Shown here one piece after another: positions 1 to 64,000 of a stretch of 64,000 bases of DNA. Where the stretch lies: positions 1 through 64,000 of the forward strand of contig SVDU01000003.1 in assembly GCA_015057705.1 (NCBI GenBank), written 5' to 3'. A model generated the notes under the pieces. The model made no database searches. It saw nothing but the letters and a program-made list of their open reading frames with translations, and had not been told where the DNA came from. A program made the position numbers and the translations under genes. Within the stretch, counting starts at the first letter, position 1; every line of letters starts with the position of its first letter. The DNA comes from Paenibacillaceae bacterium. GTDB lineage: Bacteria; Bacillota; Clostridia; Lachnospirales; Lachnospiraceae.

Positions 1-75
1 TTGAAAGCGCCGTGTACCGAACGGTAAGCACGGTGCTGTGAGAGGACGGCGGTTAGTCACCGCCTCCTACTCGAT
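1..75 (+). mobile_element. 3' end of a group II intron (domains V and VI)
   Basis: Domain V is seen at about 6-37: AGCGCCGTG pairs with CACGGTGCT with one G-U pair, an inner TACC/GGTA stem has a GAAC loop, and a two-base AG bulge sits at 27-28. Domain VI follows at about 40-72: GAG pairs with CTC, CGGCGGT pairs with the ACCGCC strand, and an unpaired A at 69 lies seven bases from the end, where the branch-point adenosine is expected. The sequence ends CTACTCGAT, a usual bacterial group II intron 3' end. The body and any reverse transcriptase lie outside the window. It lies 16 bases beyond the 3' end of the convergent nitroreductase gene. Confidence 0.85.
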
Positions 76-91
76 AACCGTCATATGGCAA

Positions 92-637
92 TTATTGCTT
101 CGTATCTTCTTCTGCATTAGGGAAAGAACCATGGAAAACGGTTTGTGAAAGATCCAGACGCTCATAATGTAATTTGTTAGGTTCTGCATCATCTGCCGGA
201 TGTCCCATCAGCAGTATTGAAACAGGCACAATGTGTTCTGGTATGTGATATGTATTTTTTACTTTTTCCGGATCAAAATGTCCAACCCATGTAGAGCCAA
301 TCCCCAATTCAGATGCCTGCAGCATCATATGGGTTGTGACAATGGCGGCATCGATTTCCCCCTCATCTTTCCCATCAAATTTTCGTTTCCAGCTTACGTT
401 TTTATCGTAACAGGTGAGAAGCGCCAACTGATGGTTAAACTTAAAAGGCATACAAAGACTGAGCCCGGATAAATCAGCTTCATTATCAAGCACAATAATT
501 CTCTGTGGCTGGTAATTGCAGGCGGTAGGTGCAGTACGACCTGCCTCCAGGATGAGATCCAGCGTCTCTTTTTCTACTTTCTTATCGCTGAACTTTCTGA
601 CAGAGTAGCGATCTTTTGCCAATTCTATGAATTTCAT
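92..637 (-). CDS. nitroreductase family FMN oxidoreductase
   Basis: Flavoprotein of 181 residues that probably reduces nitro compounds or quinones with NAD(P)H in the cytoplasm. The family signature RYSVRKF is at residues 10-16, the EAGRTAPTACNYQPQ block near 31-45, and the GIGSTWVGHFD region past 110; length suits the small single-domain subgroup. An ATG 30 bases upstream (667) is in frame but has no ribosome site, while GGAGG sits six bases before the ATG at 637, so 637 is chosen. It is transcribed away from an HxlR regulator gene, from a promoter TTGAAG-17-TATACT (minus strand, 706-678) whose -35 lies inside a palindrome. Natural substrate unknown. Confidence 0.88.
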   Translation of the reverse strand: MKFIELAKDRYSVRKFSDKKVEKETLDLILEAGRTAPTACNYQPQRIIVLDNEADLSGLSLCMPFKFNHQLALLTCYDKNVSWKRKFDGKDEGEIDAAIVTTHMMLQASELGIGSTWVGHFDPEKVKNTYHIPEHIVPVSILLMGHPADDAEPNKLHYERLDLSQTVFHGSFPNAEEDTKQ

Positions 638-677
638 TTCAAACCTCCGTTGACTGATATTTGACATTTACATGGAA

Positions 678-711
678 AGTATATATGATTATGATACATA
701 CTTCAAGTATG
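678..711 (-). promoter_or_regulatory. promoter of the nitroreductase gene
   Basis: On the minus strand TTGAAG (706-701) and TATACT (683-678) are 17 bases apart, close to the sigma-A consensus. The -35 lies in the perfect palindrome CATACTT-C-AAGTATG at 697-711, a likely HxlR operator. The opposing regulator promoter uses the other arm of the same palindrome. Confidence 0.7.
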
Positions 712-747
712 AACATTTTTGTTATATACTAAACTATTGGTTAGTAT
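697..747 (+). promoter_or_regulatory. hxlR promoter with two palindromic operators
   Basis: On the plus strand TTCAAG (702-707) and TATACT (725-730) are 17 bases apart. Palindrome 1 is 697-711 (7-base arms, one-base spacer) over the -35. Palindrome 2 is 726-747, with arms ATACTAA and TTAGTAT around eight bases, over the -10 and start. Bound dimers would block both divergent genes. Assignment to the HxlR protein is inferred from position. Confidence 0.6.
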
Positions 748-759
748 TAAGGAGAAGAC

Positions 760-1101
760 ATGGATTTTAATAACAAATTTGGAAATTGTCCGATCTATTA
801 TACAATTTCAAAAATTGAAGGAAAATGGAAGTGGGTTATCTTATATAAACTTTGTAAATTCAGCGTACTAAGATACAACCGTTTATGGGAAGAATTACAA
901 CCCATTGCCCATAGAACATTAAGCAAGCAGCTTAAGGAATTAGAAGCAGATGGATTAGTCCATCGGGAGCAATATAATGAAGTTCCCCCCAGAGTAGAAT
1001 ATTCCCTTACAAAAGATGGGGAAACCCTTGCGCCCATTCTTAATATGATGTCAGAATGGGGAGCGCAGCGCATCAATCAGGAAATTACAGGATTGGAGTA
1101 G
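760..1101 (+). CDS. HxlR family transcriptional regulator
   Basis: Winged-helix repressor or activator of 113 residues. The N-terminal NCPIYYTISKIEGKWKW segment is the HxlR family start, and Cys10 sits where YodB/HypR-type members carry their redox-sensing cysteine; a second cysteine is near residue 32. The recognition region HRTLSKQLKELEADGLVHR and the wing with YSLTKDGETL are clear. It has an AAGGAG ribosome site. It is divergent from the nitroreductase, and two palindromes in between fit a thiol or quinone stress switch controlling that enzyme and itself. Inducer and sensing mechanism are inferred, not shown. Its stop is three bases before the FliB-like gene, so the two are probably co-transcribed. 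Confidence 0.88.
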   Translation: MDFNNKFGNCPIYYTISKIEGKWKWVILYKLCKFSVLRYNRLWEELQPIAHRTLSKQLKELEADGLVHREQYNEVPPRVEYSLTKDGETLAPILNMMSEWGAQRINQEITGLE

Positions 1102-1104
1102 ATC

Positions 1105-2265
1105 ATGCAGTTTATAATACCACACTATTATCCCGGTTTCCGGTGTATCGCAGCCGAATGCAGTGACACCTGCTGCGCAGGCTGGGCAATTATGATAGAT
1201 GATCAATCTATGAAAAAATACAGGGCTCAATCCGATGCTCTGGGCGTAAAGCTTTTAAATGGAGTTGATTGGAAGAAGGGCTGTTTTAAACAGAAACTAG
1301 GCAGATGTGCTTTTTTAAACGAAGCAAATCTTTGCGATATTTACACAGATGCAGGGCCTTCCATGTTATGCAAGACCTGCAGGGAATACCCCAGGCATAC
1401 AGAAGAATACGAAGGGGTACGGGAACTTTCTTTGTCAATGTCCTGTGAAGAAGCGGCAAAGATGATTCTGGGGCTGAAAGAGCCGGTCCGTTTTCTTACA
1501 AAGGAAGATGAAAGAGAAGAGACGTATCCTGAGTTTGATTTCTTCCTTTTTTCAAAGCTTATGGATGTGAGAGAGCAGGTCTTTTCTCTTTTACAGAACC
1601 GAAGCAGGGACATCCAGTTAAGGGCGTCCATGGTTTTGGGACTGGTCCATGATTTACAGAGAAGGATCAGGGAAGGGACGCTGTATCAGACGGAGGATTT
1701 GATTGTCAGATACAGGAATACACAGTGTGAACAATTTTTTCGCTCAAAAAAGCGGGAATATAAGGTATCTGACAGGGAGCGCTATGACATAATGATAAAC
1801 TGGTTTCCTGTGTTAGACAAGCTGGAGGTTTTAAACCGGGAATGGCCGGTTACCCTTGGGGAGTTAAAAGCCTTGCTTTTTGAAAAGGGGCCAGAGCATT
1901 ATGGAAAAACAAGAGAAAATTTTTATGAATATCTGGATTCTGAGCCAGAAAGAAAGAGAGAGTGGAATCAGTGGCTGGAGCAGCTTTTGGTTTACTTTTT
2001 TTACACGTATTTTTGCGGAGCTGTTTACGATGAGCAGCCCTATGTGAAAGCGAAGATGGCTGTTATCTGTACCATATTCATAGCAGAACTGGCTCAGGCA
2101 GTTTATATCCGCAATGGAGGCAGTCTTACTTTTAACGAGTTTGTACGGCTGGTTCATAGATTTTCCAGAGAGATAGAGCATTCAGATCAAAATCTTAATA
2201 CACTGGAGAACGCGTTTCGAACAGAAAAAACGTATGGGCTGAAAGAAATACTCAAGGTATTATAA
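1105..2265 (+). CDS. FliB-like flagellin lysine-N-methylase family protein
   Basis: Cysteine-rich protein of 386 residues resembling FliB, the radical-SAM-independent family annotated as N-methylating lysines of flagellin. The N-terminus starts with the family's HYYPGFRC, and cysteines at 14, 19, 23, 24, 60, 68, 77, 89 and 92 (pattern ECSDTCCAGW, then CKTCREYPR) probably bind an iron-sulfur cluster. The rest is helical without recognised motifs. It follows the HxlR gene by three bases. No flagellin or other flagellar gene is in the window, so the flagellin role comes from the family name only. Another protein substrate is possible in this redox-regulated setting. Confidence 0.75.
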   Translation: MQFIIPHYYPGFRCIAAECSDTCCAGWAIMIDDQSMKKYRAQSDALGVKLLNGVDWKKGCFKQKLGRCAFLNEANLCDIYTDAGPSMLCKTCREYPRHTEEYEGVRELSLSMSCEEAAKMILGLKEPVRFLTKEDEREETYPEFDFFLFSKLMDVREQVFSLLQNRSRDIQLRASMVLGLVHDLQRRIREGTLYQTEDLIVRYRNTQCEQFFRSKKREYKVSDRERYDIMINWFPVLDKLEVLNREWPVTLGELKALLFEKGPEHYGKTRENFYEYLDSEPERKREWNQWLEQLLVYFFYTYFCGAVYDEQPYVKAKMAVICTIFIAELAQAVYIRNGGSLTFNEFVRLVHRFSREIEHSDQNLNTLENAFRTEKTYGLKEILKVL

Positions 2266-2341
2266 GAATAACGCCCAGTCTGCGAAAAGTACATGGACAA
2301 TGCATCTTCTTGCAGCGGGCGATTTAACTGGAATTGCATAG

Positions 2342-3034
2342 TTAGATAAAATTAGCAAATATAGAAGCGAATACTACCGTACAAAGCCCGGAAGTGGCGA
2401 TGGCAAGACTGCTCATGGCACCTTCAATTTCACCAATTTCCATTGCTTTTGTAGTGCCTACCGCATGTGATGCAGATCCGATGGCAATTCCTACTGCAAC
2501 CGGATCTGTAATTTTAAACATCCGGCATACCGATTCTGCGATAATGCTGCCTAAAATACCGGTTACAATAATACTGGCAACCGTGATTGTCACAAACCCT
2601 TTCATCTCCTCTGAGATTCCCATTGCAATGGCAGTAGTTATGGATTTTGGTAAGAAGGTTACATATTCCTGATGGTTTAAGCCAAACACTAATGCAAGAA
2701 GCAATACGGTACACATGGTGGTGAGTACGCCTGTCAGCGTTCCTGCAATAATTGCTTTGGAATGTTTTTTTAACAGATTTAACTGACGGTATAATGGCAC
2801 GGCCAGGCATACGGTTGCGGGAGTTAACAGATAACTGATGTATTTTGCACTCTCATTATAGACCGTATAATTAATCTTAAAGACGGACAGAAATGCCATT
2901 ACAATTAGAATTGAGATTAACAGGGGATTAAAGATGGCCAGTTTAAAACGTTTCTTAAGCTGAACCCCCATTTCATAACTGACAAGGCTTAAAACCGAGC
3001 CGAAAAATAAAAAATCACCGATTGTCTGATTCAT
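2342..3034 (-). CDS. lrgB: LrgB family membrane protein
   Basis: Integral membrane protein of 230 residues, partner of LrgA/CidA-type holin-like proteins that influence murein hydrolase export, programmed lysis and, in some species, pyruvate or glycolate transport. Several hydrophobic helices are visible, with the conserved PKSITTAIAMGISEE and GIASHAVGT-like (IGSASHAVGTTKAME) signatures of the family. An earlier in-frame ATG at 3067 lies inside lrgA; the ATG at 3034 has AAAGAAAGGAACGG before it and is chosen. It overlaps the end of lrgA by 20 bases, indicating translational coupling. Which physiological role applies here cannot be read from sequence. Confidence 0.88.
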   Translation of the reverse strand: MNQTIGDFLFFGSVLSLVSYEMGVQLKKRFKLAIFNPLLISILIVMAFLSVFKINYTVYNESAKYISYLLTPATVCLAVPLYRQLNLLKKHSKAIIAGTLTGVLTTMCTVLLLALVFGLNHQEYVTFLPKSITTAIAMGISEEMKGFVTITVASIIVTGILGSIIAESVCRMFKITDPVAVGIAIGSASHAVGTTKAMEIGEIEGAMSSLAIATSGLCTVVFASIFANFI

Positions 3035-3398
3035 GATCCGTTCCTTTCTTCTTTTTATCGGTTTCAATAAAAAACTGAGTTACTTTTCCTGTCATTATCA
3101 TAACAATAACTGTGGAGAAAAGTGTTATAACAAGAAAAGGTATGAGAATTGGTCGTAGGGAGCCCCACGAATCCAAAAGTCCGACTGCCGCAGGTATAAA
3201 TAGCATGGGCATAATTTCCAGTAAAAAATCACTGACATCCTCAACTGCTTCAAGGGGAATCAGCCCTGTTTTTAAGCCTAAAAGCATAAGAATAAGACCA
3301 TAGATACTGGCAGGTACGGGAAGTGGTATAAATAGATGGATCACTTCTCCTGCAAGTGAGATAAATAAAATAATGCCGAATTGTCTTATGTGTTTCAT
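3015..3398 (-). CDS. lrgA: LrgA/CidA family holin-like protein
   Basis: Small membrane protein of 127 residues with about four hydrophobic helices. The family core FIPLPVPASIYGLILMLLGL is at residues about 24-43. It probably forms oligomeric pores or a transporter with LrgB, the next gene. The start at 3398 is chosen because AGGAGG lies just upstream; the longer frame to 3455 would begin inside the promoter region. A good sigma-A promoter (TTGACA-17-TAGGAT, minus strand) lies at 3471-3443. No LytSR-type two-component genes adjoin it, so control is not evident. Confidence 0.87.
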   Translation of the reverse strand: MKHIRQFGIILFISLAGEVIHLFIPLPVPASIYGLILMLLGLKTGLIPLEAVEDVSDFLLEIMPMLFIPAAVGLLDSWGSLRPILIPFLVITLFSTVIVMIMTGKVTQFFIETDKKKKGTDHESDNR

Positions 3399-3442
3399 GA
3401 CAAAGCCTCCTGTATTTCCTGTCGAAAATTCAACTATGCTTA

Positions 3443-3493
3443 ATCCTATACGCAATTCTTTCTGTTGTCAAATGGTTTAATAAAAATTAAGAT
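3443..3493. promoter_or_regulatory. divergent promoters with overlapping -35 boxes (lrgAB and PAP2)
   Basis: Minus strand: TTGACA (3471-3466), 17 bases, TAGGAT (3448-3443) for lrgAB. Plus strand: TTGTCA (3465-3470), 17 bases, TAAGAT (3488-3493) for the phosphatase. The two -35 hexamers share five bases, so only one polymerase could occupy them at a time. Confidence 0.65.
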
Positions 3494-3536
3494 TGTAAAT
3501 AAATTTGGGATTTTCCATAACAAAGGAGTATGATTG

Positions 3537-4070
3537 ATGTTATATCAAATAGAATTTGATGTCTTATATGCACTGCAGTCTCTGCATAATCCATGGCTTG
3601 ATCTGATCATGGTCCGTATTACAAGTCTGGGAGACCATGGATTTATCTGGATTTTAATTGGTGCGGTGCTGTTTTGCATTCCCAAAACCAGAAAAATGGG
3701 AATCGGGGTATTGCTAAGCCTGGGGGTAGGACTTCTCCTTGGAAATATGATACTGAAAAACCTTGTAGAAAGGCCCAGACCCTGCTGGATTGATACCAGT
3801 ATTCCTCTTTTAATTCAGAATCCCAGGGACTTTTCATTTCCTTCCGGTCATACGCTGGCTTCCTTTGAAGGAGCGATCAGCATCTGGCTCTATAATAAAA
3901 AGCTTGGAATTCCTTTTCTCATCCTGGCTGTACTGATCGCAATTTCCAGAATGTATTTATTTGTTCACTTTCCAACCGATGTGCTTGGAGGCGCTATTCT
4001 TGGGATTAGTATTGCCTTATTGGTACACCACTTAATAGAAAGAAACACTTGTGTTGAAAAAAACACTTGA
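3537..4070 (+). CDS. PAP2 family membrane phosphatase
   Basis: Type 2 phosphatidic acid phosphatase of 177 residues with several membrane helices. The three catalytic signatures are visible: KNLVERPRP (about 75-83), PSGHT (about 106-110) and the SRMYLFVHFPTDVLGG block (about 140-155), whose histidine completes the active site. Likely substrates are undecaprenyl pyrophosphate or other lipid phosphates on the outer membrane face; family members cannot be told apart by sequence alone. ATG 3537 is chosen, eight bases after AAAGGAG; an in-frame TTG directly precedes it. The stop codon overlaps the -35 box of the downstream folT promoter. Confidence 0.88.
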   Translation: MLYQIEFDVLYALQSLHNPWLDLIMVRITSLGDHGFIWILIGAVLFCIPKTRKMGIGVLLSLGVGLLLGNMILKNLVERPRPCWIDTSIPLLIQNPRDFSFPSGHTLASFEGAISIWLYNKKLGIPFLILAVLIAISRMYLFVHFPTDVLGGAILGISIALLVHHLIERNTCVEKNT

Positions 4071-4094
4071 TTTCTTAAGAATGTATGTTATACT
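4067..4094 (+). promoter_or_regulatory. sigma-A promoter of folT
   Basis: TTGATT (4067-4072), 16 bases, TATACT (4089-4094). It overlaps the stop of the PAP2 gene and gives a leader of about 180 bases that contains the riboswitch. Confidence 0.7.
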
Positions 4095-4116
4095 GATGGC
4101 GATACAAAACTAAATA

Positions 4117-4217
4117 AAAGTCGCAGAGTAGACTTGTGTGCGTTAAGTGCCAGCTGAACAGGGAGTTGTCAGCAGGACGAAAAGATTTTCTTGCGGTACA
4201 CTAGTCGCATCCCGCTG
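4117..4217 (+). ncRNA. tetrahydrofolate (THF-I) riboswitch
   Basis: The conserved segments of the THF-I aptamer appear in order: AGAGTAG (4125-4131), GTGCGTTAAGTGCC (4138-4151), GGGAGTTGTC and GGACGA (4161-4180), GCGGT (4193-4197) and CGCATCCCGCTG (4206-4217). In Clostridia these aptamers precede folate transport genes, as here. The expression platform between 4218 and 4270 holds an AGATAGG/TCTTATCT hairpin near the AAAGGAGG ribosome site with no U-run, so control is probably at translation. Reduced folate is expected to shut off folT. The exact boundaries are approximate. Confidence 0.85.
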
Positions 4218-4280
4218 CACCAGAAGATAGGTGTCTTATCTCCGGTCGTAGTCTGAGGTCTGCAAAGGAGGTATTTTTTT

Positions 4281-4853
4281 ATGAAAAAATTCGTCACTTT
4301 GTTCACCGATTCTTACAGAGAGCTGAAATCTGTAAGAACAATCACTGCCGCAGCCATGTTTGCCGCAGTAGCCATTATTTTGGACATGTTCTCCATTCAG
4401 CTGGGAAGCTACATTAAGATTACGTTTTCATCTATTCCCAATGGAATCATTTCCTACTTATTCGGTCCGGTAGTGGGCGGACTGTTTTCCGGAAGCCTTG
4501 ATGTGCTGAAGTATTTATTAAAGCCCACCGGCGCCTTTTTTCCTGGACTTACCCTGGTTACGGCTCTGGCAGGTGTCCTGTACGGCATTCTGTATTATAA
4601 GAAGCGGATTACCTTGAGAAGAATTCTCATATCCAAACTGGTGGTCATGCTGATCTGCAACGTGGTATTAAACACCCTTTGCCTCTCCATGCTGTATGGA
4701 AAAGGATTCATGGTGTTGCTGCCTGCAAGAGCGCTGAAGAATCTGGTTATGTGGCCCATCGATTCCATGATTTTTTATACCTTACTGAAAACCATGGATT
4801 CCATCGGTATTTTCCGAACGATTCGGAGTGTACATCTGCTTCATACAAAATAA
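4281..4853 (+). CDS. folT: ECF folate transporter S component
   Basis: Membrane substrate-binding subunit of 190 residues with about six hydrophobic helices, the usual size of an ECF S component. The AAAMFAAVAIILDMFSI segment in helix 1 carries the alanine-rich face that packs on the shared EcfT subunit. Folate specificity is inferred from the THF riboswitch in its leader and from similarity to FolT (FSIQLGSYIKITFSSIPN followed by FGPVVGGLFSGSLDVLKY). The energising EcfA/EcfT genes are not in the window, consistent with a shared group II module encoded elsewhere. A rho-independent terminator directly follows. Confidence 0.88.
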   Translation: MKKFVTLFTDSYRELKSVRTITAAAMFAAVAIILDMFSIQLGSYIKITFSSIPNGIISYLFGPVVGGLFSGSLDVLKYLLKPTGAFFPGLTLVTALAGVLYGILYYKKRITLRRILISKLVVMLICNVVLNTLCLSMLYGKGFMVLLPARALKNLVMWPIDSMIFYTLLKTMDSIGIFRTIRSVHLLHTK

Positions 4854-4858
4854 CCATA

Positions 4859-4897
4859 AAAACCCCGGAGTGTCAATGTGATGCTCCGGGGTTTTTT
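4859..4897 (+). terminator. rho-independent terminator of folT
   Basis: AAACCCCGGAG pairs with CTCCGGGGTTT across a 13-base loop and runs into six T residues. It isolates folT from the Mrp gene. Confidence 0.88.
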
Positions 4898-4965
4898 ACA
4901 GGTGAAAAAATGTCGTATTTTGTAGCCTGAATCAGATAAATGGACATAGGCATTGGTAAAATACA

Positions 4966-4994
4966 TAGACATAAGACCAATTTCGTAATATAAT
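4966..4994 (+). promoter_or_regulatory. sigma-A promoter of the Mrp-type ATPase gene
   Basis: TAGACA (4966-4971), 17 bases, TATAAT (4989-4994), about 48 bases before the start codon. Confidence 0.7.
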
Positions 4995-5041
4995 CTTAGG
5001 TATATGTCTGTAAATAACAGTTTTAACAGGAGGAATGAATC

Positions 5042-5878
5042 ATGAGTGAGAGTTGTACTCATAATTGCAATACTTGCGGGGAAAGCTGCGGGAGCAGGGA
5101 AGAGGCCCAGACTAGTTTCTTAGAGCCGCTTAATCCGTCCAGCATAGTAAAAAAGGTAATTGGAGTTGTAAGCGGAAAGGGCGGCGTGGGAAAATCGCTG
5201 GTAACTTCCATGATGGCAGTAAGCATGAGTGGAAAGGGATATAAAACGGCGATCCTGGATGCGGATATTACAGGACCTTCCATACCGAAGGCATTCGGTT
5301 TATCAGATAACGGTGTAGGAATGACACCAAACGGACTGATGATCCCTGCAGTCAGTGCAACAGGAATCGAAGTCATGTCAGCTAATTTAATTCTGGACCA
5401 GGAGACGGATCCGGTCATCTGGAGAGGACCAGTCATAGCAGGCGCAGTAAAACAGTTCTGGCAGGAAACTCTTTGGGAAAATGTGGATTATATGTTTGTG
5501 GATATGCCTCCGGGAACCGGCGATGTACCACTGACTGTATTCCAGTCACTGCCTCTCGATGGAATTATTATTGTAACCTCTCCCCAGGAACTGGTTTCCA
5601 TGATTGTTGGAAAAGCAGTAAATATGGCGAAGAAAATGAATATCCCCATTCTCGGGCTTGTGGAAAATATGAGTTACTTAAGCTGTCCTGACTGCGGAAA
5701 GCAGATTGCTGTATTTGGGGAAAGCCATATCGATGAGGTGGCTGAAAATTACGGTGTCAAAGTTCTTGCCAGAATCCCAATTGATCCTAAGATTGCTGCT
5801 TCAGTGGACGCAGGAACCGTAGAGTATTTAGAGGCGCCATGGCTGAAAGAAGCAGTTGACGCAGCAGAGGCGGTTTAA
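5042..5878 (+). CDS. Mrp/NBP35 family Fe-S cluster carrier ATPase
   Basis: P-loop ATPase of 278 residues that probably assembles or delivers iron-sulfur clusters in the cytoplasm. The deviant Walker A GKGGVGKS is near residues 44-51, DADITGPSIPKAFG follows, MPPGTGDV is the switch, and the C-terminal CPDC pair bridges clusters in the dimer. The N-terminus has four cysteines at 5, 9, 12 and 16 (C-x3-C-x2-C-x3-C) ahead of the ATPase domain, recalling the N-terminal cluster of NBP35 but with other spacing. AGGAGG precedes the start. The alarmone synthetase gene follows 26 bases later, probably in the same transcript. MinD-type function is unlikely given the CPDC motif. Confidence 0.9.
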   Translation: MSESCTHNCNTCGESCGSREEAQTSFLEPLNPSSIVKKVIGVVSGKGGVGKSLVTSMMAVSMSGKGYKTAILDADITGPSIPKAFGLSDNGVGMTPNGLMIPAVSATGIEVMSANLILDQETDPVIWRGPVIAGAVKQFWQETLWENVDYMFVDMPPGTGDVPLTVFQSLPLDGIIIVTSPQELVSMIVGKAVNMAKKMNIPILGLVENMSYLSCPDCGKQIAVFGESHIDEVAENYGVKVLARIPIDPKIAASVDAGTVEYLEAPWLKEAVDAAEAV

Positions 5879-5904
5879 CCGGAACTGCTTTTTGAGGTAT
5901 AAGA

Positions 5905-6615
5905 ATGAATATTAATATGAACCCTAACAGTGAACTGAATCAGTCGATTGTAAAAGTACCAAATCTGGTTTCAGTTCCGGACCCCCTGATGAAGCAGGCG
6001 TATCAGTTTCAGGAAGCTATGATGATGTATACCTGTGCCATTCGGGAGGTTAAGACAAAGCTGGAAGTACTAAACGATGAACTGTCGGTTCGTAACTCCA
6101 GAAATCCCATTGAACTGGTAAAATCCAGAGTAAAAAAGCCGGTTAGCATTGTTGAAAAATTAAAGCGCAGAGATCTTCCTGTCTCTTTAGAATCCATGAT
6201 GGAAAACTTAGATGATGTTGCTGGGATTCGAGTCATCTGTTCCTTTTTAGACGATATTTATGCAGTGGCCGATATGCTTGCAAGGCAGGATGATGTCCAT
6301 ATCATAGCGATAAAAGATTATATCAGTCAGCCTAAAGTCAATGGATACCGCAGTTATCATATGATCATTGAAATTCCTGTTTTTTTCTCAGATCAGAAAA
6401 AATGGATGCGGGTAGAGGTTCAGATTCGTACCATGGCGATGGACTTTTGGGCCAGTCTGGATCATCAGCTGAAATACAAAAAGGAAATGCAGGAATATTC
6501 TCAGGAGATCAGTGATGAGCTGCGGGAATGTGCAGATGTAATCGCCCAGACCGATGAGAAGATGCTTAATATCAGAAAGCGGATTGAGGAACAGGGGATT
6601 ACTGTAACGAAATAA
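5905..6615 (+). CDS. small alarmone synthetase, RelA/SpoT domain (RelQ/RelP type)
   Basis: Synthetase of 236 residues making (p)ppGpp from ATP and GDP/GTP. Only the RelA/SpoT synthetase domain is present: DDVAGIRVICSF (about 103-114), KVNGYRSYH (about 144-152) and the catalytic EVQIRTMAMDFWASLDHQ near 172-189. There is no HD hydrolase, TGS or ACT domain, as in the small synthetases RelQ/YjbM and RelP/YwaC. RelQ and RelP are not separated here, so no symbol is given. A GAGG site precedes the ATG. The gene ends before a 22-base perfect inverted repeat shared with the convergent kinase gene. Confidence 0.9.
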   Translation: MNINMNPNSELNQSIVKVPNLVSVPDPLMKQAYQFQEAMMMYTCAIREVKTKLEVLNDELSVRNSRNPIELVKSRVKKPVSIVEKLKRRDLPVSLESMMENLDDVAGIRVICSFLDDIYAVADMLARQDDVHIIAIKDYISQPKVNGYRSYHMIIEIPVFFSDQKKWMRVEVQIRTMAMDFWASLDHQLKYKKEMQEYSQEISDELRECADVIAQTDEKMLNIRKRIEEQGITVTK

Positions 6616-6626
6616 ATGGAATAAAG

Positions 6627-6684
6627 AAAATAAGGGTCAGGCTGTTACAGTTTATCATCTCCGTAACAGCCTGACCCTTATTTT
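6627..6684. terminator. bidirectional rho-independent terminator
   Basis: A perfect 22-base inverted repeat (6627-6648 with 6663-6684) encloses a 14-base loop. Both ends carry A/T runs, so it can stop transcription from the alarmone synthetase on the plus strand and the sensor kinase on the minus strand; its last base touches the kinase stop codon. Confidence 0.92.
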
Positions 6685-7940
6685 CATTGAATATGAGAGA
6701 TGACTGGTAATGTAACGGTAAATCGGGTTCCGGTGTCTGCACTGCTGGCAACACTTATTTTCCCCTTGTGCCGGTCCACAATTGTTTTTGCGATAGAAAG
6801 TCCCAGACCGTAGCCGCCTTCTTTGTGGACTCTGGATTTATCAGTTCTGTAAAACCGTTCAAATATGTGCTCCTGTTCGGTTGGTGATATGAGTTCTCCC
6901 GTATTGACAATTGTAAGTACTCCGTGACCGGCCTGTTTTTTAAGAAAAACAGATACAGAGCCGTTGGTACCGGCATACTTGCAGGCATTATCCAGAAGAA
7001 TGGTTATTAACTGTTTTAACTGGGTTTCCATTCCTTCTATAAAAATATCAGTCTGAATGTCATTATCCAGAGTAACCTTGCTTTCAAAAGCTACTGATTC
7101 AAAGAGTAACACACCATTTAAAACCAGTTCACTGAAATCAAGAGGGAGCTTTGAGATCTGAACTGCCTCTACGGATTCCGTATCAGAACGGGCGAGGAAA
7201 AGAAGTTCTTCCACCAGCTGTTTCATCCGATCCGCTTCCTCCTTTGTATTCATCAGCCATTTTTCCTGCTCTTTGATGGTTCGTTCTTTATGGGTGGAAA
7301 GAATCTGTAAATTTGCCAGTATCACAGTAAGAGGAGTTTTTAATTCGTGAGATGCATCGGCTATAAACTGATTTTGCTGGTCCCAGGCTTTTTTTACAGG
7401 CTTTAAAGCCAGATGAGAAAGAAACAGGCTTAAAATGAAAAATAATATGATGGCTGTAAGGAAGACCAGAATGCAGTTAACCAGTAAAACCTCTAAGGCG
7501 TCCCGCTCATAGCTCTGATCCGCAAATCCGATTACCGTTCCGTTCCTTCCAGGCATTTTCATATAACGGAGAGAATAATCTTTTAAAACTCCTTCTGTAC
7601 TGTCTGTATCATTAACCAGCTTTATTAAGGATGACGCTAATTCATCAGATACTGTAATATTATTCTCCTCGATTTTTTCAATGGTATTATCGGATTTTAA
7701 TGTGATTATAAATACAGGGATGATAGGAAGGAGATTTTTTCTTGGACGCCGGCCAAATTCCACCTTGTCTGGCGGCATTTTAAAACGTTCATGACTTAAG
7801 GACTGGATGAGAGCCATGGATGTATCTCTCATGATCCGTTTCCGGTTTGAGACGTAAAATGTACCCATCACTACGGCAAGTATACTGATGACAAAGCCCA
7901 TATTAATGAGTATAAACTTGATTTTTAACTTCTTAATCAT
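6684..7940 (-). CDS. sensor histidine kinase
   Basis: Membrane kinase of 418 residues. TM1 is at about 9-30, an extracytoplasmic sensor at about 31-155, and TM2 at about 160-185. The H-box ADASHELKTPL has the phospho-accepting His208, and the HATPase domain has DNACKYAGTNG (N box), a GGYGLGLSI G box and an ERFYR F box. The start codon overlaps the response regulator stop by four bases, so the two are coupled. No known sensor domain is recognised. Its likely target is the SLH/adaptor/ABC operon starting at 8830 in the opposite direction, where repeated sites precede the promoter. This resembles cell-envelope stress systems that control MacAB-like exporters. Confidence 0.9.
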   Translation of the reverse strand: MIKKLKIKFILINMGFVISILAVVMGTFYVSNRKRIMRDTSMALIQSLSHERFKMPPDKVEFGRRPRKNLLPIIPVFIITLKSDNTIEKIEENNITVSDELASSLIKLVNDTDSTEGVLKDYSLRYMKMPGRNGTVIGFADQSYERDALEVLLVNCILVFLTAIILFFILSLFLSHLALKPVKKAWDQQNQFIADASHELKTPLTVILANLQILSTHKERTIKEQEKWLMNTKEEADRMKQLVEELLFLARSDTESVEAVQISKLPLDFSELVLNGVLLFESVAFESKVTLDNDIQTDIFIEGMETQLKQLITILLDNACKYAGTNGSVSVFLKKQAGHGVLTIVNTGELISPTEQEHIFERFYRTDKSRVHKEGGYGLGLSIAKTIVDRHKGKISVASSADTGTRFTVTLPVISHIQ

Positions 7941-8611
7941 TTGGATTCCTCCAGGCGGTATCCTACTTTTCGAACCGTTGTAATCTCTGCCTTTGAACCA
8001 AGAAAATGAAACTTTTTACGTAAAAATGAGATATAAGCTTCTACGTTATTATCCTCCGCATCAGAGTCAGATCCCCATACCCGATTGATTAAAGTATCCT
8101 TTGATATAATTTTTCCAATATTGCTCATAAGGATTCTTAACACTTCAAATTCTTTATAACCCAGATGAATGGATTTGGTTTTACACCACAAATCATTGGT
8201 TGACAGATTTAATCTTAGATCTCCAAACACCATTTCTTCTACGATTACTTCCCCCTGTCTGCGGGAAAGCGCCCGGATACGTGCCAGAAGTTCTTCCGGT
8301 ATAAATGGTTTTGTCATATAATCATCGGCACCTTTATCCAGTCCGGTTACTTTATCACTTACGTTGTCACGTGCTGTAAGCATTAGGATGGGGGTCTGTA
8401 TTTTGGCTTCCCGAAGTTTCTCAACAATCTGAAAACCATTCTCACCAGGGAGCATCACATCCAGAATTATCACATCATATTCTCCTGACAGACCGCAGTA
8501 TAAACCATCTTTTCCGTTAAAAACCAGATCAGTCTGATAATGCTGTTCCTTCATAATCTGTCCTATGGCTTCGGCCAGTCTGACTTCATCTTCCACAATT
8601 AACAGCTTCAT
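7937..8611 (-). CDS. OmpR/PhoB family response regulator
   Basis: DNA-binding regulator of 224 residues. The receiver domain has acidic residues EDE near 7-9, phospho-accepting Asp51 in ILDVMLPGENG, TAR near 79 and the lysine in KPF near 101. The C-terminal winged helix carries LGYKEFEVLRILM and VWGSDSDAEDNNVEAYISFLRKKF. AAAGGAG precedes the ATG. It is the first gene of the two-component operon and stands divergent from the SLH/ABC operon; the two pairs of 11-bp-spaced direct repeats at 8740-8780 have the geometry that tandem OmpR-type dimers bind. The regulatory link is inference. Confidence 0.92.
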   Translation of the reverse strand: MKLLIVEDEVRLAEAIGQIMKEQHYQTDLVFNGKDGLYCGLSGEYDVIILDVMLPGENGFQIVEKLREAKIQTPILMLTARDNVSDKVTGLDKGADDYMTKPFIPEELLARIRALSRRQGEVIVEEMVFGDLRLNLSTNDLWCKTKSIHLGYKEFEVLRILMSNIGKIISKDTLINRVWGSDSDAEDNNVEAYISFLRKKFHFLGSKAEITTVRKVGYRLEESK

Positions 8612-8739
8612 TGTTAAGTTCTCCTTTGCTTTATTTATTATAGCCTTAAAAATTTATTTAAGCAATCAAATGCCTGTTTTTCATTATAAGGGTACTGCCT
8701 TAAAATAAGCTGAAATACTAAAAAACAGACAGCTCTTTA

Positions 8740-8794
8740 TTTCAGGTTAATTTCAGTCTGCCATCACAAAGCCATCACAACGATCTGTTAAGAT
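8740..8794 (+). promoter_or_regulatory. candidate response-regulator sites and promoter of the SLH/ABC operon
   Basis: TTTCAG occurs at 8740-8745 and 8751-8756, and CCATCACAA at 8761-8769 and 8772-8780; both pairs have a period of 11 bases, about one helical turn. A -10-like TAAGAT lies at 8789-8794 and no -35 is seen where the second pair sits, as at activator-dependent promoters. OmpR-family regulators typically bind such head-to-tail repeats. Confidence 0.5.
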
Positions 8795-8829
8795 ATTAAG
8801 AAATCTTATAAAGGAGAGGAGAAACCTAA

Positions 8830-9921
8830 ATGAATGCACGAAGAGCGGCGGCTTCACTTGCAATTGTTTTGGCTGCGACGGCGGTTACACCGATGAGAGC
8901 AGAGGCATCAGCCAATTTTGATTTAAGAAAAAAAGTCATCGGTATATCGGGTATTATGAATACTACCAATACCGCTATGCCTGTCACACGCGGAGAATTT
9001 GCCGCCATGCTGGTAAATGCTTCTTCTTACCGAAGCACAGTAAGCAGTTTAAGCAATACTTCTGTATTTGCGGATGTGCCAAGAGATAATGAATATTCGG
9101 CTCAGATCCGGATTGCGGCAGAACAGGGGTGGATGAATGGTTATCTGGGAGGTGTATTTAAGCCGGATGAATCCATAACACTTCAGGATGCAGTAAAAGG
9201 GGTTCTGGCATTATTGGGATATAAGAATACTGATTTCACAGGTGACCAGACAGGATCCAGACTTTCCAAATACCATTTTCTTGAACTGGATGAAAATATT
9301 AACAAGGAAGCCCTGGAAGTAATGAATAAGGATGACTGCATCAATCTGTTTTATAATCTGCTGAAAACAAATAATACTTCCGGCAGCATGTATGGAAAGA
9401 TTTTAGATTGTGAATTGACCGAGGACGGTGAAATCAATCCGTTTACCATGGTAGATAACAGCTTAAAGGGGCCGAAAGTCGTTAGAAGTAAGAGTAGTCT
9501 GAACAATTATCTGCCCTTTAAACTCAAGGATGCCAATGTATATCTGGATGGGGAGGCAGTGTCCAATTCAAGCGATGGGATTACTGTGGCACTGGAGAGT
9601 TCTGATGGAGTTCTGGTTTATTATCATTCATTGTCCAAAACGGTATGGCTTTATACGGTTGGAACGGAAAATGAAAGCGGGCGTTCCGCGGCATTTGGTG
9701 AAATTACAAACATAGTTTATAATTCCACGGATTTAATGAATCCAAGTGCTATTATTCTGGATGATGGAAATACCTATACTCTTACCAGCACCGAAATGCA
9801 GTTTGCATTTTCTTCTTATGGGGATTTGAGAGTCGGAGATACCGTAAATCTTGTTTATACCCTTTCCACCAATAGCAACGGAGATGAAACAAGGACTGTC
9901 ATTGATTATATAGAAGATTAG
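8830..9921 (+). CDS. S-layer homology (SLH) domain surface protein
   Basis: Secreted protein of 363 residues. Residues 1-26 form a signal peptide (MNARRAAASLAIVLAATAV, cleavage likely after AEA). SLH-like repeats follow at about 35-135: TRGEFAAMLVNA, FADVPRDNEYSAQIRIAAEQGWMNGYLGGVFKPDESI and TLQDAVKGVLALLGY. These normally anchor proteins to pyruvylated wall polymer. The remaining 200 residues are not recognised. GGAGAGG precedes the start. It is the first gene of an operon with the adaptor, ATPase and permease, so it may hold or sense something at the wall for the exporter; this is inference from context. Confidence 0.85.
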   Translation: MNARRAAASLAIVLAATAVTPMRAEASANFDLRKKVIGISGIMNTTNTAMPVTRGEFAAMLVNASSYRSTVSSLSNTSVFADVPRDNEYSAQIRIAAEQGWMNGYLGGVFKPDESITLQDAVKGVLALLGYKNTDFTGDQTGSRLSKYHFLELDENINKEALEVMNKDDCINLFYNLLKTNNTSGSMYGKILDCELTEDGEINPFTMVDNSLKGPKVVRSKSSLNNYLPFKLKDANVYLDGEAVSNSSDGITVALESSDGVLVYYHSLSKTVWLYTVGTENESGRSAAFGEITNIVYNSTDLMNPSAIILDDGNTYTLTSTEMQFAFSSYGDLRVGDTVNLVYTLSTNSNGDETRTVIDYIED

Positions 9922-9935
9922 CGGGAGAGGCCGGA

Positions 9936-11684
9936 ATGAAAAAAATCATCCAGAAAATTTTAAAAAGTGATCAGAAAAAAAGAAATGGAAAGCGGAAAAA
10001 GATTTTTATTATTCTTCTTCTGATCATTGCTGCATTGGCAGGGATATTTTTTGCTTTCTCATACAAAAAGAGTAAGGAAGCAAATGCCCAGGCAAAAAAA
10101 ATCAAAACTGCAGTTGTAACAAAAAGAGACATCTCATCAAAATTGTCGTCTTCCGGAACTATTTCACCGAAGAATACCTATGATATCACCTCACTGGCGG
10201 AAGGAGAGGTGACGGAAGCCAATTTTGAAGAGGGTGATGAAGTGGAAAAGGGTCAGGTATTATACCGGATTGACAGCTCTTCTGCGGAAACTCAGCTGAC
10301 CTCAGCAAACAATTCTCTTGAACGGGCACAGGAAAGTTATCAGGTGGCACTGGATAATTATAATGATGCTTTAAAGGATTACAGTCAAAATACATATAAA
10401 TCTACGGAAACTGGATATATCAGTTCCTTGTCTATAAAAGAAGGAGATAAAATCAGTGATAAAACGGAAATAGCTTCTATTGTAGATGACAGCATTATGA
10501 AAATCAAGCTTCCGTTTCTATCTGGAGAGGCAGCCCAGATACCGGTTGGAAGCACAGCAGTTTTAACTCTTTCAGATACGGGCGAACAGGTAAATGGAAC
10601 GGTTGTTTCTGTAGGAAACATGGATGTAACCCTGACTGGAGGCAGGATTGTCCGCTATATCACCATGGAAGTACAAAATCCCGGAGGTCTGACAAAGGAT
10701 ATTTCTGCTACGGCAACAGCGGGAGATTTTGTATGCACGATGGAGGGGACATTTGAAGCAAAACTTGAGACCACGATGAAAGCGGATCTTCCGTCAGGAG
10801 TTGAGGTAAGTGCATTGCTTGTGCATGAGGGTGACTACGTGACCAAAGGGACTCCTGTTTTTACCATAGAAAGCAAAAGTGCGGCAGCCCTCATACGTAC
10901 CTATAAGGATGCCATGGATAAAGCACAATCATCACTTGAGTCTGCAAAAAATTCACTGGATAACTCCCAGGAAACCTACGACAATTATACAATTACTGCG
11001 CCTATATCAGGTAAAGTGATCACAAAAAGCATTAAGGTGGGAGATAAGATTACAAAAAGCACCAGCGGCAGCACCACGCTTACAACAATCTATGACATGT
11101 CCAATTATACCTTTGAAATGAGTGTGGATGAGCTGGATGTTAAATCAGTGGAAGTGGGGCAGAAGGTGGAAATAACCGCTGATGCTGTAAGCGGAAAGAC
11201 ATTTTCCGGTACAGTTACTAATGTAAGTCTGAAAAGCACCACAACCGATGGAGTAACCAATTATCCGGTTACCATTACGTTAGATGATGGGATGGATGAC
11301 CTGCTTCCCGGCATGAATGTGGATGGGGTCATTGTATTAAATGAGGCTTCTGACGTGCTTACCATTCCGGCCGATGCACTGATACGGGGAAATTATGTTT
11401 ATATAAAGGATGATACTGCAAAAGAGGCAAATGGAGCGGTTCCGGCAGGATTTAAAGAGGTTGAAGTGAAAACCGGATTAATAAATGATGATTATGTGGA
11501 AATAATTTCGGGTCTTGAAGAAAATCAGGAAGTTTATGTCGCACAGACGACGGTAAGTACTAATAAAACTACTGGTATGCAGGGAGAAATGGGAGGCCCG
11601 CCAGGAGGAATGGGAGGTGCTATGGAAGGCGGACGAAACGGCGGCGGAAATAGCGGCAGCAGAGGCCAGTCCCGGTCAAAATAA
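9936..11684 (+). CDS. MacA/HlyD-like adaptor protein with duplicated lipoyl/hairpin modules
   Basis: Membrane-anchored adaptor of 582 residues, working with the ABC genes that follow. A lysine-rich start and one TM helix (about 24-45) are followed by two similar halves. Each has a biotinyl-lipoyl-like segment (EGEVTEANFEEGDEVEKGQVL near 90; PSGVEVSALLVHEGDYVTKGTPVF near 290), a coiled-coil hairpin (SSAETQLTSANNSLERAQ; DAMDKAQSSLESAKNSLDNS) and a beta-barrel part. A single MacA-like protein is nearer 370-400 residues. The C-terminus is a low-complexity Gly/Met/Arg tail (about 540-582). It starts 14 bases after the SLH gene. Confidence 0.85.
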   Translation: MKKIIQKILKSDQKKRNGKRKKIFIILLLIIAALAGIFFAFSYKKSKEANAQAKKIKTAVVTKRDISSKLSSSGTISPKNTYDITSLAEGEVTEANFEEGDEVEKGQVLYRIDSSSAETQLTSANNSLERAQESYQVALDNYNDALKDYSQNTYKSTETGYISSLSIKEGDKISDKTEIASIVDDSIMKIKLPFLSGEAAQIPVGSTAVLTLSDTGEQVNGTVVSVGNMDVTLTGGRIVRYITMEVQNPGGLTKDISATATAGDFVCTMEGTFEAKLETTMKADLPSGVEVSALLVHEGDYVTKGTPVFTIESKSAAALIRTYKDAMDKAQSSLESAKNSLDNSQETYDNYTITAPISGKVITKSIKVGDKITKSTSGSTTLTTIYDMSNYTFEMSVDELDVKSVEVGQKVEITADAVSGKTFSGTVTNVSLKSTTTDGVTNYPVTITLDDGMDDLLPGMNVDGVIVLNEASDVLTIPADALIRGNYVYIKDDTAKEANGAVPAGFKEVEVKTGLINDDYVEIISGLEENQEVYVAQTTVSTNKTTGMQGEMGGPPGGMGGAMEGGRNGGGNSGSRGQSRSK

Positions 11685-11700
11685 TGAGGAGGTATGGAAT

Positions 11701-12408
11701 GTGGCAGAGCCCTTAATTGAATTAAAGGAGATCTACAAAGTATATCAGATGGGAGAGGAAGAGGTACGCGCAAACGACGGAGTAACCATGACCATATTCC
11801 GGGGAGAATTTGTCGCCATTGTGGGAAAGTCAGGAAGCGGGAAATCCACTCTTATGAATATTATAGGTGCTCTGGACGTTCCAAGCGATGGTACATATCT
11901 CCTGGGCGGAGAAGATGTGGGAAGTATGACTGACAATCAGCTGGCACAGATCCGAAACAAGATGATCGGCTTTATTTTTCAGCAGTACAATCTGCTTCCC
12001 AAATTAAACCTTTTGGAAAATGTGGAATTGCCGCTACTCTATGCCGGAGCCGGAACTGAGGAACGAAAAGAACGTGCCATGGCGTCATTGGAACGGGTGG
12101 GACTGGCAGACAAGTGGAAAAATCTCCCAAACCAGCTATCAGGCGGACAGCAGCAAAGAGTATCCATAGCCAGAGCGCTGGCTGGAAATCCCTCTCTGAT
12201 TCTGGCAGATGAACCGACGGGTGCCCTGGATTCCAAAACCAGCCGGGATGTACTGGATTTCTTAAAGGAACTAAATGATGAGGGCAATACCATTGTAATG
12301 ATTACTCATGACAGCAGCATTGCTTTAGAAGCACGGCGGGTGATCAGGGTACACGATGGTAAGATTAATTTCGATGGAGACGTAAATGAATATTCTGCAA
12401 TCCTTTAA
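11701..12408 (+). CDS. MacB-like ABC transporter ATP-binding protein
   Basis: Nucleotide-binding subunit of 235 residues, of the LolD/MacB/FtsE type. Walker [10 protein letters not shown] is near residues 42-50, the Q-loop [12 protein letters not shown] near 88-99, the signature [15 protein letters not shown] near 142-156, Walker [14 protein letters not shown] near 162-174, and the switch histidine in ITHDSS. GTG at 11701 is chosen, eight bases after GAGGAGG; frames reaching further upstream lie in the adaptor gene. It overlaps the permease start by 23 bases, typical of coupled subunits. Such exporters move peptides, antibiotics or lipids outward; the cargo here is unknown. Confidence 0.92.
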
Positions 12409-13570
12409 AATGGCTCTGAAAAGTATCTGGGGGAATAAGTTGCGTTCTTTTCTCACCATGCTTGGTATTATTATAGGTGTGGCATCGGTGATTATTCTGG
12501 TCAGTATTGTAAACGGTCAGATGTCTTATATGAAGGACAGCTTTACCAGTATGGGTACCAACCAGATGACGGTTCGCTTAACCAACTTAACAACCAGATA
12601 TGCAGATGTAGATGAAATGTATGAGTTTTATAACGACAACAGGGACTTATTTTCCCATATGACACCAAGCGTATCGGTAAGTGCCAAGTTAAAATATGGA
12701 ACAGAATCTCTTGACGATACCACAGTAACAGGAGTCAGTGAAGATTATTTAGGCATGAAGGATCAGACACTTGATGCAGGACGTTTTATTTCCTATTCTG
12801 ATATTGCTTCCAGACAGAAGGTGTGTGTGGCAGGATATTACGTTGCCTGGAAATTATATGGAAGCGTGGATAATGCCATAGACAAAACAATTAAAATGAA
12901 TGGCAGCGCTTACCGGATTGTGGGAGTCATATCCAGACAGGATGAGGATGAGCTGGAAGAGGGAGGAACGGATGATATTTTGTATCTTCCATACAGCAGT
13001 GCTGCAAAAATGAATAATACGGCAAAAATCAGCAACTACGTGTTTGCAACATCCGATACAGACTACACAGCAAAAGCCAAAGAGTCTCTGGAAACATTTT
13101 TAATGGGAATATATAAAGATGACACTCTGTTTCGTGTTACTGCCATGAGTGAGATGCTGGAATCTTTAGATTCCATGATTGCCATGATGTCCATGGTCCT
13201 TGGCGGCATTGCCGGAATTTCACTTCTGGTGGCGGGTGTGGGAGTCATGAATATTATGCTGGTGTCGGTATCGGAACGGACCAGGGAAATCGGAATCAGG
13301 AAGGCTCTGGGAGCAAAAAAGAAACACATCATGCAGCAGTTTGTAATAGAAGCGGCTGTCACCAGTTCTCTTGGAGGCGTGGTTGGGATTGTAGTAGGCT
13401 CCGTAGCAACCACCCTGGTTGGAGCGGCCATTGGAATCAATGCAACACCTACGCCCGGCGCAGTGATTGTGTCCTTTAGCGTATCGGTTGGAATCGGACT
13501 TTTGTTTGGATACATGCCGGCCAGCCGTGCTGCCAACTTAAGCCCCATTGATGCACTTCGAAGTGAATAA
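12386..13570 (+). CDS. MacB-like ABC transporter permease
   Basis: Permease of 394 residues with the MacB/FtsX fold. TM1 (about 17-40) follows the amphipathic start [21 protein letters not shown]; an extracellular MacB-type periplasmic core domain (about 45-265) follows, with three TM helices at about 270-390. The motif SVSERTREIGIRKALGAKKKHI between TM2 and TM3 couples to the ATPase. It ends the four-gene operon (SLH protein, adaptor, ATPase, permease). In Gram-positives such tripartite-like sets lack an outer-membrane channel, so the adaptor probably spans wall space; that role is inferred. A terminator hairpin follows about 60 bases later. Confidence 0.92.
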   Translation: MNILQSFKMALKSIWGNKLRSFLTMLGIIIGVASVIILVSIVNGQMSYMKDSFTSMGTNQMTVRLTNLTTRYADVDEMYEFYNDNRDLFSHMTPSVSVSAKLKYGTESLDDTTVTGVSEDYLGMKDQTLDAGRFISYSDIASRQKVCVAGYYVAWKLYGSVDNAIDKTIKMNGSAYRIVGVISRQDEDELEEGGTDDILYLPYSSAAKMNNTAKISNYVFATSDTDYTAKAKESLETFLMGIYKDDTLFRVTAMSEMLESLDSMIAMMSMVLGGIAGISLLVAGVGVMNIMLVSVSERTREIGIRKALGAKKKHIMQQFVIEAAVTSSLGGVVGIVVGSVATTLVGAAIGINATPTPGAVIVSFSVSVGIGLLFGYMPASRAANLSPIDALRSE

Positions 13571-13627
13571 CAAAGGAATAATTTCTTGCAAATGTGTCAT
13601 AGGAGTGATACTATTTGCATAGGTACC

Positions 13628-13661
13628 AAAGGAGTAGCTCTTTTATGGCTACTCCTTTTCG
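13628..13661 (+). terminator. terminator after the ABC exporter operon
   Basis: AAAGGAGTAGC (13628-13638) pairs perfectly with GCTACTCCTTT (13648-13658) around nine bases, then TTC. Upstream, TGCAAAT (13587-13593) and ATTTGCA (13613-13619) form another inverted repeat of unknown role. Confidence 0.75.
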
Positions 13662-13700
13662 GGCGTAAGAGAATCTTTGTGATAGGAAAGGATAAAGAAA

Positions 13701-14693
13701 ATGAATGTTGCAGATATGCATTGTGATACCATAGCGGAGCTTTATTACAGAAGACAGGCGGGAAAAGAAAGTTCTATATTAAAAAATGATTGCCATATTG
13801 ATTTGGAGAGAATGAAAAAAGGAAATTACTGTCTGCAGAATTTTGCCCTGTTTACAGAACTGACAAAGCATGAAAGACCGTTTGAATACTGTATGAAGCT
13901 GCTGGACTTATTTTATACCGAACTGGAACTGTATGGGGATTTAATTGGAATTGTCAGGACATATGAAGATATTGAGAAAAACCGGAAGGAAGGCCGGATG
14001 TCTGCCATGCTTACCATAGAGGAGGGCGGTGTCTGTCAGGGGGAAACGGCATTTTTACGTAATTTTTACCGCCTGGGGGTCCGTATGATGACGCTTACCT
14101 GGAATCATATCAATGAACTGGCTTATCCAAACCGGATCCGCATTGAGAAAGAGGAAGCATTTTTTGAACCGGAAACCGAACACGGGCTTACTGAAACAGG
14201 TATTGTTTTTGTGGAAGAGATGGAGCGGCTGGGAATGATCATTGATGTTTCCCATTTATCCGATGCAGGTATTTATGATGTGTTCCGTCATACGAAAAAA
14301 CCGTTTGTGGCAAGTCACTCCAATGCAAGAACCATAGCATCCAATCCGAGAAATTTAACTGATGAGATGATAAAAATGCTTGCAGAGCGGGGCGGAGTTA
14401 CAGGAATTAATTTTTGCGGGGATTTTCTTCATGACTGGAAGATAGGGGAGAAGTCATTCAGCCGCATTCAGGATATGGTCTCACACATAAAGCATTTGAA
14501 AAAGATCGGAGGAATTGGCTGCATTGGCCTTGGATCGGATTTTGATGGCATCGGAGGAGAACTGGAAATGAAATCTCCGGAAGATCTGCCGCTTTTAGAA
14601 GCATGCATGAAAAAAGAAGGCTTCTCCAATTCTGAAATTGAGGCTGTTTTTTATGGCAATGTACTTCGTGTGTATAAAGAAATTTTACAGTAA
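13701..14693 (+). CDS. membrane dipeptidase family (M19) peptidase
   Basis: Zinc dipeptidase of 330 residues of the renal dipeptidase family, hydrolysing dipeptides in the cytoplasm. Metal-binding signatures are visible: ADMHCDTIAELYY at 4-16 (His and Asp), TIEEGG near 102 (bridging Glu), IDVSHLSD near 179 and ASHSNAR near 200, with GLGSDFDGIGG near 276. Length fits the bacterial branch. Many Clostridia carry such enzymes for peptide use. AAAGGATAAAGAA precedes the start. It stands alone between a terminator and the PHO-box promoter. Confidence 0.9.
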   Translation: MNVADMHCDTIAELYYRRQAGKESSILKNDCHIDLERMKKGNYCLQNFALFTELTKHERPFEYCMKLLDLFYTELELYGDLIGIVRTYEDIEKNRKEGRMSAMLTIEEGGVCQGETAFLRNFYRLGVRMMTLTWNHINELAYPNRIRIEKEEAFFEPETEHGLTETGIVFVEEMERLGMIIDVSHLSDAGIYDVFRHTKKPFVASHSNARTIASNPRNLTDEMIKMLAERGGVTGINFCGDFLHDWKIGEKSFSRIQDMVSHIKHLKKIGGIGCIGLGSDFDGIGGELEMKSPEDLPLLEACMKKEGFSNSEIEAVFYGNVLRVYKEILQ

Positions 14694-14701
14694 GACAAAA
14701 T

Positions 14702-14755
14702 TTTACATAAATTTTACATTTGCATGCATAATACTTTACATAGATTTGATATGAT
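14702..14755 (+). promoter_or_regulatory. PHO box and promoter of the Na/Pi cotransporter gene
   Basis: TTTACAT occurs at 14702-14708, 14713-14719 and 14735-14741, all in an 11-base phase (one position, 14724, is degenerate). This matches the TT(A/C/T)ACA repeats bound by PhoP/PhoB-type regulators. TATGAT at 14750-14755 is the -10, so the last repeat ends about 21 bases before the expected start of transcription, as at activated Pho promoters. Confidence 0.75.
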
Positions 14756-14796
14756 ACTTACATAACATGACTTGTCATGAAATACAGGAGGATGAT

Positions 14797-16452
14797 ATGT
14801 CAATTACAGATATACAAATGCTGTTTCAGTTTATCGGGGGGCTGGGAATGTTCCTTTACGGAATGGATGCCATGGCTGATGGACTACAGAAATCTGCAGG
14901 ACATAAGATGCAGCAATTGCTTGGAGCATTAACCAGCAACCGGCTGATGGGTGTTTTGCTTGGAACGGGAATTACCGCAATCATTCAGAGCAGTTCTGCC
15001 ACTACAGTAATGGTGGTTGGATTTGTTAACGCGGGTATCATTAATCTTCAGCAGGCAGTGGGCATCATTATGGGTGCAAACATTGGAACTACTGTTACCA
15101 GCTGGATCGTCTCCATGAGTGAATGGGGAGAAATGTTAAAGCCGGAATTTTTTGCGCCTGCACTGGTGGGCGTTGGAGCTCTTTTTAATTTATTTGCAAA
15201 GAGTGAAAAGAAAAAACAAATTGGTCAGATTTTAGTTGGTTTTGGTGTTTTGTTTATTGGCCTTACTTTTATGTCTGTATCCATCACCCCTTATAAGGAG
15301 GCTCCCATATTCGGACAGGCATTTTCTGTACTTGGCAGAAATCCCATCCTTGGAATTCTGGCCGGACTTGTGGTAACAGGCATTATACAAAGCTCTTCTG
15401 CTTCTGTGGGTATTTTACAGACACTTGCACTGAATGGAATTGTTAACTGGCAATCTGCAATTTTTATCACATTGGGGCAGAATATCGGTACCTGTGTAAC
15501 CGCATTGCTTTCCAGTCTGGGAGCAAACCGGACTGCCAAACGTGCCGCTGTGATCCATCTTCTTTTTAATGTGACGGGTGCCTTTATTTTTGGAATTATC
15601 ATGTTTGTTTTATTTAAACTGAATCCCGTACTTGCATCTTCTTCCATTAGCAGTGTAGAGATATCCATATTTCATACCATATTTAACGTAACGAATACCA
15701 TTATCTTATTTCCTTTTGCCGGGCTTCTTGTTAAAGCCTCGGGAATATTTGTGCGGAGTAAGGAAAAAGAAGAAGAGTCTGATCCTGAAAGTGAAATGAA
15801 ACGTCACTTAGATGAGAGAATTCTGGAAACGCCATCTTTTGCCATTGAAAATGTAAATCAACAGGTAGTGAATATGGGATATGCTGCACTTGAAAATTTT
15901 GATGTGGCAGCAGATGCACTGCTGAGCAGTGACGTATCCGAAATAAAGCAGGTGGAGAAGCTGGAACAAAAAATTGATCATTATGAGAAACTGCTGACAG
16001 ATTATTTAATAAAGATTAATAATCAATCCTTAAATGAAGAACAGCATATGCTGGTTAAAAATCTCTTCTACACAGTCAGTGATCTTGAACGTGTCAGCGA
16101 TCACTGTGAAAACTTATCAGAGCTTGCAGCGGAAAAAGCCAAACGTAAGATTATCTTTTCCGGGGAAGCAGAAAGCGAAATGAGAGAGATGCTGAAAGCT
16201 GTCCGCTCTTCTTTGGAACATGCTGTGAAAGCAAGAGAAACTTCTGATATGTCAGAAGTACGTGCCGTCGTTCAGAGTGAGGAAAATGTAGACAGCCTGG
16301 AGGAAGAATTAAGAGAGCGTCATATTGAACGTTTATCTGCCCAGACCTGTAAACCGGAAAACGGAGTTGTCTTTTTGGATGCATTAAGTAACCTGGAGAG
16401 AATTTCTGACCATGCACATAACATTGCAGGTTACGTAAAGGAAGAAATATAA
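14797..16452 (+). CDS. Na+/phosphate cotransporter family protein with C-terminal PhoU domain
   Basis: Membrane protein of 551 residues. Two inverted Na_Pi_cotrans repeats each hold the QSSSA signature (IQSSSATTVMVVGFVNAGI near 66; IQSSSASVGILQTLA near 204), with some eight to nine helices up to about residue 320. The remainder is a helical PhoU-like domain (about 345-540) with two copies of the LERVSDH / LERISDH motif that binds metal. It imports phosphate with sodium, or regulates it. ATG 14797 is chosen, preceded by AGGAGG; an in-frame ATG 30 bases upstream has no site and would sit almost at the start of the transcript. It is followed by phoB/phoR-like genes and preceded by a PHO box. Confidence 0.9.
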   Translation: MSITDIQMLFQFIGGLGMFLYGMDAMADGLQKSAGHKMQQLLGALTSNRLMGVLLGTGITAIIQSSSATTVMVVGFVNAGIINLQQAVGIIMGANIGTTVTSWIVSMSEWGEMLKPEFFAPALVGVGALFNLFAKSEKKKQIGQILVGFGVLFIGLTFMSVSITPYKEAPIFGQAFSVLGRNPILGILAGLVVTGIIQSSSASVGILQTLALNGIVNWQSAIFITLGQNIGTCVTALLSSLGANRTAKRAAVIHLLFNVTGAFIFGIIMFVLFKLNPVLASSSISSVEISIFHTIFNVTNTIILFPFAGLLVKASGIFVRSKEKEEESDPESEMKRHLDERILETPSFAIENVNQQVVNMGYAALENFDVAADALLSSDVSEIKQVEKLEQKIDHYEKLLTDYLIKINNQSLNEEQHMLVKNLFYTVSDLERVSDHCENLSELAAEKAKRKIIFSGEAESEMREMLKAVRSSLEHAVKARETSDMSEVRAVVQSEENVDSLEEELRERHIERLSAQTCKPENGVVFLDALSNLERISDHAHNIAGYVKEEI

Positions 16453-16491
16453 GAAACATACTTAAACTTTTTCAGACAGAAGGGAGAATGT

Positions 16492-17181
16492 ATGGAACGA
16501 ATCTATGTAGTAGAGGATGATGACAATATCAGGGACTTAATAAAAATCGCCCTGGAAGGCTTTGGATATGAGGTATCTGCACATGAACTGGCAGAGGAAG
16601 CCTTAAAGTGTATGGAAACGGACAAACCCGCACTGGCTGTCTTTGATCTTATGCTTCCTGGCATGGACGGATTGTCGGCTATACGCAAAATCCGGAAAAA
16701 TGATTCATTAAAAGACATTCCCATTCTTGTCCTCACTGCGAAAGACCGGGAGTTTGACAAAGTAGCCGGTCTGGATGGCGGTGCAGATGACTATATGACA
16801 AAGCCTTTTGGTGTCATGGAACTGGCAGCGCGCATCCGCAGTCTATTGCGCCGGAGTACGAAAAATCAGGGATCTGAGGATGAATTGGAACAGTATTGTC
16901 TGAACTTAAACAAGAAGACCAGAGAAGTTTATTGTGACGGAGTAAAGGTTGAACTTACATTAAAAGAGTTTGAATTGCTGCAATATCTCATGGAAAATCA
17001 CAACAAAGTAGTGACCAGAGACGAACTGCTTAATCACATCTGGGGATATGATTATGATGGAGAAACCCGGACTCTTGACATGCACATCCGTACGCTGCGG
17101 CAGAAGCTGGGAGAAAACGGCGGTTCCTGCATTAAGACGGTTCGAGGGGTGGGCTACCGCTTAATTAAAACTGAAGAATGA
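16492..17181 (+). CDS. PhoB/PhoP-like response regulator
   Basis: OmpR-family regulator of 229 residues. The receiver has EDDD near 8-11, phospho-accepting Asp52 in VFDLMLPGMDG, a conserved Thr in LTAKDRE and Lys in TKPFG. The winged helix has LTLKEFELLQYLMEN and GETRTLDMHIRTLRQKLGE, close to PhoP/PhoB. AGAAGGGAG precedes the start. It lies 39 bases after the Na/Pi cotransporter, whose promoter has a PHO box, and overlaps or abuts the partner kinase. The phosphate role is inferred from this context and from domain similarity. Confidence 0.92.
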   Translation: MERIYVVEDDDNIRDLIKIALEGFGYEVSAHELAEEALKCMETDKPALAVFDLMLPGMDGLSAIRKIRKNDSLKDIPILVLTAKDREFDKVAGLDGGADDYMTKPFGVMELAARIRSLLRRSTKNQGSEDELEQYCLNLNKKTREVYCDGVKVELTLKEFELLQYLMENHNKVVTRDELLNHIWGYDYDGETRTLDMHIRTLRQKLGENGGSCIKTVRGVGYRLIKTEE

Positions 17182-17222
17182 TGGAAAAAAACAGGCTGTA
17201 TAAAAAGACAGAGGGAGGCACT

Positions 17223-18626
17223 ATGAAACAGGCGATCTTTTTAAAATTTATTCAGATTATTCTTGTAGTACTGGTGTTAAGCAGTTCTATATTTTATATT
17301 GCCTCCAGCAGTGCTCTGCTTAAAAATTCCAGAAAAGACATGAAATATACATTAAAGGCTATGGATGAGGTTCTTGATTACAACGGGGATTTAGAAAAGG
17401 AAATCGGAGACCTAAAGCCAACATTAAGTGAAAACCGTAGCCGTTTCACCGTCATTAGCCTTGATGGAACCGTAGCGGCCGATACTGGAGAAGTACCGGT
17501 CGCTTCTTTGGATAATCACGGAGACAGGGAAGAGGTGAAGGAGGCTCTGACAGATGGGATAGGAACTGCCAGACGTTATTCAAAGACCCTTAAGGAGAGT
17601 ATGCTTTATGTTGCTATACGCTCTTCCAAATCCGATTACATTCTGCGAATGGCAATTCCCTATACCGGTATGAAAGAAAATTTAATACTTCTTCTCCCTG
17701 CGGTATGGCTTAGTTTTCTTGCAGCGATCATGTATTCAGCTTTTTCTGCAGATAGTTTCGCTGAGTCAATCACCCGGCCTCTTAAAGAAATTTCCCAGGA
17801 AATGTTAAAGGTAAACGGCGATTATACAGATCTTTCTTTTGAACGATATCAGTATCCGGAAATTAATATCATTGCAGAAACCACTACAAGGATGTCAAAG
17901 AATGTAAAAGATTATCTGACACAGATTGAACGGGAAAAGCAGATCCGCCAGGAATTTTTCAGTAATGCTTCTCATGAGTTAAAAACTCCCATTACATCGG
18001 TACAGGGCTATGCGGAACTTTTGGAAAGCGGGATTATACAGGATGAAGCCCAAAAGGCAGATTTTATAAAGCGCATTAAAAAAGAAGCGGGAAATATGAA
18101 TAACCTGATTAATGATATTCTTATGATATCCCGTCTGGAGACAAAAGAGGCAGAGGTTTTAAAAAGCGATGTACGCCTTTCCATACTGGTAGAGGATATC
18201 ATCGAATCCTTAGAACCCCTTGCAGCTTCCCATGAAGTTCTTCTTCATATGGACTGTAAGCCGGTCTGTATCCATGCCAACGGCCAGCAGATGAAGGAAT
18301 TAATTGGCAATCTGGTCAGCAATGCGGTAAAATATAATAAACCAGGCGGAGAGGTATGGATCACAGTTCGTGAGGAAGACCGCAATGTGATAATCCGGGT
18401 AAAAGATAATGGGATGGGGATTCCAAAAGAATCGTTAGGGCGTATATTTGAACGGTTCTACAGGGTTGATAAGGGGAGAAGTAAAAAACAGGGCGGAACC
18501 GGTCTTGGCCTTTCCATTGTAAAGCATATTGTAAACTTTTATCATGGCACCATTACGGTGGAATCAACGATTGATGTTGGAACGGAATTTCTGGTTAAAA
18601 TTCCGGTCCAGGGAAAAACACTATAA
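17223..18626 (+). CDS. PhoR-like sensor histidine kinase
   Basis: Membrane kinase of 467 residues. TM1 is at about 8-30, an extracellular PAS-like region at about 35-150, TM2 at about 153-175 and a HAMP-like linker (SITRPLKEISQEM). The H-box SNASHELKTPITSVQGYAEL contains His251, and NLVSNAVKYNKPGG, DNGMGIPKE and GGTGLGLSIVKHIV form the ATP site. Earlier in-frame ATGs at 17178 and 17181 touch the regulator stop but lack a ribosome site, whereas GGAGG lies five bases before 17223. It is probably the partner of the preceding regulator in phosphate control. Confidence 0.9.
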   Translation: MKQAIFLKFIQIILVVLVLSSSIFYIASSSALLKNSRKDMKYTLKAMDEVLDYNGDLEKEIGDLKPTLSENRSRFTVISLDGTVAADTGEVPVASLDNHGDREEVKEALTDGIGTARRYSKTLKESMLYVAIRSSKSDYILRMAIPYTGMKENLILLLPAVWLSFLAAIMYSAFSADSFAESITRPLKEISQEMLKVNGDYTDLSFERYQYPEINIIAETTTRMSKNVKDYLTQIEREKQIRQEFFSNASHELKTPITSVQGYAELLESGIIQDEAQKADFIKRIKKEAGNMNNLINDILMISRLETKEAEVLKSDVRLSILVEDIIESLEPLAASHEVLLHMDCKPVCIHANGQQMKELIGNLVSNAVKYNKPGGEVWITVREEDRNVIIRVKDNGMGIPKESLGRIFERFYRVDKGRSKKQGGTGLGLSIVKHIVNFYHGTITVESTIDVGTEFLVKIPVQGKTL

Positions 18627-18657
18627 AAAAGCCGTTTCAGGCAGGAGGTGTACGGGT

Positions 18658-19545
18658 ATGGGAAATTTTGTTTTAACCTGTTGTTCCACGGCAGACATGA
18701 AAAAGGATTTTTTTGAAAGCCGCAATATTCCATATGTCTGTTTTCATTACACAATAGATGGGGTTACTTATCCGGATGATTTAGGGGAGAGTATCCCATT
18801 TGAAAAATTTTATGAGCGGATTGCCAAAGGGGCAGCACCTTATACCTCTCAGGTTAATGTTGAGGAATACTGCAATTTCTTTGAACCGATCTTAAAAGAA
18901 GGAAAGGATATTCTGCATCTGACCCTGTCTTCCGGGATTTCCGGTACTTATAATTCCGCCTGTGTGGCAGCAGGTGAGATGCGCCAGAGATATCCGGGAA
19001 AGACCATTATTATACTGGATACACTTGGGGCTTCCTCTGGTTATGGACTTTTAACCGATGCAGCAGCGGATTTACGGGATAATGGAGCCACATTAGAGGC
19101 GGCAGCAGAATGGGTTATGAATAACCGGCTTTCTGTACACCATTGGTTTTTCTCTACGGATCTTACCAGCTTTAAACGGGGAGGAAGAATATCTGCCACC
19201 TCTGCCATGCTTGGAACTGTTTTGAATATCTGCCCTCTCATGAATATAGACGATACCGGACATCTAATTCCAAGGCAGAAAATAAGGACAAAAAAAAGAG
19301 CCATTCAGGAAATGGTAAAAATGATGGAACTCCATGCCCAAAATGGTTCCCGCTATAACGGAAAATGTGTGATTGCCCACTCTGCCTGTGAGGCCGATGC
19401 AAAAGAGGTGGCAGCACTCGTTGAGAGCCGCTTCCCAATGCTGTCAGAAAAAGTCATTATTAACAGCATTGGCTGCGTAATCGGTTCCCACACAGGCCCT
19501 GGAACGGTGGCCCTATTCTTTTTCGGAGATAAAAGAACGGATTAG
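18658..19545 (+). CDS. DegV family fatty-acid-binding protein
   Basis: Protein of 295 residues of the DegV/FakB family. These proteins bind a fatty acid and, in the FakAB system, present it to the kinase FakA for incorporation into phospholipid. The start (NFVLTCCSTADM), the LTLSSGISGTYNSA loop (about 84-97, contacting the carboxylate) and the FSTDLTSFKRGGRIS segment (about 163-177) are typical. The start at 18658 follows GGAGG; longer frames upstream overlap the kinase gene. No fakA gene is near. The gene begins 31 bases after the kinase and may be read through from it. Confidence 0.88.
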   Translation: MGNFVLTCCSTADMKKDFFESRNIPYVCFHYTIDGVTYPDDLGESIPFEKFYERIAKGAAPYTSQVNVEEYCNFFEPILKEGKDILHLTLSSGISGTYNSACVAAGEMRQRYPGKTIIILDTLGASSGYGLLTDAAADLRDNGATLEAAAEWVMNNRLSVHHWFFSTDLTSFKRGGRISATSAMLGTVLNICPLMNIDDTGHLIPRQKIRTKKRAIQEMVKMMELHAQNGSRYNGKCVIAHSACEADAKEVAALVESRFPMLSEKVIINSIGCVIGSHTGPGTVALFFFGDKRTD

Positions 19546-19549
19546 TTGT

Positions 19550-19900
19550 TTAATTACCCATAATCTGGGCAATCATACGATTGGGCAGGCAGACAATGCT
19601 TTCCCCTGTCTGTTCAATTGTGCCCTGATGGATACAGATTTTATCGGGGCAGGTTGCATCGGAGACGTACACCTTTCCGCCTTGAATTACTATGCGGTTG
19701 GTTCCACCCTGATATCCGTTTACTAAAATCTCTGTATCATGGTTCAGATCCAGCTTTTCAACAACTTTTCCATCTACCGTGATCTCAAGATATCTGGCAG
19801 GCTTTGAAAAAATGATCTTGTTCACAATGAGTAGAATGCAGGATATTGCTACAATAATAACAATTAATATGACTTCTTTCTTATGCTTTTTAATTTCCAT
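19550..19900 (-). CDS. NusG domain II-containing protein (EetA-like)
   Basis: Membrane-anchored protein of 116 residues: TM helix at about 10-27, then an extracytoplasmic NusG-domain-II fold with ITVDGKVVEKLDLNHD, RIVIQGGKVYVSDATCPDKICIHQGTI and ESIVCLPNRMIA. Three cysteines (in CPDKIC and VCLPN) are conserved in this family. Such genes commonly sit beside FMN-binding and Gx-transporter genes; in Listeria-type flavin-based electron-transfer loci a similar protein is called EetA. Here it is divergent from the FMN-binding protein, with the Gx gene behind that. Function in electron transfer is inferred from neighbours. It converges on degV with four bases between them. Confidence 0.85.
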   Translation of the reverse strand: MEIKKHKKEVILIVIIVAISCILLIVNKIIFSKPARYLEITVDGKVVEKLDLNHDTEILVNGYQGGTNRIVIQGGKVYVSDATCPDKICIHQGTIEQTGESIVCLPNRMIAQIMGN

Positions 19901-20023
19901 TCTTACAGATCCTCTTACTTATTTTCTATAAATCATAAACAGAATGGCTTTATAACAAGCCCTGTCTCATTATAACACAGATTCCTCATTCCTTCCAAAT
20001 ATAATTAAAATTTCATAAAGTCG

Positions 20024-20052
20024 TTGCCGTAACCGTTAAGAATATGTTAAAA
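20024..20052 (+). promoter_or_regulatory. promoter of the FMN-binding protein gene
   Basis: TTGCCG (20024-20029), 17 bases, TTAAAA (20047-20052); AGGAGG follows at 20073. It lies in the 183-base divergent interval with the NusG-II gene, where no further conserved element was recognised. Confidence 0.45.
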
Positions 20053-20083
20053 TAAAGTCAAACTTTATAAAACAGGAGGAGAT

Positions 20084-21640
20084 ATGAATAAAAGTAACGC
20101 AAATGCTAAACGAAATGGATTTATTGGGTTAGGAGCCATGATTTTACTGGCTGGCGCTACTGTTTTTGGAACAGATCCACTTTATAAGGCGATTGACAAC
20201 AGTGTTAGACCCGAAATCTATGTTCCGGGTACCTATACAGGTACTGCGAGAGGCTACGGCGGGATTGTCACCGCAGAAGTAACAGTATCAGGAAAGACCA
20301 TTGACTCTATTGTTGTAAATGGAGAGAAGGAAACCCTGCTCAATATGGTATTGCCAGGGTTAACGGATTCCATACTTGGAAAGCAGTCCACAGAGGTGGA
20401 TGCAGTTTCCGGAGCAACGCTTAGCAGCAATGCCATAAAGGAAGCAGTGGACCAGGCTCTTGCCAAGGCAAGGGGAGAAAAGCCGGAAGATGAGACGGAG
20501 ACAACAGAAGAGGTATCTGAGACTTCCGCTTCTTTAAAGGATGGAACCTATACTTATGAATCACCGGAATTTGATGAGAACGGTTTCAAAGACCAGGTTA
20601 GTATGACTGTTAAGGGGAATGCAATTACAGCACTTACCTGGGACTGCATAAAGGAAGATGGAACCAAAAAGAGCCAGCTTTCCATGGATGGAAAGTATGT
20701 AATGACCGAGAAAGGTCCCAAGTGGCATGAACAGGCAGAAGCAGTGGTAGGTTATGTTTTAGAGCATCAGTCACTGGACGGATTGGTGAATGAAAAAGGA
20801 TATACCGATTCCGTATCCTCTGTCAGCATTAACTTAATGGGCTTTGTAAACGGCGTAAAAGACTGCTTAAACCAGGCCGCCGGTGAAGGTGAGAGCCCGG
20901 CAGCTGCGTTAAAAGAAGGAACCTATACTTACGAATCACCCAAGTTTGATGAGAACGGTTTCAAAGACCAGGTGAGTATGACTGTTAAGGGGAATGCAAT
21001 TACAGCCCTTACCTGGGACTGCATAAAGGAAGACGGATCCAAAAAGAGCCAGCTTTCCATGGATGGAAAGTATGTAATGACTGAGAATGGACCGAAGTGG
21101 CACGAACAGGCAGAAGCGGTTGTGGGCTATGTACTGGAACACCAGTCTTTAGAAGGCCTTGTGAATGATAAAGGTTATACCGATTCCGTATCCTCTGTCA
21201 GCATTAACTTAATGGGCTTTGTAAACGGCGTAAAGGATTGTTTAACTCAGGCATCCAGTGAAGGAAAAAGCCAGGCATCAGAGTTAAAAGAAGGAACCTA
21301 TACTTACGAATCACCGGAATTTGATAAGAACGGATTTAAAGATCAGGTGAGTATGACTGTTAAGGGAAATGCGATTACAGCTCTTACCTGGGACTGCATA
21401 AAGGAAGACGGTTCCAAAAAGAGCCAGCTTTCCATGGACGGAAAGTATGTAATGACCGAGAAAGGTCCCAAGTGGCATGAACAGGCAGAAGCAGTGGTGG
21501 GTTATGTTTTAGAGCACCAGTCGCTGGATGGATTGGTGAATGAAAAAGGTTATACCGATTCCGTATCATCTGTCAGCATCAATTTAATGGGATTTGTTAA
21601 CGGAGTGAAAGACTGCTTAACCCAGGCGTCAAAACAGTAG
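20084..21640 (+). CDS. membrane-anchored FMN-binding protein with three degenerate FMN-binding repeats
   Basis: Extracytoplasmic flavoprotein of 518 residues. A TM helix or signal anchor is at about 12-29. Domain 1 (about 47-130) is a canonical FMN_bind domain with the flavinylation motif DAVSGAT (106-112), Thr112 being the expected site of covalent FMN transfer by an ApbE-type enzyme. An acidic linker (131-150) leads to three repeats of exactly 125 residues starting at 154, 279 and 404. Each keeps the fold's landmarks (GTYTYES, GFKDQVSMTVKGN, a WHEQAEAVVGYVLEHQ helix) but reads DSVSSVS where the motif should be, leaving Ser248, Ser373 and Ser498 at the acceptor position. Each repeat has two cysteines. 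It resembles PplA-type electron carriers. A terminator follows. Confidence 0.85.
   Translation: MNKSNANAKRNGFIGLGAMILLAGATVFGTDPLYKAIDNSVRPEIYVPGTYTGTARGYGGIVTAEVTVSGKTIDSIVVNGEKETLLNMVLPGLTDSILGKQSTEVDAVSGATLSSNAIKEAVDQALAKARGEKPEDETETTEEVSETSASLKDGTYTYESPEFDENGFKDQVSMTVKGNAITALTWDCIKEDGTKKSQLSMDGKYVMTEKGPKWHEQAEAVVGYVLEHQSLDGLVNEKGYTDSVSSVSINLMGFVNGVKDCLNQAAGEGESPAAALKEGTYTYESPKFDENGFKDQVSMTVKGNAITALTWDCIKEDGSKKSQLSMDGKYVMTENGPKWHEQAEAVVGYVLEHQSLEGLVNDKGYTDSVSSVSINLMGFVNGVKDCLTQASSEGKSQASELKEGTYTYESPEFDKNGFKDQVSMTVKGNAITALTWDCIKEDGSKKSQLSMDGKYVMTEKGPKWHEQAEAVVGYVLEHQSLDGLVNEKGYTDSVSSVSINLMGFVNGVKDCLTQASKQ
20543..21637 (+). repeat. three in-frame tandem repeats, 375-base period
   Basis: Copies begin at 20543, 20918 and 21293 with identical spacing of 375 bases (125 codons). 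They are nearly identical in DNA, differing mostly at third positions and in the linker around each junction, which suggests recent duplication or gene conversion. Confidence 0.95.
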
Positions 21641-21648
21641 AAGTGTAT

Positions 21649-21692
21649 AATCCCGGAAACCGGCAGGAAAAGCCCTTTTCCGGGATTTTTCT
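21649..21692 (+). terminator. terminator after the FMN-binding protein gene
   Basis: AATCCCGGAAA (21649-21659) pairs with TTTCCGGGATT (21678-21688), then TTTC. It separates the gene from the Gx-type membrane gene. Confidence 0.85.
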
Positions 21693-21754
21693 TTTTACAC
21701 AGGTGGGCAAGTGTGATAAGATAAAATCTGCAGGTTAAAAAAAGGAGATTTGAA

Positions 21755-22270
21755 ATGATTAAAAAGAAATCGGCACACATGGCCGCACTTTACGGAATGC
21801 TGATTGCACTTGCCTTTGTTCTCAGTTTTGTTGAAAGTCTCATTCCTATTTCCCTGGGCATTCCGGGAGTAAAACTGGGACTGGCAAATCTGGTGACTGT
21901 TGTGGGTCTTTATACGGTTGGAACCACAGGAACCGTAGTCGTTTCTCTTCTTAGAATCGTGTTGACAGGATTTACGTTTGGTAACTTATTTGCCATGCTC
22001 TACAGCCTGGCTGGCTGGGGGCTGAGCATTGTCATTATGATTCTTTGTAAAAAAAAGAAATGGTTTGGAACTTCGGGAATCAGTATCCTTGGGGGGATCG
22101 GTCATAATATCGGACAGATTACGGTTGCGGCATTTGTGGTAAAGCAGGCGGGGGTATTCTTTTATCTTCCAATGCTGTTAATAGCAGGTACGGCAGCAGG
22201 ACTTGTCATTGGAATACTGGGGGCTATGATTATCAGCAGAATTAAAATTGTTATAAAAAAATTGTATTAA
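21755..22270 (+). CDS. Gx transporter family membrane protein (EetB-like)
   Basis: Membrane protein of 171 residues with about five hydrophobic helices and the family segment ESLIPISLGIPGVKLGLANLVTVVGLY (about 24-50), often annotated as heptaprenyl diphosphate synthase component I. There are no prenyl-transferase DDxxD motifs, so an enzyme role is unlikely; the fold resembles ECF S components. Similar genes accompany NusG-II and FMN-binding genes, and in Listeria-type electron-transfer loci the counterpart is EetB. AAAGGAG precedes the ATG. It sits after a terminator and so probably has its own promoter. A quinone- or flavin-related role is inferred. Confidence 0.8.
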   Translation: MIKKKSAHMAALYGMLIALAFVLSFVESLIPISLGIPGVKLGLANLVTVVGLYTVGTTGTVVVSLLRIVLTGFTFGNLFAMLYSLAGWGLSIVIMILCKKKKWFGTSGISILGGIGHNIGQITVAAFVVKQAGVFFYLPMLLIAGTAAGLVIGILGAMIISRIKIVIKKLY

Positions 22271-22359
22271 ATCAGAAATATATTATATTGTGTTAAGGCT
22301 TTGTCAAAGGTATAATGGGAGAGACAAAAGATGGAATGAAATCCAGGAGGAATAGCAGA

Positions 22360-23877
22360 ATGATTGATAAGGCAATTAAGAAACTGGTAACTTATGGGCT
22401 TGATACAGGGCTGATCAGTGAGGAAGACCGTTATTATGCAGTAAATCAGATTCTCGACGTATTGTGGATGGACGAGTATGAAGAACCCCAGGATGAACCG
22501 GGGGATATAGATTTGGAGGAGGTATTATCCGAACTGCTGGACTATGCCTTTGAAACTGGTATCATTCCTGAAAACAGCATTACATACAGGGATTTGTTTG
22601 ACACCAAGCTGATGAACTGTCTGATGCCAAGACCAAGTGAAGTGGAAACCAGATTCTGGGGATTATACAATCATCAGTCACCTCAGGCAGCTACTGAATA
22701 TTATTATAAACTGAGCCAGGATTCTGATTATATCAGGCGGTATCGGATTAAGAAGGATATGAGATGGGTGACTGCTTCCAAATATGGAGATCTGGATATC
22801 ACCATCAATTTATCAAAGCCGGAAAAAGATCCCAAAGCAATCGCTGCAGCGAAGCTTGCAAAACAAGGCGGTTATCCCAAATGTCAGCTTTGCATGGAAA
22901 ACGAGGGGTATGCAGGGAGAACAGATCATCCAGCCAGAAACAATCACAGAATCATTCGTTTAAAGATCAACAACAGTCAGTGGGGATTTCAATATTCCCC
23001 ATATGTTTACTATAATGAACACTGTATTGTTTTCAATGGAAAACATACACCGATGAAAATAGAAAGAGATACCTTCGTAAAATTATTTGATTTTGTAAAG
23101 CAGTTTCCTCATTATTTTCTGGGGTCCAATGCAGATCTTCCCATTGTAGGAGGATCCATTTTATCCCACGACCATTTCCAGGGAGGCAATTATGATTTTG
23201 CAATGGCGAAAGCCAAGGAGGAGGAACTGTTTTGCATCAAGGGGTTCGAACATGTGACAGCCGGCATTGTGAAATGGCCTATGACTGTTTTACGTACAAG
23301 AAGCAAGAACCCGGAGGATTTAATAGAACTTGGAACAAAAGTGCTGGAAGCATGGAGAGCTTATACCGATGAATCTTTGTTTGTATTTGCAAACACCGGG
23401 GGACAGCCTCATAATACCATTACCCCTATTGCAAGAAAACGTGGAGATGAATACGAACTTGATCTGGTGCTGAGGAATAATATTACAACGGAAGAATTCC
23501 CTTACGGAGTTTATCATCCTCATGAAGAACTGCACCACATTAAGAAAGAAAACATCGGTTTAATTGAAGTAATGGGACTTGCTGTACTACCGTCAAGACT
23601 GAAGGCTGAGTTAAATCTCATATCAGAATATCTGCTTGAAGGAAAAGACATAAGAAGCAATGAATTGATTGAAAAACATGCTGACTGGGTCGATTCCTTC
23701 CGTGCAGGGTACCAGTCTTTTACGAAAGACAATTTGGATGAGATCTTAGAAAAAGAGGTTGGTCTGGTCTTCGAACGGGTGCTTGAAGATGCAGGTGTGT
23801 TTAAATACGATGAGGCAGGAAGAGCCGGATTTAAGCGTTTTCTTACCAGTATGGGGTTTGAATCAGTGTCACAATAG
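22360..23877 (+). CDS. galT: UDP-glucose--hexose-1-phosphate uridylyltransferase (class II GalT)
   Basis: Leloir-pathway enzyme of 505 residues that exchanges UMP between UDP-glucose and galactose-1-phosphate. The length and sequence fit the Firmicutes class II family (about 490-510), not the 350-residue E. coli type. Visible features are CQLCMENEGYAGRTDHPARNNHRI (about 180-203), the substrate region SPYVYYNEHC, and SILSHDHFQGGNYDFAMAKA, a histidine-rich active-site segment. ATG 22360 follows AGGAGG at 22345-22350; upstream in-frame codons lack a site. galK and galE are not adjacent. No promoter or terminator is obvious in the 89 bases before it. Confidence 0.9.
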   Translation: MIDKAIKKLVTYGLDTGLISEEDRYYAVNQILDVLWMDEYEEPQDEPGDIDLEEVLSELLDYAFETGIIPENSITYRDLFDTKLMNCLMPRPSEVETRFWGLYNHQSPQAATEYYYKLSQDSDYIRRYRIKKDMRWVTASKYGDLDITINLSKPEKDPKAIAAAKLAKQGGYPKCQLCMENEGYAGRTDHPARNNHRIIRLKINNSQWGFQYSPYVYYNEHCIVFNGKHTPMKIERDTFVKLFDFVKQFPHYFLGSNADLPIVGGSILSHDHFQGGNYDFAMAKAKEEELFCIKGFEHVTAGIVKWPMTVLRTRSKNPEDLIELGTKVLEAWRAYTDESLFVFANTGGQPHNTITPIARKRGDEYELDLVLRNNITTEEFPYGVYHPHEELHHIKKENIGLIEVMGLAVLPSRLKAELNLISEYLLEGKDIRSNELIEKHADWVDSFRAGYQSFTKDNLDEILEKEVGLVFERVLEDAGVFKYDEAGRAGFKRFLTSMGFESVSQ

Positions 23878-24018
23878 AAAGACTGTGAGACTATCAGAGA
23901 GAATCATGTTTGTAATTATCTTCCCTTTGAGTTATATTCTAGTGGGAACGGATGGAAAATCTCCGTTTACTGAATACGGAACCGGACTGATGAGCCGGAG
24001 GGGGACATATTAACAGTC

Positions 24019-24882
24019 ATGAAGCAGATAGAAAATAAAACACTGAGAACGCTTACGGAGTATGGACTGATTACGTTCAGTATCTGGATTATGGTGGTGG
24101 GGATTTACTTTTTTAAATTTCCCAATAATTTTGCTTTCGGAGGTGTGACCGGGCTTGCGACTGTGATCAGCGCATTAACCCATTGGTCAGCAAGTCAGTT
24201 TACGACGATTGTCAACACGGTACTGCTTGTACTTGGATTTCTGTTTTTGGGAAGAAGTTTTGGTGTTAAGACTGTTTATGCCAGTGTCCTGATGTCGGTT
24301 TTCTTATATATTCTGGAAAAGTTTTGCCCGATTTCCGGACCACTGACAAAAGAACCGCTGCTGGAACTGATTTTTGCCATACTTTTGCCAAGCGTTGGAA
24401 CGGCGATCCTGTTTAATATCGGAGCATCCAGCGGAGGAACCGATATTATCGCCATGATATTAAAACGATATACCAGCTTTAACATCGGGACAGTGTTGTT
24501 GTTAGTGGATGTGACTGGAGTGGTTATTGCTTATTTTGTTTTTGGACCGGAGACAGGACTGTTTTCTTCCCTGGGACTAATGGCAAAATCACTGGTAATT
24601 GACGATGTCATTGAGAATATGAATCTTTGCAAGTGCTTTAGCATCATCTGTGATGATCCGGCTCCCATTTGTGATTATATTATTCATGGGCTCAATCGAA
24701 GCGCTACGGTATATGAAGCCCAGGGGGCTTTCAGCCATCATAAAAAGACGGTGATTCTTACAACGATGAAGCGTTCTCAGGCGCTGAAGCTGAGGAATTA
24801 TATTCGAAATGTGGAACCGTCAGCATTTGTGCTCATTTCTAATTCAAGTGAAATTATTGGCAAGGGATTTCTTGCCAGTTAA
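24019..24882 (+). CDS. YitT family membrane protein
   Basis: Protein of 287 residues with five or six predicted helices in the first 185 residues (GITFSIWIMVVGIYFFKFP-like start, NFAFGGVTGLATVIS, GASSGGTDIIAMIL) and a cytoplasmic C-terminal DUF2179 domain (about 200-285) containing the RSATVYEAQGAFSHHKKTVILTT segment. The family is widespread in Firmicutes and of unknown function, perhaps transport. No canonical ribosome site is evident directly before the ATG; GGAGGGGGAC lies about 20 bases upstream. A terminator follows the gene at once. Confidence 0.87.
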   Translation: MKQIENKTLRTLTEYGLITFSIWIMVVGIYFFKFPNNFAFGGVTGLATVISALTHWSASQFTTIVNTVLLVLGFLFLGRSFGVKTVYASVLMSVFLYILEKFCPISGPLTKEPLLELIFAILLPSVGTAILFNIGASSGGTDIIAMILKRYTSFNIGTVLLLVDVTGVVIAYFVFGPETGLFSSLGLMAKSLVIDDVIENMNLCKCFSIICDDPAPICDYIIHGLNRSATVYEAQGAFSHHKKTVILTTMKRSQALKLRNYIRNVEPSAFVLISNSSEIIGKGFLAS

Positions 24883-24888
24883 AAGATA

Positions 24889-24923
24889 AAAAAAACCGAA
24901 GGACTGATGTCCTTCGGTTTTTT
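24889..24923 (+). terminator. rho-independent terminator of the YitT gene
   Basis: AAAAACCGAAGGAC pairs with GTCCTTCGGTTTTT around a TGAT loop and ends in T residues. Confidence 0.92.
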
Positions 24924-25018
24924 GCATAATAAATGCTGCTTATAATGGTGAAAATAAGTTAAAAATGACGAAAATGCACTTTAACACTTTAAAAACACAT
25001 AAATTTAAAGTAATAAAA

Positions 25019-25047
25019 TTGACGGAGGTTATTTTTTGTAGTATGAT
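25019..25047 (+). promoter_or_regulatory. sigma-A promoter of the ABC importer operon
   Basis: TTGACG (25019-25024), 17 bases, TATGAT (25042-25047), about 50 bases before the lipoprotein gene. The A/T-rich stretch upstream holds ACTTTAA repeats with no clear role. Confidence 0.75.
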
Positions 25048-25098
25048 ACAAATTAAGTTCTTAACAGGACAAGTTTTAGAAGGAAGAGGAGAGAAATT

Positions 25099-26142
25099 AT
25101 GAAAAAGAAAGCGAAAGCATTATCCCTGGCTCTTGCAAGTGTTATGATGTTATCCCTTGCTGGATGTTCCGGTAAGGCGCCGGAAAAAACGGAGACAACG
25201 GCTGGCACAACCGCAGCACAGAGCTCTGAAAAAGCAAGCGAGGCAGCAACCACTGCAGCTGCAAAAACAGCAGATGGAAAACAGTATAAGATCGGAGTTC
25301 TTCAGCTGGTTCAGCATACGGCTCTTGATGCTTCTAATAAAGGATTTATTAAAGCCCTTGATGACGCTGGATTAAACTATACCGTTGATCAGCAGAATGC
25401 TTCCGGTGACCAGCCAACATGCCAGACCATTGCAAGCAAGCTGGTGAATGATGGAGATGATTTAATTCTTGCCATAGCAACTCCGGCAGCTCAGGCTGTA
25501 GCAGGCGCTACCAGTGAGATCCCGGTTCTTATTACCGCTGTAACCGACCCGGCTGCTTCTGACCTGGTTGAAAGCAATGAAGTGCCAGGAGGCAATATTA
25601 CCGGTACCTCAGATCTGACTCCTGTAAAAGAACAGATCTCACTATTAAAGAAGATTCTTCCAGATGCCAAGACAGTCGGTGTCCTTTACTGTACTGCAGA
25701 ATCCAATTCTGAAATCCAGGCAAAGATGGCAAAAGAAGCAATTGAAGCTGCTGGAATGACCGCAGTGGATTATACCGTTTCAAGTTCCAATGAGATTCAG
25801 ACCGTTGTTACCTCCATGGTTGGAAAAGTAGATGCCATTTATGCACCCACAGATAACACCATTGCAGCTGGTATGACTACGGTAGCCATGATTGCCAATG
25901 AAAATAAAATTCCTACAATCTGCGGAGAAGAAGGAATGGTAAAAGCAGGCGGACTGGCAACGTATGGTATTGATTACTATGAGCTTGGTTATTTAACCGG
26001 CAAGCAGGCAGTGAAGATCTTAACTGAGGGTACAGATGTTTCTAAAATGCCTATTGAATACCTTCCCCTTGAGAAGTGCAAACTGTCTGTAAATGAAGAA
26101 ACAGCAAAGACACTGGGAATTGATTTATCCGGTCTTAAATAA
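25099..26142 (+). CDS. ABC transporter substrate-binding lipoprotein (TrpX-like family)
   Basis: Extracellular receptor of 347 residues, anchored by lipid: the signal peptide ends in the lipobox LAGC with the modified Cys at about 23, followed by a Thr/Ala/Glu-rich linker to residue 57. The ABC_sub_bind fold follows (KIGVLQLVQHTALDASNKGF, LILAIATPAAQAVAG, YGIDYYELGYLTGKQAV). Relatives have been linked to tryptophan/tyrosine or other small-molecule uptake; the ligand is not evident here. GGAAGAGG precedes the start. The permease and ATPase follow, separated by an intercistronic region with two strong hairpins. Confidence 0.88.
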   Translation: MKKKAKALSLALASVMMLSLAGCSGKAPEKTETTAGTTAAQSSEKASEAATTAAAKTADGKQYKIGVLQLVQHTALDASNKGFIKALDDAGLNYTVDQQNASGDQPTCQTIASKLVNDGDDLILAIATPAAQAVAGATSEIPVLITAVTDPAASDLVESNEVPGGNITGTSDLTPVKEQISLLKKILPDAKTVGVLYCTAESNSEIQAKMAKEAIEAAGMTAVDYTVSSSNEIQTVVTSMVGKVDAIYAPTDNTIAAGMTTVAMIANENKIPTICGEEGMVKAGGLATYGIDYYELGYLTGKQAVKILTEGTDVSKMPIEYLPLEKCKLSVNEETAKTLGIDLSGLK

Positions 26143-26165
26143 GAATAACAGATGGAAGAATTGAG

Positions 26166-26246
26166 CAGGCGGTCTGGAAAACGACCGCCTGTAATCCATA
26201 GATGCTTTACATAAAAGATGAATCAGACATTTTTTATGTAAGGCAT
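26166..26246 (+). other. two intercistronic stem-loops in the ABC importer operon
   Basis: Hairpin 1 is 26166-26191: CAGGCGGTC with GACCGCCTG, eight-base loop, no U-run. Hairpin 2 is 26202-26246: ATGCTTTACATAAAA with TTTTATGTAAGGCAT, one mismatch. They lie between the receptor and permease genes and probably protect the receptor mRNA or reduce read-through, so that the receptor is made in excess. Confidence 0.6.
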
Positions 26247-26284
26247 TTATGCCTGTAAAAAGAAAATATGCGGAGGAATAATAG

Positions 26285-27199
26285 ATGAGTGGTTTACTGG
26301 TATCCCTTCAGGACGCGGTAGTTCAGGGAGTTTTATGGGGGATTATGGTATTAGGAGTTTATATTACTTATAAGTTGCTTGATATTGCAGATTTGACGGT
26401 GGACGGAAGCTTTGCATTAGGCGGCTGTGTCTGCGCCGTAATGATACTTAACTTTCATGTAGATCCCTGGATTGCCCTGGCAGTGGCGGCGATTGCAGGA
26501 ATGATGGCTGGTGCAGTAACAGGATTGTTACATACAATCTTTGAAATTCCTGCTATTTTGGCTGGAATATTAACCCAGATCGGATTATGGTCCATTAATC
26601 TTCGGATCATGGGAGGGAAGAGTAATGTTCCCCTTTTAAAAACGGATACAATTATGTCTAAATTTATTGATATTACCGGACTGAATAAACAGATTGCTTC
26701 TCTTGTAATCGGCATTGGAATCGCAGTGATCATGATTGCGCTTCTTTACTGGTTTTTTGGAACGGAAATCGGCAGCGCCATGCGTGCCACCGGAAACAAC
26801 GAATCCATGATCCGTGCCCAGGGCGTTAATACCAACTGGACCAAGCTTCTGGCTCTTGTTATCAGCAATGGGTTGGTGGGAATTTCAGGCGGACTGGTCT
26901 GCCAGAGTCAGAAATATGCAGATATCGGTATGGGTACCGGAGCTATTGTTATCGGTCTTGCTGCCATTGTTATTGGTGAAGTACTGATGGGAAGGCTTCG
27001 TTCCTTTGGAAGCAAGCTGACCTCAGCAGTGGTTGGTTCTGTGATTTATTTTGTAATCCGTGCTGTGGTATTAAGAATGGGTATGAATGCCAACGATATG
27101 AAACTGTTGTCAGCAGCGATTGTTGCAGTGGCTCTTTGCGTGCCTGTTGTGGTGAGAAAGCTTCGCTTAAAGAAATCTTACACAGAAGGAGGAGAATAA
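26285..27199 (+). CDS. ABC transporter permease (TrpY-like family)
   Basis: Membrane protein of 304 residues with eight or nine hydrophobic segments, of the branched-chain-type (BPD_transp_2) permease family. Typical segments are LLDIADLTVDGSFALGG near 37-53, GTEIGSAMRATGNNESMIRAQGVN near 158-181 (the cytoplasmic coupling loop), and SQKYADIGMGTGAIVIGLAAIVIGE. CGGAGG precedes the start. It lies between the receptor and the ATPase of the same importer, with two bases between its stop and the ATPase start. Confidence 0.88.
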   Translation: MSGLLVSLQDAVVQGVLWGIMVLGVYITYKLLDIADLTVDGSFALGGCVCAVMILNFHVDPWIALAVAAIAGMMAGAVTGLLHTIFEIPAILAGILTQIGLWSINLRIMGGKSNVPLLKTDTIMSKFIDITGLNKQIASLVIGIGIAVIMIALLYWFFGTEIGSAMRATGNNESMIRAQGVNTNWTKLLALVISNGLVGISGGLVCQSQKYADIGMGTGAIVIGLAAIVIGEVLMGRLRSFGSKLTSAVVGSVIYFVIRAVVLRMGMNANDMKLLSAAIVAVALCVPVVVRKLRLKKSYTEGGE

Positions 27200-27201
27200 T
27201 C

Positions 27202-27999
27202 ATGCTTGACATTAAGAATGTAAGAAAGACCTTTAATAAGAATACAATAAATGAAAAAAAAGCGCTGAATGGCATTAACCTCCATCTGAATGAGGGGGAT
27301 TTTGTCACTGTCATCGGCGGTAACGGAGCTGGAAAGTCCACCATGTTAAACATGGTTGCCGGCGTATATCCCATTGACTCCGGAAAGATTGAAATTGACG
27401 GAATTAACATATCCAGATATCCGGAATATAAAAGAGCGCAGTATATCGGCAGAGTCTTTCAGGACCCTATGATGGGAACTGCTGCCGGCATGGAGATTCA
27501 GGAGAATATGGCACTTGCTTACAGAAGAGGGAAGACAAGGGGCTTATCATGGGGAATTAAATCTGAGGAAAAGACATTTTATTATGAAGCGATTCAAAAG
27601 CTTGGGCTTGGACTTCAGGACCGCATGACCAATAAGGTGGGACTTTTATCGGGAGGTCAGAGACAGGCGCTTACACTTTTAATGGCGACCCTTCAAAAAC
27701 CAAAGCTACTGCTGTTAGACGAGCATACGGCTGCACTGGATCCCAAGACAGCAAGAAAAGTTCTTGATATTACCCAGGAGATTGTAATGGAACAGAATCT
27801 TACTACACTCATGATTACCCATAATATGAAGGACGCCATTTCCATTGGCAACCGGCTGATTATGATGCATGAAGGCCGTATCATCTATGACGTTTCCGGA
27901 GAGGAAAAGAAAAAACTGGAAGTGGAAGATCTGCTGAAAAAATTTGAAGAAGCCAGCGGAGAGGAATTTTCCAATGACCGTATGATTCTGGCAAAATAA
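27202..27999 (+). CDS. ABC transporter ATP-binding protein (TrpZ-like family)
   Basis: Energising subunit of 265 residues. Walker A GGNGAGKST is near residues 39-47, the Q-loop VFQDPMMG near 90-97, signature LLSGGQRQALTLLMA near 149-163, Walker B LLLLDEHTAALDP near 169-181, and the switch His in ITHNM. ATG 27202 has AGGAGGAG before it and follows the permease stop closely; the longer frame upstream lies within the permease gene. Third and last gene of the importer operon, which ends in a strong terminator. Confidence 0.92.
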   Translation: MLDIKNVRKTFNKNTINEKKALNGINLHLNEGDFVTVIGGNGAGKSTMLNMVAGVYPIDSGKIEIDGINISRYPEYKRAQYIGRVFQDPMMGTAAGMEIQENMALAYRRGKTRGLSWGIKSEEKTFYYEAIQKLGLGLQDRMTNKVGLLSGGQRQALTLLMATLQKPKLLLLDEHTAALDPKTARKVLDITQEIVMEQNLTTLMITHNMKDAISIGNRLIMMHEGRIIYDVSGEEKKKLEVEDLLKKFEEASGEEFSNDRMILAK

Positions 28000-28006
28000 A
28001 ATGAAT

Positions 28007-28048
28007 AACAGGACTTAAGGGGAACGAAATCCCCTGGTCCTGTTTTTT
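28007..28048 (+). terminator. terminator of the ABC importer operon
   Basis: AACAGGAC and GGGGA pair with TCCCC and GGTCCTGTT, interrupted by a small internal loop, followed by five T residues. Confidence 0.9.
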
Positions 28049-28090
28049 AATTGGTTTGTAACACAATCTTAATAATTTTTTGAAACTCTG

Positions 28091-28122
28091 TTGTCGCAAA
28101 ATGTAATAAATTGTGATATACT
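28091..28122 (+). promoter_or_regulatory. extended -10 promoter of the cell-wall hydrolase gene
   Basis: TGATATACT (28114-28122) is an extended -10 (TG-n-TATACT). The nearest -35-like hexamer, TTGTCG at 28091-28096, is 20 bases away, longer than usual. Confidence 0.45.
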
Positions 28123-28190
28123 GTAGCAGATAAGCTCATAATCTGAATCGGTAAACCGATGAATATATGAGGATGGAGAGAGAATACAGA

Positions 28191-29783
28191 ATGGAAAATA
28201 ACAACGAGAAAAAAGACTACATAATCCGTTTGGATAAAGCCAAAAAAAACCGTAATAAGAATGATTATAAAAAGATTTTAATACTCGCAGGTTCTGCAAT
28301 TCTTCTGGTGTCTGTTGCAGGTGCAGCGGGAATTACTGCAAGCAGGCAAAAGGGTGCAAAACCGGCATCAGCCACAGGTTCGGAAGCACTTGCAGTTGAA
28401 ACAAAGGCTGCAGATGATACAGCGGAAAAGGAATCACAAAAGAGCGCAGAGGAAGCAAAAGAGAAGGAAGATGTTATTAATTCTTATAAGAATCTGGGTA
28501 TCGTCCAGGTAAGCGGATATTTAAACGTCCGAAAAGAACCGGGGACAGAGGCAGATGTAATTGGAAAGCTGCAGGGAGACAGTGCCTGTGATATTTTAGA
28601 GGATACCAAGCAGGGCTGGTACCGGATCTCCTCCGGCGGAATTGAAGGTTATATTACTTCTGAGTTTGTAATTACCGGAGAAGAAGCTAAGAAAAAGGCA
28701 CAAGATCTGGTGAAATTAAGAGCAGTGGTTCAGACTGACAATTTAAATATCAGAAAAGATCCGTCTAAGGACTCCGATGTAGTAGGACAGGCACTGACCG
28801 ATGAACGGTATGAAGTAGTGGGTCAGACCGATGGCTGGGTGCAGATTCCCACTGGATATTTGTCCTCCGACTATGTAAAACTGGAATATTCAATGAATGA
28901 AGCCAGGAAGCTGGATTTAAAGGCCATGGTCTTTAACTTTTATAAAAATATTGGTATCTCCGATGTGGATAATTACTTAAATGTCAGGGAAGAGCCCAGT
29001 GAGAACGGAAAGATCATTGCCAAGATGCCAAGTAAGGCAGCCGGCAATATTCTGGAGACAACCAGTGATGGCTGGTATAAGATCCAGTCTGGAAAAGTAA
29101 CCGGTTATGTGAAGTCAGATTTTATTCTCACCGGTCAGGCAGCAAAGGATGAGGCCATGCAGGTGGCTGAACTGATGGCAGTGGTGAATACTGACATGCT
29201 CAATGCCAGAACAGAACCATCTACCGATGCCAAGATCTGGACACAGATTTCCAACAATGAGAAATATCCTGTATTAAAGCAGATAGATGGCTGGATTGAA
29301 ATTGAGCTGGAAGAAAACAGCAGTGCTTTTGTATCTACCGATTACGTTGATGTACGATATGCGCTGCCGGAAGCAATCAAATTCTCACCACTGGAAGAGA
29401 AAGCCAATGCCCAGTCTTCCTTAAGAACCCAGATCGTTAATTATGCCCTTCAGTTTTTAGGCAACCCCTATGTATGGGGAGGCACAAGCCTGACCAAAGG
29501 AGCGGACTGTTCTGGATTTACCATGTCCATCTATTCGAAATTCGGCGTAGGTCTTCCTCATTATTCCGGATCCCAGGCAGGTATGGGAAAAGCGGTTAAA
29601 TCAGGAGAGATGAAGCCTGGCGATCTGCTCTTTTATTCCAGCAGCGGCGGAAAGATTAATCATGTTGCCATGTATATTGGTAACGGACAGATTGTTCATG
29701 CTGCCAGCAGGAGAAGTGGAATAAAGATTTCCACATGGAATTACCGTACTCCTGTGAAGATAAGAAATATGGTGGGAGATTAA
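28191..29783 (+). CDS. SH3-domain NlpC/P60 (C40) peptidoglycan hydrolase
   Basis: Secreted or membrane-anchored endopeptidase of 530 residues. A basic start leads to a TM or signal anchor (about 24-44), an Ala/Glu/Lys linker, then four bacterial SH3-like domains arranged as two pairs (YLNVRKEP, NLNIRKDP, YLNVREEP, MLNARTEP mark each). The C-terminal NlpC/P60 domain (about 410-530) has Cys in GADCSGF, His in INHVAMYIGN and His in IVHAASRRSG. It should cut the D-Glu-DAP bond of wall stem peptides. ATG 28191 has GGAGAG upstream; an in-frame ATG 24 bases earlier is possible but lacks a site. A terminator follows. Confidence 0.9.
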   Translation: MENNNEKKDYIIRLDKAKKNRNKNDYKKILILAGSAILLVSVAGAAGITASRQKGAKPASATGSEALAVETKAADDTAEKESQKSAEEAKEKEDVINSYKNLGIVQVSGYLNVRKEPGTEADVIGKLQGDSACDILEDTKQGWYRISSGGIEGYITSEFVITGEEAKKKAQDLVKLRAVVQTDNLNIRKDPSKDSDVVGQALTDERYEVVGQTDGWVQIPTGYLSSDYVKLEYSMNEARKLDLKAMVFNFYKNIGISDVDNYLNVREEPSENGKIIAKMPSKAAGNILETTSDGWYKIQSGKVTGYVKSDFILTGQAAKDEAMQVAELMAVVNTDMLNARTEPSTDAKIWTQISNNEKYPVLKQIDGWIEIELEENSSAFVSTDYVDVRYALPEAIKFSPLEEKANAQSSLRTQIVNYALQFLGNPYVWGGTSLTKGADCSGFTMSIYSKFGVGLPHYSGSQAGMGKAVKSGEMKPGDLLFYSSSGGKINHVAMYIGNGQIVHAASRRSGIKISTWNYRTPVKIRNMVGD

Positions 29784-29787
29784 TAGA

Positions 29788-29824
29788 ACCCCGGAACGAA
29801 TTTAAGTTCGTTCCGGGTTTTTTT
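29788..29824 (+). terminator. rho-independent terminator of the C40 peptidase gene
   Basis: CCCGGAACGAA pairs perfectly with TTCGTTCCGGG around TTTAAG and runs into seven T residues. Confidence 0.94.
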
Positions 29825-29838
29825 GCGTCTTTTTCGGG

Positions 29839-29867
29839 TTTACAAATATTTTCCAATCAATTATAAT
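29839..29867 (+). promoter_or_regulatory. intact promoter upstream of a pseudogene
   Basis: TTTACA (29839-29844), 17 bases, TATAAT (29862-29867), then a TAGGAGGAA ribosome site at 29901-29909. All expression signals survive although the gene they serve is broken. Confidence 0.7.
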
Positions 29868-29914
29868 CAGGATAGCGTAATGTTTTTTAAAATATAACGG
29901 TAGGAGGAATTGAT

Positions 29915-30067
29915 TTGAAGACAGGTGCTGTTATTACCGCAGCAGGCAATAATCATTCTGCCAATGGATTTAGCCCGTTGCTGCCAATTGGTCATACTAC
30001 AGTGATCAGAAAGATCATAGTGACATTAAAGCAGTGAGGTGTTGATCCCATTGTGGTGATTACTGGC
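29915..30067 (+). pseudogene. remnant of a MobA-like NTP transferase
   Basis: Translation from TTG 29915 gives LKTGAVITAAG, then FSPLLPIGHTTVIRKII, like the nucleotide-binding start of MobA-type NTP transferases, though the usual SxRMG loop reads NHSANG. TGA at 30035-30037 stops the frame at codon 41; the same frame then continues with GVDPIVVITG, the expected next segment, and then loses similarity. So one nonsense change and one large deletion are both visible. A good promoter and ribosome site precede it. It probably gives at most a 40-residue peptide. Confidence 0.65.
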
Positions 30068-30084
30068 ACAGCTTCATCAGTAAT

Positions 30085-30252
30085 CCTCCTTCCGTCAACC
30101 GAATAATCGGTATTCTCTGGCTGGGCAATCTGGTTTATCCGGAGCAGTATCAGGAAGATATAAAGGCTGACATAAAAGGATTTTATGAACTTTTTTATCA
30201 TGTACAGCTTACCGATGCCCAGGCAGAGGAGATTGTAATAGCAGGAAATTAA
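30085..30252 (+). pseudogene. C-terminal remnant of an ABC substrate-binding protein
   Basis: The frame ending at TAA 30250-30252 reads PSVNRIIGILWLGNLVYPEQ and ends with FYELFYHVQLTDAQAEEI, matching the C-terminal lobe of iron-complex-type (FecB-like) substrate-binding proteins. There is no start codon or N-terminal part. It lies about 18 bases after the NTP-transferase remnant in another frame, so a deletion has joined two genes. Its end overlaps the stop of the convergent aldo/keto reductase by four bases. Confidence 0.6.
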
Positions 30253-31226
30253 TTTAAAAGCTGGTCAATTTCTATCATTTGTTCCCGGGTGAGCGCGCCA
30301 AGTTCCATTGCTTTGGCATTTTCCATTATCTGTTTTGGTGTTTTAAAACCAGGGATTGGAATGGTCGCGTTACTTTTTGCCCAGATCCATGCGAGAGACC
30401 CCTGTACCAGGGTTCTTCCGTTACTGGTAAGAATTTCCCGTACTGCATTTAGTTTTTCTAAAACTTCTGGTGCAGGCCTTCCGTTTTTAAAAATTCCTTC
30501 GGTCCAGGAATGGCCTGCACCTCTTACATCATCAGAGGTGAGGACAGAATCATGATTGAATTTTCCACTTAAAAAGCCCATGGCAAGAGGACTTCGGTTA
30601 ATACTTGCAAGATTTCTTTCTTCGCAAAGCCGGAGCATTTCAGGGGAATCCTGGAGGATATTTAACTGATGCTGAATGGCAGAACAATTTAAGTTTTCTG
30701 AAAAAAGCCTTGCTCCATTTACTAAATCAGTACTCCAGCCGTACGTTCTGATTTTTCCTTTCTCTACCATACGTTCCAGGGTCTCTGCGACACAGTCCAT
30801 CTCTGACAATCCGATTTCCCAGACATGAAGCTGATACAAATCAATAATATCTGTTTTTAAACGCCTCATGGAGGCTTCACAGGCTCTTTCAATATATCCG
30901 GGAGCCACATTATAACCTTTCAGCGTTCGGGTGGCTTCATTTCCCATATAGCCAAATTTTGTGGCAAGAACCACCTGATTTCTTCTTTCTTCCAAAGCCT
31001 TTCCAATTAAAGTTTCACTGTGACCGATCCCATATGCATCCGATGTATCAATAAAATTGATACCAAGATCCAGGGCAGTCTGAATGGCCTTTATGGATGT
31101 TTCGTCGTCTGTCTGCCCATAGCCGTCAATTTTCTCATCCATGTAAAACTGACCTCCGATTGCCCAGCTGCCAATTCCCATGGGACTTACCTTAATACCT
31201 GATCTTCCTAAAAATCTGCTTTCCAT
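30249..31226 (-). CDS. aldo/keto reductase
   Basis: NADPH-dependent oxidoreductase of 325 residues with a TIM-barrel fold. Catalytic residues lie in INFIDTSDAYGIGHSE (Asp and Tyr), VVLATKFGY (Lys) and DLYQLHVWE (His). The C-terminal IPIPGFKTPKQIMENA binds the cofactor phosphate. It resembles the family of general stress or sugar aldehyde reductases (YhdN/IolS type); substrate unknown. AAAGGAGG precedes the start. A TetR-type regulator gene is upstream on the same strand, and matching operator sequences stand before both, which points to TetR control. Confidence 0.9.
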   Translation of the reverse strand: MESRFLGRSGIKVSPMGIGSWAIGGQFYMDEKIDGYGQTDDETSIKAIQTALDLGINFIDTSDAYGIGHSETLIGKALEERRNQVVLATKFGYMGNEATRTLKGYNVAPGYIERACEASMRRLKTDIIDLYQLHVWEIGLSEMDCVAETLERMVEKGKIRTYGWSTDLVNGARLFSENLNCSAIQHQLNILQDSPEMLRLCEERNLASINRSPLAMGFLSGKFNHDSVLTSDDVRGAGHSWTEGIFKNGRPAPEVLEKLNAVREILTSNGRTLVQGSLAWIWAKSNATIPIPGFKTPKQIMENAKAMELGALTREQMIEIDQLLN

Positions 31227-31247
31227 TGAATTGCCTCCTTTTTAATA

Positions 31248-31264
31248 TACCAAATGGTTGGTAG
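31248..31264 (-). promoter_or_regulatory. TetR operator before the aldo/keto reductase
   Basis: TACCAAATGGTTGGTA (31248-31263) has arms TACCAA and TTGGTA around four bases. The GGTTGGTAG at 31256-31264 recurs exactly at 31916-31924 before the TetR gene. A -10-like TATATT on the minus strand overlaps the operator end. Confidence 0.6.
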
Positions 31265-31291
31265 GTTGCATGATAAAAATAAAGGGGTTAT

Positions 31292-31882
31292 TCACCCTTT
31301 TATTCCATTCCAAAACACATCAAAGCATAAATCCATTTGACGAAGTCCCTGTTCTAAGTTCATTAAACCAGTGGACAATGTGATACAGGTGACCAGATAG
31401 TAAAAAGTGGTTGCCATATCAGCTGGATTCAGAGGCTGAAGTTCTCCGTTTTCAATGCCTTTTTCCATAACAGAAGTCAATTCAGCAGTAAAAACATCAT
31501 AACTGTCCTGAGTAAAATGAATAATTTCCTCTTTCATCTGTTCCGGAGGGTAGTAATAAACCATGTTCCAGAAATCCATCTCTGTATTACCCCAGTGGTA
31601 TTCCAGATAGTCTTTATAAAGAGAGGACAGAAGCTGCCTGGAAGGCAGATCCTGATATTTGCGAAAAATGCTGGTTAAATAAGCATAATGTTTTTTTACA
31701 ATGATATCAAAAAGTTCCCGAAACAGCTGTTCCTTACTTTTAAAATAAAAATAGAGAGAAGCCTTATTGATTCCTACTTTGGATGCGATTTTTTCCATAC
31801 GGGCGCCTTCAAAGCCATGAAGAGAAAACTCCTCTAATGCCGCCTGCATAATCCGTTCTTTTGTGTCTGCTCCCTGACCCAT
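31292..31882 (-). CDS. TetR/AcrR family transcriptional regulator
   Basis: Repressor of 196 residues. The N-terminal helix-turn-helix is clear (RIMQAALEEFSLHGFEGARM, IASKVGINKASLYFYFKSKE, residues about 10-52). The C-terminal helical part (about 60-196) resembles no ligand family I can name. A strong promoter (TTGACA-17-TATATT, minus strand, 31957-31929) precedes it, with an operator just downstream of the -10, so it probably represses itself. The shared operator motif before the aldo/keto reductase suggests that gene as its target. Confidence 0.9.
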   Translation of the reverse strand: MGQGADTKERIMQAALEEFSLHGFEGARMEKIASKVGINKASLYFYFKSKEQLFRELFDIIVKKHYAYLTSIFRKYQDLPSRQLLSSLYKDYLEYHWGNTEMDFWNMVYYYPPEQMKEEIIHFTQDSYDVFTAELTSVMEKGIENGELQPLNPADMATTFYYLVTCITLSTGLMNLEQGLRQMDLCFDVFWNGIKG

Positions 31883-31904
31883 GGTTCACATTCCCTTCTA
31901 AGTA

Positions 31905-31957
31905 ACTAAACTAACGGTTGGTAGATAAAATATAACACAACAATCTCATACTGTCAA
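31905..31957 (-). promoter_or_regulatory. promoter and operator of the TetR gene
   Basis: Minus strand: TTGACA (31957-31952), 17 bases, TATATT (31934-31929). The operator-like CTAACGGTTGGTAG (31911-31924), with partial dyad symmetry, lies directly after the -10 and shares GGTTGGTAG with the site before the aldo/keto reductase. Confidence 0.7.
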
Positions 31958-31974
31958 TAGCCATAATAATGCAA

Positions 31975-32016
31975 GGCCGCTGCTTGCAGGAAAAAACAAT
32001 CCTGCAAACAGCGGCC
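31975..32016 (-). terminator. terminator hairpin of the citrate synthase / aconitase operon
   Basis: GGCCGCTG and TTGCAGGA pair with TCCTGCAA and CAGCGGCC (one unpaired base each side). The stem is very strong, but on the minus strand only a weak A/T-rich tail follows. Confidence 0.7.
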
Positions 32017-32023
32017 CTGTAAA

Positions 32024-34336
32024 TTAAAACTGGCTGCTTTTGTTTCTGTTGTAATTAATGAGACAACCGGCTTTTACAATTTCCCGTTCTTCTGGTGTCA
32101 TATCTGCAATATGAAGCTGGATTTCATGGATTGGATTTCCTTCTTCATTCTTTACCACAAAAGCTGGTATGCGATCCATAGCACCGTCAAGAGCAGTACG
32201 GATATCTGGTACATAAATAAAGTCACCGATATCAAAGGAAGGATCTTCATCCAGTAAAAATGGCAGCATACCCCAGTTCATTACATTGGAACGGTAACGC
32301 TTGGTAGCATACTCGTTTGCAATGTTGGCAAGACCGCCAAGAACTCTCTGACAGCTTGCCGCCTGCTCTCTGGCAGAACCGTCACCTGGCTTCACAGCGT
32401 AAATAATACTGCCGATTTCTGTTTCGCTGGCTTTTAAATCCGGCTGATTTAAATATTCCTTCAGAGCATGGAAGGCGCTTTCCAGTTGGTGATCTGCCTT
32501 AAGAGGGCAGGCACCGGATTTTCTTACCTTTTCAAGCTCATTTACTTCCTTGGAACGTCCTACGTATTCCGGATCACGGCGGGATAAGGTAAATTCCGCA
32601 AGTCCCAGAGGATTGGAACGATAGGAGGAAGTCTCACCGGAAGGAATCAACTCATCGGTGGTTGTAACAGGGTCCATGATCTTAGAACATACCCGTAATA
32701 AAATGTTGTCAGTGAGGGCACTCATGGAAGGCCAGTCTTTGATATTCGGTCCTAAAATTAAGGATTCGTCTTCCTTTGCCTGTTTGTATCCCTGATAAAC
32801 ACGTCTGTCATAGGAAGAAGAGTCAAATTCATAAGCTGGAACCATATAGTCATCTGCGAAGTTTTCGGCTGAAGTAAGATAACCGCCGTTTGCAGCAGTG
32901 GCTGCGATAGAGCGTGCATCCATTAATGCCACACAGGATATCTGGCCATTACCAGGCTTGGAACCTTCCCGGTTGGGGAAGTTTCTGGTAGTATGACGGA
33001 TGCTTAAGGCATTGTTTGACGGCGTATCTCCTGCACCGAAGCAGGGACCGCAGAATGCGGTACGTACCGTGGCACCGGCAGCCATCAGCTGGGAAATGGC
33101 ACCTTTTTTCACCAGATCCATATAAACCGGCTGGGAAGACGGGTATACGGAAAGGTTAAAGATATCATTGCCGCAATCCTTTCCTGAAAGCATATGAGCC
33201 GCTATCATGACGTTGGAATAATTACCTCCGGCACAGCCGGCAATGACACCCTGCTGAACCATCAGCTTTCCATCTATGATTTTATCCGTAAGGGAAAGGC
33301 TTGCTTTCGCCGTTCCGAGAATGTGAGCCGCTTCTTTTTCCACAGTTCTTAAAATATCACCCAGATTATCATTCAGTTCATCAATCTCATAAGTGTTGCT
33401 TGGATGGAAGGGAAGAGCAATCATAGGCTTAATGGTACTTAAATCCACATGAACAACGCCATCATAATAAGCTACTTCTCCGGGATTTAACTGTGCATAG
33501 TCAGATTCTCTGCCATGAAGTTTTAAATACTCCCTTGTATCCTCATCTGTAATCCAGACAGAAGAAAGGCAGGTTGTTTCCGTAGTCATGACATCCACAC
33601 CGTTTCTGTAATCCGTATCCATGGATGAAACTCCGGGACCTACAAATTCCATAATTTTATTTTTTACATAGCCATTTTTAAATACTGCACCGATAATGGC
33701 TAACGCCACATCATGAGGGCCTACGTGGGAAGCAGGAGCACCGGTTAAATAAATGGCAACGACTCCAGGATAGGCGACATCATAGGTATCTTTTAACAGC
33801 TGTTTTACCAGTTCTCCGCCGCCTTCCCCGATTGCCATGGTACCCAGGGCACCGTAGCGGGTATGACTGTCAGAACCCAGGATCATGCGTCCGCATCCAG
33901 CCATCATTTCCCTCATGTACTGATGAATAACCGCGATGTGGGGAGGAACGAAGATTCCTCCGTACTTCTTTGCTGCAGACAGACCAAATACATGGTCATC
34001 TTCATTAATAGTTCCGCCAACGGCACACAGGGAGTTGTGGCAGTTGGTCATTACGTATGGAATAGGAAATTCTGTAAGGCCTGATGCACGGGCTGTCTGA
34101 ATAATTCCTACAAATGTTATGTCATGGGATGCCATGGAGTCAAAACGCAGTTTTAAATGCTCCATGTTTCCGGATGTATTATGTTTTTCTAATATGGAGT
34201 ATGCAATGGTACCCTTTTTCGCCTCTTCTCTTGTAATGGGAGTACTTCTCTGGGCGTTTACTTTGGACAGTTCCTCTTCAGGAATCAGCTGAGTACCGTT
34301 TACAAGATATGCTCCTCCGTCATACAACTTTACCAT
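32024..34336 (-). CDS. aconitase family hydratase
   Basis: Aconitate hydratase-like enzyme of 770 residues that interconverts citrate and isocitrate through a [4Fe-4S] cluster. The cluster cysteines are probably those in [12 protein letters not shown] (about 390) and CGPCFGAG (about 438-445); [12 protein letters not shown] (about 155-166) is the substrate-binding segment and the C-terminal swivel domain follows residue 560. It belongs to a divergent clostridial branch, usually named only hydratase, so the exact subclass is not certain. It starts three bases after the citrate synthase stop and forms an operon with it. No isocitrate dehydrogenase is in the window. The pair makes glutamate precursors in an incomplete TCA cycle. 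Confidence 0.87.
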
Positions 34337-34339
34337 AAG

Positions 34340-35671
34340 TTATCGTTCCTCTCTCTTTTTATAGGGAATGGTTTCCCCCACGTATTTTGTAGCCGGACGC
34401 ATGATTCTGCCGTCATACATTTTATTTTCAATGTTATGTGCCAGCCAGCCGGCCATACGTGAGCACACAAATAATGGGGTGTACATGTCTTCGGGTATCT
34501 GTAACATATTATAAGCGAAGCCGCTATAGAAGTCCACATTGTTTGACAAAGACTTGCCGTTTCCAGCGAGACAAGATTTGGCAACCTTTTCAAATTTTGT
34601 CAGGAATTCATATTCATCTTCTCTGTTTTTCTGCTTTGCAAGATTTTCGCAGCAGATTTTTAATAGATCTGCACGGGGATCTGACACGGTATAAACCGCA
34701 TGGCCAAGACCATATACCAGACCGGAATTATCATAAAAATCCTTTGCCAGTATTCTTTGGATGACCGATTTCATCTGTGCTTCCGTTGCTTTTAATCCAA
34801 TTTCTTTTTCAATTGCAGTAATCATTTCGCTGCAGCGGATGTTGGCGCCGCCATGCTTGGGACCTTTTAAGGAACCGATGGAAGCGGTACTGGAGGAGTA
34901 AATATCGGTTCCGGTAGAGGAAATAACAACATTTGTAAATGTGGAGTTGTTTCCGCCGCCGTGATCAGCATGAATCATCAGCATAATATCCAGAAGATCG
35001 GCTTCCTGCTGGGTAAAGGATCCGTCTTTCCTTAACATATAAAGAATGTTCTCCGCCATGGAGTATTCCGGCTTTGGATAATGGATTACAAGACTCTCCC
35101 GGTCGTAGTGATGTATCTTGCTCTGATAAGCATAGACAGAAAGAGACGGAAGCTTTGCCAGTATATTAATTCCCTTTAACAGAGTCTGATATGGGTCAGT
35201 GTTATCCGGGTCCTCATCATAATCGTAAAGAGCAAGAATACTTTTCTGGAGGCTGTTCATTAAATTACGGGAAGGAGTACGAAGCATGTTTTTTTCGAGA
35301 AATTCATCAGGAAGGTTGTAGTGCTCACCTAGCAGGGTAGTAAATTCACGCAATTCCTTTTTAGATGGGAGATAACCAAAAAGGAGTAAAAATGATGTTT
35401 CCTCGAATCCGAAACGGGAATTATTTTTTCCGTTTACCAGATCGCTGATTTCAATACCGCGATAATAAAGCTTTCCTGGAACATTTACCTTTTTTCCATC
35501 CTCAATTTCATAGCCAACTACGTCGGAAACGCGGGTAAGTCCTACTCGGACTCCGGTACCGTCTTCATTGCGGAGCCCCTTTTTTACGTTGTGTTCTTTG
35601 AATAAGTTGTTCGGAATGTCCGTGTAGTTAGAGGATTTACCAAACGTCTGTGCAATGAAAAAGTTGTTCAT
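34340..35671 (-). CDS. citrate synthase (citrate/2-methylcitrate synthase family)
   Basis: Condensing enzyme of 443 residues that joins acetyl-CoA and oxaloacetate. The active-site set is visible: His in HADHGGGNNSTF (about 235-246), His in YGLGHAVY (about 300) and Asp in NNVDFYSGFAY (about 360). Length is near the clostridial type. ATG 35671 is chosen because AAAAGGAG lies about 12 bases before it; codons further upstream fall in the leader. A promoter at 35820-35792 gives a leader of about 115 bases with a terminator-like hairpin. Aconitase follows directly. Confidence 0.9.
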   Translation of the reverse strand: MNNFFIAQTFGKSSNYTDIPNNLFKEHNVKKGLRNEDGTGVRVGLTRVSDVVGYEIEDGKKVNVPGKLYYRGIEISDLVNGKNNSRFGFEETSFLLLFGYLPSKKELREFTTLLGEHYNLPDEFLEKNMLRTPSRNLMNSLQKSILALYDYDEDPDNTDPYQTLLKGINILAKLPSLSVYAYQSKIHHYDRESLVIHYPKPEYSMAENILYMLRKDGSFTQQEADLLDIMLMIHADHGGGNNSTFTNVVISSTGTDIYSSSTASIGSLKGPKHGGANIRCSEMITAIEKEIGLKATEAQMKSVIQRILAKDFYDNSGLVYGLGHAVYTVSDPRADLLKICCENLAKQKNREDEYEFLTKFEKVAKSCLAGNGKSLSNNVDFYSGFAYNMLQIPEDMYTPLFVCSRMAGWLAHNIENKMYDGRIMRPATKYVGETIPYKKREER

Positions 35672-35720
35672 GGGATAAGTTCTCCTTTTTTCAGATTTAA
35701 CCACTGGGATTCGTTTAGAC

Positions 35721-35753
35721 AAAAGCAGCGCATAGGGATCTCTCCGGCGCTGC
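35721..35753 (-). promoter_or_regulatory. hairpin in the citrate synthase leader, possible attenuator
   Basis: In the minus-strand leader, GCAGCGC (35753-35747) pairs perfectly with GCGCTGC (35731-35725) around 15 bases and is followed by TTTT (35724-35721). This resembles a weak intrinsic terminator between promoter and gene. Confidence 0.45.
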
Positions 35754-35791
35754 CTTCGTTGGCAATGGAATGTGGTTTTTTATTGTTTCGT

Positions 35792-35820
35792 AGTTTATCA
35801 TGTAAAAGCATCAAAGTCAA
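35792..35820 (-). promoter_or_regulatory. sigma-A promoter of the citrate synthase operon
   Basis: Minus strand: TTGACT (35820-35815), 17 bases, TAAACT (35797-35792). It lies in the 308-base interval between citrate synthase and tepA, which also holds the leader hairpin and a cre-like site. Confidence 0.7.
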
Positions 35821-35935
35821 TACCTTGTTGCAATCACAATAAAAATATTGTTATTTGCAAGGAAAAACAGAAAAATCACAGTTGTACGTTTGGTTTACAA
35901 AATAAGGCATATTTTTACTGTTTTTTTCACATCAT

Positions 35936-35950
35936 ATGAAAGCGATTCAA
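35936..35950 (+). promoter_or_regulatory. cre-like site upstream of tepA
   Basis: ATGAAAGCGATTCAA matches 14 of 15 positions of the CcpA consensus WTGNAANCGNWNNCW. It lies 30 bases before the tepA start, and also upstream of the divergent citrate synthase operon. One site by itself is weak evidence. Confidence 0.35.
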
Positions 35951-35979
35951 TATTATCAGCAAACAGGAGGTTTTCTTAC

Positions 35980-36765
35980 GTGAAAGAATCTGAAGATAGA
36001 AATAACCGTCAGGAAGAGAATGAAGCAGCAAGTGCTAAAGTAACCAATGCAGAAGGAACCAGAAAAGAAAATCTGGAAGAGAAAAAAACGGAAAAGGATA
36101 TTGAACAAAAGGAAGATCAGAAGCTGGAAGAATATGGTCAGATGACCCTTGATGATAACGAGGGAAAACATAAAATTCATCTGCTGACCATTATCGGAGA
36201 GATTGAAGGACATGAGAATCTTTCCAGCAACAGCAAGGCCACCAAATACGATCATGTCCTCCCAAAGCTTGCAGAAATAGAAGATGATGACTCAGTGGAA
36301 GGATTATTGGTTCTTTTAAATACTTCAGGAGGTGATGTAGATGCGGGATTAGCCATTGCAGAGATGATTGCATCCTTAAGTATTCCCACAGTCTCACTGG
36401 TTCTTGGAGGCAGCCATTCCATTGGAGTTCCTCTGGCAGTAAGCACCAATTATTCCTTTATCGTTCCCACCGGAACCATGATGATTCACCCGGTAAGAAT
36501 GACTGGTATGGTAATCGGAGCTTCCCAGACCTATGAGTATTTTGAAATGATACAGGACCGGATTTTAAGCTTTGTCTCCAATCACGCAAAGATTGCTTAT
36601 GATCAGTTAAAAAGGCTTATGCTTAATACGGAAATGCTTACCAGAGACTTAGGTACGGTACTGGTGGGCGAGGAAACAGTTAAGGAAGGTCTTATTGATG
36701 AAGTAGGCGGAATTAAAGATGCGTTAAAAAAATTATATGAACTGATGGAAACTGCTTCCTCTTAG
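35980..36765 (+). CDS. tepA: ClpP-like serine protease, TepA family
   Basis: Protein of 261 residues related to ClpP and called translocation-enhancing protein TepA in Bacillus. The first 60 residues are charged and unstructured (Glu/Lys rich). The ClpP fold follows: LLVLLNTSGGDVDAGLAIAEMI (about 109-130), nucleophile Ser in LGGSHSIGVPLA (about 145-156) and the catalytic His in MMIHPVRMTG (about 170). GTG 35980 follows AGGAGG by nine bases; an ATG at 35848 in frame is inside the upstream control region. Substrates are unknown; the Bacillus role in export of proteins is knowledge of the family only. The ftsK/spoIIIE gene follows. Confidence 0.85.
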   Translation: MKESEDRNNRQEENEAASAKVTNAEGTRKENLEEKKTEKDIEQKEDQKLEEYGQMTLDDNEGKHKIHLLTIIGEIEGHENLSSNSKATKYDHVLPKLAEIEDDDSVEGLLVLLNTSGGDVDAGLAIAEMIASLSIPTVSLVLGGSHSIGVPLAVSTNYSFIVPTGTMMIHPVRMTGMVIGASQTYEYFEMIQDRILSFVSNHAKIAYDQLKRLMLNTEMLTRDLGTVLVGEETVKEGLIDEVGGIKDALKKLYELMETASS

Positions 36766-36768
36766 CCG

Positions 36769-36797
36769 TTGCAATTCTCCCGTTTTTTTTGTATACT
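36769..36797 (+). promoter_or_regulatory. sigma-A promoter of the ftsK/spoIIIE gene
   Basis: TTGCAA (36769-36774), 17 bases, TATACT (36792-36797), 30 bases before the GTG start. A C/T-rich stretch lies between the two hexamers. Confidence 0.75.
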
Positions 36798-36826
36798 GAT
36801 ACCAATGGATAGAAGGGGGAAGTATT

Positions 36827-39586
36827 GTGCCTGAGACAACAAAGAAGAAGACAACAGCTAAAAAAGGGACAAAAACAAAAAACGGGAGAGCAGAAAACAC
36901 CAGATCAAGGAAGAATGTGGTTTTGCCGGAACCGGAATTTATCCACTCAGAAGTCGTGATTATTATGTCATTTGCCGCTGCGGCCATTTTGTTTTTAAGC
37001 AATTTTCATTTGTGCGGAATGGTAGGTGATTTTTTCCGCAGCGTGCAGCTTGGTATATTTGGCGGAATTGGATACATTGCACCGGTACTGATGTTTGCAG
37101 GAATCGCATTCTATATTTCAAACCAGGGAAACCCAAGAGCAGTATTTAAACTGGTCTCATGTGTTTTGGCGCTGGTTTCTTTGTGCGGATTTTTGCAGCT
37201 GCTTTTTGGTGTGAATACAGGAGAGAAAACAGGACTTTTGAATATTTATCTGGAAGCTTCTGTCAGCGGACAAGGAGGAGGCCTGATCGGCGGTTTACTT
37301 GCAGAGGGGCTTGTTTCCATAATCGGAGTGGTGGGAGCTTATCTGGTTACTCTGGTTCTGATCATCATTTCACTGGTCTGCATTACAGAAAAATCCTTTG
37401 TGAATATTGTTAAGACAGGAAGCGGAAAGGCGTATCACCATGCGAAAGAGAATGTGGACATGCATATGGAGATTCATGCAAAGCGCCAGGAACTAAGAAA
37501 ACAGCTGAGAGAAGAACAGAAACTGCGTGGGGTCAATTTAGATGCCACCAGGCTTTCCGCTGTCCAGGAAGAGAATATCCCGGATAAACCAGATTTTGAG
37601 CGGGATCTCTATGAGGAAGAGGAAAATACTGGTATCAGTGATATAGCCGATGAGATTGATTCACAAACCAATAAGCTGACGGCAGTGACAGAAATTGAAA
37701 CAGAAGAACCAAACCCGGCTGACGTATTCAGAGGAAGCATTTCACCGGAACCGGATGGGGATGACGATGATTCTGTTCCCTTTGAACCAGATGATATTGT
37801 GACTCCGTACAAGCGAAGTTCCGATGAGGCTTCCTTCTATATGAAGAAGGATGTCAGAACTCTTAAGGAAATGGAACTTGTTGAGGATGATTTCTATCCG
37901 GAAAAGCCAGAGATGGAAGAGCCAGAGATAGAAAATCCAGAGATGGAAGGACCAGCAGTCAGAGAGACTTTCTCCATACCGGAGGAGCCCAAACAGGTGG
38001 TTACTGCTTCCGGTAAGATCATTGAGACCGACACAGAGGCTCTTCAGAAAAAACTGGAGAAAAAACGGGAAGAATCGCAAAAAGACGACGATTTCAGTGT
38101 AAGTAAACAGATTATTCAAAAAAAGGAAATTGTGAAACTGGAATATAAGTTTCCACCTCTTTCGCTACTTAAAAAAGGCAAAGCAGCGGTTTTTTCTGAC
38201 CGGGAATACAAAGAGACAGCCATTAAGCTTCAGAAAACACTGCAGAATTTCGGTGTGGGAGTGACTGTGACCAATATCAGCTGCGGCCCTTCCGTAACCA
38301 GATACGAACTCCACCCGGAGCAGGGAGTAAAGGTAAGCAAAATCGTAAGTCTTGCAGATGATATTAAGCTAAGTCTTGCAGCCGCAGATATACGAATAGA
38401 AGCGCCAATTCCGGGAAAATCAGCAGTGGGAATTGAAGTGCCTAATAAAGAAAATAATATGGTGTATTTAAGAGACATTCTGGAAGCGGACGGCTTTCAG
38501 AAGCATTCCTCCAATATTGCCTTTGCAGTGGGCAAGGATATCGGCGGACAGGTTGTCGTAACTGATATTGCCAAGATGCCCCACTTACTGATTGCAGGAG
38601 CTACAGGCTCCGGTAAGTCTGTCTGTATTAATACCCTGATTATGAGTATTATTTTTAAAGCGGATCCTGACGATGTGAAGCTGATCATGGTGGACCCCAA
38701 AGTGGTGGAATTAAGTGTTTATAACGGAATTCCCCACCTGCTCCTTCCTGTTGTGACTGATCCGAAGAAAGCATCGGGAGCCTTAAACTGGGCGGTTGCA
38801 GAGATGACAGACCGTTATAATAAATTTGCCCAGTATAATGTCAGGGAAATTAAAGGCTACAACGCGAAAGTGGAAAGCTTAAAGGACATTGAGGATGAAA
38901 ACAAACCACAGAAGATGCCCCAGATCGTAATTATAATCGACGAGCTTGCTGATTTAATGATGGTAGCTCCAGGGGAAGTAGAAGATTCCATCTGTCGTCT
39001 TGCCCAGCTTGCCAGAGCAGCAGGAATCCATCTGGTAATTGCCACACAGCGTCCGTCTGTCAACGTTATTACCGGTCTGATTAAAGCGAACGTGCCGTCA
39101 AGAGTGGCGTTTGCAGTTTCTTCCGGTGTAGATTCCAGAACCATCATTGACATGAATGGAGCGGAGAAGCTTCTTGGAAAGGGTGATATGCTGTTTTATC
39201 CTGCCGGTTATCCAAAACCCATGCGTGTGCAGGGGGCATTTGTATCCGATTCGGAAGTTTCCAAGGTTGTGGACTTTTTAACGGAACAGGGAATGACACC
39301 GGATTACAATCCGGAAGTGGAGAATATGATTGCCTCTGCACCAACAGCTGCAGACTCCAAGGGCGGCGGAAGTGACCGGGATGAATATTTTATCCAGGCA
39401 GGCAGATTCATCATTGAAAAAGACAAAGCTTCCATCGGAATGCTGCAGAGGATGTATAAAATCGGATTTAACCGGGCTGCAAGAATTATGGATCAGCTTG
39501 CGGAAGCCGGCGTGGTAGGAGAAGAAGAAGGTACTAAGCCCCGTAAGGTGCTTATGACCATGGAAGAATTTGAAGAGGCGTTTTAG
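36827..39586 (+). CDS. FtsK/SpoIIIE family DNA translocase
   Basis: Septal DNA pump of 919 residues that moves chromosome DNA through the closing septum (vegetative FtsK/SftA role or sporulation SpoIIIE role cannot be separated). After a Lys-rich tail there are about four TM helices (about 45-190), a long acidic Glu/Pro-rich linker (about 240-430), and the RecA-like motor with Walker [12 protein letters not shown] (about 588-598), Walker [14 protein letters not shown] (about 700) and a C-terminal gamma winged helix ([19 protein letters not shown]) that recognises SRS-type polarity sites. GTG start with GGGGGAAG before it. Its terminator is not evident before fhs. Confidence 0.92.
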
Positions 39587-39636
39587 CAAGACGGGAGAGT
39601 AAAAAACATTGCTTACATATAAGGAGGATGATACGT

Positions 39637-41307
39637 ATGAAAACAGATATTGAGATCGCTCAGGAAGCAACGATGATACCAATTAAGGAAGTGGCAGCAT
39701 CCTATGGGATTGCAGAGGACGATTTAGAGCTTTACGGCAAATACAAAGCAAAGCTTTCCGATGAATTATGGGAGCAGGTAAAAGGTCGCCCGGATGGAAA
39801 ACTGGTTCTCGTTACAGCAATCAATCCCACACCGGCAGGAGAGGGTAAAACCACCACTACGGTAGGACTTGGGCAGGCATTTGGAAAGATCGGTAAAAAG
39901 GCGATTATCGCCTTAAGAGAGCCATCCTTAGGACCCTGCTTTGGAATCAAGGGAGGAGCTGCCGGCGGCGGATATGCCCAGGTTGTTCCCATGGAGGATT
40001 TAAATCTTCATTTTACCGGAGATTTTCATGCCATTACCTCAGCAAACAATTTGCTTTCTGCTCTTCTTGACAACCACATTCATCAGGGCAATGCTCTTGG
40101 AATCGATACAAGGCAGATTCTCTGGAAGAGATGTCTGGATATGAATGACCGGGCATTAAGAAATATAGTGGTAGGACTTGGCTCAAAAGCGGAAGGTTTT
40201 GTAAGAGAGGATCATTTCGTTATAACGGTTGCTTCTGAAATTATGGCAATTCTCTGCCTTGCAGATGATATGAATGATTTAAAAGAACGGTTGGGACGAA
40301 TTATTGTTGCATATAATTATTCCGGAGAGCCGGTAACTGCAGCCCAGTTAAATGCAGTAGGTGCCATGGCGGCTCTGCTTAAGGATGCGCTGAAACCTAA
40401 TCTGATTCAGACTCTGGAGCATACCGGTGCAATCGTACACGGCGGTCCATTTGCCAATATCGCCCACGGCTGCAACAGCGTGCGTGCGACTAAGACAGCT
40501 TTAAAATTAGCGGATGTAGTTGTGACTGAGGCTGGTTTCGGTGCGGATTTAGGTGCAGAAAAGTTCCTGGATATCAAATGCAGAAAAGCTTCCTTAAAAC
40601 CGGATGCCATTGTTCTTGTAGCCACTGTAAGAGCATTAAAATACAATGGCGGCGTACCAAAAGACCAGCTGAAAGATGAGAATCTGAAAGCTTTGAAAAA
40701 AGGTATCGTGAACCTTGAAAAGCACATTGAAAATATGCAAAAGTACGGCGTTCCCGTTGTGGTAACCCTGAATTCATTTGTGACAGATACAGAAAACGAG
40801 TACCAGTTTGTTAAGAATTTCTGTGAGGAAAAAGGCTGCGAATTTGCTTTGTCCCAGGTATGGGAAAAAGGCGGGGAAGGCGGAATAGAGCTGGCAGAAA
40901 AGGTTCTTGAAACACTGGAAAATAAAACCAGTCATTTTGCCCCCATCTATCCTGACGACATGAGTCTTGAGGATAAGATCAGTACAGTTGCCAGAGAAAT
41001 TTACGGGGCAGACGGAGTGACTTATGCGCCATCCGCTTTAAAATCCATCAGAAAGTTTGAAGAGATGGGATTTGGCAACCTGCCGGTGTGCATGGCTAAA
41101 ACACAGTATTCTTTATCTGATGATCAGACAAAGCTGGGCCGTCCCCAGGGATTTGAGATTAATGTACGGGATGCTTACGTCAGCGCCGGTGCTGGATTTG
41201 TTGTTGTTTTAACAGGCGCCATTATGACGATGCCTGGTCTGCCGAAGAAACCGGCAGCTGATAGTATTGATGTAAATAATGAGGGAGTAATCACAGGATT
41301 ATTCTGA
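39637..41307 (+). CDS. fhs: formate--tetrahydrofolate ligase
   Basis: Enzyme of 556 residues, the exact usual length, that makes 10-formyl-THF from formate, THF and ATP for the one-carbon pathway. Visible motifs are the P-loop [14 protein letters not shown] (about 66-79), [23 protein letters not shown] (about 94-116) and the conserved C-terminal VSAGAGFVV with [13 protein letters not shown] 39637 is preceded by AAGGAGG; the frame extends three codons upstream without a site. It is used in purine and fMet formation, and in acetogens in the Wood-Ljungdahl pathway; only the first follows from the window (fmt is nearby). murE follows 13 bases later. Confidence 0.95.
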
Positions 41308-41320
41308 TTTGGAGGTTTTT

Positions 41321-42805
41321 ATGAAGTTTAGTCAGTGGCTTAAGGATCTGGATTATGAATTATTGCAGGGGAATCCTGATGTGGAAGTGGAAGATGTGGT
41401 CTATGACTCCAGAAAGGCCAGAAGCGGTGCAGTATTTGTCTGCACCGTAGGCACAAGAGTCGATTCCCATGATTTTATAGCGGAAGTGGTGGAAAAAGGA
41501 GTGACTGTTCTTGTTCTGGAACGCAGGGTGAGCGTACCGGAAGGAGTGACTGCCATATTCGTACATAGTGCCAGAGAAGCACTGGCTGTTTTGTCTGCCG
41601 CCAGATTTGATTATCCTGCCAAACGTATGGTAACCATTGGGGTAACCGGCACAAAGGGAAAAACTACTACCACGCATATGATAAAAGCCATTTTAGAGGC
41701 GTGCGGAAAGAAAGTGGGTATGATTGGAACCACAGGGATTGTCATCGGAGAGAAGGTGACCCCCACGGCTAATACCACACCGGAATCTTACCAGCTTCAC
41801 CAGGCGTTTTATCAAATGGCAGAAGAAGGCTGTGAATATATGGTTATGGAAGTATCCTCCCAGGCGTTTAAGATGCACCGGGTGGATGGGCTGACATTTG
41901 ACTACGGCTTATTTACCAACATTTCCCCCGATCACATCGGACCGGATGAACACGAGAATTTTGATGAATATTTATATTACAAGTCATTGATTTTTCAGCG
42001 TTCCAAAGTGGGCATTATGAATGGGGATGACGAACATTTTAAGGAGGCTGTTAAGGGTGCGTCCTGCAAGCTTTATTCCTTTTCCCTTGACCAGGAAGGA
42101 ACCAGCTTTAAAGCTGAGAACATCCGCTATGTAGCCCAGTCTGATTTTGTAGGACTTGAATTTGACGTAAAGGGAATTTATGAACTGGCTGTCCGTGTCA
42201 ATATTCCCGGCAGATTCAATGTTGCCAACGCTCTGGCTGCAGTCAGCGTTTTAAGTTTTCTGAATCTGCCCAAAGAAAAGATCTGTCATGGACTGGAACA
42301 TTTAAGTGTAAACGGAAGAATGGAAATCGTTTATTCCTCTGAAAGATGTACCGTAATTGTAGATTATGCCCATAACGCAGTCAGCATGGAAAGTCTTTTA
42401 AAGACGCTGCGAGATTATAATCCAAAACGCCTGGTCTGCGTCTTTGGCTGCGGAGGAAACCGCTCCAAGGACCGGCGCTATTCCATGGGGGACAGTGCGG
42501 GCCGTCTTGCAGATTTTACCATTCTGACAGCAGATAACTCCCGTTTTGAGAAAACAGAAGACATTATTGCAGATATAAGAAGCAGTATTTCAAAAACGGA
42601 GGGAACTTTTATAGAGATCCCCGACAGAAGAGAAGCGATTCGTTACAGCATTTTACATGCAATGCCTGGTGATATGATTGCTGTGATTGGCAAAGGCCAT
42701 GAAGACTATCAGGAAGTGAATGGGGAACGCCATCATTTCTCTGACAGGGAAGAAATCTTAAACGTTGTGCAGAGTACTGATTTTCTTGACAGACAGAGTA
42801 AATAA
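41321..42805 (+). CDS. murE: UDP-MurNAc-tripeptide synthetase (MurE)
   Basis: Mur ligase of 494 residues that adds the third amino acid, expected to be meso-diaminopimelate, to UDP-MurNAc-L-Ala-D-Glu. The ATP site GVTGTKGKTTTTHMIK is near residues 107-122, the EVSSQAFKMHR segment near 180, and FGCGGNRSKDRR near 378. The specificity motif reads DNSR (405-408, codons at 42533-42544) where DAP enzymes have DNPR and lysine enzymes usually DDPx. ATG 41321 has TTTGGAGG before it. Lies between fhs and murF. Confidence 0.92.
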   Translation: MKFSQWLKDLDYELLQGNPDVEVEDVVYDSRKARSGAVFVCTVGTRVDSHDFIAEVVEKGVTVLVLERRVSVPEGVTAIFVHSAREALAVLSAARFDYPAKRMVTIGVTGTKGKTTTTHMIKAILEACGKKVGMIGTTGIVIGEKVTPTANTTPESYQLHQAFYQMAEEGCEYMVMEVSSQAFKMHRVDGLTFDYGLFTNISPDHIGPDEHENFDEYLYYKSLIFQRSKVGIMNGDDEHFKEAVKGASCKLYSFSLDQEGTSFKAENIRYVAQSDFVGLEFDVKGIYELAVRVNIPGRFNVANALAAVSVLSFLNLPKEKICHGLEHLSVNGRMEIVYSSERCTVIVDYAHNAVSMESLLKTLRDYNPKRLVCVFGCGGNRSKDRRYSMGDSAGRLADFTILTADNSRFEKTEDIIADIRSSISKTEGTFIEIPDRREAIRYSILHAMPGDMIAVIGKGHEDYQEVNGERHHFSDREEILNVVQSTDFLDRQSK

Positions 42806-42916
42806 AATTGCCATAAGAAAAAGAATGCCGGAGGCCGTTGAGGAAATGTGGCTTTCGGCTTTTCCACGGAAGATGGCAGGAATGTGCGCAGGAAGCGGAC
42901 ATGGAACGGAGGAATC

Positions 42917-44281
42917 ATGGTTAATATGACAGTAAAGGAAATACTTGCAGCTACAGGCGGAACACTTCTTTGCGGGAGGGAGGATACGGTTTTAAAACAC
43001 ATCAGTATCGATTCCAGAACCATGAAGGGAAATGATTTATTTGTACCAATTATCGGGGAAAAAGTGGATGCCCATCGTTTTATAGATCAGGCTTTTGAAC
43101 ATGGCGCAGCAGCTGTTTTAACCAGTGAGCATGATGTTATGGAATCAGAAAAGCCATGGATACGGGTTGACGATACGAAAAAGGCGCTTCAGGCAGTGGG
43201 GAGTTTTTACAGAGATCGTTTATCTCTTCCCCTCATCGGTATTACAGGAAGCGTGGGTAAGACAACTACCAGAGAGATGGTGGCATGTGCGCTTTCTTCC
43301 CGTTATCAGGTTTATAAAACTCCAGGTAACAGCAACAGCCAGGTTGGGCTTCCCATCACCCTTTGTGAAATCACACCGGAAGATGAGATCGGCGTGATCG
43401 AACTGGGAATGAGTGAACCAGGAGAACTCACGGTGATTGCCAGAATCGCCAGAATCCATATGGCTGTCATTACCAACATCGGAGTGGCGCATATTGAACA
43501 GCTGGGATCAAGGGAAAACATATACAGAGAAAAACTGACTATCCAGGATGGCCTTTGTGAAAACGGAATTCTCTTTTTAAACGGAGACGACGATTTGCTA
43601 AAAGATACAAAAGCAAAGGAAGGCTGTAGAACGGTGTTTTATGGAACTGGAGGAAATTGTGATTACAGGGCGGTTGATATCCATTTGGAAGATGGATTCC
43701 CTGTGTTCACGGCAGTGCATAACCAGCAGAAAGTCCCTGTGCGGCTGTCTGTAATGGGAAGCCATAATATCTTAAATGCCATGGTATCTTTGGCAGTTGC
43801 GGCGGAAAATGGTATTCCCATGGAAGAAGCCGCAAAGTCCCTGATGAGCTTTAATGGATATAAAAACCGCCAGCAGATTTATGATACTGGTACATTCACC
43901 GTAATTGATGATACTTATAACGCCAGTCCGGTTTCCATGAAAGCGGGGCTTGAGGTTTTAGGTTCTATTACCAAAGCAAAAAGAAAGATTGCAGTACTGG
44001 CTGATATGAAGGAGCTGGGAGACCGTTCCCCGGAATATCATTACGAAATCGGTACATATATAGCAGCACATCCGGTTGACTGCGTGGTGACACTGGGAGA
44101 ACTGGCAGGAGAAATCGCCAGGGCAGTAAGGGAGAATGCACCAGAAATCACAGTAAAAGAATTTATGGAACAGGAACCGTTAACAGCTTATTTGAAGGAA
44201 GAATTAAAGACGGGTGACTGTGTGCTGTTTAAAGGCTCTAACAGCATGAAACTGGGGCAGGTAGCAGAACAGTTTCATTAA
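42917..44281 (+). CDS. murF: UDP-MurNAc-tripeptide--D-Ala-D-Ala ligase
   Basis: Mur ligase of 454 residues that adds D-Ala-D-Ala and completes the cytoplasmic peptidoglycan precursor. Features are ITGSVGKTTTREMVA (ATP loop, about 109-123), NSNSQVGLP, VIELGMSEPGEL (about 157) and the C-terminal VIDDTYNASPVSMKAGL (about 330). ATG 42917 follows ACGGAGG; an ATG four codons later is also possible. It follows murE by 111 bases; this gap has no strong terminator. priA follows 24 bases after it, suggesting a single transcript. Confidence 0.93.
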   Translation: MVNMTVKEILAATGGTLLCGREDTVLKHISIDSRTMKGNDLFVPIIGEKVDAHRFIDQAFEHGAAAVLTSEHDVMESEKPWIRVDDTKKALQAVGSFYRDRLSLPLIGITGSVGKTTTREMVACALSSRYQVYKTPGNSNSQVGLPITLCEITPEDEIGVIELGMSEPGELTVIARIARIHMAVITNIGVAHIEQLGSRENIYREKLTIQDGLCENGILFLNGDDDLLKDTKAKEGCRTVFYGTGGNCDYRAVDIHLEDGFPVFTAVHNQQKVPVRLSVMGSHNILNAMVSLAVAAENGIPMEEAAKSLMSFNGYKNRQQIYDTGTFTVIDDTYNASPVSMKAGLEVLGSITKAKRKIAVLADMKELGDRSPEYHYEIGTYIAAHPVDCVVTLGELAGEIARAVRENAPEITVKEFMEQEPLTAYLKEELKTGDCVLFKGSNSMKLGQVAEQFH

Positions 44282-44305
44282 CCAGTCCGCCTCTGGAGGA
44301 AATGA

Positions 44306-46534
44306 ATGTCAGAAACATATGCCAGGATCATTATTGATATTTCTCACGAGAAAGTAGACAGAACCTTTGATTACCGGATTCCCAAGCATTTGCTTCAGGA
44401 GATTACAGTAGGAACCAGGGTTCTGATTCCTTTTGGCAAGGGGAATACCATGCGTAAGGGATATGTGGTGGGAATTACGGCCAAGGCCAGTTATGATCCG
44501 GATAAGATAAAAGAAATCGTGGGAATTGTTACGGATGGAGTATCGGCGGAGTCAAGGCTGATCACTCTTGCGTGGTGGTTAAAAGAACAGTATGGCTCTA
44601 CCATGAATCAGGCACTGAAAACCGTGCTTCCGGTTAAACAGAAGGTAAAGCCAAAAGAAAAGAAAATCATAAGAAGTCTTTTAAACCGGGAACAGTTAAG
44701 CGGTGCATTAAAGGAAGCGGAAAAAAAGAATTACAAGGCAAGAGTCCGTCTTTTTTTGGCACTGCTTGATAATCCTGTGATTCCTTACGAAATCGCAGTA
44801 AACCAGATGAACCTTTCTGCATCGGCTATAAAGCCTTTGATTGAAAAGGGTGATATTTGCCTTGAATCGGAAGAAATTTACCGCAATCCCATACAGATAG
44901 ACAGTCAGGAAGAAAAAAGGCTCCGCTTAAATACTGGGCAGCAGATCATTGTAGACAGTTTTAACCGGGACTATTCAGAAGGCAGACGGGATACGTATCT
45001 GATTCATGGAATTACCGGAAGCGGCAAAACAGAAGTCTATATGGAATTGATTCAGCGCGTTATTGAAGATGACAGACAGGTTATCGTTCTGATTCCTGAA
45101 ATCGCGCTGACCTATCAGACGGTGATGCGGTTTTACGGCAGATTTGGAAACCGGGTTTCCATTATTAATTCCCGTTTGTCAGCAGGAGAGCGTTTTGATC
45201 AGTTTGAACGTGCGAAAAATGGCGATATTGATATTATGATCGGTCCAAGATCCGCTTTATTTACCCCGTTTTCCAGGTTGGGGCTGATTCTTATTGATGA
45301 GGAGCACGAAGGTGCCTATAAAAGTGAGACAGTACCTAGATATCATGCCAGAGAGGTTGCTGCGAAGCGGGCGCAGATGGAGGACGCATCTTTGGTGCTG
45401 GGATCTGCAACCCCTTCTCTGGAAGCTTATACAAGAGCCCTGAGAGGAGAACACCAGTTATTTCGTCTCACAGAACGGGCAAAGAAGGACAGCAGTCTGG
45501 CTTTAGTATCGGTTGTGGATTTGAGGCAGGAGTTAAAGGACGGAAACAAGTCCATATTCAGCAGAAAATTGCAGATGCTGATGGAAGAACGGCTAAGGAA
45601 AAAAGAGCAGATCATGTTGTTTATAAACCGCAGAGGCTATGCTAATTTTGTTTCCTGCCGTTCCTGCGGGGAAGCCATACGATGCCCTCATTGTGATGTA
45701 ACGCTGACGCTTCACAACAACAGCCGGCTTGTCTGCCATTACTGCGGACATACCATTCCCATGCCGTCGAAGTGTCCCTCCTGCAGTTCCCCCTATATTG
45801 CAAACTTTGGAGTGGGAACACAAAAGATCGAGCAGATGACAAGGAAAATGTTTCCCCAGGCCAGAATTCTGCGTATGGATTTGGATACCACCAAAGAAAA
45901 GGGCGGACACGAAGCCATACTGTCAGCCTTTGCCGAACATGAGGGAGATATACTCATTGGTACCCAGATGATTGTAAAAGGTCATGATTTTCCTGACGTG
46001 ACCCTGGTGGGGGTACTGGCAGCTGACTTATCCTTAAACACGCCGGATTACCGGTCAGGAGAGCGGACGTTTCAGCTTCTCACCCAGGCAGCCGGAAGAG
46101 CTGGCAGGGATGCCAAGGCAGGAGATGTGATTATTCAGACCTACAGCCCGGATCATTACAGCATTGTTACTGCTGCAAGTCAGGATTACGAGGCGTTTTA
46201 TAAGCAGGAGATGGCATTTCGCCGCCTGATGAAATATCCCCCGGCAAGCGGACTTTTAACCATACAGTTCTCGTCCCGCAATGAGTCTGTTCTCACGGAA
46301 ACATCTGCCGCTGCAGGGGCATTTGCAACTCAAATAGGAGAACCGGAACAGGTTCAGATGATCGGGCCGGTAGAGGCATCTGTATACAAAATTAATGATA
46401 TATATAGAAAAATTTTATACTTGAAACAAGAAAACTATGATATACTAATTAAAATCAGGGATCAAATTGATGGTTTTTCAGAAAATCATCCTGAATTGTT
46501 TGAACAAGTCTTGATCCAATATGATTTTTCGTAA
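44306..46534 (+). CDS. priA: primosomal protein N', replication restart helicase
   Basis: Helicase of 742 residues that reloads the replisome on stalled forks. An N-terminal DNA-binding domain (about 1-110) precedes the helicase core: Walker [14 protein letters not shown] (about 233-245), DEEH box [15 protein letters not shown] (about 325) and [10 protein letters not shown]. Eight cysteines in pairs (CRSC, CPHC, CHYC, CPSC) between about 450 and 495 form the two zinc sites. The C-terminal motifs [12 protein letters not shown] and QAAGRAGRD complete motor domain 2. GGAGG precedes the ATG. It starts the run with def and fmt. Confidence 0.95.
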
Positions 46535-46551
46535 ATGAGAGGACAAATGAA

Positions 46552-47046
46552 ATGGCGATTAGAAAAATTAGAACCATTGGAGATGAAATTTTAAGAAAAA
46601 AATGTAAGCCTGTGAAGGAGATTAACCCAAGAATTACCGATTTGATCAAAGACATGTTTGAAACCATGTATGAGGCCAATGGCGTAGGACTTGCGGCTCC
46701 CCAGGTAGGAATATTAAAGCAGATTGTAGTCATTGATGTGGAGGATGGCAATCAGTACGTTCTCATTAATCCGGAGATTATTGAGACAGACGGAGAACAG
46801 ACCGGACCAGAAGGCTGCTTAAGTGTGCCAGGAAAATCTGGAACTGTTACCAGACCAAATCACGTGAAAGTCAAAGCATTTGACGCCGATATGCAGCCAT
46901 TTGTGCTAGAGGGAGAAGAACTCCTTGCCCGTGCCATCTGCCACGAATGCGATCATTTAAGCGGCGAGCTGTTTGTGGATAAAGTAGAAGGGGAAATTGA
47001 AGACGTGACTCTGGAAGAAGAGGAAGAGGAGGTTGAGGAATATTGA
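46552..47046 (+). CDS. def: peptide deformylase
   Basis: Metallo-hydrolase of 164 residues that removes the formyl group from the N-terminus of new proteins. Its three motifs are present: [10 protein letters not shown] (about 44-53), EGCLSVP (about 88-94) and [11 protein letters not shown] (about 131-141), whose Cys and two His hold the metal. The C-terminus has a run of glutamates (about 150-162). GAGG precedes the ATG. Its stop overlaps the ATG of fmt by one base, so def and fmt are coupled as in many Firmicutes. Confidence 0.95.
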
Positions 47047-47981
47047 TGAAAGTCGTATTTATGGGAACTCCAGATTTTTCGGTTCCTGCTCTTTGCTCAC
47101 TGGTAGAGGCAGGGAATGAAGTTCTTGCTGTAGTGACCCAGCCAGATAAGCCGAAGGGAAGAGGGAAGGAAGTTTCGACGACGCCGGTAAAGGAAAAGGC
47201 GCTGGAATATGGAATTCCCGTTTATCAGCCGGTGAAGGCAAGAGATCCTGAATTTGTAAAAATTCTGAAAGATTTAAACCCGGATGTGATGGTGGTAGCC
47301 GCTTTTGGACAGCTTCTCCCAAAAAGCATCTTAGATATTCCAAAATTTGGCTGTATTAATATCCATGCGTCCCTCCTTCCTAAATACCGTGGTGCATCAC
47401 CAATTCAATATGTGGTTATAAACGGGGAAGAGGTAAGTGGTATCACGACCATGATGATGGCAGAAGCTCTTGATACTGGAGATATGCTTGATCAGGAAGT
47501 TGTTGTTTTAGACAAAAAAGAGACTGGTGGAAGCCTTCATGAGAAGCTGAGCCATGTGGGTGGAAAGCTTCTTATTAAAACTCTGAAAGATATAGAAGAC
47601 GGAACTGCTGTTTTAAAAAAGCAGGATGAGTCTCAAATGTGTTATGTGGGAATGATTAAGAAAAATATGGGTGATATCGACTGGTCTATGGATGCCGTCT
47701 CCATTGAACGGCTGATCCGTGGATTAAACCCCTGGCCAAGTGCTTACACGGACTGGGATGGAAAAGTAATAAAACTCTGGGATGCAGATGTGGTGGATCA
47801 GGAATATGAAGGCGTCTGCGGCCAGGTAGTAGAAACCGGAAAGGATCATCTGGTGGTAAAAACCGGCAAAGGCGGACTATCCATTAAAGAACTTCAGCTG
47901 CAGGGAAAGAAGCGGATGGAGATCGGCGCTTTTTTACGGGGTTACCAGATCGAGAATGGAACTGTTTTTAAACATATGTAA
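47046..47981 (+). CDS. fmt: methionyl-tRNA formyltransferase
   Basis: Enzyme of 311 residues that formylates initiator Met-tRNA using 10-formyl-THF, the product of fhs in the same cluster. The N-terminal VVFMGTPDFSVPAL, the folate signature NIHASLLPKYRGASPI (about 108-123) and the HxG-type SGITTMMMAEALDTGDML are visible; the C-terminal OB-like domain starts near residue 205. The ATG overlaps the def stop codon. The zinc peptidase gene follows 39 bases later. Confidence 0.95.
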   Translation: MKVVFMGTPDFSVPALCSLVEAGNEVLAVVTQPDKPKGRGKEVSTTPVKEKALEYGIPVYQPVKARDPEFVKILKDLNPDVMVVAAFGQLLPKSILDIPKFGCINIHASLLPKYRGASPIQYVVINGEEVSGITTMMMAEALDTGDMLDQEVVVLDKKETGGSLHEKLSHVGGKLLIKTLKDIEDGTAVLKKQDESQMCYVGMIKKNMGDIDWSMDAVSIERLIRGLNPWPSAYTDWDGKVIKLWDADVVDQEYEGVCGQVVETGKDHLVVKTGKGGLSIKELQLQGKKRMEIGAFLRGYQIENGTVFKHM

Positions 47982-48020
47982 GGAATACAGACAGTATTTT
48001 CGGGAAAGGAGAATCTGATT

Positions 48021-48737
48021 ATGTATTATGGTGGAATGATGGGGTATTATATGGACCCCACCTGGATTTTTGTAATCATTGGTGCATTGTTATCCATGGC
48101 TGCATCTGCCAGGGTGACCAGTACTTTTAACAAGTATTCCAAAGTAAGAAGTATGTCTGGAATGACAGGGGCAGAGGCAGCAAAGCGCCTTTTAAATTCC
48201 CAGGGTATTTATGATGTGCAGGTAAGACCGGTCAGCGGAAGACTGTCCGATCATTATGATCCCAGAACGAAAACCGTTAATTTATCCGATTCAGTCTATG
48301 ATTCAACTTCAGTTGCAGCAATCGGTGTGGCAGCGCATGAATGCGGACATGCCATGCAGGATAATACGGGATATGTGCCTTTGAAGTTACGAGGTGCCAT
48401 TGTTCCGGCTGCCAATATCGGTTCTCAGGCTGCGCTGCCCGTTATATTACTGGGATTCTTTATCAGCGGAGCAGGCTCACCTTTAGTAAATATCGGTTTG
48501 ATTCTGTTTTCACTGGCTGTTTTATTTCAGCTGGTTACACTCCCTGTTGAGTTTAATGCATCCAGGAGAGCAGTGGTTTTACTGGGACAGGTGGGAATAC
48601 TGGGAGATGAAGAACTGTCTCACACAAGAAAAGTACTTGGAGCAGCGGCTCTTACCTATGTGGCAGCACTTGCGGCAACGGTACTTCAGCTGCTGAGACT
48701 TGTTATATTATTTGGAGGAAGAAGAGATAATGACTAA
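48021..48737 (+). CDS. zinc metallopeptidase, YugP family
   Basis: Membrane protein of 238 residues with a TM helix near the start (about 12-32), the metallopeptidase signature AAHECGHAMQ near residues 109-118 and two or three further helices (about 135-180 and 210-232). The HExxH-like element here is HECGH, characteristic of the YugP (DUF2290-type Zn peptidase) family. It probably cleaves membrane or misfolded proteins; its role is not established. GGAGAATC precedes the start. It overlaps rsmB by eight bases. Confidence 0.85.
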   Translation: MYYGGMMGYYMDPTWIFVIIGALLSMAASARVTSTFNKYSKVRSMSGMTGAEAAKRLLNSQGIYDVQVRPVSGRLSDHYDPRTKTVNLSDSVYDSTSVAAIGVAAHECGHAMQDNTGYVPLKLRGAIVPAANIGSQAALPVILLGFFISGAGSPLVNIGLILFSLAVLFQLVTLPVEFNASRRAVVLLGQVGILGDEELSHTRKVLGAAALTYVAALAATVLQLLRLVILFGGRRDND

Positions 48738-50064
48738 AGACACAGACAGCAGGGAGATTGTATTGGATGTTCTCATGGAAATATTAGAACATTCTGCATA
48801 CAGCCATTTAATCCTGCGTCAGGCCTTAAATAAATACCAGTATCTGGATAAAGCAGAACGTTCCTTTATAACCAGGACTGTTGAAGGAACAGTGGAATAC
48901 TTAATACAAATTGATTACGTCATTGACTTTTTCTCTTCAACAAAGGTAAAAAAGATGAAGCCGGTCATCCGCAGCATTCTGCGGATGTCGGTTTATCAGA
49001 TTTTATATATGGACCGGGTTCCGGATTCCGCTGTGTGCAATGAGGCTGTGAAGCTGGCTGCCAAGCGGAAATTCGTTGGTCTAAAAGGATTTGTAAATGG
49101 TGTTTTGAGAAATATTTCAAGAAATAAAGAAACTCTGGTCTGGCCGGATGACAGCGTTCGTTATTCTGTTCCTTCCTGGATTGTTTCCATGTGGAATAAG
49201 GATTATGGAACGGAAACTGCAAACACTGTTATGGCCTCATTTTTAGAAAACAGTAAAACCATAGTACGCTTAAACCGTTCAAAAGCGGGGAAAGATGAGA
49301 TTCTTACCAGTCTGAGGAAACAAAACGTACAGGTGGCAGAGTCTGGGATTTCAGAAGATATGGTCATTTTAGAAAAATTTGATTATATGGAAGGTCTGGA
49401 AGCCTTTCAAAAAGGATACATTCAGGTTCAGGATATCAGTTCTGCTCTTGTGGGAGAAGCGGCAGATCCCAGAGAAGGAGATTTTTGCATTGACGTCTGC
49501 GGTGCACCAGGAGGAAAGAGCATCCATCTGGCAGATAAGCTGAATGGGACCGGTATGGTTGAGGTAAGGGATTTATCGGAATATAAGGTGAGTCTGATAC
49601 AGGAGAATATTGACCGTTGTGGTTTTGACAATATCAGGGCAAAGGTATGGGATGCCCTGGTTGCTGATTCGGATTCCATTGGAAAAGCGGATATCGTGCT
49701 TGCTGATCTTCCCTGTTCCGGTCTTGGTATTCTGGGAAGAAAACCTGATATTAAATACAGGGTCAAGCCTGAGAATTTAGACGAACTGGCTACTCTGCAA
49801 AGGGAAATCCTCTCGGTTGCACAGACATATGTAAAACCAGGGGGAAAGCTTATATTTAGTACCTGTACCATAGATAAAAAAGAAAATGAAGAGAATTTTG
49901 CATGGTTTTTAGAGAACTTTCCATTTCAGGCGGTAGATCTGGAGGAGAAGTTCAAAGACCAGTTTCAGATAGATACCTTGAAACATGGATACATGCAACT
50001 TTTGCCGGGAATTCATCCATGTGACGGATTTTTTATCGGTGTATTACAAAAAAAGGTAGAATAA
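48730..50064 (+). CDS. rsmB: 16S rRNA m5C967 methyltransferase
   Basis: RNA methyltransferase of 444 residues. The N-terminal NusB-like helical domain (about 8-130) recognises RNA; the C-terminal SAM-dependent domain has IDVCGAPGGKSIHLADKL (SAM loop, about 253-270), the catalytic motif LADLPCSGLGILGRKPDI (about 318-335) with its Cys, and IFSTCTIDKKENEE with the second Cys. ATG 48730, which follows TTTGGAGG and overlaps the peptidase stop, is chosen. It is part of the classical fmt-rsmB-rlmN-prpC-prkC-rsgA series. Confidence 0.94.
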   Translation: MTKDTDSREIVLDVLMEILEHSAYSHLILRQALNKYQYLDKAERSFITRTVEGTVEYLIQIDYVIDFFSSTKVKKMKPVIRSILRMSVYQILYMDRVPDSAVCNEAVKLAAKRKFVGLKGFVNGVLRNISRNKETLVWPDDSVRYSVPSWIVSMWNKDYGTETANTVMASFLENSKTIVRLNRSKAGKDEILTSLRKQNVQVAESGISEDMVILEKFDYMEGLEAFQKGYIQVQDISSALVGEAADPREGDFCIDVCGAPGGKSIHLADKLNGTGMVEVRDLSEYKVSLIQENIDRCGFDNIRAKVWDALVADSDSIGKADIVLADLPCSGLGILGRKPDIKYRVKPENLDELATLQREILSVAQTYVKPGGKLIFSTCTIDKKENEENFAWFLENFPFQAVDLEEKFKDQFQIDTLKHGYMQLLPGIHPCDGFFIGVLQKKVE

Positions 50065-50065
50065 G

Positions 50066-51103
50066 ATGGAAAGAACAGATATTAAATCTCTAAATCTGGA
50101 AGAACTGACGGCTTTCCTGGTGTCTGCCGGAGAAAAACCCTTTCGTGCGAAACAGCTGTACGAATGGATTCATCAGAAACTGGCTGCCAGCTACGATGAA
50201 ATGACCAACCTTCCAAAAGCTCTGAAGGAAAAACTGTCTGAGATGGCAGAGCTTCCTTCTATTACTGTTGTAGAAGAAAAGATCTCACAGATAGACGGAA
50301 CGAGAAAGTACTTGTTTGGTCTTTCCGACGGCAATGTGATTGAAAGCGTACTGATGAAATACAAGCACGGCAATTCCGTGTGCATCTCCTCTCAGGTTGG
50401 ATGCCGCATGGGCTGCCGCTTTTGTGCATCAACACTTGACGGGCTTGAACGGAATTTAAGCCCCGCTGAGATGCTGGATCAGATTTACCGGATTCAGAAG
50501 ATTACTGGTGAACGGGTATCCAACATCGTAGTCATGGGTTCGGGAGAACCACTTGACAATTATGAAAATCTGGTGCAGTTTATCCGCCTTCTCACTGATG
50601 AGAATGGCTTAAACATCAGTCAGAGAAACGTAACGGTTTCCACCTGCGGAATTGTGCCTGGAATTTTAAAACTGGCTGAGGAGAAGTTTCAGATCACTCT
50701 GGCTCTTTCCCTCCATGCCCCAAATGATGAGGTGCGTAAAAGTCTGATGCCGGTAGCTAACCGGTATCCTCTTGCTGACGTACTTATGGCGTGCCATACT
50801 TATTTTGAAAAAACAGGTAGAAGAATTACATTTGAATACAGCCTGGTAAGCGGCGTAAATGACAACTTAAAAGAGGCATCTGCACTGGCGGCTCTTTTAA
50901 AAACCCAGCATGGACATATCAATCTGATTCCGGTCAATCCCATTAAGGAACGGGATTATGTTCAGTCTGACAGGAAGGCTATTGAGGCATTTAAAAATCT
51001 CCTTGAAAAAAACGGAATTAATGTTACTATTAGAAGAGAAATGGGCAGGGATATTAATGGTGCCTGCGGACAGCTTAGGAAAAGTTTTTTAAATCAGGAG
51101 TAA
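50066..51103 (+). CDS. rlmN: 23S rRNA m2A2503 methyltransferase (radical SAM)
   Basis: Radical SAM enzyme of 345 residues. The cluster motif CRMGCRFCAST is at about 112-122 (C-x3-C-x2-C), the SAM-binding GSGEPLDNYENL follows at about 160, and the methyl-carrying Cys lies near the C-terminus in INGACGQLRKS (about 332-342). It modifies A2503 in 23S rRNA and A37 of some tRNAs. Its ATG lies one base after the rsmB stop with AAAGGT just upstream. Resistance-type Cfr is excluded by this context and by the usual length. Confidence 0.95.
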   Translation: MERTDIKSLNLEELTAFLVSAGEKPFRAKQLYEWIHQKLAASYDEMTNLPKALKEKLSEMAELPSITVVEEKISQIDGTRKYLFGLSDGNVIESVLMKYKHGNSVCISSQVGCRMGCRFCASTLDGLERNLSPAEMLDQIYRIQKITGERVSNIVVMGSGEPLDNYENLVQFIRLLTDENGLNISQRNVTVSTCGIVPGILKLAEEKFQITLALSLHAPNDEVRKSLMPVANRYPLADVLMACHTYFEKTGRRITFEYSLVSGVNDNLKEASALAALLKTQHGHINLIPVNPIKERDYVQSDRKAIEAFKNLLEKNGINVTIRREMGRDINGACGQLRKSFLNQE

Positions 51104-51123
51104 AAGGAAGTGAGAATATTACA

Positions 51124-51867
51124 ATGAAGGCTTGTGCTATGACGGATACCGGAAGAGTCCGTTCGGCAAATCAGGACTATGTTTTTTCTTCAATTGAGCC
51201 TGTGGGTGTGCTGCCCAATCTGTTTCTTGTTGCAGATGGCATGGGGGGGCATCAGGCTGGAGATTATGCTTCCAGATTTATTGCCGAAAATCTGGTGGCT
51301 CATTTTAAGATGGCAAAGGACACCGGAACGATAGCGGTACTGAAAGATGGAATTGAAAAAGTGAATCAGTTACTGTATCAGGAATCTAAGAAAAAGCCGG
51401 AATTAAACGGTATGGGTACCACTCTGGTTGCTGCTGTAGTTGAGGATTCAACCATGTATGTAGCGAATGTGGGAGACAGTCGCCTTTACTTAATCCGTAA
51501 TCAGCTGAAACAGATTACAAGAGACCATTCTTATGTGGAAGAACTGGTATCATTAGGTCAGCTGGAACGGGGAAGCAAGGATTATCGGGAAAAGAAGAAC
51601 ATTATAACCAGAGCTGTTGGGACGGAAGATAAGCTGGAGATTGATTTTTTTGAAGTCAGCCTGGAGCCGGGAGATTATATACTTTTATGTTCTGACGGGC
51701 TTAGCAATATGCTGGAAGATGCTGAAATAGAGGAAATCATATGCTCGGAACTGGAGCTGCCGGAGAAGGCAGAGAAATTAATTACAGTAGCCAATGATAA
51801 TGGGGGGAAAGACAATATTGCTGTTGTTTTAATGGAACCTCAGCTTGGCAGGGAGGTAAGCTTATGA
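51124..51867 (+). CDS. prpC: PP2C-type protein phosphatase (PrpC/Stp)
   Basis: Metal-dependent Ser/Thr phosphatase of 247 residues that reverses phosphorylation by the kinase encoded next. The metal ligands lie in RSANQDYVFS (about 14), LVADGMGGHQAGDYASR (about 37-53), GDSRLYLIR (about 119) and LCSDGLSNML (about 189), with GGKDNIAVVLME near the end. Its stop codon overlaps the kinase ATG (ATGA), as in almost all Firmicutes. The ribosome site is weak (AAGGAAGTGAG, about 13 bases upstream). Confidence 0.94.
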   Translation: MKACAMTDTGRVRSANQDYVFSSIEPVGVLPNLFLVADGMGGHQAGDYASRFIAENLVAHFKMAKDTGTIAVLKDGIEKVNQLLYQESKKKPELNGMGTTLVAAVVEDSTMYVANVGDSRLYLIRNQLKQITRDHSYVEELVSLGQLERGSKDYREKKNIITRAVGTEDKLEIDFFEVSLEPGDYILLCSDGLSNMLEDAEIEEIICSELELPEKAEKLITVANDNGGKDNIAVVLMEPQLGREVSL

Positions 51868-54020
51868 TTTTGAGACCGGGGACATTTTTACAGGACAGAT
51901 ATGAAATACTGGAACAAATAGGTTCCGGAGGTATGTCAGATGTGTATAAGGCCCTGTGCCATAAATTAAACCGCCTGGTTGCCATTAAAGTATTAAAGGA
52001 AGAATTCAGTTCTGACAGTAATTTTGTCAGTAAATTTAAAATGGAGGCCCAGTCAGCGGCCAGACTTTCCCATCCTAACATTGTTAATATTTATGATGTT
52101 GTGGATGAGGGTGATCTTCATTTTATTGTAATGGAATTAATTGAAGGAATTACGTTAAAAAATTATATTGTGAAAAAAGGCTGTCTTGATATGAAGGAAG
52201 CCATCGGCATTGCCATGCAGGTTGCACAGGGAATTGCGGCAGCCCATGAGCAGGGGATCATTCACCGTGATATCAAGCCCCAGAATATTATTATTGCACG
52301 AGACGGGAAAGTCAAGGTGGCAGATTTCGGTATTGCCAGAGCGGCGTCTTCCCAGACTATGAGCGCAACAGCAGTAGGATCGGTTCACTACATATCGCCG
52401 GAACAGGCGCGTGGAGGTTACAGCGATGTGAGAAGTGATATCTATTCACTTGGTATCACATTATATGAGATGGTTGCCGGCAGAGTGCCCTTTCAGGGAG
52501 ATAATACTGTAACAGTAGCTCTGGCTCATTTAGAATCTGTAATTACGCCGCCCAGTTATTTTAATGAGATGATTCCGGTGGCATTAGAAAATATCATATT
52601 AAAGAGTACAGAAAAAAAGCCGGAATACCGATATCCTAATATGTACGAAGTGATTTCAGACCTGCGTAAGGCTCTGGTTAATCCAAACGGGGATTTTGTA
52701 CAAAACCATCCGACTGTGGATGATTCACAGACCGTTATTATTGGAAAACCGGAACTGGAGCAGATCCGTTCCGGCCGCAAGCCTCAGACAGAGCAGCCGG
52801 TAAAGCGTGCTCAAAAAGGACAGGAGTACGGTCAGAAATACCAGTCATCGTCCAATTACGACGAACAGCCGGGAACTGGCAGAAACAGAAGAAATAATAA
52901 TGACGAGGATATCAATCCCAAGATTGAAAAGCTTTTAACTGCGGCAGGAGTGGTGACTGCCATTATTATTGTTGTAATTCTGGCAATCGTATTTTCCAAA
53001 GTGGGCGGATTATTCCGTTCCGGATCCGGAAAAGAATCGGTTGCAACAACAGTTGCCCCCACGGAAGAAACTCTCAGCGAAAAGCAGGTGAAAATGCCTG
53101 ATGTCAGTGGTCTTGATTCTGAAACCGCAGAAAAGAAGTTAAAGGACAACGGCGGTCTGTATATGAAAATCAGTGAATATGAGTATTCGGATACAGTCGA
53201 TAAGGGAGATGTAATTTCCCAGGATCCAAAGGCAAATACGATCGTGGATAAATACTCTGCTGTCTATGTGGTAATCAGTAACGGACCAGAGAAGGCCTCC
53301 ATTGACCTTAAGAAACTGGAACTTGAATCCATGGATACCGCTTCTGCAAAGTCTCTGCTGGAAGGCAAGGGACTGGTTGTCAATGTAGAACAGAAAAACA
53401 GCGATACAGTAGCGGCAGGTAAGGTAATCAGTTATAGCCCCGGTGAAGCAAAAGAGGGAGAAACCATTACCTTGTTTTCCAGCAGCGGCCCAGCACTGGT
53501 CAATCCGGTTGTTGTGCCCAATCTGGCAGGACAGACACAGGAGGTTGCAGTAGAGATGCTTGCTGATGTTGGACTGGTTCAGGGAACCGTCACTGAAGCT
53601 TCTTCAGAGACAGTGGCAAGAGGCAATATCATCAATCAGTCTGTTGTGGCGGGAAGCCAGGTGGAATCAGGAAGTGCTGTGAATTTTGTAATCAGCACAG
53701 GAAACGGACAGGAATCCAAGTATAAATATCTGGCGTCCATTGACAAATCCTTCTCCCTCCAGAATATCATTGGTCCGGGATCAGGAAGTACTCAGCTGAC
53801 ATTAAAAATCCAGCTGAGACAGTCAGTAAATGGACAGGATACCGTTCGGGAACTGATGGGACCCACAACATTAAAAGGGGATCAGATGCTTCCGGTTTCG
53901 TTTAAAAATATAGAGGGTGCCTATAATGTAACAAGCGGGTCAGTAGAAATTGTAAATGTGGAAACAGGTGAGGTGGTTAATTCTTACGCAATCACCTTTG
54001 TAGCTGTTCCACAATCCTAA
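51864..54020 (+). CDS. prkC: Ser/Thr protein kinase with PASTA domains (PrkC)
   Basis: Membrane kinase of 718 residues. The kinase domain (about 12-275) has GSGGMSDVYKA, Lys42 in IKVLK, HRDIKPQN with Asp136, DFG and the SPEQARG segment. A TM helix is at about 355-378. The extracellular part has three PASTA repeats (VKMPDVSGLDSETAEKKLK; the segment around SMDTASAKSLLEGKGL; VVVPNLAGQTQEVAVEML) that bind wall fragments, and a further extracellular region (about 625-718) of no clear family. It senses muropeptides or lipid II to control growth and germination in relatives; here only domain identity supports that. Confidence 0.94.
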   Translation: MILRPGTFLQDRYEILEQIGSGGMSDVYKALCHKLNRLVAIKVLKEEFSSDSNFVSKFKMEAQSAARLSHPNIVNIYDVVDEGDLHFIVMELIEGITLKNYIVKKGCLDMKEAIGIAMQVAQGIAAAHEQGIIHRDIKPQNIIIARDGKVKVADFGIARAASSQTMSATAVGSVHYISPEQARGGYSDVRSDIYSLGITLYEMVAGRVPFQGDNTVTVALAHLESVITPPSYFNEMIPVALENIILKSTEKKPEYRYPNMYEVISDLRKALVNPNGDFVQNHPTVDDSQTVIIGKPELEQIRSGRKPQTEQPVKRAQKGQEYGQKYQSSSNYDEQPGTGRNRRNNNDEDINPKIEKLLTAAGVVTAIIIVVILAIVFSKVGGLFRSGSGKESVATTVAPTEETLSEKQVKMPDVSGLDSETAEKKLKDNGGLYMKISEYEYSDTVDKGDVISQDPKANTIVDKYSAVYVVISNGPEKASIDLKKLELESMDTASAKSLLEGKGLVVNVEQKNSDTVAAGKVISYSPGEAKEGETITLFSSSGPALVNPVVVPNLAGQTQEVAVEMLADVGLVQGTVTEASSETVARGNIINQSVVAGSQVESGSAVNFVISTGNGQESKYKYLASIDKSFSLQNIIGPGSGSTQLTLKIQLRQSVNGQDTVRELMGPTTLKGDQMLPVSFKNIEGAYNVTSGSVEIVNVETGEVVNSYAITFVAVPQS

Positions 54021-54030
54021 GGAAGCGTAT

Positions 54031-54909
54031 ATGACAGGAAAAATATTAAAAGGGATTGCTGGATTTTATTATGTCCACAGTAAGGAAGGGAATCTTTACG
54101 AATGTAAGGCCAAGGGAATATTCCGGAACAGAAATGTGAAACCTCTTGTAGGAGATGATGTGGAGATTACCGTTCTTAATGAAGCAGAGCGGAAAGGAAA
54201 CATTGAAGAGATTCTGCCCAGAAAAAATGCCCTGGTGCGCCCTGCGGTTGCCAATGTGGATCAGGCACTGGTTGTGTTTTCCATTACTCACCCGGAACCT
54301 AACTTCAATCTGCTGGATCGTTTTCTGGTAATGATGGAATCTCAGGATGTGCCCGTTCATGTCTGCTTTAATAAAATTGATCTGTCAGAACATGAAAAAA
54401 TGGCAGATCTGCGTAAGATGTATGAGGCAGCCGGTTATCCCGTTTATTTTACAAGTATTTATGAGAATAAAGGAATTGGCACTGTGAGAGATATTCTTGC
54501 AGGAAAAACCACGGTTCTGGCCGGACCCTCCGGTGTTGGCAAGTCGTCCCTGACCAATCTGCTTTATCCGGAAGCAGAGATGGAAACTGCACGGATCAGC
54601 GAAAAGATCCAGAGGGGGAAACATACCACCAGACATTCGGAGTTATTTGGAATCGGAAACCAGACCTACATGATGGATACACCCGGCTTTAGCTCCATGT
54701 ATTTAGAGGACATGGAGTGTGGCCGGTTAAAGGAATGTTTTCCTGAATTTGAACCCTATGAGCCAGACTGCCGATTTTTGGGCTGTGTGCACATTGGCGA
54801 GAAAGTCTGCGGCGTAAAAGATGCCGTCACAGAAGGAAAAATCAGTCAGAGCCGTTATGATAATTACCGGCTTCTGTATGAGGAACTGAAAGAAAAAAGG
54901 AGATACTAA
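54031..54909 (+). CDS. rsgA: ribosome small-subunit GTPase RsgA (YloQ)
   Basis: Circularly permuted GTPase of 292 residues for 30S maturation. An OB domain (about 1-65) precedes the G-domain in permuted order: NKIDLSEHEK (G4, about 114-123), AGPSGVGKSSLTNLL (G1, about 167-181), TTRHSELF and MDTPGFSS (G3, about 211-222). The C-terminal zinc knuckle is CRFLGCVHIGEKVC (about 250-263). AAGGAAG precedes the ATG. rpe follows by one base. Confidence 0.94.
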   Translation: MTGKILKGIAGFYYVHSKEGNLYECKAKGIFRNRNVKPLVGDDVEITVLNEAERKGNIEEILPRKNALVRPAVANVDQALVVFSITHPEPNFNLLDRFLVMMESQDVPVHVCFNKIDLSEHEKMADLRKMYEAAGYPVYFTSIYENKGIGTVRDILAGKTTVLAGPSGVGKSSLTNLLYPEAEMETARISEKIQRGKHTTRHSELFGIGNQTYMMDTPGFSSMYLEDMECGRLKECFPEFEPYEPDCRFLGCVHIGEKVCGVKDAVTEGKISQSRYDNYRLLYEELKEKRRY

Positions 54910-54910
54910 C

Positions 54911-55573
54911 ATGCTTATACTTGCCCCCTCAATCTTAGCGGCAGACTTTAAAAATCTTGGACAACAGGTGACCGATACTGCAAATGCGGGAGCCCGGTAT
55001 ATTCATCTCGATGTAATGGATGGAGCGTTTGTACCCAGCATTTCATTTGGAATGCCGGTGATTGCCAGCCTTAGAAGCTGTACAGACCGTATATTTGATG
55101 TTCATATGATGGTGGAGGAGCCGGGGCGATATATTTCAGATATCAAAGCGGCCGGTGCAGATTTAATCTGCGTTCACGCGGAGGCATGCAGGCATTTAGA
55201 CAGGACGGTTAACCAGATTAAGGAAGCCGGACTAAAAGCCGGCGTTGCGTTAAATCCTGCCACCCCACTGTCTGTCCTTGACTGTATTTTGCCAGAACTG
55301 GATATGGTGCTGATTATGACGGTAAATCCAGGATTCGGCGGACAGAAATTTATACCGTACACATTGGAAAAGGTAAGGAATCTGCGCTCTATGATAAAAC
55401 AGCGGGGACTGGATATTGATATTGAAGTTGATGGTGGTGTTACCTGCGATAATGTGAGAGATCTCATTGATGCAGGTGCCAATGTTTTTGTAGCAGGATC
55501 TGCTGTATTTAAGGGTGACGCAGCAGCCAATACCAGAAAATTTTTGGATATTTTTGAGGAATATGAAAGGTGA
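54911..55573 (+). CDS. rpe: ribulose-phosphate 3-epimerase
   Basis: Pentose phosphate enzyme of 220 residues that interconverts ribulose-5-P and xylulose-5-P. TIM barrel with metal-binding HLDVMDGAFVP (about 33-43), catalytic Asp and His in FDVHMMVEEP (about 66-75), VNPGFGGQKF (about 138-147) and DIEVDGGVTCDN (about 173-184). AAAGGAG precedes the ATG, and its stop overlaps the GTG of thiN. Confidence 0.95.
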   Translation: MLILAPSILAADFKNLGQQVTDTANAGARYIHLDVMDGAFVPSISFGMPVIASLRSCTDRIFDVHMMVEEPGRYISDIKAAGADLICVHAEACRHLDRTVNQIKEAGLKAGVALNPATPLSVLDCILPELDMVLIMTVNPGFGGQKFIPYTLEKVRNLRSMIKQRGLDIDIEVDGGVTCDNVRDLIDAGANVFVAGSAVFKGDAAANTRKFLDIFEEYER

Positions 55574-56229
55574 AAGAACGTACTGGATTAATCGTTACGG
55601 GAGGAACCATAGATTTTGATTTTGCCAGAACGTTTCTGGCAGATCAAACCTTTGATAAGATCATTGCAGTTGATGGAGGTCTTACAGCTCTGTCACAGCT
55701 TAATTTAAAGCCGGATGCGGTAGTGGGTGATTTTGATACTGTGGAAGAATCGGTTCTTTCCCAATACCGGAGCTATTCAGGTGATATCACATGGGATATA
55801 CACAAGCCGGAAAAGGATGAGACAGATACAGAGCTGGCTATTTCTACCGCTATGAATTTAGGGTGCAGGAAGCTTGTGCTTCTGGGAGCAACCGGAGGCA
55901 GGCTTGATCACTTTATGGCCAATCTTCATTTGCTTTATTTCTGCTTAAAGCAGGGAGTGGAAGCTTGCATTGTTGATCCGAAAAACTACATTACCATTTT
56001 AGATAAAGGAAGAGTATTCGAAGCGGAAAAAATGTGGGGGACTTATATTTCCTTTCTTCCGCTGAGTATGGAAGTAAAAGGAATTACTCTTAATGGATTT
56101 AAATATCCTCTTACGAAAAAAGATATTTCCATAGGGACAAGCCTTTGTATCAGCAATGAACTGACAGGAGAGTCCGGTTCCGTTGAATTTGATTCCGGTG
56201 TACTGATCTGCGTGGAATCCCACGATTAG
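55570..56229 (+). CDS. thiN: thiamine pyrophosphokinase
   Basis: Enzyme of 219 residues that turns thiamine into thiamine pyrophosphate with ATP. The N-terminal VDGGLTALSQLNLKPDAVVGDFDT (about 35-58) binds metal and ATP, EKDETDTELAISTAM (about 79-93) is the catalytic acidic segment, and LLGATGGRLDHFMANLHLL follows. The GTG start overlaps the rpe stop by four bases with GAGGAATATGAAAG before it. This gene order is common in Firmicutes. It is the last gene of the rsgA-rpe-thiN series. Confidence 0.92.
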   Translation: MKERTGLIVTGGTIDFDFARTFLADQTFDKIIAVDGGLTALSQLNLKPDAVVGDFDTVEESVLSQYRSYSGDITWDIHKPEKDETDTELAISTAMNLGCRKLVLLGATGGRLDHFMANLHLLYFCLKQGVEACIVDPKNYITILDKGRVFEAEKMWGTYISFLPLSMEVKGITLNGFKYPLTKKDISIGTSLCISNELTGESGSVEFDSGVLICVESHD

Positions 56230-56325
56230 ACTGGTATGGCTTAAAAAGTCAAAACTGGATATTTATATCATTCCACTTGCGTGCTAAGATTAAGTGCAAT
56301 AAAAGCAGCAAGGGAGGAATTATCC

Positions 56326-56913
56326 ATGAATCAAACAAATAAGACCATTCATAAAGTTTCACTGACCGGGCTTTTTGCAGCCATGTCTTATGTGGTTTTC
56401 ACATTTCTTCAGTTTAAAATAACACTTCCGGGAGGAGATGCCACTTCCATTCACTTAGGCAATGCTGTCTGTGTACTTGGTGCACTGCTTCTTGGCGGAT
56501 TATATGGCGGTCTTGGCGGTGCCATCGGGATGACCATCGGTGATTTATTCGATCCGGTCTATATAATTTATGCCCCAAAGACATTTGTTTTAAAATTGTG
56601 TATCGGACTGATTACAGGATTGGTTGCCCATAGGATTGGAAAGATCAATGAATCCAATAACAGCAGGCATATCTTTAAGTGGACCATACTGGCGGCAGCC
56701 GCCGGACTTTTATTTAATGTGATTTTTGACCCTGTGGTGGGATATTTTTACAAGCTTCTTATTCTTGGAAAACCGGCAGCAGACCTGGCTCTGGTTTACA
56801 ACGTTGCTTCCACTTCCATCAATGCGGTAACTTCGGGGATAGTATCTGTTCTGATTTATATGCCCCTTAGAAATGCTTTGGTGCGGTCAGGATTATTTTC
56901 CAGAATATCTTAG
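56326..56913 (+). CDS. ECF transporter S component, probably vitamin B6 or HMP related
   Basis: Membrane S component of 195 residues with about six helices. The alanine-containing first helix (VSLTGLFAAMSYVVFTFLQF, about 10-29) packs on EcfT; GGDATSIHLGNAVCVLGALLLGG follows, with GMTIGDLFDPVYIIYAPKTFVLK. The next gene, 10 bases away, is a pyridoxal/hydroxymethylpyrimidine-type kinase, so the cargo is probably pyridoxine or a related precursor. ATG 56326 follows AGGGAGG; codons before it have no site. No EcfA/T genes are near; they must be shared. No riboswitch is visible in the 96 bases upstream. Confidence 0.82.
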   Translation: MNQTNKTIHKVSLTGLFAAMSYVVFTFLQFKITLPGGDATSIHLGNAVCVLGALLLGGLYGGLGGAIGMTIGDLFDPVYIIYAPKTFVLKLCIGLITGLVAHRIGKINESNNSRHIFKWTILAAAAGLLFNVIFDPVVGYFYKLLILGKPAADLALVYNVASTSINAVTSGIVSVLIYMPLRNALVRSGLFSRIS

Positions 56914-56923
56914 GAGCATTCGT

Positions 56924-57763
56924 ATGACAAAAGAAAGTAAACAGAAAAAAATAGCTGCAATTCATGACCTTTCAGGCTATGGCCGCTGCTCCTTAACAGT
57001 GGCCATGCCAATTATATCTGCATTAAAGGTGCAGTGCTGTCCGGTTCCAACTTCCATATTATCCAATCACACCGGTTTTCCAACCTGCTTTTTCGATGAT
57101 TACACCGATAAGATGCCTTTGTATCTGGAGCAGTGGAAAAAACTGAATCTTGATTTTGATGGCATTTTTACTGGATTTTTAGGTTCAGAAGCTCAGATCG
57201 ATATCGTTACTGATATGATCCGGAATTTTAAAACAGAAAAAACCATGGTTATCATTGATCCCATTATGGGAGATAACGGGAAGGCCTACCAGACCTATAC
57301 AAAAGAGATGTGCAGCCGCATGAGAATCCTGGTGGAATCCGGTGATATTGTAACTCCAAACCTGACGGAAGCCTGTATTCTAACCGGGAGGCAGTATCGT
57401 CAGACTGGCTGGACCAGAAAAGAACTGGCTGATATGGCACAGGAAATAATAAGCATGGGTCCTGGCTCAGCAGTTATAACAGGTGTGAGGGAAGGGGCTT
57501 TTGTCACCAATGTGGTGGCGGAAAAGGGCTTAGAGGTAAAGTATCTTAAGTCTTTAAAAGCAGGTAATGACAGACCTGGTACCGGAGATGTATTTGCCAG
57601 TATCATAGCAGCCCAGGCTGTGAAAGGTGTGCCTTTGCCGGAAAATGTAAAAAAAGCAGCCCATTTTGTAAAACAGAGTATTCTTGTTTCGGATGAGCTG
57701 AACGTACCCATAGAGAATGGTGTTTGTTTTGAAGAGATCCTGTCTTTGCTTATTCGTCAGTAA
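56924..57763 (+). CDS. pyridoxal/pyridoxamine kinase (PdxY/PdxK-like)
   Basis: Ribokinase-fold enzyme of 279 residues that phosphorylates vitamin B6 forms. Its start IAAIHDLSGYGRCSLTVAMPII (about 9-30) has the substrate-binding segment; VIIDPIMGDNGKAY (about 109-122) and TPNLTEACIL (about 144) follow; the catalytic region is NDRPGTGDVFASI (about 214-226) with the Asp in GTGD. A start at 56924 with TAGGAG is preferred over an ATG inside the S-component gene. The pairing with the ECF component suggests uptake and trapping of a B6 vitamer. Confidence 0.87.
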   Translation: MTKESKQKKIAAIHDLSGYGRCSLTVAMPIISALKVQCCPVPTSILSNHTGFPTCFFDDYTDKMPLYLEQWKKLNLDFDGIFTGFLGSEAQIDIVTDMIRNFKTEKTMVIIDPIMGDNGKAYQTYTKEMCSRMRILVESGDIVTPNLTEACILTGRQYRQTGWTRKELADMAQEIISMGPGSAVITGVREGAFVTNVVAEKGLEVKYLKSLKAGNDRPGTGDVFASIIAAQAVKGVPLPENVKKAAHFVKQSILVSDELNVPIENGVCFEEILSLLIRQ

Positions 57764-57791
57764 AATTGGAAGAGAGATGGGGAATTTTAGG

Positions 57792-57818
57792 AAAAGGGCT
57801 TTTCTTTGCCCTTTTTTT
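57792..57818 (+). terminator. terminator before serS
   Basis: AAAAGGGC pairs with GCCCTTTT around eight bases and continues into T residues. It closes the long rsgA-to-kinase unit; a -10-like TATAAT at 57823-57828 follows for serS, without a good -35. Confidence 0.8.
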
Positions 57819-57893
57819 GTAGTATAATCAACGGCAGATTATTATGCGGATTGGATTCGCAGAAAATATTGAGGAAAAACCAGGAGGAATACC

Positions 57894-59183
57894 ATGTTAG
57901 ATTTAAAGTTTGTAAGAGAAAATCCTGAAATTGTAAAGCAGAACATCAAAAATAAATTTCAGGACAGCAAGCTTGTGCTGGTTGATGAAGTGATCGAACT
58001 GGACGAGCAAAACCGCGCAGCAAAGCAGGAAGGAGATGCTTTAAGAGCGGAACGCAACAAACTTTCCAAACAGATCGGTGCCTTGATGGGACAGGGAAAG
58101 AAAGAAGAAGCAGAAGAGCTGAAGCGGTTGGTAACTGATGCTTCCGACCATCTGGCTGAACTGGAGAAGAAAGAAAGCGAACTGGATGAAAAAATCAAAA
58201 AGATCATGATGACCATTCCAAACATTATAGATCCCAGTGTTCCGATTGGTAAGGATGACAGCGAGAACGTGGAAGTGCAGCGTTACGGTGAGCCTGTAGT
58301 TCCGGAGTTTGATATCCCATACCATGCAGAAATAATGGAAAGCTTTGACGGAATCGACCTTGACAGTGCAAGAAAGGTTGCAGGCAATGGTTTCTATTAC
58401 CTGATGGGTGATATTGCAAGACTTCACTCCTCTGTCATTTCCTATGCAAGAGATTTTATGATTGACCGGGGCTTTACTTACTGCATTCCTCCTTTTATGA
58501 TTCGCAGTGAAGTAGTGACCGGAGTTATGAGCTTTGCTGAGATGGATGCCATGATGTATAAAATAGAAGGAGAGGATCTGTATTTAATCGGTACCAGTGA
58601 GCATTCCATGATAGGAAAATTTATTGATACCATCCTTCCTGAATCAAAGCTTCCTCAGACACTTACCAGCTATTCTCCATGCTTTAGAAAAGAAAAAGGA
58701 GCTCATGGACTGGAGGAGCGCGGTGTTTACCGTATTCATCAGTTTGAGAAGCAGGAGATGATTGTTGTCTGCAAACCGGAAGAGAGCATGGACTGGTATG
58801 AGAAACTGTGGCAGAACACTGTTGATTTATTCAGAACTCTGGATATCCCGGTAAGAACTTTAGAGTGCTGTTCCGGTGATCTTGCAGATTTAAAGGTAAA
58901 ATCTGTGGACGTAGAAGCATGGTCTCCAAGACAGAAGAAATATTTTGAAGTTGGAAGCTGTTCCAATTTAGGAGATGCACAGGCAAGAAGATTAAAGATC
59001 CGTGTATCTGGTGAAGATGGTCAGAAATATTTTGCCCACACACTGAATAATACGGTTGTGGCTCCCCCAAGAATGCTCATTGCTTTCCTGGAGAATAACT
59101 TACAGGCAGATGGAACTGTTAAGATTCCTGAGGCATTACAGCCATATATGGGCGGTATGAAAGCACTTGTACCAAAGAAGTAA
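57894..59183 (+). CDS. serS: seryl-tRNA synthetase
   Basis: Class II synthetase of 429 residues, usual bacterial length. The first 100 residues form the long coiled-coil arm that binds tRNA-Ser. The catalytic core has motif 2 around TSYSPCFRKEKGAHGLEERGVYRIHQFEK (residues about 257-285, cited in part as FRKEKGAHG and RIHQFEK) and motif 3 near NNTVVAPPRMLIAFLEN (about 388-404). AGGAGG precedes the ATG. I looked for a T-box leader in the 130 bases upstream and found none; only a terminator and a -10 are present. A weak terminator follows. Confidence 0.95.
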   Translation: MLDLKFVRENPEIVKQNIKNKFQDSKLVLVDEVIELDEQNRAAKQEGDALRAERNKLSKQIGALMGQGKKEEAEELKRLVTDASDHLAELEKKESELDEKIKKIMMTIPNIIDPSVPIGKDDSENVEVQRYGEPVVPEFDIPYHAEIMESFDGIDLDSARKVAGNGFYYLMGDIARLHSSVISYARDFMIDRGFTYCIPPFMIRSEVVTGVMSFAEMDAMMYKIEGEDLYLIGTSEHSMIGKFIDTILPESKLPQTLTSYSPCFRKEKGAHGLEERGVYRIHQFEKQEMIVVCKPEESMDWYEKLWQNTVDLFRTLDIPVRTLECCSGDLADLKVKSVDVEAWSPRQKKYFEVGSCSNLGDAQARRLKIRVSGEDGQKYFAHTLNNTVVAPPRMLIAFLENNLQADGTVKIPEALQPYMGGMKALVPKK

Positions 59184-59191
59184 TAACGTTT

Positions 59192-59224
59192 AAGTCCGGC
59201 TTTTTATAAGGTCGGACTCTTTTT
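59192..59224 (+). terminator. weak terminator after serS
   Basis: AGTCCG (59193-59198) pairs with CGGACT (59213-59218), followed by CTTTTTG. Confidence 0.6.
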
Positions 59225-59242
59225 GAAAAGGAGAGAACCGTC

Positions 59243-59608
59243 ATGATTACCTTCAATCACTTCAATTTTAATGTACTTGATCTGGAAAAAAGTTTGAAAT
59301 TTTATAAAGAAGCACTTGGTCTCTTTCCGGTACGGGAGAAGACGGCAGCGGATGGGTCCTTCCGCCTGGTTTATTTAGGAGATGGAAAAACTGATTTTAC
59401 ACTGGAACTGACTTATTTAACGGACCGTACGGAACCTTATAATCTGGGCGAATGTGAATATCATCTTGCTTTTCATACCGATGAATATGAAGCGTGCTAT
59501 AAAAAGCATAAGGAGATGGGCGTAATCTGCTTTGAGAATCCAGGAATGGGAATTTATTTTATCAGTGATCCGGACGGATACTGGCTGGAAATAGTTCCTG
59601 CTAAATAA
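59243..59608 (+). CDS. VOC / glyoxalase I family protein
   Basis: Metal-binding protein of 121 residues with two beta-alpha-beta-beta-beta modules. The start HFNFNVLDLEKSLKFYKEALGL (cited here in part; residues about 5-26) has a His ligand, EYHLAFHTDEYE near 73-84 another, and IYFISDPDGYWLEIVP near 104-119 a Glu ligand. This is the lactoylglutathione lyase pattern, and the enzyme may detoxify methylglyoxal or act on another substrate. AAAGGAG precedes the ATG. The hydrolase gene follows by 11 bases. Confidence 0.85.
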   Translation: MITFNHFNFNVLDLEKSLKFYKEALGLFPVREKTAADGSFRLVYLGDGKTDFTLELTYLTDRTEPYNLGECEYHLAFHTDEYEACYKKHKEMGVICFENPGMGIYFISDPDGYWLEIVPAK

Positions 59609-59619
59609 GGAGAAATCAG

Positions 59620-60285
59620 GTGTTTATAACAGTAAACGGGATCCGGCTTCATTATGAAGTATCGGGCAAAGGACCGGCTGTGATTCTGATTCATGGAAAC
59701 GGGGAAGACCACAGGATCTTTAAAGAGACGACAGATCTGCTGGTTAATGATTTTACAGTATATGCCCTGGATTCCAGAGGACATGGAAAAAGCTCCGGAA
59801 AAGAGAATATCAGTTATGATAAAATGGCAAAGGATGTGGCGGAGTTCATCCGGCTCTTAGAACTGGATCGTCCCATTTACTGTGGATTCAGTGACGGAGG
59901 AATCATCGGGCTTGTGGCAGCTGTAAAGTATCCCCGGCTCTTCTCCAGAATGATAATTTGCGGTGCCAACGCCTATCCGGAAGGGATGAAACGCAGATGG
60001 CTGATCCTGTTTGGACTTCTTGGGTTTCTGTTTCGTGATCCCAAGGTTTTTATGATGTTAAACGAACCACAGCTCTCCGGTAAGGAACTGGAACAGATTA
60101 CTGTTCCAACTCTCATACTGGCTGGTGAAAGAGATATGGTACTTCTATCTCATTCGGAGTATCTGGCATCAAAGATTAAAACCAGTTTTTTAAGGATTCT
60201 GCCGGGGGAAACCCATGGAAGTTATGTAATTCACAGCAGAAAGCTTTATTTTTGTATGAAAAAATTTATTATGAACCGGGAGTAA
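59620..60285 (+). CDS. alpha/beta hydrolase
   Basis: Hydrolase of 221 residues. The oxyanion region is LIHGNGEDHR (about 23-32), the nucleophile Ser is in YCGFSDGGIIGL (about 87-98), the Asp in LAGERDMVLL (about 167-176), and the His in PGETHGSY (about 192-199). The substrate cannot be predicted. GTG start with AAGGAGAAATCAG before it. Forms a pair with the VOC gene. Its end is 41 bases before the -35 of the ylxM promoter. Confidence 0.85.
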   Translation: MFITVNGIRLHYEVSGKGPAVILIHGNGEDHRIFKETTDLLVNDFTVYALDSRGHGKSSGKENISYDKMAKDVAEFIRLLELDRPIYCGFSDGGIIGLVAAVKYPRLFSRMIICGANAYPEGMKRRWLILFGLLGFLFRDPKVFMMLNEPQLSGKELEQITVPTLILAGERDMVLLSHSEYLASKIKTSFLRILPGETHGSYVIHSRKLYFCMKKFIMNRE

Positions 60286-60326
60286 GCGGAAACCTGATTA
60301 TTTTTGAGGGTGTAAAGAAAAAACAC

Positions 60327-60355
60327 TTGACACCTTAAAAAAAGTATTGTATGAT
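60327..60355 (+). promoter_or_regulatory. strong sigma-A promoter of the ylxM-ffh operon
   Basis: TTGACA (60327-60332), 17 bases, TATGAT (60350-60355). Expected transcription start is near 60362, only about nine bases before the ATG at 60371. Confidence 0.85.
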
Positions 60356-60370
60356 ATCACAGGTGATGAT

Positions 60371-60721
60371 ATGGAGAAGATAGCAAGACAGGGACTTTTG
60401 TATGATTTCTACGGAGCTCTGCTGACAGAGCATCAAAGAAACATCTATGAAGATGTGGTATTATACGATTTATCCCTCAGTGAGATTGCACAGGAACAGG
60501 GAATCAGCCGTCAGGGCGTTCATGATCTTGTAAAGCGATGTGATAAGATATTAGAGGGCTATGAAGAAAAGCTTCATCTGGTAGAAAAATTCGAAAAAAC
60601 CAAGGGACTGGCAAGAGAAATCCGGAATTTAACGGCACAGTTTGCCGATACAAAGGATATGAGTCTGATCCATCGCATCGAAGAGATATCGGGCGAAATC
60701 ATCGAGCTGGAAGCTCATTAG
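60371..60721 (+). CDS. ylxM: YlxM family DNA-binding protein (signal recognition particle associated)
   Basis: Protein of 116 residues with a sigma-70 region 4-like helix-turn-helix (LLTEHQRNIYEDVVLYDLSLSEIAQEQGISRQGVHD in part; about 18-53) and a C-terminal coiled coil. It regulates or assists Ffh and FtsY; YlxM binds SRP RNA in relatives. The longer frame from TTG 60347 overlaps the promoter -10 and is rejected; ATG 60371 has AGGTGAT, which leaves a nearly leaderless mRNA. It is the first gene of the operon with ffh. Confidence 0.9.
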   Translation: MEKIARQGLLYDFYGALLTEHQRNIYEDVVLYDLSLSEIAQEQGISRQGVHDLVKRCDKILEGYEEKLHLVEKFEKTKGLAREIRNLTAQFADTKDMSLIHRIEEISGEIIELEAH

Positions 60722-60732
60722 GAGGGCGTTAG

Positions 60733-62088
60733 ATGGCTTTTGAGAGCTTATCCGATAAGTTACAGAATGTATTTAAGAATTTAAGAGGCAAAGGACGTTT
60801 GTCCGAAGCAGATGTAAAGACAGCCTTAAAAGAAGTTAAGATGGCTCTTTTGGAAGCAGATGTTAACTTTAAGGTAGTAAAACAGTTTATTAATGCTGTG
60901 CAGGAGAGAGCCATTGGACAGGATGTCCAGAACAGCCTTACTCCTGGCCAGATGGTAATAAAGATTGTAAATGAAGAACTTGTAAAACTTATGGGTTCTG
61001 AAACAACGGAAATAGAACTGAAGCCCGCAAGTGAGATTACAGTCATTTTGATGGCTGGTTTACAGGGTGCAGGTAAGACAACGACTACAGCCAAGATTGC
61101 AGGTAAGTTAAAGGCAAAAGGAAGAAATCCACTTTTGGTTGCCTGCGATATTTATCGCCCCGCAGCGATTAAACAGCTGCAGATCAACGGTGAAAAGCAG
61201 GGTGTTCCCGTATTTTCCATGGGAGAAAACCAGAAGCCGGCTGATATTGCCAAGGCTGCGATGGCTTATGCAACAAAGAATGGCCAGAATGTTGTGATTC
61301 TTGATACAGCAGGCCGTCTTCATATTGATGAAGATATGATGAATGAGCTGATTGAAATAAAAGAAAGCGTTGAAGTTCATCAGACGATTCTGGTTGTTGA
61401 TGCCATGACAGGACAGGATGCCGTGAATGTAGCCAGTATGTTCCATGATAAGATTGGAATTGACGGTGTCATCATAACAAAGTTAGATGGCGATACAAGA
61501 GGCGGTTCCGCATTATCCATCCGTGCTGTTACAGGTAAGCCGGTTCTTTATGTTGGTATGGGTGAAAAACTCTCCGATTTGGAGCAGTTTTATCCGGATC
61601 GTATGGCTTCCCGAATTTTAGGGATGGGAGATATCCTTTCTCTGATTGAAAAGGCAGAAACCCAGGTAGATGAAGAAAAAGCCAGAGAACTTTCCCAGAA
61701 GCTTAAAAAAGCAGAATTTGATTACAATGACTTTTTGGAGCAGATGACTCAGGTAAAAAACATGGGCGGTATGGCAAGCATTATGAGTATGATGCCTGGC
61801 ATGGGACAGATGAAGGATATGGATATTGATGAAAAGGCCATGGATCGGGTAGAAGCGATTATTCTTTCCATGACGAACAAAGAACGGACCAATCCCGACT
61901 TAATGAAGAACGCATCGAGAAAACAGCGGGTAGCAAAGGGTGCAGGGGTTGATATCAGTGAAGTAAACCGGATTGTAAAGCAGTTTGATCAGATGAAGAA
62001 GATGATGAAACAGCTGCCTGGAATGCTTGGCGGAGGAAAACGCCGCGGTGGCGCAGGACTCCTTGGAAAACTGAAATTACCGTTTTAA
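60733..62088 (+). CDS. ffh: signal recognition particle protein Ffh
   Basis: GTPase of 451 residues that binds signal peptides with 4.5S RNA and docks with FtsY at the membrane. The N domain (about 1-85), the G domain with GLQGAGKTTTTAKIAGKL (about 103-120), DTAGRLHIDEDMM, TKLDGDTRGG (about 245) and the methionine-rich M domain (about 330-450; MGGMASIMSMMPGMGQMKDM) are visible. GGAGGG precedes the ATG. No 4.5S RNA was recognised in the window. It is followed by rpsP after 84 bases. Confidence 0.96.
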   Translation: MAFESLSDKLQNVFKNLRGKGRLSEADVKTALKEVKMALLEADVNFKVVKQFINAVQERAIGQDVQNSLTPGQMVIKIVNEELVKLMGSETTEIELKPASEITVILMAGLQGAGKTTTTAKIAGKLKAKGRNPLLVACDIYRPAAIKQLQINGEKQGVPVFSMGENQKPADIAKAAMAYATKNGQNVVILDTAGRLHIDEDMMNELIEIKESVEVHQTILVVDAMTGQDAVNVASMFHDKIGIDGVIITKLDGDTRGGSALSIRAVTGKPVLYVGMGEKLSDLEQFYPDRMASRILGMGDILSLIEKAETQVDEEKARELSQKLKKAEFDYNDFLEQMTQVKNMGGMASIMSMMPGMGQMKDMDIDEKAMDRVEAIILSMTNKERTNPDLMKNASRKQRVAKGAGVDISEVNRIVKQFDQMKKMMKQLPGMLGGGKRRGGAGLLGKLKLPF

Positions 62089-62172
62089 TATTACTTTGAT
62101 GTTAGCAAGGCAGATTCCTGCGTCGCTATATATATGTTTTACAATTTAAGATTTAAGGAGGTGAATTAGAAC

Positions 62173-62415
62173 ATGGCAGTAAAAATGAGATTAAAAAGAA
62201 TGGGTCAGAAAAAGGCTCCTTTTTATAGAATTGTAGTTGCAGATTCCAGATCTCCCAGAGATGGCAGATTCATCGAAGAAATTGGATACTATGATCCTAC
62301 CACAGAACCAAGCGTAATCAAGTTTAACGAAGAGAACGCTAAAAAGTGGTTAGCAACAGGTGCTCAGCCAACTGAAGTTGTAAGCAAGCTTTTAAAGATC
62401 GCCGGTATCCAGTAG
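62173..62415 (+). CDS. rpsP: 30S ribosomal protein S16
   Basis: Ribosomal protein of 80 residues. The start [24 protein letters not shown] (about 3-26) and [21 protein letters not shown] (about 32-52) are unmistakable. AAGGAGGTGAATTAG precedes the ATG. It opens the rpsP-khpA-rimM-trmD series. Confidence 0.96.
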
Positions 62416-62430
62416 TGAGAGGTGAAGCAT

Positions 62431-62658
62431 ATGAAGGAATTAGTAGAAGTAATTGCAAGAGCACTGGTTGATAATCCAGATCATGTTGCTGTTACGGAGA
62501 CTGTAAAAGACGATGAAATCGTCCTTGAACTTACGGTAGAACCTTCCGATATGGGTAAGGTAATTGGCAAACAGGGCAGAATAGCGAAAGCCATCCGCTC
62601 TGTTGTAAAAGCAGCAGCTTCCAAAGAAGATAAAAAAGTTACTGTTGAGATACAGTAA
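62431..62658 (+). CDS. khpA: KH domain RNA-binding protein KhpA
   Basis: Protein of 75 residues with one type II KH domain. The GxxG loop is GKQGR (about 50-54) in DMGKVIGKQGRIAKAIRSVV. It works with KhpB/EloR in relatives as a small RNA-binding regulator of cell length and division. ATG 62431 with GAGGTGAAG is used; the frame extends three codons further upstream without a site. Two hairpins separate it from rimM. Confidence 0.93.
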   Translation: MKELVEVIARALVDNPDHVAVTETVKDDEIVLELTVEPSDMGKVIGKQGRIAKAIRSVVKAAASKEDKKVTVEIQ

Positions 62659-62660
62659 CT

Positions 62661-62703
62661 TTTAAAAGACCGCCGACCTGTCGGGAAGACGGTCTTCTTT
62701 TGC
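62661..62703 (+). terminator. terminator-like hairpin after khpA
   Basis: AAAAGACCG at the left pairs with CGGTCTT at the right, with an inner CCGACC/TCGG stem, followed by CTTTTG. It would partly reduce read-through into rimM. Confidence 0.55.
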
Positions 62704-62744
62704 TTTCATAAACCAATGGTTTACGAAGCAACGTCCAGAATAAG

Positions 62745-62770
62745 CCGGATAGTAATATCCGGTTTCTTTT
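62745..62770 (+). terminator. second hairpin, just before rimM
   Basis: CCGGATA (62745-62751) pairs perfectly with TATCCGG (62756-62762) around a GTAA loop and is followed by TTTCTTTT. It lies 20 bases before the rimM start, in the leader. Confidence 0.5.
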
Positions 62771-62789
62771 ATATGATATGGAGAGACAA

Positions 62790-63299
62790 ATGGATAATTT
62801 ACTAAGAGTCGGAGTGATTTCTTCCACCCATGGGGTAAAGGGAGAAATAAAGGTGTTTCCAACAACGGATGATTCCACCCGTTTTAAACAGTTAAAGAAA
62901 GTAATTCTCGACACAGGCCGGGAACAGATTGATTTGGAAATTGAGGGAGTAAAATTCTTTAAAAATATGGTGATCCTGAAGTTTAAGGGATATAATTCCA
63001 TTGATGAAATTGAAAAATACAAGGGTAAGGATCTTTTGATCACAAGAGATCTGGCAGTAAAACTGGGCCCTGATGAAAACTTTATTTTTGACCTCATCGG
63101 CCTTTTGGTGGTAAAAGACGATGGGGAAGAGCTGGGGACATTGACCGATGTAATTAAAACAGGAGCCAATGATGTCTATGAGGTCAAGATGACGGATGGC
63201 AGAGAGGTTTTGCTGCCTGCAATTAAAGAATGCGTTCTGAATGTGGATCTGGAGAAGAAAGTTGTAACAGTTCATATGATGGACGGGCTTCTGGACTAA
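62790..63299 (+). CDS. rimM: 16S rRNA processing protein RimM
   Basis: Ribosome maturation factor of 169 residues that binds S19 in the 30S head. The start [21 protein letters not shown] (about 4-24, cited in part) and the PRC-barrel region [13 protein letters not shown] with [12 protein letters not shown] and [11 protein letters not shown]-like [15 protein letters not shown] are typical. ATG 62790 follows GGAGAG; a second in-frame ATG at 62778 lies before that site. trmD follows 21 bases later. Confidence 0.93.
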
Positions 63300-63320
63300 G
63301 GATAGGGGTAGAAATAAAGA

Positions 63321-64000
63321 ATGAATTATCATATATTGACGCTTTTTCCTGATATGGTCTTAAACGGTCTGAATACCAGCATTATCGGCAGAGCTGCAGA
63401 AAAAGGTCTGTTATCCATAGAAGCAATTGACATCAGAGACTATTCCACAGATAAGCACCACAGTGTGGATGATTATCCGTATGGAGGCGGCGCCGGAATG
63501 GTGATGCAGCCCATGCCCATATGCGAAGCTTACGACGATCTGTGTAATAAGATTGGCAAAAAGCCCCGTGTGATTTACATGACCCCCCAGGGAACTGTGT
63601 TTAATCAGACCATCGCAGGGGAACTGGCCAAAGAAGAGGATCTGGTTTTTCTGTGCGGTCACTATGAGGGGATTGATGAGAGGGCTTTGAATCTTGTTGC
63701 AACGGACTTCCTTTCCATCGGTGATTATGTGCTGACTGGCGGGGAACTTCCTGCCATGGTGATGATTGACTGCATCTCCCGTTTAATACCAGGCGTATTA
63801 AAGAATGAGACATCTGCCGAATTCGAATCCTTTCATGACAATCTGCTTGAGTATCCCCAGTATACCAGACCGGAGGAGTACAGAGGATTAAAGGTTCCGG
63901 AGGTTTTGTTATCCGGACACCATAAAAATATTGACATCTGGAGACGGGAGCAATCCATTAAGCGGACTCTGGAGCGGAGACCGGATCTTTTAAAAGAAGC
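63321..64000 (+). CDS. trmD: tRNA m1G37 methyltransferase TrmD, cut at window edge
   Basis: The reading frame stays open to the end of the window (226 codons of an expected 235-250). The start MNYHILTLFPDM, DYPYGGGAGMVM (about 53-64), FLCGHYEGIDER (about 111-122), SIGDYVLTGGELP (about 132-144) and the YTRPEEYRG segment are the trefoil-knot SPOUT signatures. It methylates G37 next to the anticodon. It belongs to the rpsP-khpA-rimM-trmD operon. The C-terminal end is missing only because the window ends. Confidence 0.95.
   Translation, partial: MNYHILTLFPDMVLNGLNTSIIGRAAEKGLLSIEAIDIRDYSTDKHHSVDDYPYGGGAGMVMQPMPICEAYDDLCNKIGKKPRVIYMTPQGTVFNQTIAGELAKEEDLVFLCGHYEGIDERALNLVATDFLSIGDYVLTGGELPAMVMIDCISRLIPGVLKNETSAEFESFHDNLLEYPQYTRPEEYRGLKVPEVLLSGHHKNIDIWRREQSIKRTLERRPDLLKE

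Follow-up and report, generated by a model that had tools for sequence, protein, structure and literature searches.

Positions 20084..21640 on the forward strand of the window (the whole stretch of 64,000 nucleotides that was analysed) encode a 518-residue protein made up of an N-terminal anchor, an FMN_bind domain and three serine-type (V-type) FMN_bind repeats, all features of which are given on the same strand. The probable membrane anchor is a hydrophobic stretch without a lipobox (residues 12–30; 20117..20173). Domain 1, placed by the Pfam profile PF04205 (FMN_bind) at residues 57–126 (20252..20461), carries a canonical ApbE motif, DAVSGAT, at residues 106–112 (20399..20419), with Thr112 as the acceptor (motif as in PMC12052999). 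The V-type repeats occupy residues 149–273 (20528..20902), 274–398 (20903..21277) and 399–518 (21278..21637), and their variant acceptor motif, DSVSSVS, is found at residues 242–248 (20807..20827), 367–373 (21182..21202) and 492–498 (21557..21577), ending in Ser248, Ser373 and Ser498. The repeats start exactly 125 residues apart, at residues 149, 274 and 399, the last being 120 residues long, and they are identical to each other at 110–111 of 120 residues and 308–319 of 360 bases. All six cysteines of the protein lie inside the repeats, as the pairs 188/261, 313/386 and 438/511. The original prediction of one DAVSGAT domain with Thr112, three DSVSSVS repeats at this exact spacing with these three serines, and a cysteine pair in each repeat and none in domain 1 therefore holds for the 518-residue reading frame.

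A divergent neighbouring gene on the reverse strand (19550..19900) encodes an EetA-like NusG_II protein (PF07009, 102.6 bits), a family of which we take EetA to be a member. On the other side, an EetB-like PF07456 protein is encoded at 21755..22270 on the forward strand (131.8 bits). In Listeria, EetB is described as the FAD-binding subunit of an export ECF system (ECF-S) that is required for flavinylation of PplA, and PF07456 is used as the eetB family (PMC9973259). The window's genome contains two matches to ApbE, neither of which lies on the window's contig. The closest named relatives of the protein come mostly from Lacrimispora (L. xylanisolvens and L. defluvii, 95–96% in the best segment), and some assembled genomes labelled Hungatella or Paenibacillaceae hold equally close relatives.

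Only domain 1 is recognized by Pfam. The whole protein scores 64.9 bits against PF04205 (cut-off of 22), and the profile search that the original prediction had proposed for each repeat gave no match for any of the three. A V-type relative, L149 (L and G numbers denote fetched loci and genomes), scores 29.6 bits against the same cut-off. NF041941, the NCBIfam model of the extracellular electron transfer flavoprotein PplA, gives 99.5 bits for the whole protein and 33.9 bits for repeat 1, both below its cut-off of 325. By contrast with the Pfam result, a phmmer search matched repeat 1 to the structure 2kzx at 4e-19, and a profile of 56 domains matched 2kzx at 1e-31 and 3o6u at 1e-10. These two proteins (A3DHT5 from C. 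thermocellum and CPE2226 from C. perfringens, respectively) are the closest solved folds to the repeats, and the motifs that align with DSVSSVS are DAISGAT in 2kzx and DVITGAT in 3o6u. Both are termed apo in PMC4348036, and 3o6u is termed flavinylated in PMC11334425. An AlphaFold model of repeat 1, computed from the 56-domain alignment, reached a pLDDT of 94.2, and its top structural matches in the PDB are FMN_bind structures; the full-length model of the protein (11 alignment rows) had a pLDDT of only 46.5 and was not used. Together, the sequence matches to 2kzx and 3o6u and the best matches of the repeat 1 model indicate that the repeats are, by their predicted fold, FMN_bind domains that the Pfam profile misses. 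The protein would thus have several FMN_bind domains, with domain 1 identified by profile and the repeats by modelled fold, and the suggestion that the repeats keep the FMN-binding fold is borne out at the level of the model. The 2kzx match and the structural matches of the model rule out an unrelated domain.

The repeat domain is not a chance occurrence. A search of 25 genomes of the genus located it in 17, with no more than a weak match in an 18th (E of 3e-4), and among 397 genomes drawn from the family 34 matched at E < 1e-20 and a further 12 weakly (E of 7e-6 to 8e-4). The phylum search returned any match in 55 of 398 genomes, many of these matches being GAT-type or partial. The family and phylum searched are presumably Lachnospiraceae and Bacillota. 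A tblastn search of plasmids with repeat 1 gave no match.

From 74 fetched loci (at most the 30 best per search), 269 aligned stretches were reduced to 143 distinct domains by dropping those shorter than 95 residues, duplicates and contained fragments; canonical domain-1 pieces were lost by length. The profile used for detection derives from the window's repeats and so favours domains similar to them, and several of the 143 are closely related, such that they do not represent 143 independent events. The acceptor residue is serine in 114 and threonine in 29 of these domains, and the motif aspartate is kept in 142. Motif positions 6 and 7 read VS in 114, AT in 26, VT in two, CT in one and AS in none, a pattern in which Val-Ser appears to replace Ala-Thr as a coupled unit. 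In a tree built from few columns and with rough support, the 26 GAT domains all lie on the same side of a 100/99 branch, and VS domains surround the two VT domains. The glycine-free form, to which the window's repeats belong, requires at least two changes in this tree, one for a clade of 50 domains, the window's among them, and another for the four repeats of L085. A Trp and a Lys are common to all 117 V-type domains, and the flavin-stacking position is aromatic in 110 of them; the seven exceptions, all with Asn, are the repeats of L093. A flavin-stacking Tyr has been described for SaFMN3 and CbFMN4 (PMC10339131), and from our alignments it seems to correspond to this aromatic column. L093 (5395-8535) encodes a 1,047-residue protein with these seven repeats, which are of the GVS type, and ApbE adjoins its gene. 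Two further variants were seen: a single V-like domain with the motif DAVTGCT, in which a Cys stands beside the acceptor Thr (L150, 7627-8079), and a 903-residue protein in which five GAT-type FMN_bind domains come after a single ASVS V-type domain, with ApbE and EetA/EetB-like genes nearby (L089, 5033-7741). An interruption or an assembly fault divides the repeat gene between separate open reading frames in L015/L032 (G013) and in L111 (G057).

These patterns suggest that the repeats belong to a sub-family of FMN_bind in which D-x-x-[S/A]-[G/S/T]-V-S stands in place of D-x-x-[S/T]-G-A-T, an assignment that we regard as probable together with the explanation built on it below. The repeats are also under strong purifying selection, as strong as that on domain 1. 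The dN/dS values among the three copies are 0.04–0.08, and those relative to L070 are 0.097 for the first repeat, 0.075 for the second and 0.096 for domain 1, with dS near saturation; several other comparisons yielded no value. Random decay is ruled out by the low dN/dS and the kept acceptor hydroxyl and aspartate, and the earlier view that the change is common to all copies and fixed is supported. The label 'degenerate' given to the repeats is unsupported, because all 143 domains retain the hydroxyl and 142 of them the aspartate, selection is as strong as on domain 1, and 15 relatives consist of V-type domains only.

Those 15 complete V-only proteins (excluding L098 at a contig end and the split genes L111 and L015/L032) provide a link to ApbE. 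In the fetched neighbour regions, which span 6 to 16 kb and in some cases stop at a contig end, ApbE is encoded near seven (L080, L148, L149 and L153–L156), directly downstream on the same strand in all except L080 (6 of 15); EetA/EetB-like genes are found near seven, one or the other near ten, and neither near five (L091, L106, L150, L151 and L152). Genes in these regions were labelled ApbE, Rnf or Eet when phmmer matched them to genes from the window's genome or from other fetched loci, with a Pfam check for L153, L156 and L149 only; in L153 (G466), the genes after the V-V protein gene were confirmed in this way as ApbE, NusG_II and PF07456. The V-only proteins that adjoin ApbE are of the GVS/GVT type. 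ApbE is absent from the fetched regions of the four glycine-free V-only proteins (L086, L091, L097 and L113), three of which have EetA/EetB-like neighbours. In L154 and L155, ApbE genes flank the gene for a three-V-domain protein on both sides, and an EetA/EetB-like pair lies between; a lipobox is present in the L154 protein. Among proteins that combine domain 1 with V domains, L109–L112 (L111 as two reading frames) join the anchor and domain 1 to between two and five V domains and have both Eet-like neighbours; around L099 and L100, whose V domains are of the GVS type, the region contains no ApbE and no Eet-like gene.

Presence of ApbE across genomes was dropped as a test of V-type flavinylation, because all 57 genomes tested encode ApbE and PF04205 proteins, including eight without a strong V-type match, leaving no contrast. 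Two of nine genomes with V-only proteins encode ApbE yet have no PF04205 match. In these two, G466 and G803, searches with PF04205, PF03116 (RnfD/NqrB) and PF12682 (Flavodoxin_4) gave no match, such that, as far as these three profiles cover ApbE substrates, the V-type protein is the sole candidate found there; the PF04205 negative is to be read with the caveat that this profile misses V-type domains.

The account that we favour, and hold to be probable though by no means assured, is that the window protein is an electron carrier of the PplA / FMN-bind1 kind, extracytosolic, anchored in the membrane and bearing several flavins, with its repeats flavinylated on serine. Domain 1 would take FMN on Thr112, and ApbE, encoded elsewhere in the genome, would attach FMN to Ser248, Ser373 and Ser498; the FAD would come by way of the EetB-like subunit encoded downstream. 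The exported protein could then hold up to four flavins in a row, passing electrons from the membrane outwards to a putative external acceptor. The ApbE motif D-x-x-[S/T]-G-A-[S/T] is present in domain 1 and absent from the repeats, in which Gly has become Ser and Ala has become Val, with the Asp and the terminal hydroxyl kept. ApbE is reported to accept serine, and single Gly-to-Ala, Ala-to-Val and Thr-to-Ser changes to lower flavinylation without abolishing it (PMC12052999). The same work describes only minor effects of changing the motif Asp to Ala in a model substrate, which makes the kept Asp weaker evidence than it appears. We read the paired switch to Val-Ser, in which the hydroxyl survives, as a re-tuning of the ApbE site, and most likely ApbE flavinylates all four domains, three of them on serine; for the window's glycine-free SSVS form, we infer this from the sequences. 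The step from the ApbE-linked GVS motif to the SVS of the window is the weakest in the argument: V-only proteins of the SVS form have Eet-like neighbours at three of four loci and no ApbE in the region. Three simultaneous changes in the motif may also cost ApbE more than single ones do. The electron-transfer role is suggested by analogy with the family; against it, PplA is reported to be dispensable for ferric reduction in E. faecalis (PMC9864754) and deletion of eetA in Listeria to give no phenotype (PMC9973259).

Of the three options originally put forward for the repeats, the serine acceptor is thus the best supported, and non-covalent binding and a spacer function are less so. Repeats that keep the FMN pocket could bind FMN without a covalent bond, in keeping with their fold, the conserved aromatic stacking position and the departure of their motif from the printed consensus. 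We consider this unlikely, because the apo form of NqrC, a related domain, is reported to hardly bind free FMN (PMC4348036); moreover, a loose flavin would escape outside the cell, and a Ser or Thr acceptor in 143 of 143 domains would have no obvious reason if no bond were formed. With a re-tuned ApbE site and non-covalent binding unlikely, four covalent flavins would be expected, three on serine.

Similarly doubtful is a reading in which the glycine-free repeats no longer carry flavin and have turned into thiol-disulfide carriers, or into modules braced by disulfides, through the pairs 188/261, 313/386 and 438/511. A cysteine pair occurs in 50 of 54 glycine-free V domains and in only 2 of 89 glycine-containing domains (both in L088), but a single clade takes in 50 of the 54 glycine-free domains, such that the association may reflect one or two events. 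Ser and Asp are retained in all 54, and a gene of the FAD-export type adjoins the window gene, both of which argue against this reading. Less plausible still is a mixed wire, in which domain 1 carries covalent FMN and the glycine-free SVS repeats carry electrons, at least partly, by thiol-disulfide chemistry; were this true, the FMN_bind fold would have been turned to a second redox chemistry within one protein. Flavin-free spacers that hold domain 1 off the membrane or across the wall are comparably improbable: tandem copy number does vary between related genes, but the conserved positions lie at the pocket, and L086, L097 and L113, each encoded between EetA- and EetB-like genes, consist of the anchor and one V-type domain without a canonical domain 1, leaving nothing to space. 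The N terminus of the window protein is closely resembled by those of L086 and L113.

If the flavin is anchored on serine, the ApbE motif is broader than its printed form, the Ala-Thr to Val-Ser swap provides a clean way to test what ApbE recognizes, and the number of flavins counted for such carriers rises, from one to four for the window protein. Searches with the Pfam FMN_bind profile and GA-type motifs can miss the V-type sub-family. The original claim of an undescribed carrier design stands in part. Multi-domain and multi-flavinylated FMN_bind proteins are already described (PMC8238504, PMC11334425, PMC10339131 and PMC12052999); for the Val-Ser acceptor type, including SGVS with ApbE, no description was found in the literature covered, judged by the titles and abstracts of the papers listed, which did not extend to subscription papers and preprints, and the literature search found no paper on flavinylation in Lacrimispora.

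Among known systems, the window protein has domains of the same type as PplA (NF041941, sub-threshold matches) and, as in the Listeria EET cluster, a PF07456 neighbour and a probable extracytosolic location. It differs from PplA in its score of 99.5 bits against a cut-off of 325, its hydrophobic anchor in place of a lipobox, its additional PF04205 domain, its Val-Ser rather than Ala-Thr repeats and the absence of ApbE from its contig; the PplA/cAD1 orthologs analysed in PMC7074142 are all said to carry one or two SGAT motifs. With the multi-flavinylated proteins of PMC8238504 and PMC10339131 it shares several FMN_bind domains in one anchored protein, and its domain 1 resembles domain 1 of CbFMN4 (8p2b, E of 2e-11). 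In SaFMN3 and CbFMN4, however, the motif is DxxxGAT with threonine attachment in the solved domains (PMC10339131), whereas three of the four domains of the window protein have SVS. Twenty relatives of the form F-V(n)-F (L079, L081–L085, L087, L088, L090, L092–L096, L101–L105 and L108) have a first FMN_bind part without a recognized motif and, in 18 of the 20, a canonical C-terminal motif; their regions contain ApbE in 16 and RnfC- or RnfD-like genes in 15 of 20 cases. These relatives, with their V-type domains, resemble the circularly permuted FMN-bind1 proteins (PMC11334425), whereas the window protein, whose domain 1 carries its own motif, is not permuted.
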